Assembly: GCF_900103535.1 (NCBI RefSeq)
Contig: NZ_FNHQ01000027.1
Coordinates: 1 to 35,455 of the forward strand
Length of the DNA: 35,455 bases
From: Megasphaera paucivorans
GTDB lineage: Bacteria > Bacillota > Negativicutes > Veillonellales > Megasphaeraceae
Direction: 5' to 3'
Both the position numbers and the translations under genes were made by a program. The notes beneath the pieces are model-generated. The model searched no databases and was not told the origin of the DNA. It saw only the letters and a program-made list of their open reading frames with translations. Of the stretch, positions 1 to 35,455 are shown one piece after another (positions within the stretch are counted from its first letter, which is position 1; each line of letters starts with the position of its first letter).

Positions 1-347
1 CCGACAACCCCGTTCGCACCCAGCATCCCGATAGAAAAATCAGCAATATGCATAGATCCGCCTTTTCCTTTACAATATCCCGTGGATTTGCCATACAATT
101 CAGCCATCATTTTTTTTACGTCTGCGCCCTTGGCAATACAATGGCCATGACCGCGATGGTTACTTTCGATATAATCTTTATCGGTTAAATTTTCACATAC
201 ACCGACACCACTGGCTTCTTCACCAATATACAAGTGTGTAAAGCCTGGCAATTCACCGGCCAGGAAAATTTCTTCGACCTTAGATTCGTAAGCGCGGATG
301 AGCGACATTTTGCGATACGCATCTTTTAATAAATCTTTGTCATACAT
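1..347 (-). CDS. acoA: Thiamine-diphosphate dehydrogenase E1 alpha subunit (acetoin/pyruvate dehydrogenase), 5' part
   Basis: The first 115 codons are visible; the rest lies outside the window. The protein begins [14 protein letters not shown], the usual start of E1 alpha subunits, and contains the E-x-N-H-R-G-H-G-H segment and the [11 protein letters not shown] segment typical of the AcoA/PdhA family. The thiamine-binding GDG motif would come later and is not seen. The family oxidatively decarboxylates or cleaves a 2-oxo substrate with E1 beta, E2 and E3 partners. A good ribosome binding site (AGGAG) sits 7 bases before the ATG. The sigma-54-type promoter directly upstream argues for acetoin dehydrogenase rather than housekeeping pyruvate dehydrogenase, because acetoin operons are classically sigma-54/AcoR dependent; this last step is inference. 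Confidence 0.88.
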
Positions 348-382
348 ACTATCAGCTCCTTTTTTTATTTGCCCAATAATAA

Positions 383-398
383 TGCAAAAAGCGTGCCT
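383..398 (-). promoter_or_regulatory. Sigma-54 (-24/-12) promoter of acoA
   Basis: Read on the minus strand the site is AGGCACGCTTTTTGCA. The invariant GG (396-397) and GC (384-385) are separated by exactly 10 bases, and GGCACG-N4-TTGCA matches the RpoN consensus nearly perfectly. It lies about 36 bases before the acoA start codon, giving a predicted transcription start near 372. No good sigma-70 promoter competes with it. Confidence 0.85.
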
Positions 399-474
399 AT
401 TTTACATTGTTGTATAATTTAAAAAAAGTAATACTGACTATAACTTTTGATTAACGCTTGTTTTTTTAGGAAAA

Positions 475-602
475 TGAACATTTCAAAATTTTTTTCTTTA
501 TGTTAAATTAAACGTTTTACTATTTTAACATTTACAGTTATAAACAAAAAAAAATACTGATCAGAAACTAAACACATATATTTTTCTGAACAATGACGTT
601 CA
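475..602. promoter_or_regulatory. Candidate enhancer sites for a sigma-54 activator
   Basis: Two inverted repeats share the half-site TGAA(C): TGAA-cat-TTCA at 475-485 and TGAAC-aatgac-GTTCA at 587-602. They lie roughly 105 and 220 bases upstream of the predicted acoA transcription start, the distance normal for upstream activator sites of NtrC/AcoR-type proteins. The activator gene is not in the window. Assignment rests on symmetry and position only. Confidence 0.4.
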
Positions 603-761
603 TATTCTATACATATTTTTTCTTATAGAACAATAAGTATATGCTATTTACTGTTTTTATTTTAAATGTCGTACTTCGTTTTGTATCATTTGCGACAATC
701 TCGAACACTTTTATATATAATGTGCAAAAGCATCATATGTACACATCATTATTTAATTAAG

Positions 762-794
762 GTAAATGCCCTTCATTTCCAGAAGGGCATTTAC
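762..794. terminator. Orphan terminator-like hairpin between divergent genes
   Basis: Perfect 13-base arms (GTAAATGCCCTTC at 762-774 and its complement at 782-794) flank a 7-base loop. There is no strong T-tract on either side, so terminator activity is uncertain. It lies between two divergent genes (acoA and rpoN), where neither needs a terminator. The rest of 398-1040 is very AT-rich and shows no convincing coding sequence. The hairpin could end an unannotated small RNA or be a remnant. Confidence 0.45.
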
Positions 795-913
795 TGCATA
801 CTAGGTAATATATTAAATTTTTAAAATAAAATACGAAATAATGTAATATGTATCATTTTATACTATTTTTTTATATTTTACAAATAAAACACTTTTTTAT
901 AACAAGAAAAAAG

Positions 914-942
914 TTGACATTCCGCGGTTGATAAAATAAAGT
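914..942 (+). promoter_or_regulatory. Possible distal promoter of rpoN
   Basis: TTGACA (914-919), 17-base spacer, TAAAGT (937-942). The -35 box is perfect and the -10 box is weak. It would give a leader of about 155 bases before rpoN. Confidence 0.4.
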
Positions 943-1042
943 ATCTTTGATCAGAATCCTGCCTCGCCTAATCAAAATATATTAAATCGTTTTATTGAAA
1001 AGCATGTATTCACAGAAAAATGATCTCTATTATTTTTTTAAC

Positions 1043-1070
1043 TTGTTAATCCTTTTAATTTTGTTATACT
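1043..1070 (+). promoter_or_regulatory. Probable proximal promoter of rpoN
   Basis: TTGTTA (1043-1048), 16-base spacer, TATACT (1065-1070), in AT-rich sequence. It places the transcription start about 27 bases before the rpoN ATG, just upstream of the AAGGAG ribosome binding site. Confidence 0.5.
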
Positions 1071-1103
1071 TTTACTAAAGGATAATTAAAAAAGGAGCTG
1101 CAC

Positions 1104-2441
1104 ATGTATAGAGACCCTACTGTATCCATCGAACAAAAACAAAAGCAAACACTGTCTCAATCCTTATCTATGGCTATTAAACTAACAGAATTGAACGGTA
1201 CCGATATATTATCCTATCTGCAAAATGAAGCACTAGATAATCCATTGATTGAAATTATAGTACCTGAAACTTACCAAAATTCATTAGATGCTCCTTATGA
1301 TTCGTATAATACCGATTTTCCATCATCTGGTAAATCGGCGACAACGGTTATTGAAGCTACGTACTCCAAGCAATGTGAATCTTTATATGATCACTTAAAA
1401 AAACAACTAAGCTATGAAAAAAATATTGCAGAACCTGTAAAAGCACTTACGAAATACTTGATTTCCCAATTAGATGAAAGTGGTTTCCTACGCATTGATG
1501 TAGATACGCTGACCAAAACGCTGCATATTCCGCTACCATTGATGCAAGATGCCATTGCGCTTCTGCAGTCTTTAGATCCCGCCGGCATCGGAGCTCGAAC
1601 ACTTATCGAATGTTATCTTTTACAATTAAGCCGTCTCAACAAAAAACCGGGGCGCTTAGAAGAAATTTTACAAAAATACGGGGACGAGTTATTACATAAA
1701 CGGCTATCAAAAATAACGGCAGCCACACAAATTTCTCCAAAAGAATTATATGCTATGCTGCGGTTTATCCACAAGCTTTCGCCAGCTCCCGGAAAATTGT
1801 TCAATAATGAGACAACAATTTGTGTATACCCCGATTTATTTCTGACATTTGAAGAAAATCGCCCTACTTTACGGTATGCAGACGAAACAATCCCAGGTGT
1901 TCGTTTTCTCCAAGAAGATTACAATAAATATGAAGTAATGGCAGGAGATGTCCGTGATTTCGCCAGACAACGTTTGTCTCACTACAAATTCATACACAGA
2001 GCGTTGGAAATGCGTAAGCGGACATTGCTCTCTGTTGGTACTTTCATCGTCACGCAGCAATTGGATTATTTTATATATGGGTTACCTTTAAAACCTTTAT
2101 CTTTAAAACACATTGCAAATGCTTGTCACATTAGTATTTCCACTGCCAGCCGTACCGTAAAAAGCAAATATATACATACAAATAAAGGGGTCTATAGTCT
2201 TGGTTTCTTTTTAAGCCGGGAATTTACGGGAAAAAAAGAAACCGCTCTTTTATCCGTTTTTCAGATTAAGCAATTACTAACCGATATCTTGAGCAAAGAA
2301 GATCATGAACATCCTTACTCAGATTACCAGTTAGAAAAAATTTTTCAAGCACTGCATATTCCCATTGCACGAAGAACCCTGACAAAATATCGTCGTGCGC
2401 TGAATGTTCCTGATTCACGGTATCGCAAACATCAAACGTAA
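1104..2441 (+). CDS. rpoN: RNA polymerase sigma-54 factor RpoN
   Basis: This is the alternative sigma factor that directs RNA polymerase to -24/-12 promoters and needs an ATP-dependent activator. The 445 residues match the family length. The N-terminal region I (about 1-45) is Gln/Leu rich with the expected LxQSLxMAIKLTELN and LDNPLIE segments. The core-binding domain follows. The DNA-binding part has a helix-turn-helix around 335-360 (HIANACHISISTASRTV) and the RpoN box ARRTLTKYR at 422-430, which contacts the -24 element. AAGGAG precedes the ATG. It is divergent from acoA, whose promoter matches its recognition sequence, and only 21 bases separate it from the next gene, so the two may be co-transcribed. 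Confidence 0.97.
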   Translation: MYRDPTVSIEQKQKQTLSQSLSMAIKLTELNGTDILSYLQNEALDNPLIEIIVPETYQNSLDAPYDSYNTDFPSSGKSATTVIEATYSKQCESLYDHLKKQLSYEKNIAEPVKALTKYLISQLDESGFLRIDVDTLTKTLHIPLPLMQDAIALLQSLDPAGIGARTLIECYLLQLSRLNKKPGRLEEILQKYGDELLHKRLSKITAATQISPKELYAMLRFIHKLSPAPGKLFNNETTICVYPDLFLTFEENRPTLRYADETIPGVRFLQEDYNKYEVMAGDVRDFARQRLSHYKFIHRALEMRKRTLLSVGTFIVTQQLDYFIYGLPLKPLSLKHIANACHISISTASRTVKSKYIHTNKGVYSLGFFLSREFTGKKETALLSVFQIKQLLTDILSKEDHEHPYSDYQLEKIFQALHIPIARRTLTKYRRALNVPDSRYRKHQT

Positions 2442-2462
2442 TTATTTCGAAGGAGAATTTAC

Positions 2463-3662
2463 ATGATTAAATATATTATTCGTTCCTGCATTACAGATTA
2501 TAAAAACACCACAGACAAGCTTGTCCGTGAAAAATATAGTATTTTAAGTGGTATTTTAGGTATTATTTGCAATTTATTTTTATTTGTCAGCAAATTTCTC
2601 GTAGGTATATCTATTAATAGCATTGCTATCATCTCCGATGCATTCAATAACTTGAGTGATATGGGTTCATCGTCTATTATTATTATCAGTGCCAAACTAA
2701 GCAATAAACCACCCGATAAAGAACATCCGTTCGGACATGGACGATTTGAATATTTAGCTTCTCTGACCATCGGCATTATTATCATGGTCGTCGGTTATCA
2801 ATTAATCAACGCCTCTGTCCATAAATTTTTTGACCCAGAACCCCTTACTTTCAATTATTGGAGCCTCTGCATATTACTAGTATCTATCGCAATTAAAGGA
2901 TGGATGTATTGCTATAACAATTATATCGGCAGCGCTATCCAATCCAGTGTCAACGAGGCTACTGCTTCCGACAGTATCAATGATGTGATTGCTACCACTG
3001 GCGTCCTCATTACAACGATTATCCAACTATATACAACATTGCCGGTCGATGCCCTTGCCGGTACTGCCATTGGCTTACTGATTCTGTATACCGGTTTTGC
3101 AATTGTCAAAAAAACCGTAAATATTTTATTGGGAAAAGCAGCTTCTCCTGAGTTGACAGAAGCAATCCGCTCCTGTGTCATGAATGGGAAATATATCGTA
3201 GGTACCCATGATTTAAAAATACACGACTACGGGCCGGGCCGTATTTTTGCTTCGATTCACGCAGAGGTACCGGATACCTCTAACCTAGTAGAAGTTCACG
3301 CCATTTTAGATGAATTAGAAGAAGAGCTTTCTGATAAATTTCAAATCGATATCAATATACACATGGATCCATTATGTACAGATCTAAAAATCATTACTCG
3401 CGTACGTCACATTTTGGATCTTATTATTCAAAAGGAATATCCCTGCTATCATACAGATCATTTACGAATCACCTACGGAAAAGCCCGTCTTAATGTTATT
3501 TGTGATTTACACATTCCCCCTACAGAAATGACAGAAGAACAAATGATAGAAATACGAAAAAACATCAATACTGCTATTATTGCATTTAATCCTCGTTATC
3601 GTGTCGTAATTGCTAAATTTATCCCAGAAGACATTCCCTCGAAAAAACTTTTGATTGATTAA
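2463..3662 (+). CDS. Cation diffusion facilitator, probably manganese exporter
   Basis: A 399-residue CDF family metal/proton antiporter in the cytoplasmic membrane. Transmembrane helices lie within about residues 30-220. The signature HPFGHGRFEYLAS is at 88-100. The transport site in helices 2 and 5 reads N62-xxx-D66 and D170-xxx-D174, i.e. N-D-D-D rather than the D-D-H-D or H-D-H-D of zinc exporters. From the literature on MntE-type proteins, N-D-D-D is linked to manganese, so Mn(II) efflux is inferred. The cytoplasmic tail (about 225-399) is roughly 90 residues longer than a minimal CDF and may carry a second ferredoxin-like domain. The ribosome binding site AAGGAG is 7 bases from the ATG. 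Convergent with dnaE. Confidence 0.9.
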   Translation: MIKYIIRSCITDYKNTTDKLVREKYSILSGILGIICNLFLFVSKFLVGISINSIAIISDAFNNLSDMGSSSIIIISAKLSNKPPDKEHPFGHGRFEYLASLTIGIIIMVVGYQLINASVHKFFDPEPLTFNYWSLCILLVSIAIKGWMYCYNNYIGSAIQSSVNEATASDSINDVIATTGVLITTIIQLYTTLPVDALAGTAIGLLILYTGFAIVKKTVNILLGKAASPELTEAIRSCVMNGKYIVGTHDLKIHDYGPGRIFASIHAEVPDTSNLVEVHAILDELEEELSDKFQIDINIHMDPLCTDLKIITRVRHILDLIIQKEYPCYHTDHLRITYGKARLNVICDLHIPPTEMTEEQMIEIRKNINTAIIAFNPRYRVVIAKFIPEDIPSKKLLID

Positions 3663-3682
3663 TCTGTAATAAAAAGAAACTT

Positions 3683-3740
3683 ATACATAAAAAGGCGGTG
3701 GCAGAAAGTATACTCTTTCCGCCACCGCCTCTTTATGTAT
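3683..3740. terminator. Bidirectional terminator between CDF gene and dnaE
   Basis: A long inverted repeat with GC-rich core AGGCGGTGGC / GCCACCGCCT and outer AT-rich arms (ATACATAAA / TTTATGTAT). It lies between the convergent stop codons of the CDF gene and dnaE and can serve both. Confidence 0.85.
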
Positions 3741-3793
3741 AGATTATTTACAAAATTCAGAAAATAGCGCTGCGCACAAATCTTATCCAATCC

Positions 3794-6700
3794 TCACTCC
3801 AAAACAAGTGCTTGAGCCCCTATAATGGATTGCAGCTGGTAATGTAGTTCATCACTAATTTGCACCCAATACCTTTCATCCGTTCGAATGGTTCGACGGC
3901 TCCCCATCAAATGAAAATATACAGGTACCGTGCCTGGATGCTGCTGTAAAATGTCAGCAATAGTACTGCTAATATCAGATTTCTCTAAATGCGCAGGTAT
4001 TTTGATGAACAGTTTATTTCCTTGTCCCGATTTCCAACCCGTATCCATATACTCCTTTTGGACAGCAGATATGTTCCCTGCTCTGGGTTGGCTTTGATCC
4101 AGCAATTTCAATTCTTCCGCTAATATTTGTATTGTATCATCATTAATATCAGCTCTGCCTGATATCGCAACAGCCATATCAGGCATCGTTAACGCGGCAT
4201 AAAGGGCATATGTTTTGGGAAAAACGACAACGGTAAGAGGATGTGTATAATCTTCAATCGTAAGAATCGCCATTTGGTCATTTCGTTTTGTCGTAACCTG
4301 CTTCTTTGCCGTTATTAATCCTCCAACATGTACAACTTTGCCGTCATAATCCCGATTCCCTTCACCAAATAATGCAGCTATAGGTGTTAAGGTATCCATA
4401 ATTTTTTTGTATTTATTTAATGGATGCCCGCTAAAATAAAATCCATCATACTCTTTTTCCATGGCAAGCCGCATTTCAATAGGATACTCTTCTATCGCAG
4501 GATAGTTAAGCTCTACTACCGATTCTTCCCCCATATCAAAAAGTCCCATCTGCCCCGAAGCATGATCTTTCTGATTCAAAGATCCCAACGAAATAGCCTG
4601 ATCGGCAACAGCCATAAGTTGTGATCTTTTATATCCAAAAGAATCCATCGCACCGCATTTAATAAGACTTTCCACTGCTCTCTTATTAACGACATGAAAA
4701 TCGACACGACTGCAAAAATCAGCCAAGGATACAAAAGGTCCTTCCTGATTACGTGCCTTAACAATCACATCAATAGCATTTTCTCCAAGATTCTTAATAC
4801 CTGCCAACCCAAATCTGACACCCTTTCCCTGGACGGAAAACATAGATCCGCTGGCATTAACATCCGGTGATAATACAGGTACTTCGTGGTGACGGCATTC
4901 GCTGACATAATAGCTTATTTTATTCATATCATTGATCATACTGGTCATGGTAGCTGCCATGAATTCCGGTCTGAAATGAGCCTTTAAATATGCGGTCTGC
5001 CACGCTACATAAGCATAAGCAGCACTATGCGACTTATTGAAGCCATATCCGGCAAAATATACCATAAGATCAAAAACCTGGTTTGCTATATCATCAGATA
5101 TATTATTTTGTCTCGTACCAGACAAAAAGTTTTCCCGCTGTGCTTTCAATACGCTTTCTTTCTTTTTGCCCATAGCCCGGCGCAAAAGATCCGCTTGTCC
5201 CAACGTAAAGCCACCCATAACAGAAGCAATCTGCATGACTTGTTCCTGATACAGGATAACACCATAGGTATCTTTTAAGATAGGTTCCAGCAAAGGATGC
5301 AGATAGGTAATCTGCCGTTCTCCGTGACTGGCCCGGATAAAATCATCTACCATTCCACTGCCCAAGGGACCGGGTCTATATAGTGCAACCAAAGGAATCA
5401 TATCTTCAAAATGGCGGGGCCGTAATTCTTTAACCAGATTAGTAATGCCACTGGATTCCATCTGGAATACCCCAGCCGTATCCCCTTCAGTAAGAAGCCG
5501 ACATGTCTCTAAATCGTCCAGCGGGATATGATTAACATCAATATCGATACCACGATTCTGCTTAATAAGTTTGATGGCATCCCCAATAACCGTCAATGTA
5601 CGCAGCCCCAGAAAGTCCATTTTCAGCAATCCTAATTCTTCAACCAAATCCTTATCAAACTGTGTCGTCAAATATCCTTCTTTAGAATACTGCAGAGGAA
5701 CATAATCATCCACCGGCGCTGCTGAAATAACTACACCGGCAGCATGTGTCGAAGAATGACGCACTAACCCTTCCAACGCTTTTCCATAATCAACAAGCCG
5801 ATGTACAACTGCTTCTGTATCATATTCTTTTTTAAAGTCCTTATTTGTTTTTAATGCTTTATCAAGAGTAATGCCCAATTCATTCGGTATCATTTTCACA
5901 ATACGGTTAACTTCATTTAACGGAATCGCTAGTACCCGTCCTACATCGCGCAATACAGCTTTAGCCGCCAGTGTTCCGAAAGTAATAATTTGAGCTACAT
6001 GATCCTTGCCATATTTGTAAGTAACATAGTCAATTATTTTACTGCGGTTTTCATAACAAAAATCCATATCAATATCGGGCATAGATATCCGTTCAGGGTT
6101 AAGAAACCGTTCAAAAAGCAAATCATACTTCAATGGATCCAGCCCGGTAATACCCAGCAAATATGCCACAACAGAACCTGCTGCACTGCCTCTCCCAGGC
6201 CCTACCGGAATTTTATGATCACGGGCAAACTTCACATAATCCCATACAATAAGAAAATAAGAAGGAAATCCCATTTTTTCAATAACGTCTAATTCATACT
6301 CCAGGCGTTTTTGAACTTCATCGGTTACTGGATCATATTTTTTTGGCAAAGCCTGTCGGCAAAGCTTACGCAAATACGTAACATCTGTTTCTCCCTCAGG
6401 TACAGGAAACTTTGGCAAATGTCTTTCATCAAAGTTAATCTCCACATTACATTTATTGGCAATCTCCAAGGTGGTTTCCAATGCCTCCGGCATGTCCGGA
6501 AATAACGCTGCCATTTCATCGCCGCTCTTCATGTAAAATTCATCATTAGAAAAGCGAAAATGCGTCGGATCATCGAGCGTACTTGCCGTAGAAATACAAA
6601 GTTTTACCTCCTGAGCCGCTGCATCACTTCTGTCCAAATAATGGAAGTCATTTGTTGCAACAAGCTTCAGTCCATATTCTCCTGCCCATTCTTTAAAAAG

Positions 6701-7264
6701 TTTACGTACTTCTCCTTCTTCCGGTAATCCATGATTTTGTACTTCTAAATAAAAATCGTCTTTACCAAAAATACGCACTAGATTTTCTAACGATTTTCGT
6801 GCGCCTGCTTCATTTCGGTTTAAAATATCCTGCTGAATGTGGCCTTCAATACAGGCACTCATCGCAATTAATCCGTCGTGATATTGTTCCAAAAGATCAT
6901 AGTCTACCCGCGGCCGATGATAATTATTTTCCCCATCCACAAATCCCTTAGATACAATTTTCACTAAATTATGGTATCCTTGTAAATTTTTAGCCAATAA
7001 AACCAAATGACAAAGACGTTCCTTGGTTTTTTGTTCAAAACGGCTTCCACGTGTCATGTATACTTCACAGCCCAAAATGGGTTTAATTCCCTGCGCCCGG
7101 GCTTCTTTATATAAATAGATAACGCCATACATATTACCGTGATCCGTAATAGCAATTGCCGGCATATTCATTGCCGCCGCCTTGCTTACCATATCAGGAA
7201 TACGGCAGAGTCCGTCAAACAGGCTATATTGTGTATGATTATGTAAGTGAACAAACGGTCTCAT
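3794..7264 (-). CDS. dnaE: DNA polymerase III alpha subunit DnaE
   Basis: Replicative DNA polymerase of family C, 1156 residues, normal for DnaE. An N-terminal PHP domain starts with HNHTQYSLFDG and includes AITDHGNMYG. The polymerase active site holds the paired aspartates in PDIDMDF at about residues 395-401. The GPGRGSAAGS segment and the YGFNKSHSAAYA segment of the finger region are present. A C-terminal OB-fold runs from about 980 (VHVGGLITAKKQ). No proofreading exonuclease insertion is seen, so this is DnaE, not PolC. AAGGAG lies upstream of the ATG. It appears to be a single-gene unit bounded by terminators on both sides. Confidence 0.98.
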   Translation of the reverse strand: MRPFVHLHNHTQYSLFDGLCRIPDMVSKAAAMNMPAIAITDHGNMYGVIYLYKEARAQGIKPILGCEVYMTRGSRFEQKTKERLCHLVLLAKNLQGYHNLVKIVSKGFVDGENNYHRPRVDYDLLEQYHDGLIAMSACIEGHIQQDILNRNEAGARKSLENLVRIFGKDDFYLEVQNHGLPEEGEVRKLFKEWAGEYGLKLVATNDFHYLDRSDAAAQEVKLCISTASTLDDPTHFRFSNDEFYMKSGDEMAALFPDMPEALETTLEIANKCNVEINFDERHLPKFPVPEGETDVTYLRKLCRQALPKKYDPVTDEVQKRLEYELDVIEKMGFPSYFLIVWDYVKFARDHKIPVGPGRGSAAGSVVAYLLGITGLDPLKYDLLFERFLNPERISMPDIDMDFCYENRSKIIDYVTYKYGKDHVAQIITFGTLAAKAVLRDVGRVLAIPLNEVNRIVKMIPNELGITLDKALKTNKDFKKEYDTEAVVHRLVDYGKALEGLVRHSSTHAAGVVISAAPVDDYVPLQYSKEGYLTTQFDKDLVEELGLLKMDFLGLRTLTVIGDAIKLIKQNRGIDIDVNHIPLDDLETCRLLTEGDTAGVFQMESSGITNLVKELRPRHFEDMIPLVALYRPGPLGSGMVDDFIRASHGERQITYLHPLLEPILKDTYGVILYQEQVMQIASVMGGFTLGQADLLRRAMGKKKESVLKAQRENFLSGTRQNNISDDIANQVFDLMVYFAGYGFNKSHSAAYAYVAWQTAYLKAHFRPEFMAATMTSMINDMNKISYYVSECRHHEVPVLSPDVNASGSMFSVQGKGVRFGLAGIKNLGENAIDVIVKARNQEGPFVSLADFCSRVDFHVVNKRAVESLIKCGAMDSFGYKRSQLMAVADQAISLGSLNQKDHASGQMGLFDMGEESVVELNYPAIEEYPIEMRLAMEKEYDGFYFSGHPLNKYKKIMDTLTPIAALFGEGNRDYDGKVVHVGGLITAKKQVTTKRNDQMAILTIEDYTHPLTVVVFPKTYALYAALTMPDMAVAISGRADINDDTIQILAEELKLLDQSQPRAGNISAVQKEYMDTGWKSGQGNKLFIKIPAHLEKSDISSTIADILQQHPGTVPVYFHLMGSRRTIRTDERYWVQISDELHYQLQSIIGAQALVLE

Positions 7265-7285
7265 TCTATTTCTCCTTTTTCTGCA

Positions 7286-7309
7286 ATGGTATCATATGTA
7301 TTGTACCAT
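7286..7309 (-). promoter_or_regulatory. Possible extended -10 promoter of dnaE within an inverted repeat
   Basis: On the minus strand TGG-TACAAT is an extended -10 element about 36 bases before the dnaE ATG; no clear -35 box is seen. The element lies inside an inverted repeat with 6-base arms (ATGGTA at 7286-7291, TACCAT at 7304-7309), which could be an operator. Confidence 0.35.
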
Positions 7310-7345
7310 ATTCAGTATGCTTCTGTTTCTTTAATTTTTACAAAT

Positions 7346-7386
7346 AAACAAAAAACTCCTTTTCCCCATCATAGGAAAAGGAGTTT
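7346..7386 (-). terminator. Intrinsic terminator of ilvB
   Basis: Minus-strand hairpin with perfect 13-base arms (7374-7386 and 7353-7365), 8-base loop and a following T-rich tract. It starts about 100 bases downstream of the ilvB stop codon. Confidence 0.9.
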
Positions 7387-7487
7387 ACGTAATCCCTCCA
7401 TAAACTATTTACGTACTCTTACTGGTTGATTTATGCTTTTTATTTTAATAATCTAAATGATATAGAACGAACACTAAATCAAATGCA

Positions 7488-9170
7488 TTATAATATCATT
7501 TGATCTAATCGTTTTCCCCCAGGAACCATAGGCAGGACATCTTCATCCTTTGCTATCTTTATATCGACAACAGTTGGACCGGTATGCTCCATCGCCTGAA
7601 AAACAACAGAATCCAGTTCTTTCGGTTTTACAGCAGTAAATCCGGGTACCCCCATCGCTGCTGCTAAGCTGGGAATATGTGTTTCATCGTTGAACACGGA
7701 ACACGAACATCGATGGTCATAGAAAAAACGCTGCCATTGATTCACCATCCCCAGCACATGATTATGTAAAATAAAGACTTTTACATCTATACCATATCGT
7801 GCCATAGTTGCAAATTCTTGACAATTCATCATAATGCTGCCATCCCCAGAAAAAAGAAGTACTGTCGCATGAGGGCATCCAATTTTTGCACCTATAGCCG
7901 CAGGAAGTCCATACCCCATAGTACCCAATCCACCAGACGTAATAAAGTGCCGCGGTTTTTCCACATCATAAAATTGGGCCGTCCACATCTGATGCTGCCC
8001 TACATCCGTTACAACAATGGCATCTTTATCTGCATACTTCCGGATAACCTCAAATATCTGCTGCGGCGTAATTTCATGAAGCCTTTTCCGTGATGCAAAG
8101 GGATGGGACTTTTTCATATTCTCCGTATGCCGGCGCCACAAAGCAAATCGTCTCCCATAATCAATACCTGAATTTTCCAACTTGTCCGCAAATCGCAATA
8201 AAGAACATCGCAAATCATCTTGTACACTGATGTTTGCATGAATGATTTTATTAATTTCATTTTTATCGATATCAAAATGAACAATACGAGCATGCGGAGC
8301 AAAATTCTTCACATCCCCGGTAACCCGATCATCAAACCGCGCCCCCACAGCTAACAATACATCACATTCCATAACTGCCATATTAGCAGCATAGGAACCA
8401 TGCATTCCTACCATGCCCAAATGCAGATCTGAACTATCAGCCATAGCACCTTTTCCCATTAAAGTAGTAACTACGGGAATTTTTATATACCCCACAATCC
8501 GACGCAGTAACTCTGACGTATCAGAAAGAATAATTCCTCCACCCGTCAAAATAACAGGTTTAGACGCATGCTGTAATACCTTGATTACTGCATCCAAATC
8601 TGCCTCTTGTCTTGATTGCAGTTCTTGTTTTTCTTGTTTTTCTTGTTTTTCCGTAAATTCATATTCCATTGTCGCATCAAAAATATCTTTGGGTACATCA
8701 ACAAGAACTGGTCCCGGACGACCTGATGCGGCAATTTGAAATGCTTCCTCCAAAATATTCGGCAGTTCTTTAACTTGCTTAACCAAATAATTCCGCTTGG
8801 TTATTGGCTTGGTTATTTGAGAAACATCAGCCTCTTGGAAAGAATCCCGGCCGATTAAGGAAGTCGCTACCTGCCCGCTAATAATAACCAGCGGTACGGA
8901 ATCCATATTGGCAGTAGCAATACCTGTTACCATATTACAAATGCCGGGACCGGAAGTCGCAAAACAAACGCCTGTTTTTCCCGTAGCTCGCGCATACCCA
9001 TCAGCAGCATGTACTGCACCTTGTTCATGCCCTGTCAAAATATGAGGAAAGTGAAGCTTATACAACTCATCATATAAAGTAAGTACCGATCCTCCTGGGT
9101 AACCAAAAACAACATCAACATGTTCTCGCTTTAGACTCTCCATAATTATCTGCGCACCATTAAAAATCAT
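7488..9170 (-). CDS. ilvB: Acetolactate synthase large subunit (FAD-type AHAS)
   Basis: Condenses pyruvate with pyruvate or 2-oxobutyrate, the first common step of branched-chain amino acid synthesis; needs thiamine diphosphate, Mg and FAD. The thiamine-activating Glu lies in GHEQGAVHAADGYARATG. The FAD-binding signature RFDDRVTG marks the biosynthetic rather than the catabolic AlsS type. GDGSIMMN starts the diphosphate motif, ending in HN-xxLGMV instead of the usual NN. I chose ATG at 9170 (560 residues) behind AGGTGG; a GTG three codons upstream is possible. The linker after the N-terminal domain carries three exact EKQ repeats. No small subunit gene is adjacent. Expression is controlled by the T-box leader upstream, and it is a single-gene unit. 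Confidence 0.95.
   Translation of the reverse strand: MIFNGAQIIMESLKREHVDVVFGYPGGSVLTLYDELYKLHFPHILTGHEQGAVHAADGYARATGKTGVCFATSGPGICNMVTGIATANMDSVPLVIISGQVATSLIGRDSFQEADVSQITKPITKRNYLVKQVKELPNILEEAFQIAASGRPGPVLVDVPKDIFDATMEYEFTEKQEKQEKQELQSRQEADLDAVIKVLQHASKPVILTGGGIILSDTSELLRRIVGYIKIPVVTTLMGKGAMADSSDLHLGMVGMHGSYAANMAVMECDVLLAVGARFDDRVTGDVKNFAPHARIVHFDIDKNEINKIIHANISVQDDLRCSLLRFADKLENSGIDYGRRFALWRRHTENMKKSHPFASRKRLHEITPQQIFEVIRKYADKDAIVVTDVGQHQMWTAQFYDVEKPRHFITSGGLGTMGYGLPAAIGAKIGCPHATVLLFSGDGSIMMNCQEFATMARYGIDVKVFILHNHVLGMVNQWQRFFYDHRCSCSVFNDETHIPSLAAAMGVPGFTAVKPKELDSVVFQAMEHTGPTVVDIKIAKDEDVLPMVPGGKRLDQMIL
8624..8650 (-). repeat. In-frame 9-bp tandem repeat inside ilvB
   Basis: Three exact copies of a 9-base unit (CTTGTTTTT as read on the plus strand) at 8624-8632, 8633-8641 and 8642-8650. 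They encode Glu-Lys-Gln three times in the domain linker, so copy-number changes would keep the frame. Confidence 0.85.
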
Positions 9171-9227
9171 GTTCCCCACCTGTCTCCCATTATATTGTTT
9201 GTCAGTTTTAGAGCCTAAAGTTAAATA

Positions 9228-9512
9228 AAAAAAATCCGTCCCTATAAAAGGGACGGATAATAATTCCGCGATACCACCCTGATTCCTGCCGCATCACTGC
9301 CGACAGGCGCTCTACAACGTACCAACATACGCGTTTCCTGTAACGTGGAAATACCGTAGACACTTAATCGAAATTCAGCATCTCTCTTCAGGGAGGATTT
9401 TCATCAACCTGTAAACACCGATTCGCACCACCCACCGGTTCTCTGCAGTTTAACTGAGTCAATTACTCGTTCCCATCATCAGATTTTTACTATGCTTCTT
9501 CAAAAAGAAGTT
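9228..9512 (-). promoter_or_regulatory. T-box riboswitch controlling ilvB
   Basis: The minus strand carries the T-box core AGGGTGGTATCGCGG (9266-9280), which pairs with the CCA end of uncharged tRNA. Stem I closes by AGCAT near 9492-9497 with ATGCT near 9378-9383. Its distal loop includes the usual AGAGAACCGG and GGTGCGAA elements, and AGTA occupies the 5' side of the specifier loop. The 3' side of that loop reads GAAAATCCTCCC. ATC (Ile, 9396-9398) is the best specifier if CCC pairs with the opposing GGG; CTC (Leu, 9393-9395) is the alternative. Low charged tRNA-Ile or tRNA-Leu would favour antitermination and ilvB expression. Confidence 0.93.
9234..9258 (-). terminator. T-box leader terminator
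   Basis: Hairpin with 10-base arms (ATCCGTCCCT / AGGGACGGAT) followed on the minus strand by a run of T residues. It lies just after the T-box sequence and before ilvB, and is the expression-platform terminator of the riboswitch. Confidence 0.93.
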
Positions 9513-9518
9513 TTATAT

Positions 9519-9547
9519 ATTATATTAAACTAAACACGGTCTGTCAA
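9519..9547 (-). promoter_or_regulatory. Consensus sigma-70 promoter of ilvB leader
   Basis: TTGACA (9542-9547), 17-base spacer, TATAAT (9519-9524): both boxes are perfect. Start predicted near 9512, immediately before T-box stem I. Confidence 0.93.
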
Positions 9548-9596
9548 ATAATATTTTGTAATAATTGATACAATTCATAAAAGAATAAAAATAGAC

Positions 9597-9634
9597 AGCA
9601 AAAAACCGGAGGCATAGTAACTACAACTCCGGTT
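9597..9634 (-). terminator. Terminator of tRNA-Pro
   Basis: Minus-strand hairpin AACCGGAG (9627-9634) / CTCCGGTT (9604-9611) followed by T residues, 10 bases downstream of the tRNA 3' end. Confidence 0.88.
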
Positions 9635-9643
9635 CATGTTATC

Positions 9644-9720
9644 TGGTCGGAACGGCGAGATTTGAACTCGCGACCTCTTCCACCCCAAGGAAGCGCGCTA
9701 CCAAGCTGCGCCACGTCCCG
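9644..9720 (-). tRNA. tRNA-Pro (anticodon GGG)
   Basis: A full cloverleaf is seen on the minus strand, 77 bases including an encoded CCA end. The acceptor stem CGGGACG pairs with CGTTCCG (one G-T). The D arm is GCGC-AGCTTGGTA-GCGC. The anticodon stem CTTCC/GGAAG encloses TTGGGGT, so positions 34-36 read GGG and decode CCC/CCU proline codons. The T arm GCGAG-TTCAAAT-CTCGC is perfect. It has its own promoter and terminator. Confidence 0.97.
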
Positions 9721-9734
9721 TTATCAGCATTAAC

Positions 9735-9763
9735 AGTTTACCTGATATTCAGGTATTTGTCAA
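9735..9763 (-). promoter_or_regulatory. Promoter of tRNA-Pro with palindromic spacer
   Basis: TTGACA (9758-9763), 17-base spacer, TAAACT (9735-9740). A palindrome TACCTGA-TAT-TCAGGTA (9739-9755) fills the spacer between the two boxes, like a repressor site. The remaining 9764-9948 shows no gene. Confidence 0.75.
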
Positions 9764-9942
9764 ATAAAATATAATTATTATTTACTTTTTACCATTTCAC
9801 AAAAAATAGTATATATCAATGTTTCTCTTAATAACTATAATATACCCTCATATAATCTCAATCCTTTGAAATATTAACAGCAATAACTACTGATAAATCA
9901 TACGTATTGCATTAATCTCATACAAGCAACCGCCGTTGCTTT

Positions 9943-9982
9943 CATAAAAAGCAGGACACTCCATAGTTTAAGTGCCCTGCTT
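9943..9982 (-). terminator. Terminator of the carboxyltransferase gene
   Basis: Minus-strand arms AAGCAGGGCACT (9971-9982) and AGTGTCCTGCTT (9949-9960) pair completely with one G-T, followed by TTT. It lies about 45 bases past the stop codon of the gene at 10029. Confidence 0.85.
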
Positions 9983-10028
9983 AAATATATTATCGATTAC
10001 AGACATACAACATAATTTTTTTATACAA

Positions 10029-11381
10029 TTAATCTTCTCTGTCTTTCCGGCTGTTAAAAAATGGTAATGCTACTTCCGGGAAAAGCGCATAGCTCAAAAC
10101 ATCCTCCGCTGAAGCATTGGGGAACCCTTCATCACTCAAATCTTTTCTTGCTTTATCCATTTCTGGTTTCAAATCATCAGCAGGTCGATGATCAATGACC
10201 GGTTCATCTCCAATAACCATTTTTCGAAATTCGTCAGAAATTTTCCCGGGAACACGACCATACTTCCCGCGAACAATATCTCGAACTTCATTGGAAATCA
10301 TCTTATATCGGCCATACATGACATTAAGAGCAGCTGCTGAACCGGTAATCTGACTAGTCGGCGTAACCAGCGGCGGATACCCTAAATCACGGCGAACATT
10401 TGGCATTTCCGTTAATACCTGATCAAAGAGGTCTTCCTGTCCCTGATTTTTCAGCTGATTGAACAGGTTTGTCAACATGCCTCCGGGAATTTGATACTTA
10501 CGAACTGCCGGATTAATTTGACCGGGCATAGTAAGTTTAAACTCATCGCCCAATTCTTTTCGAACTTTTTTAAAATGATCTGTTAATGGCCATAATTTTT
10601 CAATATCAATATCCGTATCATAAATACTGTTTTCAAGTGCCATTACCATAGTCTCTGTAGCCGGTTGGCTTGTAACTTCACCAAAAGGTGATAATGCGGT
10701 ATCAATAATATCAACGCCGGCTTCAATTGCCTTCATACAGGTCATCTCACCAAACCCACAAGTACAATGGGTGTGCAGTTCAATAGGAATTGTAAGATGT
10801 TTTTTTAACATGCGCACCAAGCTGTATGCATCATAAGGAGACAATAATCCTGACATATCCTTGATACACAGCGAATCAACTCCCATATCCTGCAATTCCT
10901 TCGCCCCTTGGGTAAAACTTTCCATCGTATGAATAGGACTTATAGTATATACTATAGCGCCTTGAACATGTACTTTCGTATTTTTTGCCGCTTTGATTGT
11001 CGCTTCCATATTACGTGAATCATTAAGTGCATCAAACACCCGAATGATATCAATGCCGTTATCCACAGCTCGATTAACAAATTCATAAACCACATCATCA
11101 GCATAATGTCGATATCCCAATACGTTTTGTCCACGTAAAAGCATCTGAAGCGGAGTTTTTTTTACATATTTTTTAATTGTCCGAAGCCGTTCCCACGGAT
11201 CTTCATCAAGAAACCGCATACAAGTATCGAACGTAGCGCCACCCCAGCATTCAATTGCATTATATCCTATTTCATCCATCGCTTCCAAAACCGGGAGCAT
11301 CTGATTCAACCGCATCCGCGTAGCCGCTATAGACTGATGTCCGTCACGAAGTACCGTTTCTGTGATTTTAACCTTTGCCAT
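10029..11381 (-). CDS. oadA: Biotin-dependent carboxyltransferase subunit (OadA / transcarboxylase 5S / pyruvate carboxylase B type), no biotin domain
   Basis: The encoded protein transfers carboxyl groups between a biotin carrier and pyruvate/oxaloacetate in the DRE-TIM barrel family. The barrel begins ITETVLRDGHQSIAATRM, has GGATFD, and ends its metal site with HTHCTCG; the conserved carboxyltransferase domain follows to about residue 430. No biotinyl AMKM-type domain is present, so it needs a separate biotin carrier. That fits oxaloacetate decarboxylase alpha, methylmalonyl-CoA carboxytransferase 5S or a split pyruvate carboxylase; I cannot choose. The reading frame is open 30 codons further upstream (ATG at 11471), but ATG at 11381 is preceded by GGAGG and begins the conserved sequence, giving 450 residues. 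Confidence 0.9.
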   Translation of the reverse strand: MAKVKITETVLRDGHQSIAATRMRLNQMLPVLEAMDEIGYNAIECWGGATFDTCMRFLDEDPWERLRTIKKYVKKTPLQMLLRGQNVLGYRHYADDVVYEFVNRAVDNGIDIIRVFDALNDSRNMEATIKAAKNTKVHVQGAIVYTISPIHTMESFTQGAKELQDMGVDSLCIKDMSGLLSPYDAYSLVRMLKKHLTIPIELHTHCTCGFGEMTCMKAIEAGVDIIDTALSPFGEVTSQPATETMVMALENSIYDTDIDIEKLWPLTDHFKKVRKELGDEFKLTMPGQINPAVRKYQIPGGMLTNLFNQLKNQGQEDLFDQVLTEMPNVRRDLGYPPLVTPTSQITGSAAALNVMYGRYKMISNEVRDIVRGKYGRVPGKISDEFRKMVIGDEPVIDHRPADDLKPEMDKARKDLSDEGFPNASAEDVLSYALFPEVALPFFNSRKDRED

Positions 11382-11725
11382 GTTATATCCTCCATCTGAA
11401 TTACATTGTACATTTTCACATCCAACGATACCGCAGCATACGTGCTGTCCCCGTTGAAGTTTATCACTCATTATTCTAAAACCAACTATTAGTATTAGGT
11501 CTTAATTACAGTGCACTACTGTGTATTATATCATAAAATTTCATCATATACACTAAAAAACAACTATGCTTTCATAATCTATATAGGTAAAACGACCAAG
11601 CATATCCAGAGCTTTTTATCTCTTTCATATCTTGGCCGTATAAATTCCATATGCTGCATTGTCTCCCCATGCTGATCAAATAATCCATCTGTTTCTTATT
11701 GCCAATAATACAAGCACGACCGCCC
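11382..11725. promoter_or_regulatory. Leader and promoter region of the carboxyltransferase gene
   Basis: A TATAAT box on the minus strand (11525-11530) with no good -35 could drive the carboxyltransferase gene with a leader of about 135 bases. The rest, 11531-11725, is downstream of the minus-strand hot-dog protein gene; I see no clear terminator or gene in it. Confidence 0.3.
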
Positions 11726-12439
11726 TTATTCTGCAATGCAAAATACTTTCTTTATCATCATTTGATGATAAATCCCTTCTAAAACAATATTCCCTGTTTC
11801 ATTTTTACAGCAGCCATTCACTTCTCCTATATAAAACTGCTCAGTTTCTTTTATATCATTCAATATCACAGTTGCAGTGATTATATTACCCAGATATACC
11901 GGTAAAGGAAATCGTACCTGCTTATCTATAAGCACGGCACCTTCTCCTGGCAGCTGTCTTGTCATAACAGTAGAAATAAAGCTTTCTAAAAGAATTTCAT
12001 GAACAACCGGGCCTTTAAAATCATAATAAGACGCAAAATTTTCATCTACATAGACTTTTCCATAATTGCCAGCTAACTTAGAAAAATTGGTAATATCACT
12101 GATAGTAAATTTTTTTACCATAGATACACTTTCACCAATGTGCAATAATTTTTTCTGCCGAATCAAAGAAGCCTCTTCCATCTGCTTTAAATAAACCACG
12201 ACCTTAACAAAGTCATTCTGTGAATATAGAATAAATTTCTTTTTCACAGCAATTAATTCTTCCGCTGCCGCACAGCAGGTAACACAACCGCAAACAATTA
12301 GCCATACATCACACACTTTATCCTCCAGTGTGTGATAAACAAATGTATGTTGCGGAAATTGGTTTATCAGTTTTGTAACTTCGTTAACCCGATCATAATG
12401 ACTATTGCAGCCACCGCAATATTTTATACCAATTTTCAT
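11726..12439 (-). CDS. Cys-rich N-terminal domain fused to a degenerate MaoC-like hot-dog domain
   Basis: The 237 residues fall in two parts. Residues 1-95 carry YCGGC (C8, C11) and a second cluster CGCVTCC (C50, C52, C55, C56), plausible for metal or Fe-S binding; I cannot name the family. Residues about 100-230 resemble MaoC/(R)-enoyl-CoA hydratase hot-dog domains (DITNFSKLAGN, VDENFA, VHEILLES). The catalytic D-x-N-P-x-H is replaced: Asn at 125 where Asp is expected and Val at 130 where His is expected. Hydratase activity is therefore unlikely; acyl-CoA or other ligand binding is possible. I chose ATG at 12439, behind GAAGAG; an ATG eight codons upstream lacks a ribosome binding site. It is directly downstream of a NifU-like gene, probably in one transcript. 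Confidence 0.72.
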   Translation of the reverse strand: MKIGIKYCGGCNSHYDRVNEVTKLINQFPQHTFVYHTLEDKVCDVWLIVCGCVTCCAAAEELIAVKKKFILYSQNDFVKVVVYLKQMEEASLIRQKKLLHIGESVSMVKKFTISDITNFSKLAGNYGKVYVDENFASYYDFKGPVVHEILLESFISTVMTRQLPGEGAVLIDKQVRFPLPVYLGNIITATVILNDIKETEQFYIGEVNGCCKNETGNIVLEGIYHQMMIKKVFCIAE

Positions 12440-12466
12440 AAAACTCTTCTTTCTGTTTGTCATAGA

Positions 12467-12757
12467 TTAAGTATGTTTTGTCATTAATGCTTTTGCCTGC
12501 ATTAATAAATCATCACTGACTCCGGTAATCAAGATAACGTCTTTTATTTCGGGAAAATGTTCTTTCACTTTTGCCGAGATGATTTCTTCTGTTGTCAATG
12601 AAGCCGATGGACAGCCACTGCACTGTCCCGTCAAGCGAATACGTAAAATATTGTCTGTGTAATCATTAATAATAATATCTCCATTATGTTTAGCCAAAAT
12701 AGGCCGAATTTCGTTTTCCAAAAGACTTTCAATGTCTTGCATTGTTATATTCGACAT
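12467..12757 (-). CDS. nfu: NifU-like C-terminal domain Fe-S scaffold protein
   Basis: A 96-residue single-domain Nfu protein that carries or transfers iron-sulfur clusters. It has the diagnostic CSGCPSA (C-x-x-C) and the N-terminal helix pattern with IRPILAKHNGDI. The length is typical for stand-alone Nfu proteins. Upstream lies AAAGGATGTG before the ATG. It begins a two-gene unit with the Cys-rich hot-dog protein 27 bases downstream, which suggests the Cys clusters of that partner could receive a cluster; that is inference. Confidence 0.93.
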   Translation of the reverse strand: MSNITMQDIESLLENEIRPILAKHNGDIIINDYTDNILRIRLTGQCSGCPSASLTTEEIISAKVKEHFPEIKDVILITGVSDDLLMQAKALMTKHT

Positions 12758-12919
12758 GTTCTCACATCCTTTTAATATTTATATCGATTTGCATGTTATA
12801 TCCTTCTATAAAGTAAAATCCGCACCATGCTCGTGCCTGCTCATAATTTTACAGTATAATACTAATTTTGAAAAGTCTGTTTCAACAAGAAATATATCTC
12901 AAAAATGTATCAACACTTC

Positions 12920-13813
12920 TCATATATTTCCTGTCTGCCATCGGGATAACACAAAATTACGAAAAGTCTCCATAATAGGAAGCATATTGGCATGTCTGTA
13001 AACAGCCATAAAAAGATATCGCTTATCTAACGGATTGGCAATAGGAATACGATCCAGATTATAATATTTTAACGTATAGAAATCAGGAATAATAGCTACG
13101 CCATACCCCGAAGAAACAAGGCCGGCCATTGCATTATCCTCTTCAATATGACACACGACTTCCGGATGAGAATCTGCTTCATTCATAATATGCGTTACCA
13201 TCTCGTATAATCCACTGTTTTTACTAAAAGAAATAAAAGGATAGGGTTCAAGCTCTTTTAAAGAAACAGATCCTCGATTACTTAACGGATGTCCTTTAGG
13301 AACAGCAACTACCAATTCTTCCTCTGATATAGGATAAAATATAATATCTGGCTCATCTTCTACATAAGAACAAAATGCCACATCCATTTTTTCATCCTTT
13401 AGATCTTTGACCATCTGTGACGTCGTACCTTGCTTAAAATCAAAAGTAATTCCTTTATGCTGCGGAATCGCCTGAAATTGCGTAATGAGTTCGGGTACAA
13501 ACGTATACCCCATGGTATAAATAAATCCCAGTATGATCCGCCCATGGTCCGGACGTGTGTAAGCCTGCATAATACTTGTCCCTTTATCTAATTCCTGAAG
13601 AGAACGTTTAACATAGGGAAGAAACATGCGGCCATACTTGTTTAAATATATGTTTCTCCCCTTTTTTTCAAAAAGCCTTAATCCTAATTCACCTTCCATA
13701 TCGCGAATTGCTCTATTCAAACTGGGTTCAGTAATATACAACGATTCAGCAGCTCGGCGATAATGTTCTGTCTCTGCTAGTTTTACAAAATATTGCAGTT
13801 GTTTTAAATTCAT
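12920..13813 (-). CDS. LysR-family transcriptional regulator
   Basis: 297 residues, the family norm. The winged helix-turn-helix is at about 1-60 (FVKLAETEHYRRAAESLYIT then SLNRAIRDMEGELGLRLFEK), followed by a periplasmic-binding-fold effector domain from about 90 to 290. It is transcribed away from the flavoenzyme/shikimate dehydrogenase operon, the usual arrangement for a LysR protein and its target, so a hydroaromatic effector such as quinate, shikimate or dehydroshikimate is a reasonable guess. AAGGAAGGAG precedes the ATG. The gap 12758-12919 holds only the leader of the NifU-like gene and no further gene. Confidence 0.95.
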   Translation of the reverse strand: MNLKQLQYFVKLAETEHYRRAAESLYITEPSLNRAIRDMEGELGLRLFEKKGRNIYLNKYGRMFLPYVKRSLQELDKGTSIMQAYTRPDHGRIILGFIYTMGYTFVPELITQFQAIPQHKGITFDFKQGTTSQMVKDLKDEKMDVAFCSYVEDEPDIIFYPISEEELVVAVPKGHPLSNRGSVSLKELEPYPFISFSKNSGLYEMVTHIMNEADSHPEVVCHIEEDNAMAGLVSSGYGVAIIPDFYTLKYYNLDRIPIANPLDKRYLFMAVYRHANMLPIMETFRNFVLSRWQTGNI

Positions 13814-13863
13814 GTTTACTCCTTCCTTTAACTTTTTACAACAATTTATAGTAAATCGCTGCC

Positions 13864-13910
13864 AAATGATAGCTTGTAACTAATAATTCAGCATTATATA
13901 GCTATCATTT
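13864..13910. promoter_or_regulatory. Inverted repeat, candidate LysR operator near the lysR promoter
   Basis: Perfect 11-base arms AAATGATAGCT (13864-13874) and AGCTATCATTT (13900-13910) are 25 bases apart, 50 to 97 bases upstream of the LysR start. The position would suit autoregulation. The half-site TATCATTT reappears at 14068, nearer the divergent promoter. Confidence 0.5.
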
Positions 13911-14060
13911 TCCACTTATATATCCTCCTTCTTATTTTTATTTACATTCCAGTATCCGTTCTCTTTCAATTGCTATAATGCAAGATATTCATTGCTATTT
14001 ACTATCCTTGTTCTACACGATTGCCAAAAAAAATTATTACTAAATGTATGATGTGTTTCT

Positions 14061-14144
14061 TCTATTTTATCATTTTTGATAGAAAAATTAAACGTTTTTA
14101 GTAAAAATAAGGAAATAGTACTATCAATTATTTTCTCGTATAAT
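14061..14144 (+). promoter_or_regulatory. Promoter and candidate activator site of the flavoenzyme operon
   Basis: TATAAT at 14139-14144 has only a weak -35 (TAGTAC, 14116-14121), as expected for an activator-dependent promoter. TATCA-TTTT-TGATA at 14068-14081 lies about 70 to 83 bases before the predicted start, the normal location of a LysR recognition site. The rest of 13911-14060 shows no gene. Confidence 0.5.
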
Positions 14145-14211
14145 GTAATTGTAACCAAATGTTATGTTTTTCACATACATCTCTTTCATACTACAAGGAG
14201 GAATTCGATTC

Positions 14212-16224
14212 ATGAATCAAAAATATCCACATATATTTGAACCCTTGACCATATTGCGCACGACCTTTAAAAACCGCGTAATTATGCCGCCAATGGGATC
14301 AAACTTTGCAACATTCAGCGGCGAAGTGTCTGAAGAAATGAAAAATTACTACGGTCTTCGTGCCCGCGGCGGTACTGCTTTAATAACCGTAGAAAATGCT
14401 TGCATCGACTATCCGCTCGCTACAAATGGTACAAAGCAATTACGAATCGACAACAAACAATTTATCCCGGGACTGTTTGAATTAACAGAACGGATTCATA
14501 AATACGGAGCACTCGCCTCTATTCAGTTGAACCACGCCGGAGCTTCGGCTTATCCAGAACGGTTAAACGGCTTGCAATCTGTATCCTCATCTTCTGTCCC
14601 TTCTAAAGAAGGAAATCCGGCTCCGCGTCCATTAACTAAACAAGAAATACTTGCTATTGTGCAAAAATACGCGGAAGCGGCTGAACGAGCCATAGCTGCC
14701 GGCTTCGATATGGTGGAAATTCACGGAGGTCATTCCTATCTGCTCGACCAATTTCTTTCTCCTTTGTATAATAAACGCACCGATGAATTTGGAGGAAATG
14801 CTGAGAATCGTGCCCGGTTTGCCCGCCTCGTCGTAGAAGCCGTCCGCAGCAAAGTAGGTCGCTGGGTCCCCATTTCCTTCCGCGTTTCTGCTGATGAATT
14901 CATCGACGGAGGAAATACTCTCGACGATACCATCGCATGCTTAGCCTCTATTGTCTCTGCCGGGGTAGATATTATCAACGTATCTGCTGCTGTCAATGAT
15001 TCTATTCAATACCAAATCGATAAATGCGATCTGCCGGATGGCTGGAGAGCTTATCTTTCTGAAGCTATCAAGAAGGAATTCCATACACCCGTTATTATTT
15101 CCGGTAATATCCGCAATCCCAAAATCGCAGAAGAAATTATTGCTTCGAAAAAAGCCGATTTTCTAGCAATCGGCCGCGGCCTTATTGCCGATCCGGATTG
15201 GGTTCGTAAAGTACAATTCGGCAAAGAAGACTGTATTCGCCAATGCATTTGCTGCAATATCGGCTGCGCTGATCACCGCATTGCAAAATCTAAACCTATC
15301 CGTTGTACGGTAAATCCTGATGTAATAAACGGCGAAGCCTACAAGAAAAATAAAGTTACCCGGGATATTCATGTCGTCGTTGTCGGCGGCGGGACCTCCG
15401 GACTGGAAACAGCTTGTACCGCTGCAGAAGTCGGTTGCCGTGTAACGCTGTTGGAACGAAACAGTGAACTTGGCGGCATGGCTCGTAAAATTGCTCGTTT
15501 CCCGGAAAAAAGCCGCATCGAAGATTTTCCGGCATATCTTGAAAAAAGAGCTGCCCGTCTTAAAAATCTTACAATCAAATTAAATACGGAAGCAACACCG
15601 GATATGATTGAAAAATTAGCCCCGGATATTCTGTACAATGCGACAGGTTCCAAGTCGATGACCCCACCAATTGAAGGCCTTCTCGAATATACAGACGCAA
15701 AGGACAGCAACATTACTTCTATTACAAATTTCATGGAAAACATTCCATATTTTGAAAAGATCGCCGAAGGTAAAAAAGTTGTCATCATCGGTGCCGGTGC
15801 TGTCGGTTTAGATGTTATGGAATTTTTTGCGCTTCGCAAGGCAGATGTCCAAGTCATTGAAATGATGCCTTCTGTCGGCAAGGATTGTGATATTGTAACA
15901 AAGTCTACGCTGAAAAATCTTTTCAAACAGCACGATAACATTGATATGCATCTGTCTACTGCTTTAAAAAAAGTTTGCCCCGATAAATTTATTGCTGAAC
16001 ATGATGGAAAGATGGAAGAGTATCCTTTTGATCTCGGGTTTATCTGCATGGGTCTTGTCCCGGACTTGCCGGATGTAACTGCATTTGAAACCTATGCTCG
16101 AAAAAACAATATTCCTTATTATAATATAGGCAACAGTAATAAAACCGGTCAAATTATTCACGGCACCGAAGCCGGACGCAATGTAGTCAATGTAATCGAT
16201 ATGATTGGCGGGTTTGAAGACTAG
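14212..16224 (+). CDS. Old yellow enzyme-family enoate/2,4-dienoyl-CoA reductase-like flavoprotein
   Basis: A 670-residue FMN, 4Fe-4S and FAD oxidoreductase that reduces activated C=C bonds with NAD(P)H in the cytoplasm. The N-terminal TIM barrel starts with FEPLTILRTTFKNRVIMPPM and has the active-site HGGHSYLLDQFLSP with its His/Tyr pair. The Fe-S ligands are C345, C348, C352 and C365 (C-x2-CN-x2-C-x12-C). A dinucleotide fold follows (VVVVGGGTSGLETA) and a second one inside it (VVIIGAGAVGLDVMEFF). ATG at 14212 behind AAGGAGG begins the homologous part; the longer open frame from 14164 is rejected. First gene of the putative catabolic operon; a ring C=C of shikimate or dehydroshikimate is a plausible substrate, not proven. 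Confidence 0.9.
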   Translation: MNQKYPHIFEPLTILRTTFKNRVIMPPMGSNFATFSGEVSEEMKNYYGLRARGGTALITVENACIDYPLATNGTKQLRIDNKQFIPGLFELTERIHKYGALASIQLNHAGASAYPERLNGLQSVSSSSVPSKEGNPAPRPLTKQEILAIVQKYAEAAERAIAAGFDMVEIHGGHSYLLDQFLSPLYNKRTDEFGGNAENRARFARLVVEAVRSKVGRWVPISFRVSADEFIDGGNTLDDTIACLASIVSAGVDIINVSAAVNDSIQYQIDKCDLPDGWRAYLSEAIKKEFHTPVIISGNIRNPKIAEEIIASKKADFLAIGRGLIADPDWVRKVQFGKEDCIRQCICCNIGCADHRIAKSKPIRCTVNPDVINGEAYKKNKVTRDIHVVVVGGGTSGLETACTAAEVGCRVTLLERNSELGGMARKIARFPEKSRIEDFPAYLEKRAARLKNLTIKLNTEATPDMIEKLAPDILYNATGSKSMTPPIEGLLEYTDAKDSNITSITNFMENIPYFEKIAEGKKVVIIGAGAVGLDVMEFFALRKADVQVIEMMPSVGKDCDIVTKSTLKNLFKQHDNIDMHLSTALKKVCPDKFIAEHDGKMEEYPFDLGFICMGLVPDLPDVTAFETYARKNNIPYYNIGNSNKTGQIIHGTEAGRNVVNVIDMIGGFED

Positions 16225-16233
16225 TTAAATCTA

Positions 16234-16273
16234 TTTTTTACCGCGGTTGGTTTATTCCAATCACGGTAAAAAA
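16234..16273. other. Hairpin between flavoenzyme and dehydrogenase genes
   Basis: Arms TTTTTTACCG and CGGTAAAAAA (16234-16243, 16264-16273) enclose an inner GGTTGG/CCAATC stem. There is no T-tract after it on the plus strand, so it may act in partial termination or mRNA processing. Confidence 0.45.
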
Positions 16274-16296
16274 TTATATATCCACAGCATATATCT

Positions 16297-16325
16297 TTGT
16301 CAATGCTAGTGAAAAATAGTACAAT
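16297..16325 (+). promoter_or_regulatory. Internal promoter ahead of the YdiB-type dehydrogenase
   Basis: TTGTCA (16297-16302), 17-base spacer, TACAAT (16320-16325). It lies about 97 bases before the ATG at 16422; a small hairpin AACCGC/GCGGTT near 16349-16369 follows it. Confidence 0.6.
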
Positions 16326-16421
16326 TAATGTATTCTATATGTATGGTAATAACCGCATATCGGCGGTTTAATATACAAAATTTTAAAGTTCTTATGTATA
16401 CATTTTAAGGAGGAATTTATT

Positions 16422-17300
16422 ATGGGTAAAATTGCAATTACAGAACGTGTAACAGGACATACCGAATTGATTGGGTTGATCGCATATCCAATTCGTCACA
16501 GTATGTCTCCGACAATGCACAATGAAGCATTCAAAAAATTAGGGCTGGATTATGTATATGTCTGCTTTGAAGTGGATAACTCCACCTTAAAAGATACAGT
16601 ACAGGGATTGCGTGCTATGAAAGTACGCGGATGGAATGTTTCCATGCCGAACAAAGTTGCCATTACGCAATATCTTGACAAATTATCCCCTGTTTCCCAA
16701 ATTGTCGGTGCCTGCAACACGGTTGTAAATGACGACGGCATCTTAACTGGGACGATCACAGACGGTACAGGTGCGATGCATTCTCTCTCCGAAGAAGGAG
16801 TTGACTATGTTGGCAAAAAAATGACTGTCATTGGTGCCGGCGGTGCTGCGACAGCAATTGAAGTACAGGCAGCTCTTGACGGTGTCCGTGAATTGACTAT
16901 TTTCAATGTAAAAGATAAATTTTTTGAAAATGCCCAGGAAACAGTAAAAAAACTCCGCGAACGTACAAACTGCATAGTAAATCTTTATGATTTAGCCGAT
17001 CACGCTAAATTAAAGGAAGAGTTAGACAGCAGTGATATTTACATAGACGCTACTTCCTGCGGTATGAAACCGCTGGAAAATGTGGTTGCCATCCCCGATA
17101 AGAGTTATCTGCATAAAGGACTTGTCGTTATGGATACCGTATACGCTCCGAGAGAAACAGAATTGATGAGATGGGCCAGCGAAGTGGGCTGCCATACCTT
17201 TAACGGCTTAGGCATGATGCTTTGGCAAGGAGCTGCGGCCTTTAAACTTTGGACTGGAAAAGAAATGCCTACAGACTACATTAAAGATATTTTATTCTAA
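16422..17300 (+). CDS. ydiB: Quinate/shikimate dehydrogenase (YdiB type)
   Basis: Interconverts shikimate with 3-dehydroshikimate and, in YdiB proteins, quinate with 3-dehydroquinate. The 292 residues align by eye with E. coli YdiB along the whole length (LIGLIAYPIRHSMSP, GLRAMKVRGWNVSMPNK, NGLGMMLWQGAAAFKLWTGK). K78 in SMPNK and D114 in TDGTG are the catalytic pair. The nucleotide site has GAGGAA at 138-143 and ends in FNVKD at 161-165 rather than the N-R-T of NADP-specific AroE, pointing to NAD or dual use. Ribosome binding site AAGGAGG. A separate biosynthetic aroE lies at 25090-25914, so this copy is probably catabolic. Confidence 0.93.
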   Translation: MGKIAITERVTGHTELIGLIAYPIRHSMSPTMHNEAFKKLGLDYVYVCFEVDNSTLKDTVQGLRAMKVRGWNVSMPNKVAITQYLDKLSPVSQIVGACNTVVNDDGILTGTITDGTGAMHSLSEEGVDYVGKKMTVIGAGGAATAIEVQAALDGVRELTIFNVKDKFFENAQETVKKLRERTNCIVNLYDLADHAKLKEELDSSDIYIDATSCGMKPLENVVAIPDKSYLHKGLVVMDTVYAPRETELMRWASEVGCHTFNGLGMMLWQGAAAFKLWTGKEMPTDYIKDILF

Positions 17301-17341
17301 TGACAGACTATGACCAATTCAACTAAAAAGGAGAAACCATA

Positions 17342-18559
17342 ATGAATCAATCATATCGCCCGTTATCTTTCAGCCTGTATTTAAACTATTTTGTTCACGG
17401 CATCGGTGTCATTATACTTGCTCAAAACATGGATGCACTGGCTGCTCGCTGGGGCAGCATCGCCGACGTTGCCTGGGTTATTTCCATGCTTGGCATCGGC
17501 CGCTTAATCGTCCTTTTTGTTTCTGGTAAATTATCGGATAAATATGGCCGCAAGCCGTTTATACTTTTAGGGATAGTTACATACATTTCTTTCTTCATTG
17601 GTATATTAATGAGTCCCACCTCGACAATTGCCTGTATTTTTGGTATTTTGGCAGGTATCGCTAATTCATTTTTAGATGCCGGTACCTATCCTGCCTTGAT
17701 TGAAGCATATCCAGATAGTGCTTCTACCGCAACGGTTCTTTTAAAAGCCTTTATTTCTGCCGGTCAATTTTTACTTCCTTTGTTTATCGGATTCCTTATC
17801 AGCACCGGTGCCTGGTACGGCTGGTCTTTTATCATTGCAGCGGCTATCCTTCTTATCAATCTGCCACTCATCATGAAATACTCTTTCCCATCGATGAATC
17901 CGGTTAAGGAAGCAAAAGAAGAAGGTACGTCCACAAAGCTGGCAAGCTGGATCCCAAAATCAAAATGGTATTTGGAAGGTATCTGCTTTGTTATTTACGG
18001 ATATATTTCTCAAGCTACGTTTTATTTGATCAGCCAATGGCTCACAAAATACGGTGCTTCCGTTGCCCAGATGACAGATATTGCTTCTCGTGCCCTGATG
18101 AGTTATTATAGTATTGGTTCTTTATGCTGTGTGTTTTTCACCGCATTTATTACAAAAAAGGGCATCCGTCCTATTACGCTTCTCGTTGTCTATACGTTCA
18201 TTTCTACCATATCGATTTCCGGTCTGTACTTCATACCGTCCGGCTCTCTTGCTCCGATACTCTCCTTTATAGTAGGTTTCTCGGCTGCCGGCGGAGTTAT
18301 GCAGCTTGGTCTTGTAATGATGACTGAAATGTTCCCAAAAGGCAAAGGAACCATGACGGGTGTATTCTATACAACAGGCAGTATCGCCTCTTTCACTATT
18401 CCCGTTATTACTGGATATATGGCAGACAGCGGTATTAACAGCATTATGGGACTTGATGCAGCCATCGCTTTAGCCGGTTTTGTTGTCGCCTGTATCATCT
18501 ATATCCGCTATAATAGTGTTATGAAAGAAAAACCAGCAGAAAATCAAATTGCTGCTTAA
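17342..18559 (+). CDS. MFS transporter, putative quinate/shikimate importer (YdiN-like)
   Basis: 405 residues with twelve predicted membrane helices and the major facilitator motif A, GKLSDKYGRKP, at 62-72. It sits between YdiB-type dehydrogenase and type I dehydroquinase, the same neighbourhood as YdiN in E. coli, so import of quinate or shikimate is inferred from context only. AAAGGAG precedes the ATG; 41 bases separate it from the upstream gene, so it is co-transcribed. Confidence 0.85.
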   Translation: MNQSYRPLSFSLYLNYFVHGIGVIILAQNMDALAARWGSIADVAWVISMLGIGRLIVLFVSGKLSDKYGRKPFILLGIVTYISFFIGILMSPTSTIACIFGILAGIANSFLDAGTYPALIEAYPDSASTATVLLKAFISAGQFLLPLFIGFLISTGAWYGWSFIIAAAILLINLPLIMKYSFPSMNPVKEAKEEGTSTKLASWIPKSKWYLEGICFVIYGYISQATFYLISQWLTKYGASVAQMTDIASRALMSYYSIGSLCCVFFTAFITKKGIRPITLLVVYTFISTISISGLYFIPSGSLAPILSFIVGFSAAGGVMQLGLVMMTEMFPKGKGTMTGVFYTTGSIASFTIPVITGYMADSGINSIMGLDAAIALAGFVVACIIYIRYNSVMKEKPAENQIAA

Positions 18560-18598
18560 CTTCAAATATTGTGTTTTACAATCATCCCGGAGGTCAGA

Positions 18599-19345
18599 AT
18601 GATTAAAATTGGTAATGTTACACTAGATAATGGTATTCCTAAAATCTGCGTCCCTATTGTAGGCCGCACCGTAGACGAATTACAACAGGAATGCAGATAT
18701 CTGCAAGATAAAATTTATGATGTCGTTGAATTGCGCATTGATTTTCTAAAAACAGTAACCGATTTGAATTCGGTCAACGAAGCTATCACAGCCGTCCGTA
18801 ACGAACTGCCCAACAGCGCGATCCTTTTTACCTTCCGTACAAAGGATGAAGGCGGTGAAACGGCCGTACCAGAATCATTCTACTTTGAATTGATTCAGTA
18901 CGCCATTCAGTCCGGCAAAATCAATGCCGTCGATGTAGAATACTTCCGCAATCCCGATAGTATTCAATCGATTATTGCTCTTGCAAAAAAAGCAGGTGTA
19001 ACTGTCATCATGAGTAATCATGATTTTGATAAGACACCCTCTTTCGACGAAATAACAACACGTCTCATCGGTATGAAAAAGCTAGGTGCTGATGTTGCAA
19101 AATTAGCTTGTATGCCTAAGTCTGCGAAAGATGTATTGACGCTGCTCAGTGCTACAGAAGCTGTAAAATCGCAGTACCCTGATGAACCCCTCATTACGAT
19201 GTCCATGGGTAAGCTGGGCGCAATCAGCCGCATCAGCGGTGAAATATTTGGTTCTGCCTTAACATTTGGTTCTGCAAAAAAAGCGTCTGCTCCCGGTCAG
19301 TTGGAAGTAACGACACTGCAGCAAATTCTGCGGGCTCTCCACTAA
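18599..19345 (+). CDS. aroD: 3-dehydroquinate dehydratase, type I
   Basis: Dehydrates 3-dehydroquinate to 3-dehydroshikimate through a Schiff base; class I aldolase-like barrel. The 248 residues contain the substrate-binding ELR at 44-46, the catalytic H141 (SNHDF) and the Schiff-base K168 (AKLACMPKS). The conserved C-terminal SRISGE and SAPGQ lid segments are present. ATG at 18599 behind GGAGG is the start; an in-frame ATG ten codons upstream has no binding site. Last gene of the plus-strand operon. A second, unrelated type II enzyme lies at 20338-20781, and the biosynthetic operon has none. Confidence 0.96.
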   Translation: MIKIGNVTLDNGIPKICVPIVGRTVDELQQECRYLQDKIYDVVELRIDFLKTVTDLNSVNEAITAVRNELPNSAILFTFRTKDEGGETAVPESFYFELIQYAIQSGKINAVDVEYFRNPDSIQSIIALAKKAGVTVIMSNHDFDKTPSFDEITTRLIGMKKLGADVAKLACMPKSAKDVLTLLSATEAVKSQYPDEPLITMSMGKLGAISRISGEIFGSALTFGSAKKASAPGQLEVTTLQQILRALH

Positions 19346-19358
19346 ATATGCACAAAAG

Positions 19359-19404
19359 CTCGTATTGACCGGATGCAATATTTTCCGGTCGTACGAGTTT
19401 TTTT
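19359..19404 (+). terminator. Terminator of the flavoenzyme-aroD operon
   Basis: CTCGTATTGACCGGA pairs with TCCGGTCGTACGAG (19359-19397), followed by seven T residues. It lies 13 bases after the aroD stop codon. Confidence 0.92.
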
Positions 19405-19427
19405 ATAATGAAGAATGAGGTACATCT

Positions 19428-20294
19428 ATGTATTATTATTTTTTCCACGACACGTATACAGATATTTTCGAGAAAGAAAAGCGTCCCCATCTGACAAGGC
19501 TCTCCCATAGCTATGATAATCCTACGTGGTCAGCGAATTATCATGTCCATCGAGATGAAATAGAACTCGCCTATGTGGAATCCGGAATAGCCAATTATTC
19601 TTTGGATATCGAAAATTTCACGGTACATGAAGGTGATATCATCGCAATCGAACCCGGGGTACTACACGGTTTGGCTTCAGATTATAACCAACCGGCCAGC
19701 ATCTGGTCTATTGGGATATCAAACTTTAAGCTGAAAAATCAAAAGCATGCGGTAACACTCTTACCGGAAAATGGAGTTCCTATATTGAACGTCAATCAAG
19801 AAAAACACCTTATTTTTTCACTAATAAATGAAATACATGAGCAACATCAGCATCACACTAATACCAGTATGTTTCTGTGTAACCAATTGGCTGAAACGTT
19901 AGTTGCCTTATACAGTCAGTATTTCGAACATTGCCGCATTCATGAGTATCCGAAAAATCATTCCTTCGCTCGTGATATTATGATTTACATTAATTTCCAC
20001 TATGCTCAAAAAATTTCTTTAGAAAGCTTAGCCTCCCGTTTCCACATGAGTGAAGACCATATCAGTCATGAATTTAAAAACGTATATGGTGTCTCTCCTA
20101 TCAATTATACTATTGATCGCCGTATATGCGAAGCAAAATGGCTATTAATTAATACCATTGATTCTCTTTCAGTCATTGCACAACAAATCGGATATGAAAA
20201 TGTCAATTATTTTACTAATCTTTTTACACGCCGCATCGGTATGACTCCGACATCGTTTCGTTATACCTATGGTACACATAAAAATAAACGTTAG
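19428..20294 (+). CDS. AraC-family transcriptional regulator
   Basis: 288 residues. An N-terminal cupin-like sensing domain (about 35-90: VHRDEIELAYVESG, then EGDIIAIEPGVLHGL) precedes two C-terminal helix-turn-helices (about 190-285: ISLESLASRFHMSEDHISHE, then IAQQIGYENVNYFTNLFTRR). GAGGT lies before the ATG. It follows the terminator of the dehydrogenase operon by 24 bases with no obvious promoter of its own, so it may be expressed by read-through. It faces the CoA-transferase operon, whose upstream region carries 21-base spaced direct repeats that are candidate sites. Confidence 0.95.
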   Translation: MYYYFFHDTYTDIFEKEKRPHLTRLSHSYDNPTWSANYHVHRDEIELAYVESGIANYSLDIENFTVHEGDIIAIEPGVLHGLASDYNQPASIWSIGISNFKLKNQKHAVTLLPENGVPILNVNQEKHLIFSLINEIHEQHQHHTNTSMFLCNQLAETLVALYSQYFEHCRIHEYPKNHSFARDIMIYINFHYAQKISLESLASRFHMSEDHISHEFKNVYGVSPINYTIDRRICEAKWLLINTIDSLSVIAQQIGYENVNYFTNLFTRRIGMTPTSFRYTYGTHKNKR

Positions 20295-20336
20295 TTTCCA
20301 AAATCGGAAACTAACGTTTATTTTTATGTGTACCAT
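20269..20336. terminator. 31-bp perfect inverted repeat, bidirectional terminator
   Basis: Two perfect 31-base arms (20269-20299 and 20306-20336) surround a 6-base loop. The left arm covers the last codons of the AraC gene; the right arm ends next to the stop codon of the convergent aroQ. A T-rich stretch lies within each arm. It is unusually long for a terminator. Confidence 0.8.
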
Positions 20337-20337
20337 T

Positions 20338-20781
20338 CTATTTTTTTGCAAACATATCTGCAAAAGCGCGAAGCCCCAATGTATAAACAGATTCGCCAAG
20401 CCCCATAATAATTCCTGTTGCCAAGGGAGAAATAACCGAATGATGACGGAACTCTTCCCGTTTATGCGTATTTGACATATGCAGCTCAATGATAGGGCAT
20501 TCCAAAATAGCTAATGCATCTGCAATCCCATAACTATAATGTGTCCAAGCACCGGCATTCAACATGACTCCGTCATATTGTTCCTGATAAGCTTCGTGAA
20601 TTTTATCTACAAATTCTCCTTCGCTATTTGTCTGGAAACTAGTTACCTGTATATCTAATTCCTTGCCAAGATTGTCCACCAGTTCATTAATTTCTCTCAA
20701 GGTAATCGTTCCATATTGCTTAGGATCCCGTTTACCAAACATATTATGATTTACTCCATGTAACAGCATTACTTTTTTCAT
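20338..20781 (-). CDS. aroQ: 3-dehydroquinate dehydratase, type II
   Basis: 147 residues, dodecameric flavodoxin-like enzyme carrying out the same net reaction as AroD by a different mechanism. Catalytic R18 and Y23 (KRDPKQYG), N75 (NAGAWTHYS) and H101 (ELHMSNTHKREEFRHHS) are all present. The N-terminal loop reads LHGVNHNMFG where the usual form is NGPNLNxLG, a notable divergence around the active site. The gene is last in the minus-strand CoA-transferase operon, 15 bases after the VOC gene. It may serve catabolism, biosynthesis or both, since the aro operon lacks a dehydratase. Confidence 0.93.
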   Translation of the reverse strand: MKKVMLLHGVNHNMFGKRDPKQYGTITLREINELVDNLGKELDIQVTSFQTNSEGEFVDKIHEAYQEQYDGVMLNAGAWTHYSYGIADALAILECPIIELHMSNTHKREEFRHHSVISPLATGIIMGLGESVYTLGLRAFADMFAKK

Positions 20782-20796
20782 CGTATTTTCCTCCCT

Positions 20797-21180
20797 TTAT
20801 TTATCGCATTCAATCCACGGCTTTAAAGAAATTGCCTGCTGTATGACATCTGATTTTCCTCCAATAACTTCAATGTGAAGTCCATCAGGAAGCTGAATCC
20901 AATTATGTCCTTCCTGAAGCTCTGCAACTCCATATGCATACGCCTTTTCTAAAACTTCAATCACATTGTCTGTCATGATTCCCAAATGCTCTTCCCGACC
21001 TTCAGGCGAATGAAATTCTATAGTTTCATTTAATTGAATTCCCCCCCACAGCCATATCTTTCGTTTTGGGGCCTGACCCATGATTTTACGAACTTTCATT
21101 CCAAATACATCATCAAAAAATTGTACATACCAATCCATATTTTGTACTTTAATCGCGTTATGTTCCAACCAAGAATTCAT
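20797..21180 (-). CDS. VOC-superfamily (glyoxalase fold) metalloprotein
   Basis: 127 residues with one or two beta-alpha-beta-beta-beta modules. Likely metal ligands are H7 (LEHNAI), H65 (EEHLGI) and E104 (LHIEVIG), in the positions usual for the vicinal oxygen chelate fold. Members include glyoxalases, epimerases, isomerases and dioxygenases; an oxygenase is unlikely in an anaerobe. The fused C-terminal part of some dehydroshikimate dehydratases also has this fold, which makes a role on hydroaromatic intermediates conceivable. Tightly coupled with its neighbours (14 and 15 bases). Exact reaction unknown. Confidence 0.8.
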   Translation of the reverse strand: MNSWLEHNAIKVQNMDWYVQFFDDVFGMKVRKIMGQAPKRKIWLWGGIQLNETIEFHSPEGREEHLGIMTDNVIEVLEKAYAYGVAELQEGHNWIQLPDGLHIEVIGGKSDVIQQAISLKPWIECDK

Positions 21181-21194
21181 TACTCTACCTCTTA

Positions 21195-22145
21195 TTATTG
21201 CAAACTGGGCTCATATTGAAGAACATATTTTTCAATTCCCTTGACGCAGGCAACAAGTGTCTGATTCACGGGTGTCGGAATGCCGTATTTTTTCCCCCAT
21301 TCAACAATCGATCCGTTAATGAAATCAATTTCTGTAGGCCGTTTCGACTCTATGCTCTGCAGCATAGACGTCTTGAAAGTCGGTGGCAATCCTTGACTTG
21401 CAGCAAACCAAGGGTATTGCGGATCCTCAGATTTCAACTTCACACCTGCTGCTTTTGCTACAGAAATAGCTTCGGCAATAGCAGCTTCGGCACAATCCTG
21501 AATAACAGGTTCTTCATAAAGAGGTCCATAGGGCAGCCGCGTAATTGCACATAATGCCCCCGCAGCAACATTAATAAGAAGTTTATCCCAAATAAGGCCT
21601 TTTATATTATCACTCACTTCACATAACAGTCCCGCTTTGTTGAATTCCTCGGCAATCCGCTGTATGCGTTCAGTCTTCTTGCCATCCAATTCCCCTATAT
21701 ATGTATATTTCCCTTTAACTCCGGCGCTGACATATCCCGGTCCGATGAGACGGCCGCCTACATACGTCTTGCCACTGACCACTTTATCTGCCCCTAGCAC
21801 TTCAGCAATGGTTTCTTCATTTCCCAATCCATTCTGAAGAGACATAACAACCGTATCCGCTCCAATCAAATCGGAGGTCTTGACATTTTCAACAATTTTT
21901 TTTGTTTGAAAGGATTTCACCAATACAATGACTAAATCTACAGGACCAATCCCTTGCGGACTTGTACGAGCATCAATCGGTACAAACCAATCTTTTTTTT
22001 CGTCTGTGAGTTTTAACCCCATTTTTTGGATTGCTTCAACATGTTCCTGCCATGGATCGACAAAATAAACTTCTGCACCGCCTTGTGCAAGGGTTCCCCC
22101 AATAGTGCTTCCTAAAGCACCACAACCTAACATACATATCTTCAT
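21195..22145 (-). CDS. Ketopantoate reductase (PanE/ApbA)-family 2-oxo/hydroxyacid dehydrogenase
   Basis: 316 residues. N-terminal Rossmann fold LGCGALGSTIGG, with D30 at the end of the second strand (FVD), a residue that favours NAD over NADP, unlike true ketopantoate reductases. The catalytic Lys is K188 in LIWDKLLINV; the C-terminal helical domain has the RPTEIDFINGSIVEWGKK and GIPTPVN segments of the family. No other pantothenate gene is nearby, and it sits inside the CoA-transferase/hydratase/dehydroquinase operon, so a hydroxyacid or ring-hydroxyl substrate other than pantoate is likely. The substrate cannot be told from sequence alone. Confidence 0.85.
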   Translation of the reverse strand: MKICMLGCGALGSTIGGTLAQGGAEVYFVDPWQEHVEAIQKMGLKLTDEKKDWFVPIDARTSPQGIGPVDLVIVLVKSFQTKKIVENVKTSDLIGADTVVMSLQNGLGNEETIAEVLGADKVVSGKTYVGGRLIGPGYVSAGVKGKYTYIGELDGKKTERIQRIAEEFNKAGLLCEVSDNIKGLIWDKLLINVAAGALCAITRLPYGPLYEEPVIQDCAEAAIAEAISVAKAAGVKLKSEDPQYPWFAASQGLPPTFKTSMLQSIESKRPTEIDFINGSIVEWGKKYGIPTPVNQTLVACVKGIEKYVLQYEPSLQ

Positions 22146-22192
22146 ACAAACACTCCTTTCAAATTATTCGCATAATTTTCCTGCCCATTATA

Positions 22193-22642
22193 TTATTTAT
22201 CTTCTTCCAACGGAAAAAATTTCAATATATGTGTTGCCGCAACAACAATATCACCATGTTGATTAAAAATTTCCACTTTCGAAAAAGTCTTCATATTTGC
22301 TTCATCAATTTCAGAAACCGTATACACAGCTGTAATCGTATCTCCTATATAGACCGGTTTGATAAATCGGAGACGGTCATATCCGTACGAAGCGCTAGGA
22401 ATCGGCGAATTAACTTTCTGCTGCAATAATGTTCCCGGTGTGCAACCTAATGCAAATACCAGGACTCCATGAGCAATTCGGGATTTATACATCGTATGTT
22501 TCATGAATTCTGCATTGAAATGCATTTGACTGAAATCACCAGTAATTCCACCGAATAAATAGACATCGGATTCGCTGATTGTTTTGGTGAAACTGTATGT
22601 ATCTCCTACTTTTAATGGTACTTTGCATGTTTTACTTGTCAT
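22193..22642 (-). CDS. MaoC-like (R)-specific enoyl-CoA hydratase
   Basis: 149 residues, a single hot-dog fold enzyme adding or removing water across the double bond of an acyl-CoA. The active-site pair is intact: D36 and H41 in GDFSQMHFN, followed by RIAHGVL. ATG at 22642 has GGGAGG in front; the reading frame is open further upstream but without a binding site. It lies 47 bases after the CoA-transferase gene, so the substrate is probably the CoA ester made by that enzyme. Contrast the degenerate hot-dog domain encoded at 11726-12439. Confidence 0.88.
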   Translation of the reverse strand: MTSKTCKVPLKVGDTYSFTKTISESDVYLFGGITGDFSQMHFNAEFMKHTMYKSRIAHGVLVFALGCTPGTLLQQKVNSPIPSASYGYDRLRFIKPVYIGDTITAVYTVSEIDEANMKTFSKVEIFNQHGDIVVAATHILKFFPLEEDK

Positions 22643-22689
22643 AAATGACCCTCCCTTATTTATATCCTTTATATAAATAGAATAAAAAA

Positions 22690-24282
22690 TCAGCAATGCT
22701 TTATCATGAATTCCTGTCGGATACCCATGACTGCTTCACAAAAAATACGGGGATCCATTACCTTCACATGTTCTGCTATTTTCGGCACAAATCCCATTTT
22801 ATCAATCACATCTCGCTGAACATCCATACCCGGAGCTGCTTCTATCAGAATCAGCCCATTTTTTCCCAATTTGAAAACAGCTCGTTCTGTGATAAAGAAC
22901 ACTTTTTTCCCTTGTTTCAACGCTTCCTGTCCGCTAAAGGTAATAGCAGAAAGTTGAGGCAGGAATTTTTCAAATTTCCCTTCTTGATCAATAGAAATCT
23001 GTCCATCTCCAACAGAAGTTTTCAATCCACCAGCACGTAATGTCCCACAAAAAATAATTTTTTTAGAACCCGCACAGATATCAACAAAACCGCCGGTACC
23101 AACAATCTTACCATTGAACTTATGAACATTGACATTGCCCATCTGATCCACTTCCGCAAAACTCAAATAAGCAACATCCAACCCCCCGCCTCCATAAAAA
23201 TCAAATTGAGAGGGCATATCCATGAGCGCTTTCGCATTGATACTGGCTCCAAAATATATTCCTTGAGCGGTTGCCCCTCCTACAGGTCCTGTTTCGACGG
23301 TCAATGTAAATTCATCACCTATTCCTTCTTCCCGTGCCACTAATCCTATCCCATCAGCAATGCCTACTCCCACATTCCCTACATTACCCGGACTGATTTC
23401 CATCAAGGCTCGTCTTGCCACCACTTTGCGCTGGTTCAACGGCAGCGGAGTTATTTCGTCGTCTTCCTGTATATAATCACCGGAAAAAAATCGATCTGAT
23501 CCATTGTAAAGTTGTCCTTGATCAGGATCTACCACAATGGCATCAATTAGATATCCCGGCAATTTCACTTGTTTCGGATGAATCGACCCTTTCTTGACCA
23601 CTCGTTTTACCTGCACAATGACTAGTCCATTATTATTATGAACAGCTTGCGCCATGGCTAAGGTATCTAAAAACGCAATTTCGTCTTCCATCGAAACGTA
23701 TCCTTCGGTGTCAGCCGTTGTCCCTCGTATCATACATACATCTATGGGTATAACCGGATAATAGATATATTCTTGGTTGTTGCAAACTACGATTTTTAAC
23801 AATTTTTCTGTCGTACAAGTATTTAATCGTCCCCCTTGCATTCTGGGATCAATAAAAGTTCCAATACCAACTCGGCTGAGCATCCCCGGCTGACCAGCAG
23901 CCATTACACGCAATAGTTGACTCATCACCCCTTGAGGGAAGTTATATGCTTCAATTTCATTTTTTTCAGCCAACTCTGCCAACTTCGGTGATTGCGCCCA
24001 ATGTCCCCCGTACACTCTTGATACCATTCCGGGTAAGGCTAGTGGTGACATACCTTGTTCTCCTCTGTCTCCCAGCCCCGTAGCATGCCAGAGTGTAAGA
24101 TTTTTCGGAGCGCCTGTCTCCGCAAAACGGTCTCGCAGCGCCAATATACACTGTGTCGATTCACCAATTCCTCCCCCAGCACCGCAAAACCCGATACAAC
24201 TTCCATCCTCTATGTAGGATACTGCTTCTGCTGCACTCAAGATAGGTACACGAGTTCCAATATGTTCCGGTCTCGCCATCAT
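22690..24282 (-). CDS. ydiF: Class I CoA-transferase (YdiF / propionate CoA-transferase type)
   Basis: 530 residues, both class I halves fused. It moves CoA from a donor such as acetyl-CoA to an organic acid. The N-terminal half has GFCGAGGGIGEST and the C-terminal half the (S)ENG-like motif VETGPVGG with the predicted catalytic E330, which forms the glutamyl-CoA thioester. The start is ATG at 24282 with AGGAGG 6 bases away (a second ATG follows at once). First gene of a five-gene minus-strand operon with MaoC hydratase, PanE-like reductase, VOC protein and type II dehydroquinase. In E. coli, ydiF also lies next to aroD and ydiB. The acceptor acid is not known; a hydroaromatic carboxylate is inferred from context. 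Confidence 0.93.
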   Translation of the reverse strand: MMARPEHIGTRVPILSAAEAVSYIEDGSCIGFCGAGGGIGESTQCILALRDRFAETGAPKNLTLWHATGLGDRGEQGMSPLALPGMVSRVYGGHWAQSPKLAELAEKNEIEAYNFPQGVMSQLLRVMAAGQPGMLSRVGIGTFIDPRMQGGRLNTCTTEKLLKIVVCNNQEYIYYPVIPIDVCMIRGTTADTEGYVSMEDEIAFLDTLAMAQAVHNNNGLVIVQVKRVVKKGSIHPKQVKLPGYLIDAIVVDPDQGQLYNGSDRFFSGDYIQEDDEITPLPLNQRKVVARRALMEISPGNVGNVGVGIADGIGLVAREEGIGDEFTLTVETGPVGGATAQGIYFGASINAKALMDMPSQFDFYGGGGLDVAYLSFAEVDQMGNVNVHKFNGKIVGTGGFVDICAGSKKIIFCGTLRAGGLKTSVGDGQISIDQEGKFEKFLPQLSAITFSGQEALKQGKKVFFITERAVFKLGKNGLILIEAAPGMDVQRDVIDKMGFVPKIAEHVKVMDPRIFCEAVMGIRQEFMIKHC

Positions 24283-24337
24283 ATATAGCCTCCTGTTTTT
24301 TAATATTAGCATAACTTAATTTGTTCTTACGATTAAA

Positions 24338-24343
24338 ATTATA
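24338..24343 (-). promoter_or_regulatory. -10 box of the CoA-transferase operon
   Basis: TATAAT on the minus strand about 56 bases before the ATG, with no recognisable -35 hexamer at the proper distance. This fits a promoter that needs an activator. Confidence 0.45.
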
Positions 24344-24391
24344 AGTTTTTACTGATTTTTTTCCTATAAAGCAATTTGTTATCTGTACAAA

Positions 24392-24474
24392 CTATCTTGT
24401 TTTAAATCAGGATGTTTCAGATTAATTTCAAATATCTACTACACTATCCTGTTATCTCAATACATTATCTTGTT
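24392..24474 (-). promoter_or_regulatory. Direct repeats, candidate AraC-type activator sites
   Basis: Three copies in the same orientation: CTATCTTGTT (24392-24401), CTATCCTGTT (24444-24453) and TTATCTTGTT (24465-24474), as read on the plus strand. Copies two and three are exactly 21 bases apart, as AraC half-sites often are, and the first is about 60 bases before the predicted transcription start. Confidence 0.5.
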
Positions 24475-24489
24475 TAGTTTCCTGTCAAG

Positions 24490-24557
24490 CAAACTAAAAA
24501 GTTCTCCCTGAAATAACAGTTATCGAGAAATAAACTGTCAGATCAAAGAGAACTTTT
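24490..24557 (-). terminator. Terminator of the aro operon
   Basis: Minus-strand arms AAAAGTTCTC (24548-24557) and GAGAACTTTT (24497-24506) with an inner ACAGTTTATT-type stem, followed by TTTAG. It lies just downstream of aroK. Confidence 0.8.
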
Positions 24558-24589
24558 GCAATCTATTTTGATTTCATAATCCGTATCCG

Positions 24590-25093
24590 TTAATTTTTCA
24601 GCGCCTCTCCTACCATCATCACTAACTGTTCCAATACTTCCGTAATTACTCCCTTGTTGGCAAGCTGCAAGTCTGCAGACAAGCGGTACACCCCAATCCG
24701 TTCGTTATATAAATCATATATTTTTTGTTTTCCATCAGCTAACAATGGCCGTGTGGAAATAATTACATCGCCAATAATATCATCTGGTTCTCTATCAATA
24801 AATATCACAATGCCTGTTTTCTTTAATACTTCAATATTAACAGGTCGTTTAATAACACCGCCGCCAGTTGCAATAACAATACCGTCTTGTTTCGCCAGTT
24901 CTTTCATTGCTCGTGTTTCAGCCTCTCGAAAACAGTTTTCACTAATCGCGAACAATTCAGGAATTTTTTTTTGTTCTCTCGCTTCGATATATACATCTGC
25001 ATCAATGAACTGACGCCCCAATCGTTCTGCTAAGGCACTGCCAAATGTAGTTTTTCCACTTCCCGGCATACCTATAATTACTATATTTTTCAT
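24590..25093 (-). CDS. aroK: Shikimate kinase
   Basis: 167 residues; phosphorylates shikimate with ATP in the chorismate pathway. Walker A is GMPGSGKTT at about 8-16, the shikimate-binding region has DADVYIE and FREAE, and ATGGGV follows. The ATG overlaps the aroE stop as ATGA, so the two are translationally coupled. Last gene of the aromatic operon. Confidence 0.95.
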   Translation of the reverse strand: MKNIVIIGMPGSGKTTFGSALAERLGRQFIDADVYIEAREQKKIPELFAISENCFREAETRAMKELAKQDGIVIATGGGVIKRPVNIEVLKKTGIVIFIDREPDDIIGDVIISTRPLLADGKQKIYDLYNERIGVYRLSADLQLANKGVITEVLEQLVMMVGEALKN

Positions 25094-25914
25094 AAAACAT
25101 TCTCCATTTCCTTAGCAATCGAATTAATAACGTCATTTCCTATTTGACGCTCCAGCCAAATTTCTTCTGAAACAACGGCTTGAGCAACAAGCATAAACAT
25201 CCCATTTAAAGTAATCGCACCATGCCGCTTTCCATATTGCAGAAACAGCGTATCCTTTGGATTATAAATAAGATCCACCAACGCTTCATAGCGGGCTGCC
25301 GTTTTTTCTGAAATAGGACAAACCTGCATATTAGGATACATACCCACAGGCGTACAGTTTACCATAAGAGGCGCCTCTTTGCGATTTTCCAGTTCATGAT
25401 ACCCAATAATTTCTATACCTATCCGTTGGGCAAAATCTGAAAATGATGGTTTCAAAAGCAGAGGGTTACGAGAAACAACGGTAATATGCGCGGCACCTGC
25501 ATCTGCTAAATATTGAATAACGGCACGTGCCGCCCCCCCTGATCCAAGAACAATACAATTCTTCCCTTCTACTTTGATTCCGGCATGATCCAGTGAACGG
25601 CCAAATCCCACATAATCTGTATTATACCCAAATAATCCCTCTTTCGTAACGTGAATTGTATTTACAGCGCCAATGCGATCCGCTGCATGAGAAATTTCTT
25701 TTAAAAAAGGCATTACGTCAATTTTATAGGGAATAGTGACATTCATTCCTGTATAGCCGCAACCTGTTTGCAAATGAGCCGATATATCACTTCGTTCCAT
25801 TTCCAGTAAATCATATTGGTTGTGATTATCTATTCCTAATTTTTTAAATAGTATTTCATGGATCTGCGGCGACACACTGTGTCCTAATTTCGCTCCTATA
25901 AGTCCGAATTTCAT
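25090..25914 (-). CDS. aroE: Shikimate dehydrogenase (biosynthetic AroE)
   Basis: Reduces 3-dehydroshikimate to shikimate with NADPH. 274 residues, with GHSVSPQIHE for substrate binding, the catalytic Lys in NVTIPYK and the partner Asp in NTDYVG. The nucleotide loop GSGGAARA is followed by VSRNP, whose Arg is the usual NADP-binding residue; this separates it from the YdiB-type copy at 16422. A strong AAGGAGGAG site precedes the ATG, which lies 59 bases inside the end of pheA. Confidence 0.95.
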   Translation of the reverse strand: MKFGLIGAKLGHSVSPQIHEILFKKLGIDNHNQYDLLEMERSDISAHLQTGCGYTGMNVTIPYKIDVMPFLKEISHAADRIGAVNTIHVTKEGLFGYNTDYVGFGRSLDHAGIKVEGKNCIVLGSGGAARAVIQYLADAGAAHITVVSRNPLLLKPSFSDFAQRIGIEIIGYHELENRKEAPLMVNCTPVGMYPNMQVCPISEKTAARYEALVDLIYNPKDTLFLQYGKRHGAITLNGMFMLVAQAVVSEEIWLERQIGNDVINSIAKEMENVL

Positions 25915-26770
25915 GAGCAGCTCCTCCTTGGTCTGACGGATAATTTCCTAAAATCTTAAAATATGTACAATTCCGAGCCAAGTCATCCAACGTTTTGACT
26001 ACACCAGGATCTATTAAACTTCCCATAACATCAATATGGAAAAAATATTCAAACGGATGCCCTTCCATCGGTCTGGATTCCAAGTGTGTCATATTCATGC
26101 CGTTGTAGAAGAAGTGGCCAAGCACATGATATAGTGCGCCCGGTTCATGTTTCGTCGTCAATACTAATGTTATCTTATCCCGATGATCGGCCTGATTCAT
26201 TTTGGGAGCAATAATAAAAAAACGCGTATAATTAAATGAGCTCGTATAGATATGAGGTACTAGTATCTGCAAGCCATATAATTCAGCTGCCATGCTGTTT
26301 GCTACTGCAGCCGCTGTGCTGTTTCCTTCCCTTTGAACTCGCTCAGCACTCTGTGATGTACTGAAATACGGACATTGGACCCAATCCGTATGTTTTCGGA
26401 AAAAATCCCGACATTGGGCAAACCCCTGCGGATGCGAATAAACAGTCCGAATATCTTCGAGCCGAGTTCCAGGAAGCGCCAATAAATGATGCTCTATTTT
26501 AATGCATTGTTCTCCTACAATAAAACAATTATTTCGGCGAATCAAATCATATACTTCCGTAATACTTCCCGTTGAAGAGTTTTCAATAGGTATAACGCCA
26601 TATTGAATTTCCTCGGCAGCAACTGCCTGTATTTCTTCTTCAAAACGGTCATAATACGTCACAGTAATAGGTTGGTTTTTAAAATAGGTCATCATAGCCT
26701 CGCTGCTGTAGGAGCCGGGTGCTCCATAGCAGCCTACGGGAATACAATATTCATAGTCATCCTGGTCCAT
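25856..26770 (-). CDS. pheA: Prephenate dehydratase with ACT domain
   Basis: Converts prephenate to phenylpyruvate for phenylalanine synthesis. 304 residues. The catalytic domain holds IPIENSSTGSI, SHPQGFAQC and the T-R-F motif at 182-184. A C-terminal ACT domain (about 200-275, with GALYHVL and THLESRP) binds Phe for feedback inhibition. No chorismate mutase domain is fused. The last 25 or so residues extend past the ACT domain and overlap aroE by 59 bases. The start has AGGGGGTG upstream, overlapping the aroC stop codon. Confidence 0.95.
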   Translation of the reverse strand: MDQDDYEYCIPVGCYGAPGSYSSEAMMTYFKNQPITVTYYDRFEEEIQAVAAEEIQYGVIPIENSSTGSITEVYDLIRRNNCFIVGEQCIKIEHHLLALPGTRLEDIRTVYSHPQGFAQCRDFFRKHTDWVQCPYFSTSQSAERVQREGNSTAAAVANSMAAELYGLQILVPHIYTSSFNYTRFFIIAPKMNQADHRDKITLVLTTKHEPGALYHVLGHFFYNGMNMTHLESRPMEGHPFEYFFHIDVMGSLIDPGVVKTLDDLARNCTYFKILGNYPSDQGGAAHEIRTYRSEIRTQCVAADP

Positions 26771-26774
26771 AGCA

Positions 26775-27866
26775 TCACCCCCTAGAATTCGCCATCATCC
26801 ACATATCGAGAAGTGTCCACGCCGTTACTGCTTCAATGACAGGAACTGCCCGCTGCACGATACACGGATCATGGCGTCCTTTTATTTCAATAGAACAATT
26901 TTCTTGTGTGTCTAAATCAATCGTTTCTTGTTTTCGGCCAATAGAGGGAGTGGGTTTAATAACCAGCCGAAAAACAAGAGGCATCCCATTGGTAATACCA
27001 CCAAGAATTCCTCCATTATGATTAGACATTGTAATTACCTTACCTTCTTTATACTGCATTGCATCATTTGCCTCTGAACCATGCATTCCCGATAATAAAA
27101 ATCCATCTCCAAATTCAATTCCCTTAACCGCAGGTATGGAGAAAAACATATGACTCAACATACTTTCGACGGAATCAAAGAAAGGGTCCCCTAATCCCGC
27201 AGGTAATCCAACAACCATACCTTCTATAATCCCACCTACAGAATCAAGCTCTCCTTTCGTCTGAGTAATGAGATTTTCTATAGGCGCCGCTTTATCTTCT
27301 TCCAGCAACGGTAATCTTTTTTTTCTAAGTGACTTAAGCAATGCCGCATCTTCTCCCATAGGACAGAACTGCCGGTCTTTAATATTTCCAATTTGCTGTA
27401 TATGAACGCCTATTGTAATACCGCGGCGTTCCAGTAATTGTGCTGCAATAGCGCCGGCGAAAACAAGCGGAGCCGTCAGCCGTCCCGAAAAATGTCCGCC
27501 GCCTCGATAATCATTAAATCCATCGTAACGAACACGACCGGTAAAATCAGCATGACCGGGACGCATAATATGACGAAGACTATCATAATCTCGAGAATGC
27601 TGATCGACATTACAAATACGAAAACACAGTGGTGTGCCTGTCGTATGTTCTTTAAAATAACCGCTTTGAATTTCAAAATCATCGGTTTCTTTTCTCGCTG
27701 TAGATAAGAGATTTTTTCCGGGCGCCCTGCGGGCCATTGCTTCACGTACTAATTCCCAATCAATGGTTTCCCCTGCCGGAATACCATCCAGAACCGCCCC
27801 CACCGATTGACCATGAGATTCTCCAAATAGTGATATAGTCAGATACTTTCCAAATATATTTGCCAT
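26775..27866 (-). CDS. aroC: Chorismate synthase
   Basis: Forms chorismate from 5-enolpyruvylshikimate-3-phosphate, needing reduced FMN. 363 residues with the signatures GESHGQSVGAVLDG, RPGHADFTG and DYRGGGHFSGRLT, and the C-terminal GRHDPCI with the DPC segment common to the family. It follows aroA after 6 bases and is 4 bases ahead of pheA. Confidence 0.97.
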   Translation of the reverse strand: MANIFGKYLTISLFGESHGQSVGAVLDGIPAGETIDWELVREAMARRAPGKNLLSTARKETDDFEIQSGYFKEHTTGTPLCFRICNVDQHSRDYDSLRHIMRPGHADFTGRVRYDGFNDYRGGGHFSGRLTAPLVFAGAIAAQLLERRGITIGVHIQQIGNIKDRQFCPMGEDAALLKSLRKKRLPLLEEDKAAPIENLITQTKGELDSVGGIIEGMVVGLPAGLGDPFFDSVESMLSHMFFSIPAVKGIEFGDGFLLSGMHGSEANDAMQYKEGKVITMSNHNGGILGGITNGMPLVFRLVIKPTPSIGRKQETIDLDTQENCSIEIKGRHDPCIVQRAVPVIEAVTAWTLLDMWMMANSRG

Positions 27867-27872
27867 GCCCTT

Positions 27873-29156
27873 TTATCCTTCCTTTTCAATAATTCCGCCG
27901 AGTTCAGCATAATCGCTCCAAAACCCAGGATATGACTTGCGAACACATTCCGCCCCTTCAACAATAACCTTATCGTTACAACATTGTGCCGCAATTGCCA
28001 GCGACATAGCGATCCGATGATCACCCCAAGCATTGACACGCCCCCCGCGCAGATGATCTACACCGCGTATAAGCAGTCCTTCTGGTTCTTCGCGCACATC
28101 GGCTCCTAATTTGTTCAGTTCTACCGCCATCGCATGAAGACGATCACATTCTTTCAGCCGCACACGGCCGGCATGAATAATATGTGTAATGCCGCGGCTT
28201 ACTGAAGCAAGTACGGTCAATATGGGAACCAAATCCGGACAATCTGCTGCATCTATGACCATTCCCTGCAACTTTGATGCGGTTGTTATGATAGAATCTT
28301 CCGTATGAATGCTCCCCCCCATACGACGAATAATAGAAATAATAGCTTTATCTCCCTGACACGTTTCCGACTGCAACCCCTGACAGCATATCTTTTTCCC
28401 GATAATTCCTGCCGCCAGCCAAAAGGCAGCTTGAGAATAATCACCTTCCGTCATATAATTGCCTGCTTGAAAGTGTTGTTGTCCCGGAATAAAATATATC
28501 CCGTTTTCTTTTTTCTCAGTTGCAATGCCATGTTTTTTGAGACATGCCAGCGTCATATCTACATAACTCGCCGATTCAAGTGTTGTCGTACTGCATAAAA
28601 GAGAATCTCCCTGGATAAGCGGCAGTGCTAAAAGCAGTCCAGTAAAAAATTGAGAACTTATATTTCCTGGTAGTGCATACCGCCCCGGTGTTAATCCACC
28701 GAAAACTTGCAGAGGAAGTCCTTTTTCCTGTCTTTCATAGTGAACATCACACTTATCAAATACATCATAGTATGGCTGCAACGGTCGTTCTGCCAGACGT
28801 CCGCTGCCAATGTAGGTAACGGTATTCCCACTGATAAGTCCTACCGGTATAAGAAAACGCAGTGTCGATCCCGATTCACCGCAATGCACAGTCAACGGTG
28901 TTTCTTGTTTGTGCAGCCCTCCGTGCACATAATATTTCATGCGATTCGATTTTCCATCAGGAATTTCTTGAATAGCAGCACCCATTTGGCGTAAAATTCG
29001 GCAAGTTGCGGCAATATCTTCGGAAGCCGTAATATTTTCTACAATACTTTCACCTTGAGCTAATGCCGCACAAATCAATTCACGGTGCCCTTGGCTTTTG
29101 GAAGAAGGAACGGTAATGGTACCTGTTAATTTTTTAGGAGTTAATACGAGATTCAT
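27873..29156 (-). CDS. aroA: 5-enolpyruvylshikimate-3-phosphate synthase
   Basis: Transfers enolpyruvate from PEP to shikimate-3-phosphate. 427 residues. The N-terminal Lys lies in VPSSKSQGHR, the phosphoenolpyruvate loop in CGESGSTLRF, and the C-terminal domain has WGDHRIAMSLAIAA. The loop differs from the NAGTAxR form of the best-known class I enzymes. Its ATG overlaps the aroB stop as ATGA. The next gene, aroC, starts 6 bases downstream. Confidence 0.96.
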   Translation of the reverse strand: MNLVLTPKKLTGTITVPSSKSQGHRELICAALAQGESIVENITASEDIAATCRILRQMGAAIQEIPDGKSNRMKYYVHGGLHKQETPLTVHCGESGSTLRFLIPVGLISGNTVTYIGSGRLAERPLQPYYDVFDKCDVHYERQEKGLPLQVFGGLTPGRYALPGNISSQFFTGLLLALPLIQGDSLLCSTTTLESASYVDMTLACLKKHGIATEKKENGIYFIPGQQHFQAGNYMTEGDYSQAAFWLAAGIIGKKICCQGLQSETCQGDKAIISIIRRMGGSIHTEDSIITTASKLQGMVIDAADCPDLVPILTVLASVSRGITHIIHAGRVRLKECDRLHAMAVELNKLGADVREEPEGLLIRGVDHLRGGRVNAWGDHRIAMSLAIAAQCCNDKVIVEGAECVRKSYPGFWSDYAELGGIIEKEG

Positions 29157-30229
29157 GCTAAATCTCCTTTCGAAATATATGTGGAAATATCCGGGCCAAG
29201 AACTGGGAACCGTTTTCCTTTGCCAATACGTTCTAAAATAATAAAAGTTATATCATCGCCGCGTTTCTTTTTGTCATGGCCAATATATTTCAATAACTCT
29301 TTTTCCGATGCCTCCATCATAACCGGTAAATGAAACTTTTGAAGTACGTTTCGGATTCTCTCTGCGGTTCCTCTTTCAGTAAGTCCCAATGCCTCCGTTT
29401 GTGCAGTCAAAAGCATCATTCCTATAGCTACTGCTTCTCCATGGGTATAGGTTCCATACCCATAATATTTTTCAACGGCATGTCCTATCGTATGCCCAAA
29501 ATTCAAAAGCATCCGTTCCCCTGTATCGTGTTCATCATGCTCTACAATTCTCGCTTTAATTTCACAGCAAGTTTTGATTATTTCCTGCCAACATAGGTTT
29601 ATTTCGTCATCTCCGGAAACCTGTTCAAATAATGTAAAAAGTTTTTCATTGCAGATACATCCATATTTAATGACTTCGGCTAATCCGTCATGTGTTATAC
29701 GTTCAGGCAGCGTCCGTACTAATTCAGGATCGATAAATACAGCTTTAGGCTGATAAAAACAACCGGCCAGATTTTTCCCCGAAGGAAGGTCAATTGCAAC
29801 TTTCCCCCCTACACTGCTATCCACTTGCGCCAAAACCGTTGTAGGAATTTGAATGAAAGGAATTCCTCGCAAATAAGTTGCTGCTGCAAAACCTCCCAAA
29901 TCTCCGGGAACGCCCCCGCCAAAGGTAATGATCGCATCACTCCGGGTAATGGAAAAATCAGAAAGAGCTGCATAAATTTGGGCTAGCGTTTCTATATTTT
30001 TACTCTGCTCCCCTGCAGAAAACACAATGCGCTTGCTGCTTATTCCGCTATTATTTAAAGTAGTTTGCAATCTGTTTCCATACAAACGATCCACCGTATC
30101 ATCGCTGATAACAGCTATTTTATCTGTATTGCTTATCCTTCGAACAGCAGGTCCCAATATATCGAGCAATCCATTCTGCACATAAATGCTATATGAATCT
30201 TTTCCTAAATTAACATGTATGTTTTCCAC
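29153..30229 (-). CDS. aroB: 3-dehydroquinate synthase
   Basis: Cyclises DAHP to 3-dehydroquinate; NAD- and metal-dependent. The NAD loop is GGGVPGDLGGFAAATYLRG, and the metal site includes HTIGHAVE and HGEAVAIGM. I chose GTG at 30229 (358 residues) because AAGGGA lies 8 bases upstream and homology begins there; an upstream TTG at 30265 would add 12 residues without support. The start lies 20 bases inside tyrA, indicating coupling. Confidence 0.93.
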   Translation of the reverse strand: MENIHVNLGKDSYSIYVQNGLLDILGPAVRRISNTDKIAVISDDTVDRLYGNRLQTTLNNSGISSKRIVFSAGEQSKNIETLAQIYAALSDFSITRSDAIITFGGGVPGDLGGFAAATYLRGIPFIQIPTTVLAQVDSSVGGKVAIDLPSGKNLAGCFYQPKAVFIDPELVRTLPERITHDGLAEVIKYGCICNEKLFTLFEQVSGDDEINLCWQEIIKTCCEIKARIVEHDEHDTGERMLLNFGHTIGHAVEKYYGYGTYTHGEAVAIGMMLLTAQTEALGLTERGTAERIRNVLQKFHLPVMMEASEKELLKYIGHDKKKRGDDITFIILERIGKGKRFPVLGPDISTYISKGDLA

Positions 30230-31094
30230 GAGTAAGTTCCCTTCTGCGAACAGCGGCTTTTTCAAGATACTCCATCATTTTGTCTTTGTCACTATTCACT
30301 AAAAGTTCTGTAAAATCTTCTAAGGAGTTTTTAAACCGATTGATTTCTTCAAGCAGATTCTTTTTATTTTCCATAAACAACTGTGTCCACAAACGTGCAT
30401 TAATATCAGCCACACGAGTTCCATCCCGAAAGCTTCCGGCAACAAAATACTTTGTTCTGACATCCATAGAATTACTATTAACAAGCGCCGTCGCCACTAC
30501 ATGCGGAAGACTGCTTGTATAAGCAATCATACGATCATGCTCTTCTGCCGTCACTTGGATAACATGCCCACAGCCTATCTCTTTGGCTATTCTGCCAATA
30601 AGCCGAATATTCTCTATTTTATTTTTTTTCTGCGGTATCAAAATGTAATTAGCTCCTCGGAAAATAGAAGCATCGGACTGTGATAATCCGGATCCTTCCC
30701 TCCCTGCCATAGGATGTCCGGGAATAAAGTCCATCTCATGGCAAAGCAGCTGCTGTATGATATGTATTGTATCGCCTTTAATGCCCGCTATATCTGTCAA
30801 AATGGCATCGGATTTAAAATTCGTTTGATATTGATGGATAAATGCTATCATATCACTTGCAGGCAAGCAAAAAATCAGCAAGTCCGCGTTTTTCAAAGCG
30901 TCATCTCCACAAATATCGCCTGTTTCAATAAGGTTTTCTGCAAGCGCTTGTTCTACGGTCTGCAGATTCTTATCAATGCCAATAATATGCTGTACCCCTG
31001 CATTTTTCAATGCTTTGGCATAGGACCCTCCCATCAGTCCCAATCCTATAATTCCTATCGTAAAGTCCGTAAAGTCGCTTTCCGAATTATCCAC
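30210..31094 (-). CDS. tyrA: Prephenate dehydrogenase
   Basis: Oxidative decarboxylation of prephenate to 4-hydroxyphenylpyruvate with NAD(P). Rossmann loop GLGLMGGSYAKAL; conserved His residues in GHPMAGREGSG and SSLPHVVATAL. No ACT or chorismate mutase domain is fused. The frame is open up to a TTG at 31112, but GTG at 31094 has GAGGTG 6 bases upstream, so I prefer it (294 residues). Second gene of the operon. Confidence 0.93.
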   Translation of the reverse strand: MDNSESDFTDFTIGIIGLGLMGGSYAKALKNAGVQHIIGIDKNLQTVEQALAENLIETGDICGDDALKNADLLIFCLPASDMIAFIHQYQTNFKSDAILTDIAGIKGDTIHIIQQLLCHEMDFIPGHPMAGREGSGLSQSDASIFRGANYILIPQKKNKIENIRLIGRIAKEIGCGHVIQVTAEEHDRMIAYTSSLPHVVATALVNSNSMDVRTKYFVAGSFRDGTRVADINARLWTQLFMENKKNLLEEINRFKNSLEDFTELLVNSDKDKMMEYLEKAAVRRRELTRGKHTC

Positions 31095-31126
31095 GCTGTT
31101 CACCTCAATCAACTGTTTACTATAAT

Positions 31127-32143
31127 CTATAGTTCCCGTCCTACAACAGGTGCTATCTGTCGCAATGAATTCATCAGATGGTCAAACATCTGCGGAGTAA
31201 TAGATTGGGCTCCGTCACATAAAGCATGATCCGGATCGTTATGAACTTCTACCATGATACCATCCGCACCAGCAGCAATCGCCGCTTTTGCCATTGGTTC
31301 AACCATCCAGCGCTTGCCGGTGGCATGACTGGGATCCACCAGAATAGGCAAATGACTTTGTCGTTTAATTGCAGGAATAGCACTTAGATCAAGTGTATTT
31401 CTCGTATACTCTTCAAATGTGCGAATGCCGCGTTCACAAAGGATTACATTGCGATTTCCGCCTGCCATGATATATTCTGCCGACATAAGCCATTCTTCGA
31501 TAGTGGCACATAACCCACGTTTTAATAAAACAGGCTTATTCACCTTTCCGACCGCTTTCAATAATTCAAAGTTCTGCATATTTCGGGAGCCAATTTGTAT
31601 AGCATCAATATCATCATCTAAAAATGCTTCTAGTTTATCTGCTGACATAATCTCTGTCACAACAGGGATTCGGGCTTTTTGACTGGCATGATGAAGCATT
31701 TCCAATCCACTATCCCGTAATCCTTGAAACGAATAGGGAGATGTTCGAGGTTTAAATGCTCCCCCCCGCAGCATAGACGCTCCAGAAAGTTTTACCGCTT
31801 TGGCGATACCATCTATCTGTTCCTGTGATTCGACAGAACACGGACCGGCAATAACCGCAATTTTTTTGCCCCCGATTTTGATATCTCCAATATCTACAAC
31901 AGTATCCTGCGGGTGAAACGATCGGCTGGCTCTTTTGTAAGGTTCCGATACCCTCATGACGTTTTCGACATACTCATTCGCTTTAAGTTGTTCCCCATCA
32001 ATGACTGATGTATCCCCTACAAGTCCCATAACTGTTTTTTTTGCCCCTCTGCTTTCATCAATCTGCAGTCCTTTCATTTGAATAGATCGTTTAATTTTCT
32101 CGATTTCTTTCTGTGGTGTCCCTTGTTTCAGCACAATAATCAT
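31127..32143 (-). CDS. aroF: DAHP synthase, type I-beta with N-terminal regulatory domain
   Basis: Condenses PEP and erythrose-4-phosphate, the committed step. 338 residues. The first 70 or so form the ferredoxin-like feedback domain seen in Thermotoga-type enzymes. The barrel carries AGPCSVES, RGGAFKPRTSPYSFQG, the KRG segment and VDPSHATG with metal and substrate ligands. The ribosome binding site GGGGAGG lies upstream. First structural gene of the aro operon, behind the attenuator. Confidence 0.95.
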   Translation of the reverse strand: MIIVLKQGTPQKEIEKIKRSIQMKGLQIDESRGAKKTVMGLVGDTSVIDGEQLKANEYVENVMRVSEPYKRASRSFHPQDTVVDIGDIKIGGKKIAVIAGPCSVESQEQIDGIAKAVKLSGASMLRGGAFKPRTSPYSFQGLRDSGLEMLHHASQKARIPVVTEIMSADKLEAFLDDDIDAIQIGSRNMQNFELLKAVGKVNKPVLLKRGLCATIEEWLMSAEYIMAGGNRNVILCERGIRTFEEYTRNTLDLSAIPAIKRQSHLPILVDPSHATGKRWMVEPMAKAAIAAGADGIMVEVHNDPDHALCDGAQSITPQMFDHLMNSLRQIAPVVGREL

Positions 32144-32169
32144 AATAAATTTTCCTCCCCATTCTCCAA

Positions 32170-32198
32170 CAAAAAAAGCAGGCTCTCATGAGCCTGCT
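32170..32198 (-). terminator. Attenuator terminator ahead of aroF
   Basis: Minus-strand stem AGCAGGCTC / GAGCCTGCT (32190-32198 and 32177-32185), loop of 4, then seven T residues. It lies between the leader peptide stop codon and aroF, 34 bases before the aroF ATG, so it must be bypassed to express the operon. Confidence 0.95.
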
Positions 32199-32220
32199 CC
32201 TGTCAGTGCGTATTCGTATA

Positions 32221-32385
32221 CTAATGCGTTGCTATTGAAGGTATACGGTGAAGTGCTCCCATGTTTGTCGACTGCATATATGATTTGGCATAGCAAAAAT
32301 AACCGGCGTAATAAAAGTATACCCGGCTAAAGTCGTACCAAAAACCATATGCAATTGCAGTTTGTAACATAGATCGTAACTTCAT
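32221..32385 (-). CDS. Aromatic-rich leader peptide of the aro operon
   Basis: A 54-codon open frame starting at ATG 32385 with GGGAG upstream and ending in TAG. Between residues 13 and 36 there are 8 Tyr, 4 Phe and 1 Trp among 24 positions (for example YGFWYDF and VYFYYAGYF). It is not similar to any enzyme. The position just after a consensus promoter and just before an intrinsic terminator is that of a transcription-attenuation leader, where ribosome stalling at scarce tRNA-Tyr, -Phe or -Trp prevents termination. The frame extends upstream only to a TTG, not a likely start. Confidence 0.88.
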   Translation of the reverse strand: MKLRSMLQTAIAYGFWYDFSRVYFYYAGYFCYAKSYMQSTNMGALHRIPSIATH

Positions 32386-32430
32386 TTTAGATATTCTCCC
32401 TCTGCAACTTTTCAAAAATTTATTGTGCTT

Positions 32431-32459
32431 ATTCTATCCTTCTCAACTTAATTTGTCAA
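32431..32459 (-). promoter_or_regulatory. Promoter of the aro operon
   Basis: TTGACA (32454-32459), 17-base spacer, TAGAAT (32431-32436). Start predicted near 32424, about 40 bases before the leader peptide ATG. Confidence 0.92.
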
Positions 32460-32519
32460 GGAAAAAAATACATTATTTTAGTATTTTCACTTATTAAACG
32501 TTTTACTTGTTTGTTTTTT

Positions 32520-33413
32520 CTACCAAGCCGGCGGAATTGCCGTCGTTACAACCCGAAATGTATATCCTTGATTCTTAAGCAGCTTTATAATCTGCGGTAA
32601 AGCCTGTACCGTTGCTTCATGTCCCACGGCATCATGCATAAGAATGACCAAGTGGCTATTCAAATACGGCCGTATGATCAGTTGTTTTTGAAGATTGGTC
32701 ACTTCCTGGCCTGACGTACGTCCCGTTCCATCTGCGTCTCCTGTAAGTGCATTCCAGCCAACTTCAATGTATCCTAAGTCATTAACCGCCGTCCAATACG
32801 CTTTGGTAAAATGCCCGGATGTTCCACCCGGAGCCCGTGAAATAATCGGGCGGACACCAATAATATTGTAAATCAGTTCTTCCGTTTTTTCTAATTCATC
32901 AGTATAGGCCTTGGGAGAACGATATAATTTTTTATAATCATGACTGTATGAATGAAGTCCTATCGCATTTCCGTCATCATAAATCTGTTTTACTATATCA
33001 GGATTCTTTTCAATATTTTTACCCATAAGAAAAAATGTTGCATGAATTTTTTCTTTTTTCAAAATATCAAGAATTTTCTCTGTATTAGCCTTATTAGGCC
33101 CATCATCAAAGGTTAAATAAGCAACATGATCACCATAAAAATACGTTCTTGTTTTACCATAGGTAAGCGGCAATCCCTTTTCTCTCCGCTGCTTGAGTGT
33201 ATATTTATCATAGACAGGAACATCAATATCTGCATCGGGCAAGGAAAAATCCTTACCAATATATGCCGTTTTAGATCCCGGCAACATGAAAAAAAGGTGG
33301 TTAAGACCGCCTGTAGAACCAGTAAAATCAAATCCTTCATTTGTATGCATGTATGTACCAGCGGCAATTATCAGCAAACTTACGCCCACGCCAAACAAAA
33401 TCTTAAACTTCAT
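32520..33413 (-). CDS. Membrane-anchored polysaccharide deacetylase (NodB domain)
   Basis: 297 residues. A hydrophobic segment at about 5-20 anchors or exports the protein; the NodB homology domain runs from about 100 to 290. Motif 1 TFDDGPN, motif 2 HSYSHDY with the zinc-binding His pair, motif 3 RAPGG and the final MHD with its His are all present, so the enzyme should be active. The family removes acetyl groups from peptidoglycan or other wall glycans. AAGAAGGAC precedes the ATG. It follows yqeC after 26 bases but is functionally unrelated; possible co-transcription. It faces away from the aro promoter. Confidence 0.92.
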   Translation of the reverse strand: MKFKILFGVGVSLLIIAAGTYMHTNEGFDFTGSTGGLNHLFFMLPGSKTAYIGKDFSLPDADIDVPVYDKYTLKQRREKGLPLTYGKTRTYFYGDHVAYLTFDDGPNKANTEKILDILKKEKIHATFFLMGKNIEKNPDIVKQIYDDGNAIGLHSYSHDYKKLYRSPKAYTDELEKTEELIYNIIGVRPIISRAPGGTSGHFTKAYWTAVNDLGYIEVGWNALTGDADGTGRTSGQEVTNLQKQLIIRPYLNSHLVILMHDAVGHEATVQALPQIIKLLKNQGYTFRVVTTAIPPAW

Positions 33414-33439
33414 GAATACTGTCCTTCTTTGCCTGTAAG

Positions 33440-34210
33440 TTATTCACTATAATTAATATACTGTCGTATAGCACAAGTGTCTTTATATCCATCTGCCAAC
33501 ACAATCGCAGTCAAACCAATATCGGTCAACTCATCAAGCAGGGCTTCCGTCATACGATGCTGCACCGCATTATAGCCTGTGCAAAATAATATGCGCCGGC
33601 AATCTGCTCCGCGAAACATCCCTTGTGGATGCTTAACAAGCTTAGCTAAAAGAGCCGGAGTTACAATGGCGCCCTCCGGACGACCCATAATAGCAGACGC
33701 TGTTTCCAGTCCTTCTACTCGTTCGGCCTTTAACGCATGTCCCAGCATCTGCAAATTCAATACACCTATAAGTACATCACAATTCTGTGGAATTGCAGTT
33801 TGACCCGCTTTCGGAGCTTTGACCCATTTATTCCGGGTTTCATCTGCTTCGAGCAGAATGTACCATTCGGGATGATGCTGCTTCAATTCCGATACAATAG
33901 ACAAAGGAAGTCCTATATAACGATCTGCGCCATCAATTCCAAAAAACCAAGCAGGAATACGGCCCTCTCCAATCCGTGAAGAACAAAATTTTTCTCCTTT
34001 TTCAACATTATCTGTACAAATGACATCAAAAGGCTCTACATTATCTACTTGTGCGCTTTCTACCGGCACCGTACTGCTTATTAATATTGGCAAATTCCCT
34101 TTATGTCCGTACATACCCAATCGTTCTAATACTGTCGTTTTCCCTCCGGCCCCAACAATCGCCGTAATTCCAGGAACCAGCAAACGACGCCAGCGTTTAT
34201 CTTCTATCAT
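33440..34210 (-). CDS. yqeC: Selenium-dependent molybdenum hydroxylase accessory protein YqeC
   Basis: 256 residues. An N-terminal nucleotide-binding loop GAGGKTT at 20-26, then LLEADETRNKWVKAP and the VIGVLNLQMLG segment, which match the YqeC family found with selenium-dependent xanthine/purine hydroxylases. Its exact chemistry in cofactor maturation is not settled. GGAGG is 8 bases from the ATG. It lies immediately downstream of a molybdenum hydroxylase FAD-subunit gene, which supports the assignment. Confidence 0.88.
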   Translation of the reverse strand: MIEDKRWRRLLVPGITAIVGAGGKTTVLERLGMYGHKGNLPILISSTVPVESAQVDNVEPFDVICTDNVEKGEKFCSSRIGEGRIPAWFFGIDGADRYIGLPLSIVSELKQHHPEWYILLEADETRNKWVKAPKAGQTAIPQNCDVLIGVLNLQMLGHALKAERVEGLETASAIMGRPEGAIVTPALLAKLVKHPQGMFRGADCRRILFCTGYNAVQHRMTEALLDELTDIGLTAIVLADGYKDTCAIRQYINYSE

Positions 34211-34239
34211 TTTTTCTGCCTCCGTTCATTAGGATTTTA

Positions 34240-35076
34240 TTAGGTTTTTCCCGAATAGTCTTTATTGATCGCATTTCGCTGCCGGCTAAAGCCTTTCCAT
34301 GTCGAATTAATAAGATCACGAACCATATTCACTGTAATTTTGCGGCGTTCCTGTTCAGAACATGTCCCATAATTCGCAAAATCAAGTTCCTCACTGGCAA
34401 CTCGCGCAACATTTTCCCGAATAGCCATCCCTTTTTCTGTTAATAATTCACTTGCATTTTCAGCAACAGCCGCAATGGCAGGACGACCTCCGACCACAAT
34501 CCGCCATGAGTCCTCTCTTAACGCTACCGCTCCTGTCAAATACGGTTCATCCGTCGGTAAAATACGCATGGCAGCATAGGTGGTACATATTCGTTCCTTT
34601 GCAATGGATACACATGTGATCAGTTCACCCATAGGCGGACAGCATAAATAATCATGCAAGCTCATGCGTCCTTTATCATGGAGTTCAACATCCACAGTTA
34701 AGCAAAGCAAGATAGGTATCAATACAGAAAACGGCATCTTGCATGCGAGAACACCGCCAATGGTAGCATTTTTTCGTAATGCATCATCAGTTAGCGTATA
34801 TATATATCTTGAAACAACGCCGCCTCCAAAACTTCGGAAAAATGGATACGCACCAATTGCATCCAGCGTTGTCATTGCGCCGATCAGAATTTCATCCCCT
34901 CTGTCATGTATATAGTTCAAACCAAGATTAGACAAATCAATCGCCAAATCATAATGATCTGTATGATGGCTCAAGCCTTTGCCCCCTGCGACAAGCACCG
35001 AAGAAGCCACGCTTTTGTATGCACTGTAAACTTCTTCTAGTGTTCGGGGAGCTACTGTATAATCACTGGAAAACAA
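34240..35076 (-). CDS. Molybdenum hydroxylase FAD-binding subunit (xanthine dehydrogenase-like)
   Basis: 278 residues. The FAD-binding PCMH domain covers about 5-165 with VAGGKGL, NATIGGVLACK and the following segment for FAD; the C-terminal domain of CO dehydrogenase flavoproteins follows to about 265. Such subunits pass electrons between an Fe-S subunit and NAD. The partner Fe-S and molybdopterin subunits are not seen. The first in-frame start is TTG at 35076, with AAAGGA about 11 bases upstream; a nearby ATG is in another frame. An insertion sequence begins about 70 bases upstream and may have separated the gene from its original promoter. Confidence 0.85.
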   Translation of the reverse strand: MFSSDYTVAPRTLEEVYSAYKSVASSVLVAGGKGLSHHTDHYDLAIDLSNLGLNYIHDRGDEILIGAMTTLDAIGAYPFFRSFGGGVVSRYIYTLTDDALRKNATIGGVLACKMPFSVLIPILLCLTVDVELHDKGRMSLHDYLCCPPMGELITCVSIAKERICTTYAAMRILPTDEPYLTGAVALREDSWRIVVGGRPAIAAVAENASELLTEKGMAIRENVARVASEELDFANYGTCSEQERRKITVNMVRDLINSTWKGFSRQRNAINKDYSGKT

Positions 35077-35455
35077 AATAGTTCATTTCCTTTCTCTGTT
35101 TCACTGTAAAATTTCTCAAAAATCAATGAATTGCTACATTAATGTCTACTGCGCAAAAACCACTTTTTGACACGGCAGCCATTTTAAGGCCCGTTTTACT
35201 TTCCACAGTAGTAACTGTAGGTAAAATAAAATTGGCGTACACTGAATAGCCTGGAGTTTTCTCAGGTTCAGTGCCAAAATAGACAGCGCTATCACACTCT
35301 GTGTCGTTTCTTTCAGATATGTTCTGATTTGGCTAAGGCCAAACCGACGTTTCGCTAAACTGAAAGCTCGTTCTACTTCCACGCGATCGCAATTGTCTTT
35401 GTATTCTAATCGTTTGTCTCTAACAGCATCTTTCTTGGGCCGTCCTAAGGCAGGT
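35077..35455 (-). mobile_element. Insertion sequence, right-hand part
   Basis: Contains the transposase end and 69 bases between its stop codon and the FAD-subunit gene, where the terminal inverted repeat should lie. The repeat cannot be identified because the other end of the element is not in the window. Confidence 0.65.
35146..35455 (-). CDS. IS transposase, C-terminal part (IS5/IS1182-like DDE)
   Basis: About 103 codons up to the window edge. The sequence has LGRPKKDA, then a Glu in DRVEVERAFSLAKRRFGLSQIRT, the likely third residue of the DDE triad, and KETTQSVIALSILALNLRKL, all familiar from IS5/IS1182-group transposases. The start is outside the window, so it cannot be said whether the gene is intact. 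Confidence 0.85.
   Translation of the reverse strand, partial: PALGRPKKDAVRDKRLEYKDNCDRVEVERAFSLAKRRFGLSQIRTYLKETTQSVIALSILALNLRKLQAIQCTPILFYLQLLLWKVKRALKWLPCQKVVFAQ

Follow-up and report, generated by a model that had tools for sequence, protein, structure and literature searches.

An additional sigma-54 paralog next to a conserved sigma-54-type promoter in Megasphaera: a possible private sigma-promoter pair

Main finding and sequences compared

In Megasphaera paucivorans, a gene for the E1-alpha subunit of a 2-oxo-acid dehydrogenase is preceded by a -24/-12 element that, judged from its letters and its conservation, is a real sigma-54 promoter element. The gene divergent from it encodes an additional sigma-54 paralog, named RpoN-W here. 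We put the chances at about even that RpoN-W, rather than the RpoN-A protein of the family, reads this promoter, the two forming a private pair whose activator would be encoded at an unlinked place. The arrangement suggests a private switch, with one sigma factor for one operon.

The window, i.e. the whole stretch of 35,455 nucleotides analysed, is contig C61 of a 2.9-Mb genome (G000). Its counterpart L053 (G001:C34, contig JALCNL010000034.1) belongs to a Megasphaera MAG, the nearest relative. This second species (G001) is the only other genome of the genus that was compared, and RpoN-W is represented by these two genomes. All conclusions were drawn from comparison of the window, G000 and Megasphaeraceae genomes at the sequence level.

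A -24/-12 element conserved in two species

The E1-alpha gene (positions 3..347, minus strand; acoA/PDH type) is truncated by the contig end, and its 5' part of 115 codons matches Pfam E1_dh; the label "acoA-like" of the first-pass annotation is thus fair as a family name. A 756-bp intergenic region (348-1103) separates it from its divergent neighbour rpoN-W. A ribosome-binding site, AGGAG, can be read directly from the letters at 356..360 (minus strand). Upstream of it, AGGCACGCTTTTTGCA at 398-383 (minus strand) forms the promoter AGGCACG-N4-TTGCA, with the -24 GG at 397-396 and the -13/-12 GC at 385-384. Counting 12 bases 3' of the -12 C, transcription is predicted to start at 372 (minus strand).

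This element has the GG-N10-GC core in TGGCAC and TTGCA surroundings that defines a sigma-54-dependent promoter. It differs by one mismatch from TGGCACG-N4-TTGCA, and no other site of the window has fewer than two. Taken together, sites with three mismatches or fewer show no excess (17 found, 26.6 expected). With our own weights it ranks first among the 183 GG-N10-GC sites of the window, and when the 756-bp intergenic region was resampled 5000 times with a first-order Markov model, a score as high was reached four times. The L053 counterpart, AGGCACACTTTTTGCA, keeps 16 of 17 bases, and the 35-bp leader is identical (35/35), against 618 of 756 positions (82%) for the whole intergenic region. 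The near-perfect element reported before the acoA-like gene by the first-pass annotation is therefore confirmed.

On the other side of the intergenic region, a sigma-A-like promoter with an extended -10 (TTGTTA-16-TATACT, 1043..1070, plus strand) is predicted before rpoN-W from its consensus match; it is one of 12 sigma-A-like matches in 330-1120, where 5.6 are expected. The same region holds a perfect inverted repeat with 13-bp arms and a 7-nt loop (762..794), with arms and loop identical in L053. Among the fetched loci this repeat is present only in copies of the same locus, and terminator prediction around it called none.

RpoN-W, an extra RpoN lineage

RpoN-W (1104..2441, plus strand), found only in this genus, has the AID, core-binding and DNA-binding domains (PF00309, PF04963, PF04552), scores above the TIGR02395 cut-off and carries the RpoN box ARRTLTKYR, all of which identify it as an RpoN protein. 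It is followed by a CDF cation-efflux gene (2463..3662, plus strand), with no enhancer-binding-protein gene after it. An RpoN match was obtained in 16 of 17 genomes of the family, with up to three RpoN lineages in Megasphaeraceae. Both Megasphaera genomes have more than one rpoN, as is the case in dedicated RpoN-paralog systems: two in G000 (C61, C35) and three in G001 (C34, C12, C64). Trees of 19 and 22 RpoN proteins resolve lineage A, present in most genomes, lineage B, and lineage W, made up of the window and L053 proteins only; W, B and the split of W plus B from A each have 100% bootstrap. The neighbour described earlier as the rpoN gene itself is thus an extra paralog; its divergence from and linkage to the acoA-like gene stand, and are kept in the second species.

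Within G000, RpoN-W and RpoN-A (C35) are 28.8% identical over 424 aligned residues. A search with RpoN-W against 380 genomes of the class returned no further protein at E 1e-55. The best lineage-A protein just misses this threshold (1.3e-54), so that the search speaks against close relatives of RpoN-W and leaves room for weaker ones. Between the two species rpoN-W is under purifying selection (dN 0.043, dS 0.423), with comparable values for RpoN-A (0.036 and 0.451).

The lineages differ in the DNA-reading helix. R383 is retained in all aligned RpoN proteins; lineage A has the pattern RVC-[RHK]-x-R, and the lysine corresponding to E. coli K388 is kept in B and W. According to the available text of PMC5505868, the helix-turn-helix of sigma-54 reads the -12 region, and E378 and R383 cross-link to promoter DNA; a 1992 paper, as cited in PMC3162934, assigned the helix to -13. 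The helix difference would fit a changed -12 code in lineage A, without being proof of it.

Some further features of the window may be mentioned here. A NifU-like and a MaoC-like gene (11726-12757) share 74% and 61% identity with their counterparts at the G001 RpoN-B locus; despite this pair, G000 gave no RpoN-B match. A T-box leader (9246-9488, minus strand) precedes a gene for the large subunit of acetolactate synthase; at 9647-9720 (minus strand) there is a tRNA gene.

Two kinds of sigma-54 promoter in Megasphaeraceae

Promoter recognition by sigma-54 is commonly regarded as near invariant. In 16 genomes of the family we scanned intergenic DNA for sites, allowing any letter at -13, in stretches that cover 62 of the 68 activator genes. 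Sites scoring at least 8 within 450 bp of an activator gene numbered 36, from 12 of the 16 genomes; one from G004, with poor surroundings, was dropped as spurious, leaving 35 sites in 14 target groups. Beside these enhancer-binding-protein genes the letter at -13 is T in 29 sites, with C, A and G in two each. The common class in Megasphaeraceae therefore seems to follow the consensus TTTGGCAYRATTATTTCATATA, with T in place of G at -13; examples are found at L052, L081-L088 and L147-L151. A first tally of 30 sites in 12 target groups, made without the C24/C89 activator and three other sites, gave T 26, C 2, A 2 and G 0. These 30 sites also share an A at -16 (27/30) and a TATA run after TTTCA (28, 28, 28 and 29 of 30). 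The two sites with G among the 35 both precede one PrpR-type activator gene (C24 in G000, C89 in G001). They are weak GG-N10-GC matches that contain GGTATAA in both species (L091:2069-2085, L152:3027-3043), which may be a sigma-A box.

Low-scoring sites show no bias at -13 (G 5, A 4, T 4, C 2; n = 15). The 14 sites beside rpoN-B or rpoN-W have mostly G (G 11, T 2, A 1). Compared with the 35 activator-adjacent sites this gives a Fisher p of 8e-7, a value that is too strong because many sites are orthologous and the groups were chosen afterwards. The acoA gene beside the AcoR-type gene has TTTCA/TTCCA, the acoA-like gene of the window TTGCA.

Neither the -16 A nor the TATA run of the common class is present in the window site. 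On the model built from 35 sites it scores 15.2 and its L053 counterpart 14.9. When each of the 35 sites was scored with its target group withheld, 33 fell in the range 17.0-42.7 (lowest values 17.0 and 19.2), and the C24/C89 pair obtained -2.5 and 1.2. The window site thus falls below 33 of the 35 common-class sites, with a small gap to the lowest members and on sequence alone. On the 30-site model the values are 9.7 for the window and 9.3 for L053, against 15.0-43.4 for all 30. A simple rule by which G at -13 would denote RpoN-W was tried and rejected: three other promoters of G000 with G at this position otherwise match the common class (29.3, 35.8 and 41.3 on the 35-site model; 24.8-39.4 bits on the 30-site model). 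G at -13 by itself is therefore no marker of a promoter unread by RpoN-A.

Genome-wide, GGCAY-N5-TTKCA occurs 44, 26 and 33 times in G000, G001 and G005, against 20, 12 and 15 times for the reversed pattern. In G005, where only one RpoN was seen, seven of the 33 are not within reading frames: six read TTTCA, and one, which is doubtful, reads TTGCA. Four of the six TTTCA sites are followed by a gene and resemble the common class. In G000, 13 of the 44 are located outside frames and followed by a gene; eight of these read TTTCA and five TTGCA, one of each being doubtful.

A comparable arrangement is found at the RpoN-B loci. An HpaB-family gene divergent from the RpoN-B operon has a promoter with TTGCT in all seven genomes that show the gene there (G001, G003, G004, G006, G008, G010 and G013); the fetched stretches of G011 and G016 lack the HpaB gene. 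Six of these promoters were scored on the 35-site model and range from 3.1 to 18.7, the G003 value of 18.7 being among the lowest common-class scores. In G004, the site of an HpaB paralog next to an activator gene reads TTTCA, in contrast to the TTGCT of the RpoN-B neighbours. In five of six genomes the RpoN-B operon itself has a common-class promoter (28.7-38.5; the G001 one scores 13.1), which suggests, at the level of promoter sequence, a cascade from RpoN-A to RpoN-B. Pfam was run on this operon at the G003 locus (L131), where it comprises genes for NifU-like, MaoC-like, metallo-beta-lactamase-fold, LuxE-like and LuxC-like proteins and an AMP-ligase, then rpoN-B, and is followed by a GAFTGA activator gene; L134, L136, L138, L140 and L129 are alike by position.

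Which RpoN reads the E1-alpha promoter

The common class would be read by RpoN-A. For the window promoter, the pairing with RpoN-W outlined above can be described as follows. The rpoN-W gene would be transcribed from a sigma-A-type promoter of its own (1043-1070). RNA polymerase carrying RpoN-W would be poised in a closed complex at 398-383, the predicted sigma-54 promoter of an operon of the 2-oxo-acid dehydrogenase type (E1-alpha, E1-beta, MFS transporter, E2). On receiving its signal, an enhancer-binding protein whose gene lies elsewhere in the genome would then open the complex. The compact regulatory unit proposed by the first-pass annotation gains strength in this respect, because the window promoter differs from most promoters that adjoin enhancer-binding-protein genes in the family. 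Against the pairing, RpoN-W occurs in two genomes only and has no linked activator; moreover, the promoters were sorted into categories once the data had been seen, and orthologs make up many of the sites.

The strongest alternative, to which we give appreciable weight though clearly less than an even chance, is that the element is an ordinary sigma-54 promoter for RpoN-A, or for both RpoN proteins, rpoN-W being redundant or otherwise employed and its adjacency having no regulatory meaning. The element is indeed near the textbook consensus (compare the Clostridiales consensus given below), the three promoters of G000 that carry G at -13 belong in other respects to the common class, and so does mostly the RpoN-B operon's own promoter. 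Conversely, the absence of the -16 A and of the TATA run, with a score below 33 of 35 common-class members, sets the site apart; rpoN-W is under purifying selection, and both linkage and site are conserved in the second species.

More tentatively, the pairing of RpoN-W with the E1-alpha promoter could be part of a wider division of sigma-54 in Megasphaeraceae into insulated channels. RpoN-A would have moved to a new -12 code, TTTCATATA, whereas RpoN-W and RpoN-B, located back to back with their targets, would have stayed on the old GC code; we regard this as possible and somewhat less probable than its opposite. If it is true, RpoN-W and the E1-alpha operon would represent a minimal private sigma-promoter pair.

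Operon content and candidate activators

The 115 residues of the E1-alpha fragment are all identical in L053, where the gene order is E1-alpha, E1-beta, MFS transporter (galactonate/HpaX type) and E2. The window holds just the start of E1-alpha, and the L053 contig ends after E2 with no E3 gene seen up to that point. The best NCBIfam match of E1-alpha is TIGR03182, below cut-off both for the window fragment and for the full-length L053 ortholog (343.7 versus 393.85). Orthologous E1-alpha proteins, 73-78% identical, are encoded in 4 of 15 genomes of the family's second genus, in a longer operon. In G008, annotated with Pfam, it encodes a beta-hydroxyacid dehydrogenase, a 256-residue protein, E1-alpha, E1-beta, MFS, E2 and E3, and a gene for a Crp-type regulator is divergent from it. 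The 256-residue protein (L074:7651-8421), located between the beta-hydroxyacid dehydrogenase and E1-alpha, has no Pfam match (E up to 1e-4). No convincing sigma-54 site was found upstream of the orthologous operon in G005, G008, G012 and G015. Five GG-N10-GC hits lie upstream of or at the first gene in these four genomes; four are in or at coding starts, and the fifth, CGGTATATTATAAGCG in G005, is intergenic with poor surroundings.

A second E1-alpha, 45% identical to that of L053, is encoded on C14 of G000 (L052) together with E1-beta and E2, divergent from a GAF-AAA+ activator gene. We call this activator AcoR-type after its GAF-AAA+ build and the position of its gene; its best NCBIfam match is DhaR, below cut-off. 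The region upstream of the C14 aco operon contains repeated TGAGA/TCTCA blocks that are conserved in G001. Neither TGAGA nor TCTCA is present in 348-1103 of the window. Contigs of both genomes stop in or near an E2 gene (L052 end at C14:8598, L053 start, L073 start), and the C14 E2 closely resembles the L053 E2 by eye, which suggests that near-identical E2 copies in the two operons broke the assemblies.

Two palindromes lie upstream of the window promoter: TGAA-N3-TTCA (475..485), read in the sequence and centred at about -108 relative to the predicted start at 372, and TGAAC-N6-GTTCA (587..602), centred at about -222. The first-pass annotation had noted these TGAA(C) repeats as a pair at enhancer distance. 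Their existence and distance are correct; a palindrome with 5-bp arms such as TGAAC-N6-GTTCA arises in about 28% of resamplings of 401-647, within chance expectation, so that both are kept as candidate activator sites. In L053, TGAAC-N6-GTTCA keeps 9 of its 10 arm bases, in a background of 157 identical positions out of 187 (400-586).

No enhancer-binding-protein gene was found on C61 (the 12 strong activator genes of G000 are all located elsewhere), nor on the orthologous contig G001:C34 (E up to 1e-30). The AcoR-like gene that had been proposed as a search target in the flanking sequence was found on C14 instead. The exact TGAAC-N6-GTTCA occurs at three places in G000. An attempt to name the activator through this site gave no candidate: the two other copies are inside reading frames, and the upstream region of C49/C9 does not have the site. 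Among the five G000/G001 activator pairs compared, a set that does not include C24/C89, C49/C9 is the only one with no convincing adjacent sigma-54 site. By elimination, and as weak evidence, this unlinked orphan activator is for this reason the first candidate for the window promoter.

That the window operon encodes an acetoin dehydrogenase and responds to the AcoR-type activator bound at the TGAAC repeats appears improbable. The gene is indeed an E1-alpha of the aco/PDH type and G000 does encode such an activator. This activator, however, is divergent from an aco operon of its own on C14, whose repeats are conserved in both species and missing from 348-1103; the window operon includes an MFS transporter, and the two E1-alphas have low identity. 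There is no AcoR gene adjoining it on the contig, the divergent neighbour being rpoN in both species. The acetoin/AcoR reading was rejected for this promoter on these grounds. Since the ortholog in G008 is accompanied by a beta-hydroxyacid dehydrogenase gene, and given the operon content and the missing C14-type repeats, acetoin as substrate is unsupported. Of the earlier interpretation, the sigma-54 promoter and the linkage to an rpoN gene are thus retained, and acetoin and the significance of the repeats are not. Less probable still is a chance match, with a sigma-A promoter driving the E1-alpha gene: the AT-rich intergenic DNA is rich in sigma-A-like matches, but the rarity of the element's score among resamplings, the conservation of element and entire leader above that of the region, and the correct placement ahead of the ribosome-binding site and ATG all speak against it.

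Comparison with known systems

One close comparison is the C14 aco operon of the same genome. It resembles the window operon in the order of E1-alpha, E1-beta and E2, in its divergent regulator gene and in its sigma-54-type promoter. It differs in that its regulator is the AcoR-type activator and its promoter is of the common class (TTTCA), in addition to the divergence of the E1-alphas. In Clostridiales, as described in passages of PMC6615313, the AcoR-acoABCL system also has a sigma-54 promoter and upstream activator sites before an aco-type operon; the sites of the window are candidates. There the sigma-54 consensus is TTGGCATNNNNNTTGCT (PMC6615313) and the activator gene is usually linked, whereas in the window an extra rpoN is linked in place of the activator and the repeats of the genome's AcoR-type system are missing. 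The RpoN-B loci share with the window an extra rpoN divergent from a metabolic gene whose promoter departs from the common class; unlike RpoN-W, RpoN-B is followed by its own enhancer-binding-protein gene.

Multiple rpoN copies occur in about 5% of the organisms studied, according to the text available from PMC12316311. In one open-access library, no paper on RpoN lineages of Megasphaera or Negativicutes, or on a TTTCA consensus, was found among the matches listed, and RpoN paralogs with separate promoters and activators were described, in the papers found, only for Cereibacter (Rhodobacter) sphaeroides, an alphaproteobacterium. In Megasphaeraceae, RpoN paralogs come in natural sets next to promoters with different letters at -13, the base to which the helix-turn-helix of RpoN has been assigned. 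The code between this helix and the -12 element could be tested directly with pairs that evolution has perhaps already separated.

In C. sphaeroides, RpoN1, RpoN2 and RpoN3 are dedicated paralogs with their own promoters and activators, according to sections of PMC11999139, and RpoN1 and RpoN2 promoters are distinguished at -11 in the accounts available from PMC11999139 and PMC3162934. As in Megasphaera, one genome has several rpoN paralogs; each one studied in C. sphaeroides is tied to a gene set. In our case RpoN-W has no linked activator and the system is known from its DNA sequence. The Megasphaera pair differs from that of C. sphaeroides in that the contrast between promoters lies at -13 (T versus G) and in a downstream extension, and in that it concerns carbon metabolism in a bacterium of the Megasphaera group.

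Follow-up and report, generated by a model that had tools for sequence, protein, structure and literature searches.

The aro operon of Megasphaera paucivorans is very probably controlled by a classical ribosome-mediated transcription attenuator (we put the probability at about 0.88), as judged from the leader sequence and from those of its relatives; translation of a short peptide rich in Tyr, Phe and Trp, and stalling of the ribosome within it, would decide whether transcription passes an intrinsic terminator. There are good grounds to think that this leader belongs to a single homologous attenuator family, defined by a hairpin within the coding sequence, which would be old in the phylum and copied from aroF to aroA-aroC, aroK, aroE, pheA, tyrA and other aroF genes, giving a multi-operon regulon like those of T-boxes and riboswitches. 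The window, by which we mean the whole 35,455-nucleotide stretch of DNA that was analysed, comes from a 2.9 Mb genome assembly and carries the following parts.

32459-32431, minus strand: sigma-70-type promoter, TTGACA-17-TAGAAT, with 11 of 12 consensus matches
32385 (ATG) to 32221 (end of stop), minus strand: leader peptide ORF, 54 codons plus stop
32366-32373, minus strand: region 1 (UCUAUGUU), which in the minimum free energy fold forms the base of a large 1:2 hairpin together with region 2
32299-32328, minus strand: P2 hairpin within the coding sequence (codons SRVYFYYAGY), at the tip of the 1:2 hairpin; 33.6 bits
32263-32258, minus strand: region 2 (CAUGGG), the antiterminator strand, identified by comparison with relatives
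32192-32187, minus strand: region 3 (CUCAUG), the end of the terminator 5' arm and loop, partner of region 2
32169-32201, minus strand: intrinsic terminator 3:4 and T-run; a 12-pair stem at 32201-32174, then T7
31127-32143, minus strand: aroF, encoding DAHP synthase, the first structural gene, about 25 nt after the terminator and T-run
24590-31112, minus strand: tyrA, aroB, aroA, aroC, pheA, aroE and aroK, contiguous or overlapping

The first-pass annotation had proposed a consensus promoter, a 54-residue leader with 13 aromatic residues in 24 positions and an intrinsic terminator ahead of eight aromatic biosynthesis genes. All of these were recovered: the promoter is near-consensus, direct counting finds 13 Tyr, Phe or Trp among codons 13-36, the terminator has the stem and T-run given above, and the genes behind it run aroF-tyrA-aroB-aroA-aroC-pheA-aroE-aroK, tyrA encoding prephenate dehydrogenase and pheA prephenate dehydratase. 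Transcription would start near 32424, and promoters alike in kind and place lie upstream of the relatives' leaders. The peptide, MKLRSMLQTAIAYGFWYDFSRVYFYYAGYFCYAKSYMQSTNMGALHRIPSIATH, is preceded by a ribosome-binding site, GGGAG, about 10 nt 5' of its ATG, and its control codons (13, 15, 16, 17, 19, 23, 24, 25, 26, 29, 30, 32 and 36) comprise 8 Tyr, 4 Phe and 1 Trp. The description of the leader as Tyr-dominated holds for these 8 of 13 residues in the window, but relatives exchange the three residues freely and a mixed Tyr/Phe/Trp leader is the better description. The aroF product shares 96% identity with a protein from a Megasphaera metagenome-assembled genome and 75% with that of Megasphaera cerevisiae. 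Downstream of the operon, at 20338-20781 on the minus strand, lies aroQ (type II dehydroquinate dehydratase), the sole shikimate step that the operon does not encode; a CoA-transferase gene and others intervene. The T-box that had been noted before ilvB in the same window was found at 9246-9488 on the minus strand; a tRNA gene (9647-9720) lies a short way upstream.

The analysis established that these parts are present and conserved and that they can form paired structures which co-vary; the order of events that we infer is as follows. A ribosome would begin the leader once RNA polymerase has started. When charged Tyr-, Phe- and Trp-tRNA are plentiful, it would run through the leader, the large 1:2 hairpin, with P2 at its tip and region 2 in its base, would form, and the terminator 3:4 would then fold and end transcription before aroF. 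If too little aromatic tRNA is charged, the ribosome would stall within codons 13-36 and open P2 and the 1:2 hairpin; region 2, set free some 10-20 nt ahead of the ribosome, would pair (2:3) with the terminator loop and the end of the terminator 5' arm. The terminator would then fail to form and the whole aro operon would be transcribed.

Comparison of aroF loci supports this reading. Of 114 Negativicutes loci, 90 have, ahead of aroF, a leader that has a ribosome-binding site and in which a stretch of 14 codons holds at least six aromatic residues, compared with 2.5% of Markov-randomised sequences, a recurrence that excludes chance. The same criterion identified a leader at 16 of 26 aroF loci from other classes of the phylum, at none of 13 in a Selenomonadaceae-like family (f14) and at none of 14 in Chloroflexota. 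An ORF of the same layout precedes aroF in almost all Megasphaera, and also in Dialister-like genomes and in Acidaminococcaceae-like and Sporomusa-like families, these labels being inferred from numbered families except where record titles give them; in Veillonellaceae, a leader with another layout and another peptide occupies the same place. The intrinsic terminator between leader and aroF is conserved in relatives. So is a peptide core, FS(W/Q/R)(G/S)YFFS(A/V/F)GYF, a near doubling of FSxGYF. Searches of NCBIfam and Pfam assigned the leader peptides to no family, the single hit being one relative to DUF1576 at E 0.13, below the cut-off. One Megasphaera-family genome (G007, L056) has aroF without the leader; a CAGGCTCAT-type hairpin is kept before the gene, the leader ORF and T-run are gone, and the locus is apparently a decayed attenuator.

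The peptide core is conserved because its RNA folds into P2 with compensatory changes. P2 is a 10-pair hairpin formed by the core segment, and it folds in almost every leader. On a sequence alignment that was not fitted to structure, its arms pair in 92.5% of cells, whereas sliding the partner lowers this to 27-46%; changes on both sides are seen at four pairs, and the covariation score exceeds that of every shuffle. The arms read GCCGG/CCGGU in the window, GCCAG/CUGGC or GCCAA/UUGGU in others, and GGUUGG/CUUCGACU where Gly is replaced by Asp. Serines of the core are encoded by AGY in 57 of 57 cases, against 33 of 92 outside it (p 6e-18), and the Ser-to-Gly change in the core is AGC to GGC. 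P2 is thus an RNA element inside the leader, hidden if the peptide alone is viewed. Its loop varies in length and sequence, and U-rich Tyr-Phe codons lie 3' of it. By analogy, P2 is probably an RNA-polymerase pause hairpin, which would hold the polymerase until the ribosome comes. We also considered that P2, followed by the U's of those codons, might be the terminator in some relatives, and rejected this, as the real terminator lies past the stop codon.

These observations bear on a different account of the leader, in which the nascent chain in the exit tunnel would sense free aromatic amino acids or another metabolite independently of uncharged tRNA. Arrest peptides of this kind exist, TnaC sensing tryptophan, and conservation of the core FS(W/Q/R)GYFFSAGYF well beyond its aromatic residues is what one would expect of them. 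However, that non-aromatic conservation can be accounted for by RNA pairing: serine occurs only as AGY, and the Ser-Gly and Gly-Asp exchanges keep or compensate pairs of P2. Tyr, Phe and Trp moreover swap freely at the aromatic positions, and the Veillonellaceae peptide at the same place is a different one. We therefore regard an arrest peptide as improbable.

Ribosome-mediated attenuation further involves mutually exclusive structures. None of 200 dinucleotide shuffles folds as well as the leader RNA in the window (z -3.4), and leader ORFs as a group are more stably folded than versions with their codon order shuffled (mean z -2.8) or with synonymous codons exchanged (mean z -2.2). Free of ribosomes, the leader is predicted to fold into one long hairpin with P2 at its tip; in most Megasphaera-type leaders, the predicted base of this 1:2 hairpin joins the ORF start (region 1) to region 2. 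To model stalling at the core's end, we removed the RNA up to the front edge of the ribosome and folded what remained as far as the terminator loop, whereupon region 2 closes on region 3.

Region 2 lies about 30 nt past the control codons and pairs with the terminator loop. Across relatives, in a region-2 search window chosen after the sequences were seen, the mean 2:3 pairing energy is -6.19 kcal/mol, against -3.85 (sd 0.33) with region 2 shuffled. Swapping partners between genomes gives a mean of -5.01 (sd 0.33), and 8 of 20,000 permutations do as well as the true partners, a conservative control because many swaps join similar genomes. Pairing of region 3 with the leader is strongest 10-18 nt past the edge of the stalled ribosome. 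The pairs are clade-specific (CAUGAG/CUCAUG, GAUGAGUC/GACUCAUC, UUAAUGAGU/ACUCAUUAA, GAGAACCUUU/AGAGGUUCUU and UACGGGUA/UACCCGUA), and since regions 2 and 3 change jointly between clades, the leaders have 1:2, 2:3 and 3:4 structures that exclude one another. An antiterminator that stalling would make reachable is thus found across relatives and is weak in the window by itself: the helix there is short (CAUGGG with CUCAUG, six pairs, one of them G-U), and with the whole leader tail scored, 2:3 pairing in the window alone is no better than in shuffles (z 0.4), so the antiterminator rests on the comparison of relatives. A duplex test of whole tail against whole arm was abandoned as too blunt, being clear for Veillonellaceae only, and the fixed-offset test was used instead.

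Veillonellaceae have the textbook layout: the segment immediately 3' of the control codons, UACGGGUA, is the partner of UACCCGUA in the terminator, and a competing 1:2 hairpin, GUUCUUUA/UAAAGAAC, read from the sequences, takes in control codons. At these loci (L058, L074, L079, L084, L089 and others), the leader is QYFYWFFIQRTGKELF, with 1:2, 2:3 and 3:4 and without P2. When a ribosome reaches the stop codon of a Megasphaera-type leader, it has left region 2 about 35 nt behind and would leave it uncovered; release of region 2 from region 3 in the fed state would therefore have to come through the 1:2 hairpin or through timing. Many other families have their stop codon nearer, at 4-25 nt beyond region 2, where a finishing ribosome would cover that region.

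The range of the element was examined by running a P2 covariance model on the whole genomes of 300 Negativicutes, which returned 100 matches in 83 of them. Of the 100, 73 are on the aroF strand, 129-444 nt upstream of that gene. The length of each of these 73 is a multiple of three, as would follow from preservation of a reading frame together with the fold, although the genomes are related and not independent. The sole match in the window's own genome is the aroF leader. Among the other matches examined, many precede aroA-aroC (G070, G117, G099), aroK (G082, G110, G118), aroE (G168), pheA (G147), further aroF genes (G128, G239), the gene for an ACT-domain protein (G004) and, in a genome without aroF of this type (G009), tyrA. 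The element thus stays on aro genes where aroF is gone (G009) or where aroA, aroK, aroE or pheA is split off from it. Several families of the phylum outside Negativicutes carry the same hairpin and peptide ahead of aroF, and G655 has them ahead of aroB. Weak matches at G082:C1:2095727, G094:C67, G097:C117, G004:C1:217764 and 1948945, and G010:C1:1528254 look spurious because they lack an aromatic leader or lie inside other genes. The copy before the ACT-domain gene in G004, a Megasphaera-family genome (L164/L207, G004:C1:880707-880733), is a second leader with P2 and a CAUG-type terminator about 2 kb from the aroF copy; the protein encoded behind it is a paired ACT-domain protein.

A conserved, structured P2 and large leader hairpin could also belong to a ligand-binding riboswitch or a protein-binding leader with an incidental ORF. 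We consider this very unlikely: the frame and the aromatic codons are kept, as the 73 P2 lengths illustrate, the P2 loop varies unlike a binding pocket, and the leader matched no covariance model of Rfam 15, the Trp, Phe, His, Leu and Thr leaders included. Equally remote is a constitutive promoter-proximal terminator with a short expressed peptide and no control by aromatic supply, which leaves unexplained the co-varying 2:3 pairing, the match of codon content to pathway and the reuse on several aro operons. Ribosome-mediated attenuation, as the first-pass annotation had read it, is supported by a conserved, translated-looking leader, control codons that match the products, the terminator and an antiterminator pairing that co-varies by clade.

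The mechanism itself is classical, and both leader attenuation in Firmicutes and an aromatic leader on aroF were known before, so that the earlier claim of novelty in a Firmicute was too strong. His leader peptides have been published in Bacillus and Clostridia, including Peptostreptococcaceae (PMC2965389, PMC9413887), and a Leu leader peptide on ilv-leu in Staphylococcus aureus (PMC5794164); these share amino-acid-specific attenuation in Firmicutes but concern other amino acids and separate lineages. A predicted aroF uORF in Acholeplasma, uORFC-13-1 (PMC8632094), likewise has Phe codons followed by a terminator and aroF, but by its description, which is what sets it apart, it has 24 members, all from Acholeplasma or environmental sequences, and a minimum of one Phe codon. 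The Corynebacterium glutamicum aroR leader of the aroF operon has been studied experimentally (Neshat et al. 2014, as related in PMC11802643); according to that secondary account, it contains Phe and Tyr codons at which ribosome stalling raises aroF operon transcription, but it differs, again by description only, in having a Phe-Tyr-Phe motif, belonging to Actinobacteria and being reported to respond to Phe and not Tyr. The proteobacterial trp, pheA and his leaders share the 1:2/2:3/3:4 logic and control codons in a leader peptide, whereas the aro family would be one homologous element on many aro operons, with a conserved coding hairpin, mixed Tyr, Phe and Trp codons and a region 3 that reaches into the terminator loop. 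T-boxes also link tRNA charging to read-through of Firmicute amino-acid operons and are reused on many operons, but the aro leader would sense through translation, and an Rfam search gave no T-box match (RF00230) in it. What appears to be new is a homologous, structure-conserved attenuator family of Negativicutes and other Firmicutes, serving several aro operons within one genome; we find no such family described in open PMC papers.

Classical attenuators are usually viewed as fast-evolving and newly invented in each lineage. Sequence and structure allow the aro attenuator to be traced across one class and into others, and the evolution of a leader-peptide attenuator is thereby open to study in the manner of riboswitches. 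Negativicutes, among them Megasphaera, Dialister, Veillonella and other bacteria of the gut, the mouth and breweries, probably control the shikimate pathway through it, and the leader could readily serve as a reporter to tell which of Tyr, Phe and Trp is sensed.

Short ORFs of other kinds were also seen before aroF. Chloroflexota aroF loci were rejected as relatives of the element, as those searched contain no P2 match; six of them (L022, L024, L025, L026, L028, L029) have very short conserved ORFs 125-170 nt before aroF that end RFYFRYPA or RYYFRYPA and look like another, unrelated aromatic leader. Leaders of a type missing from most other Fusobacteriia examined, MVMKGFRYWYELKSNQIS, ...NSFWYFYYFINTDL and MATQNFTNWYFYYYFRN, precede aroF in Fusobacteriota (L012, L013, L015, L031, L214). 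At L012, a segment 3' of the ORF, AACAGGUUUA, has its complement in the terminator arm UAAACCUGUU.
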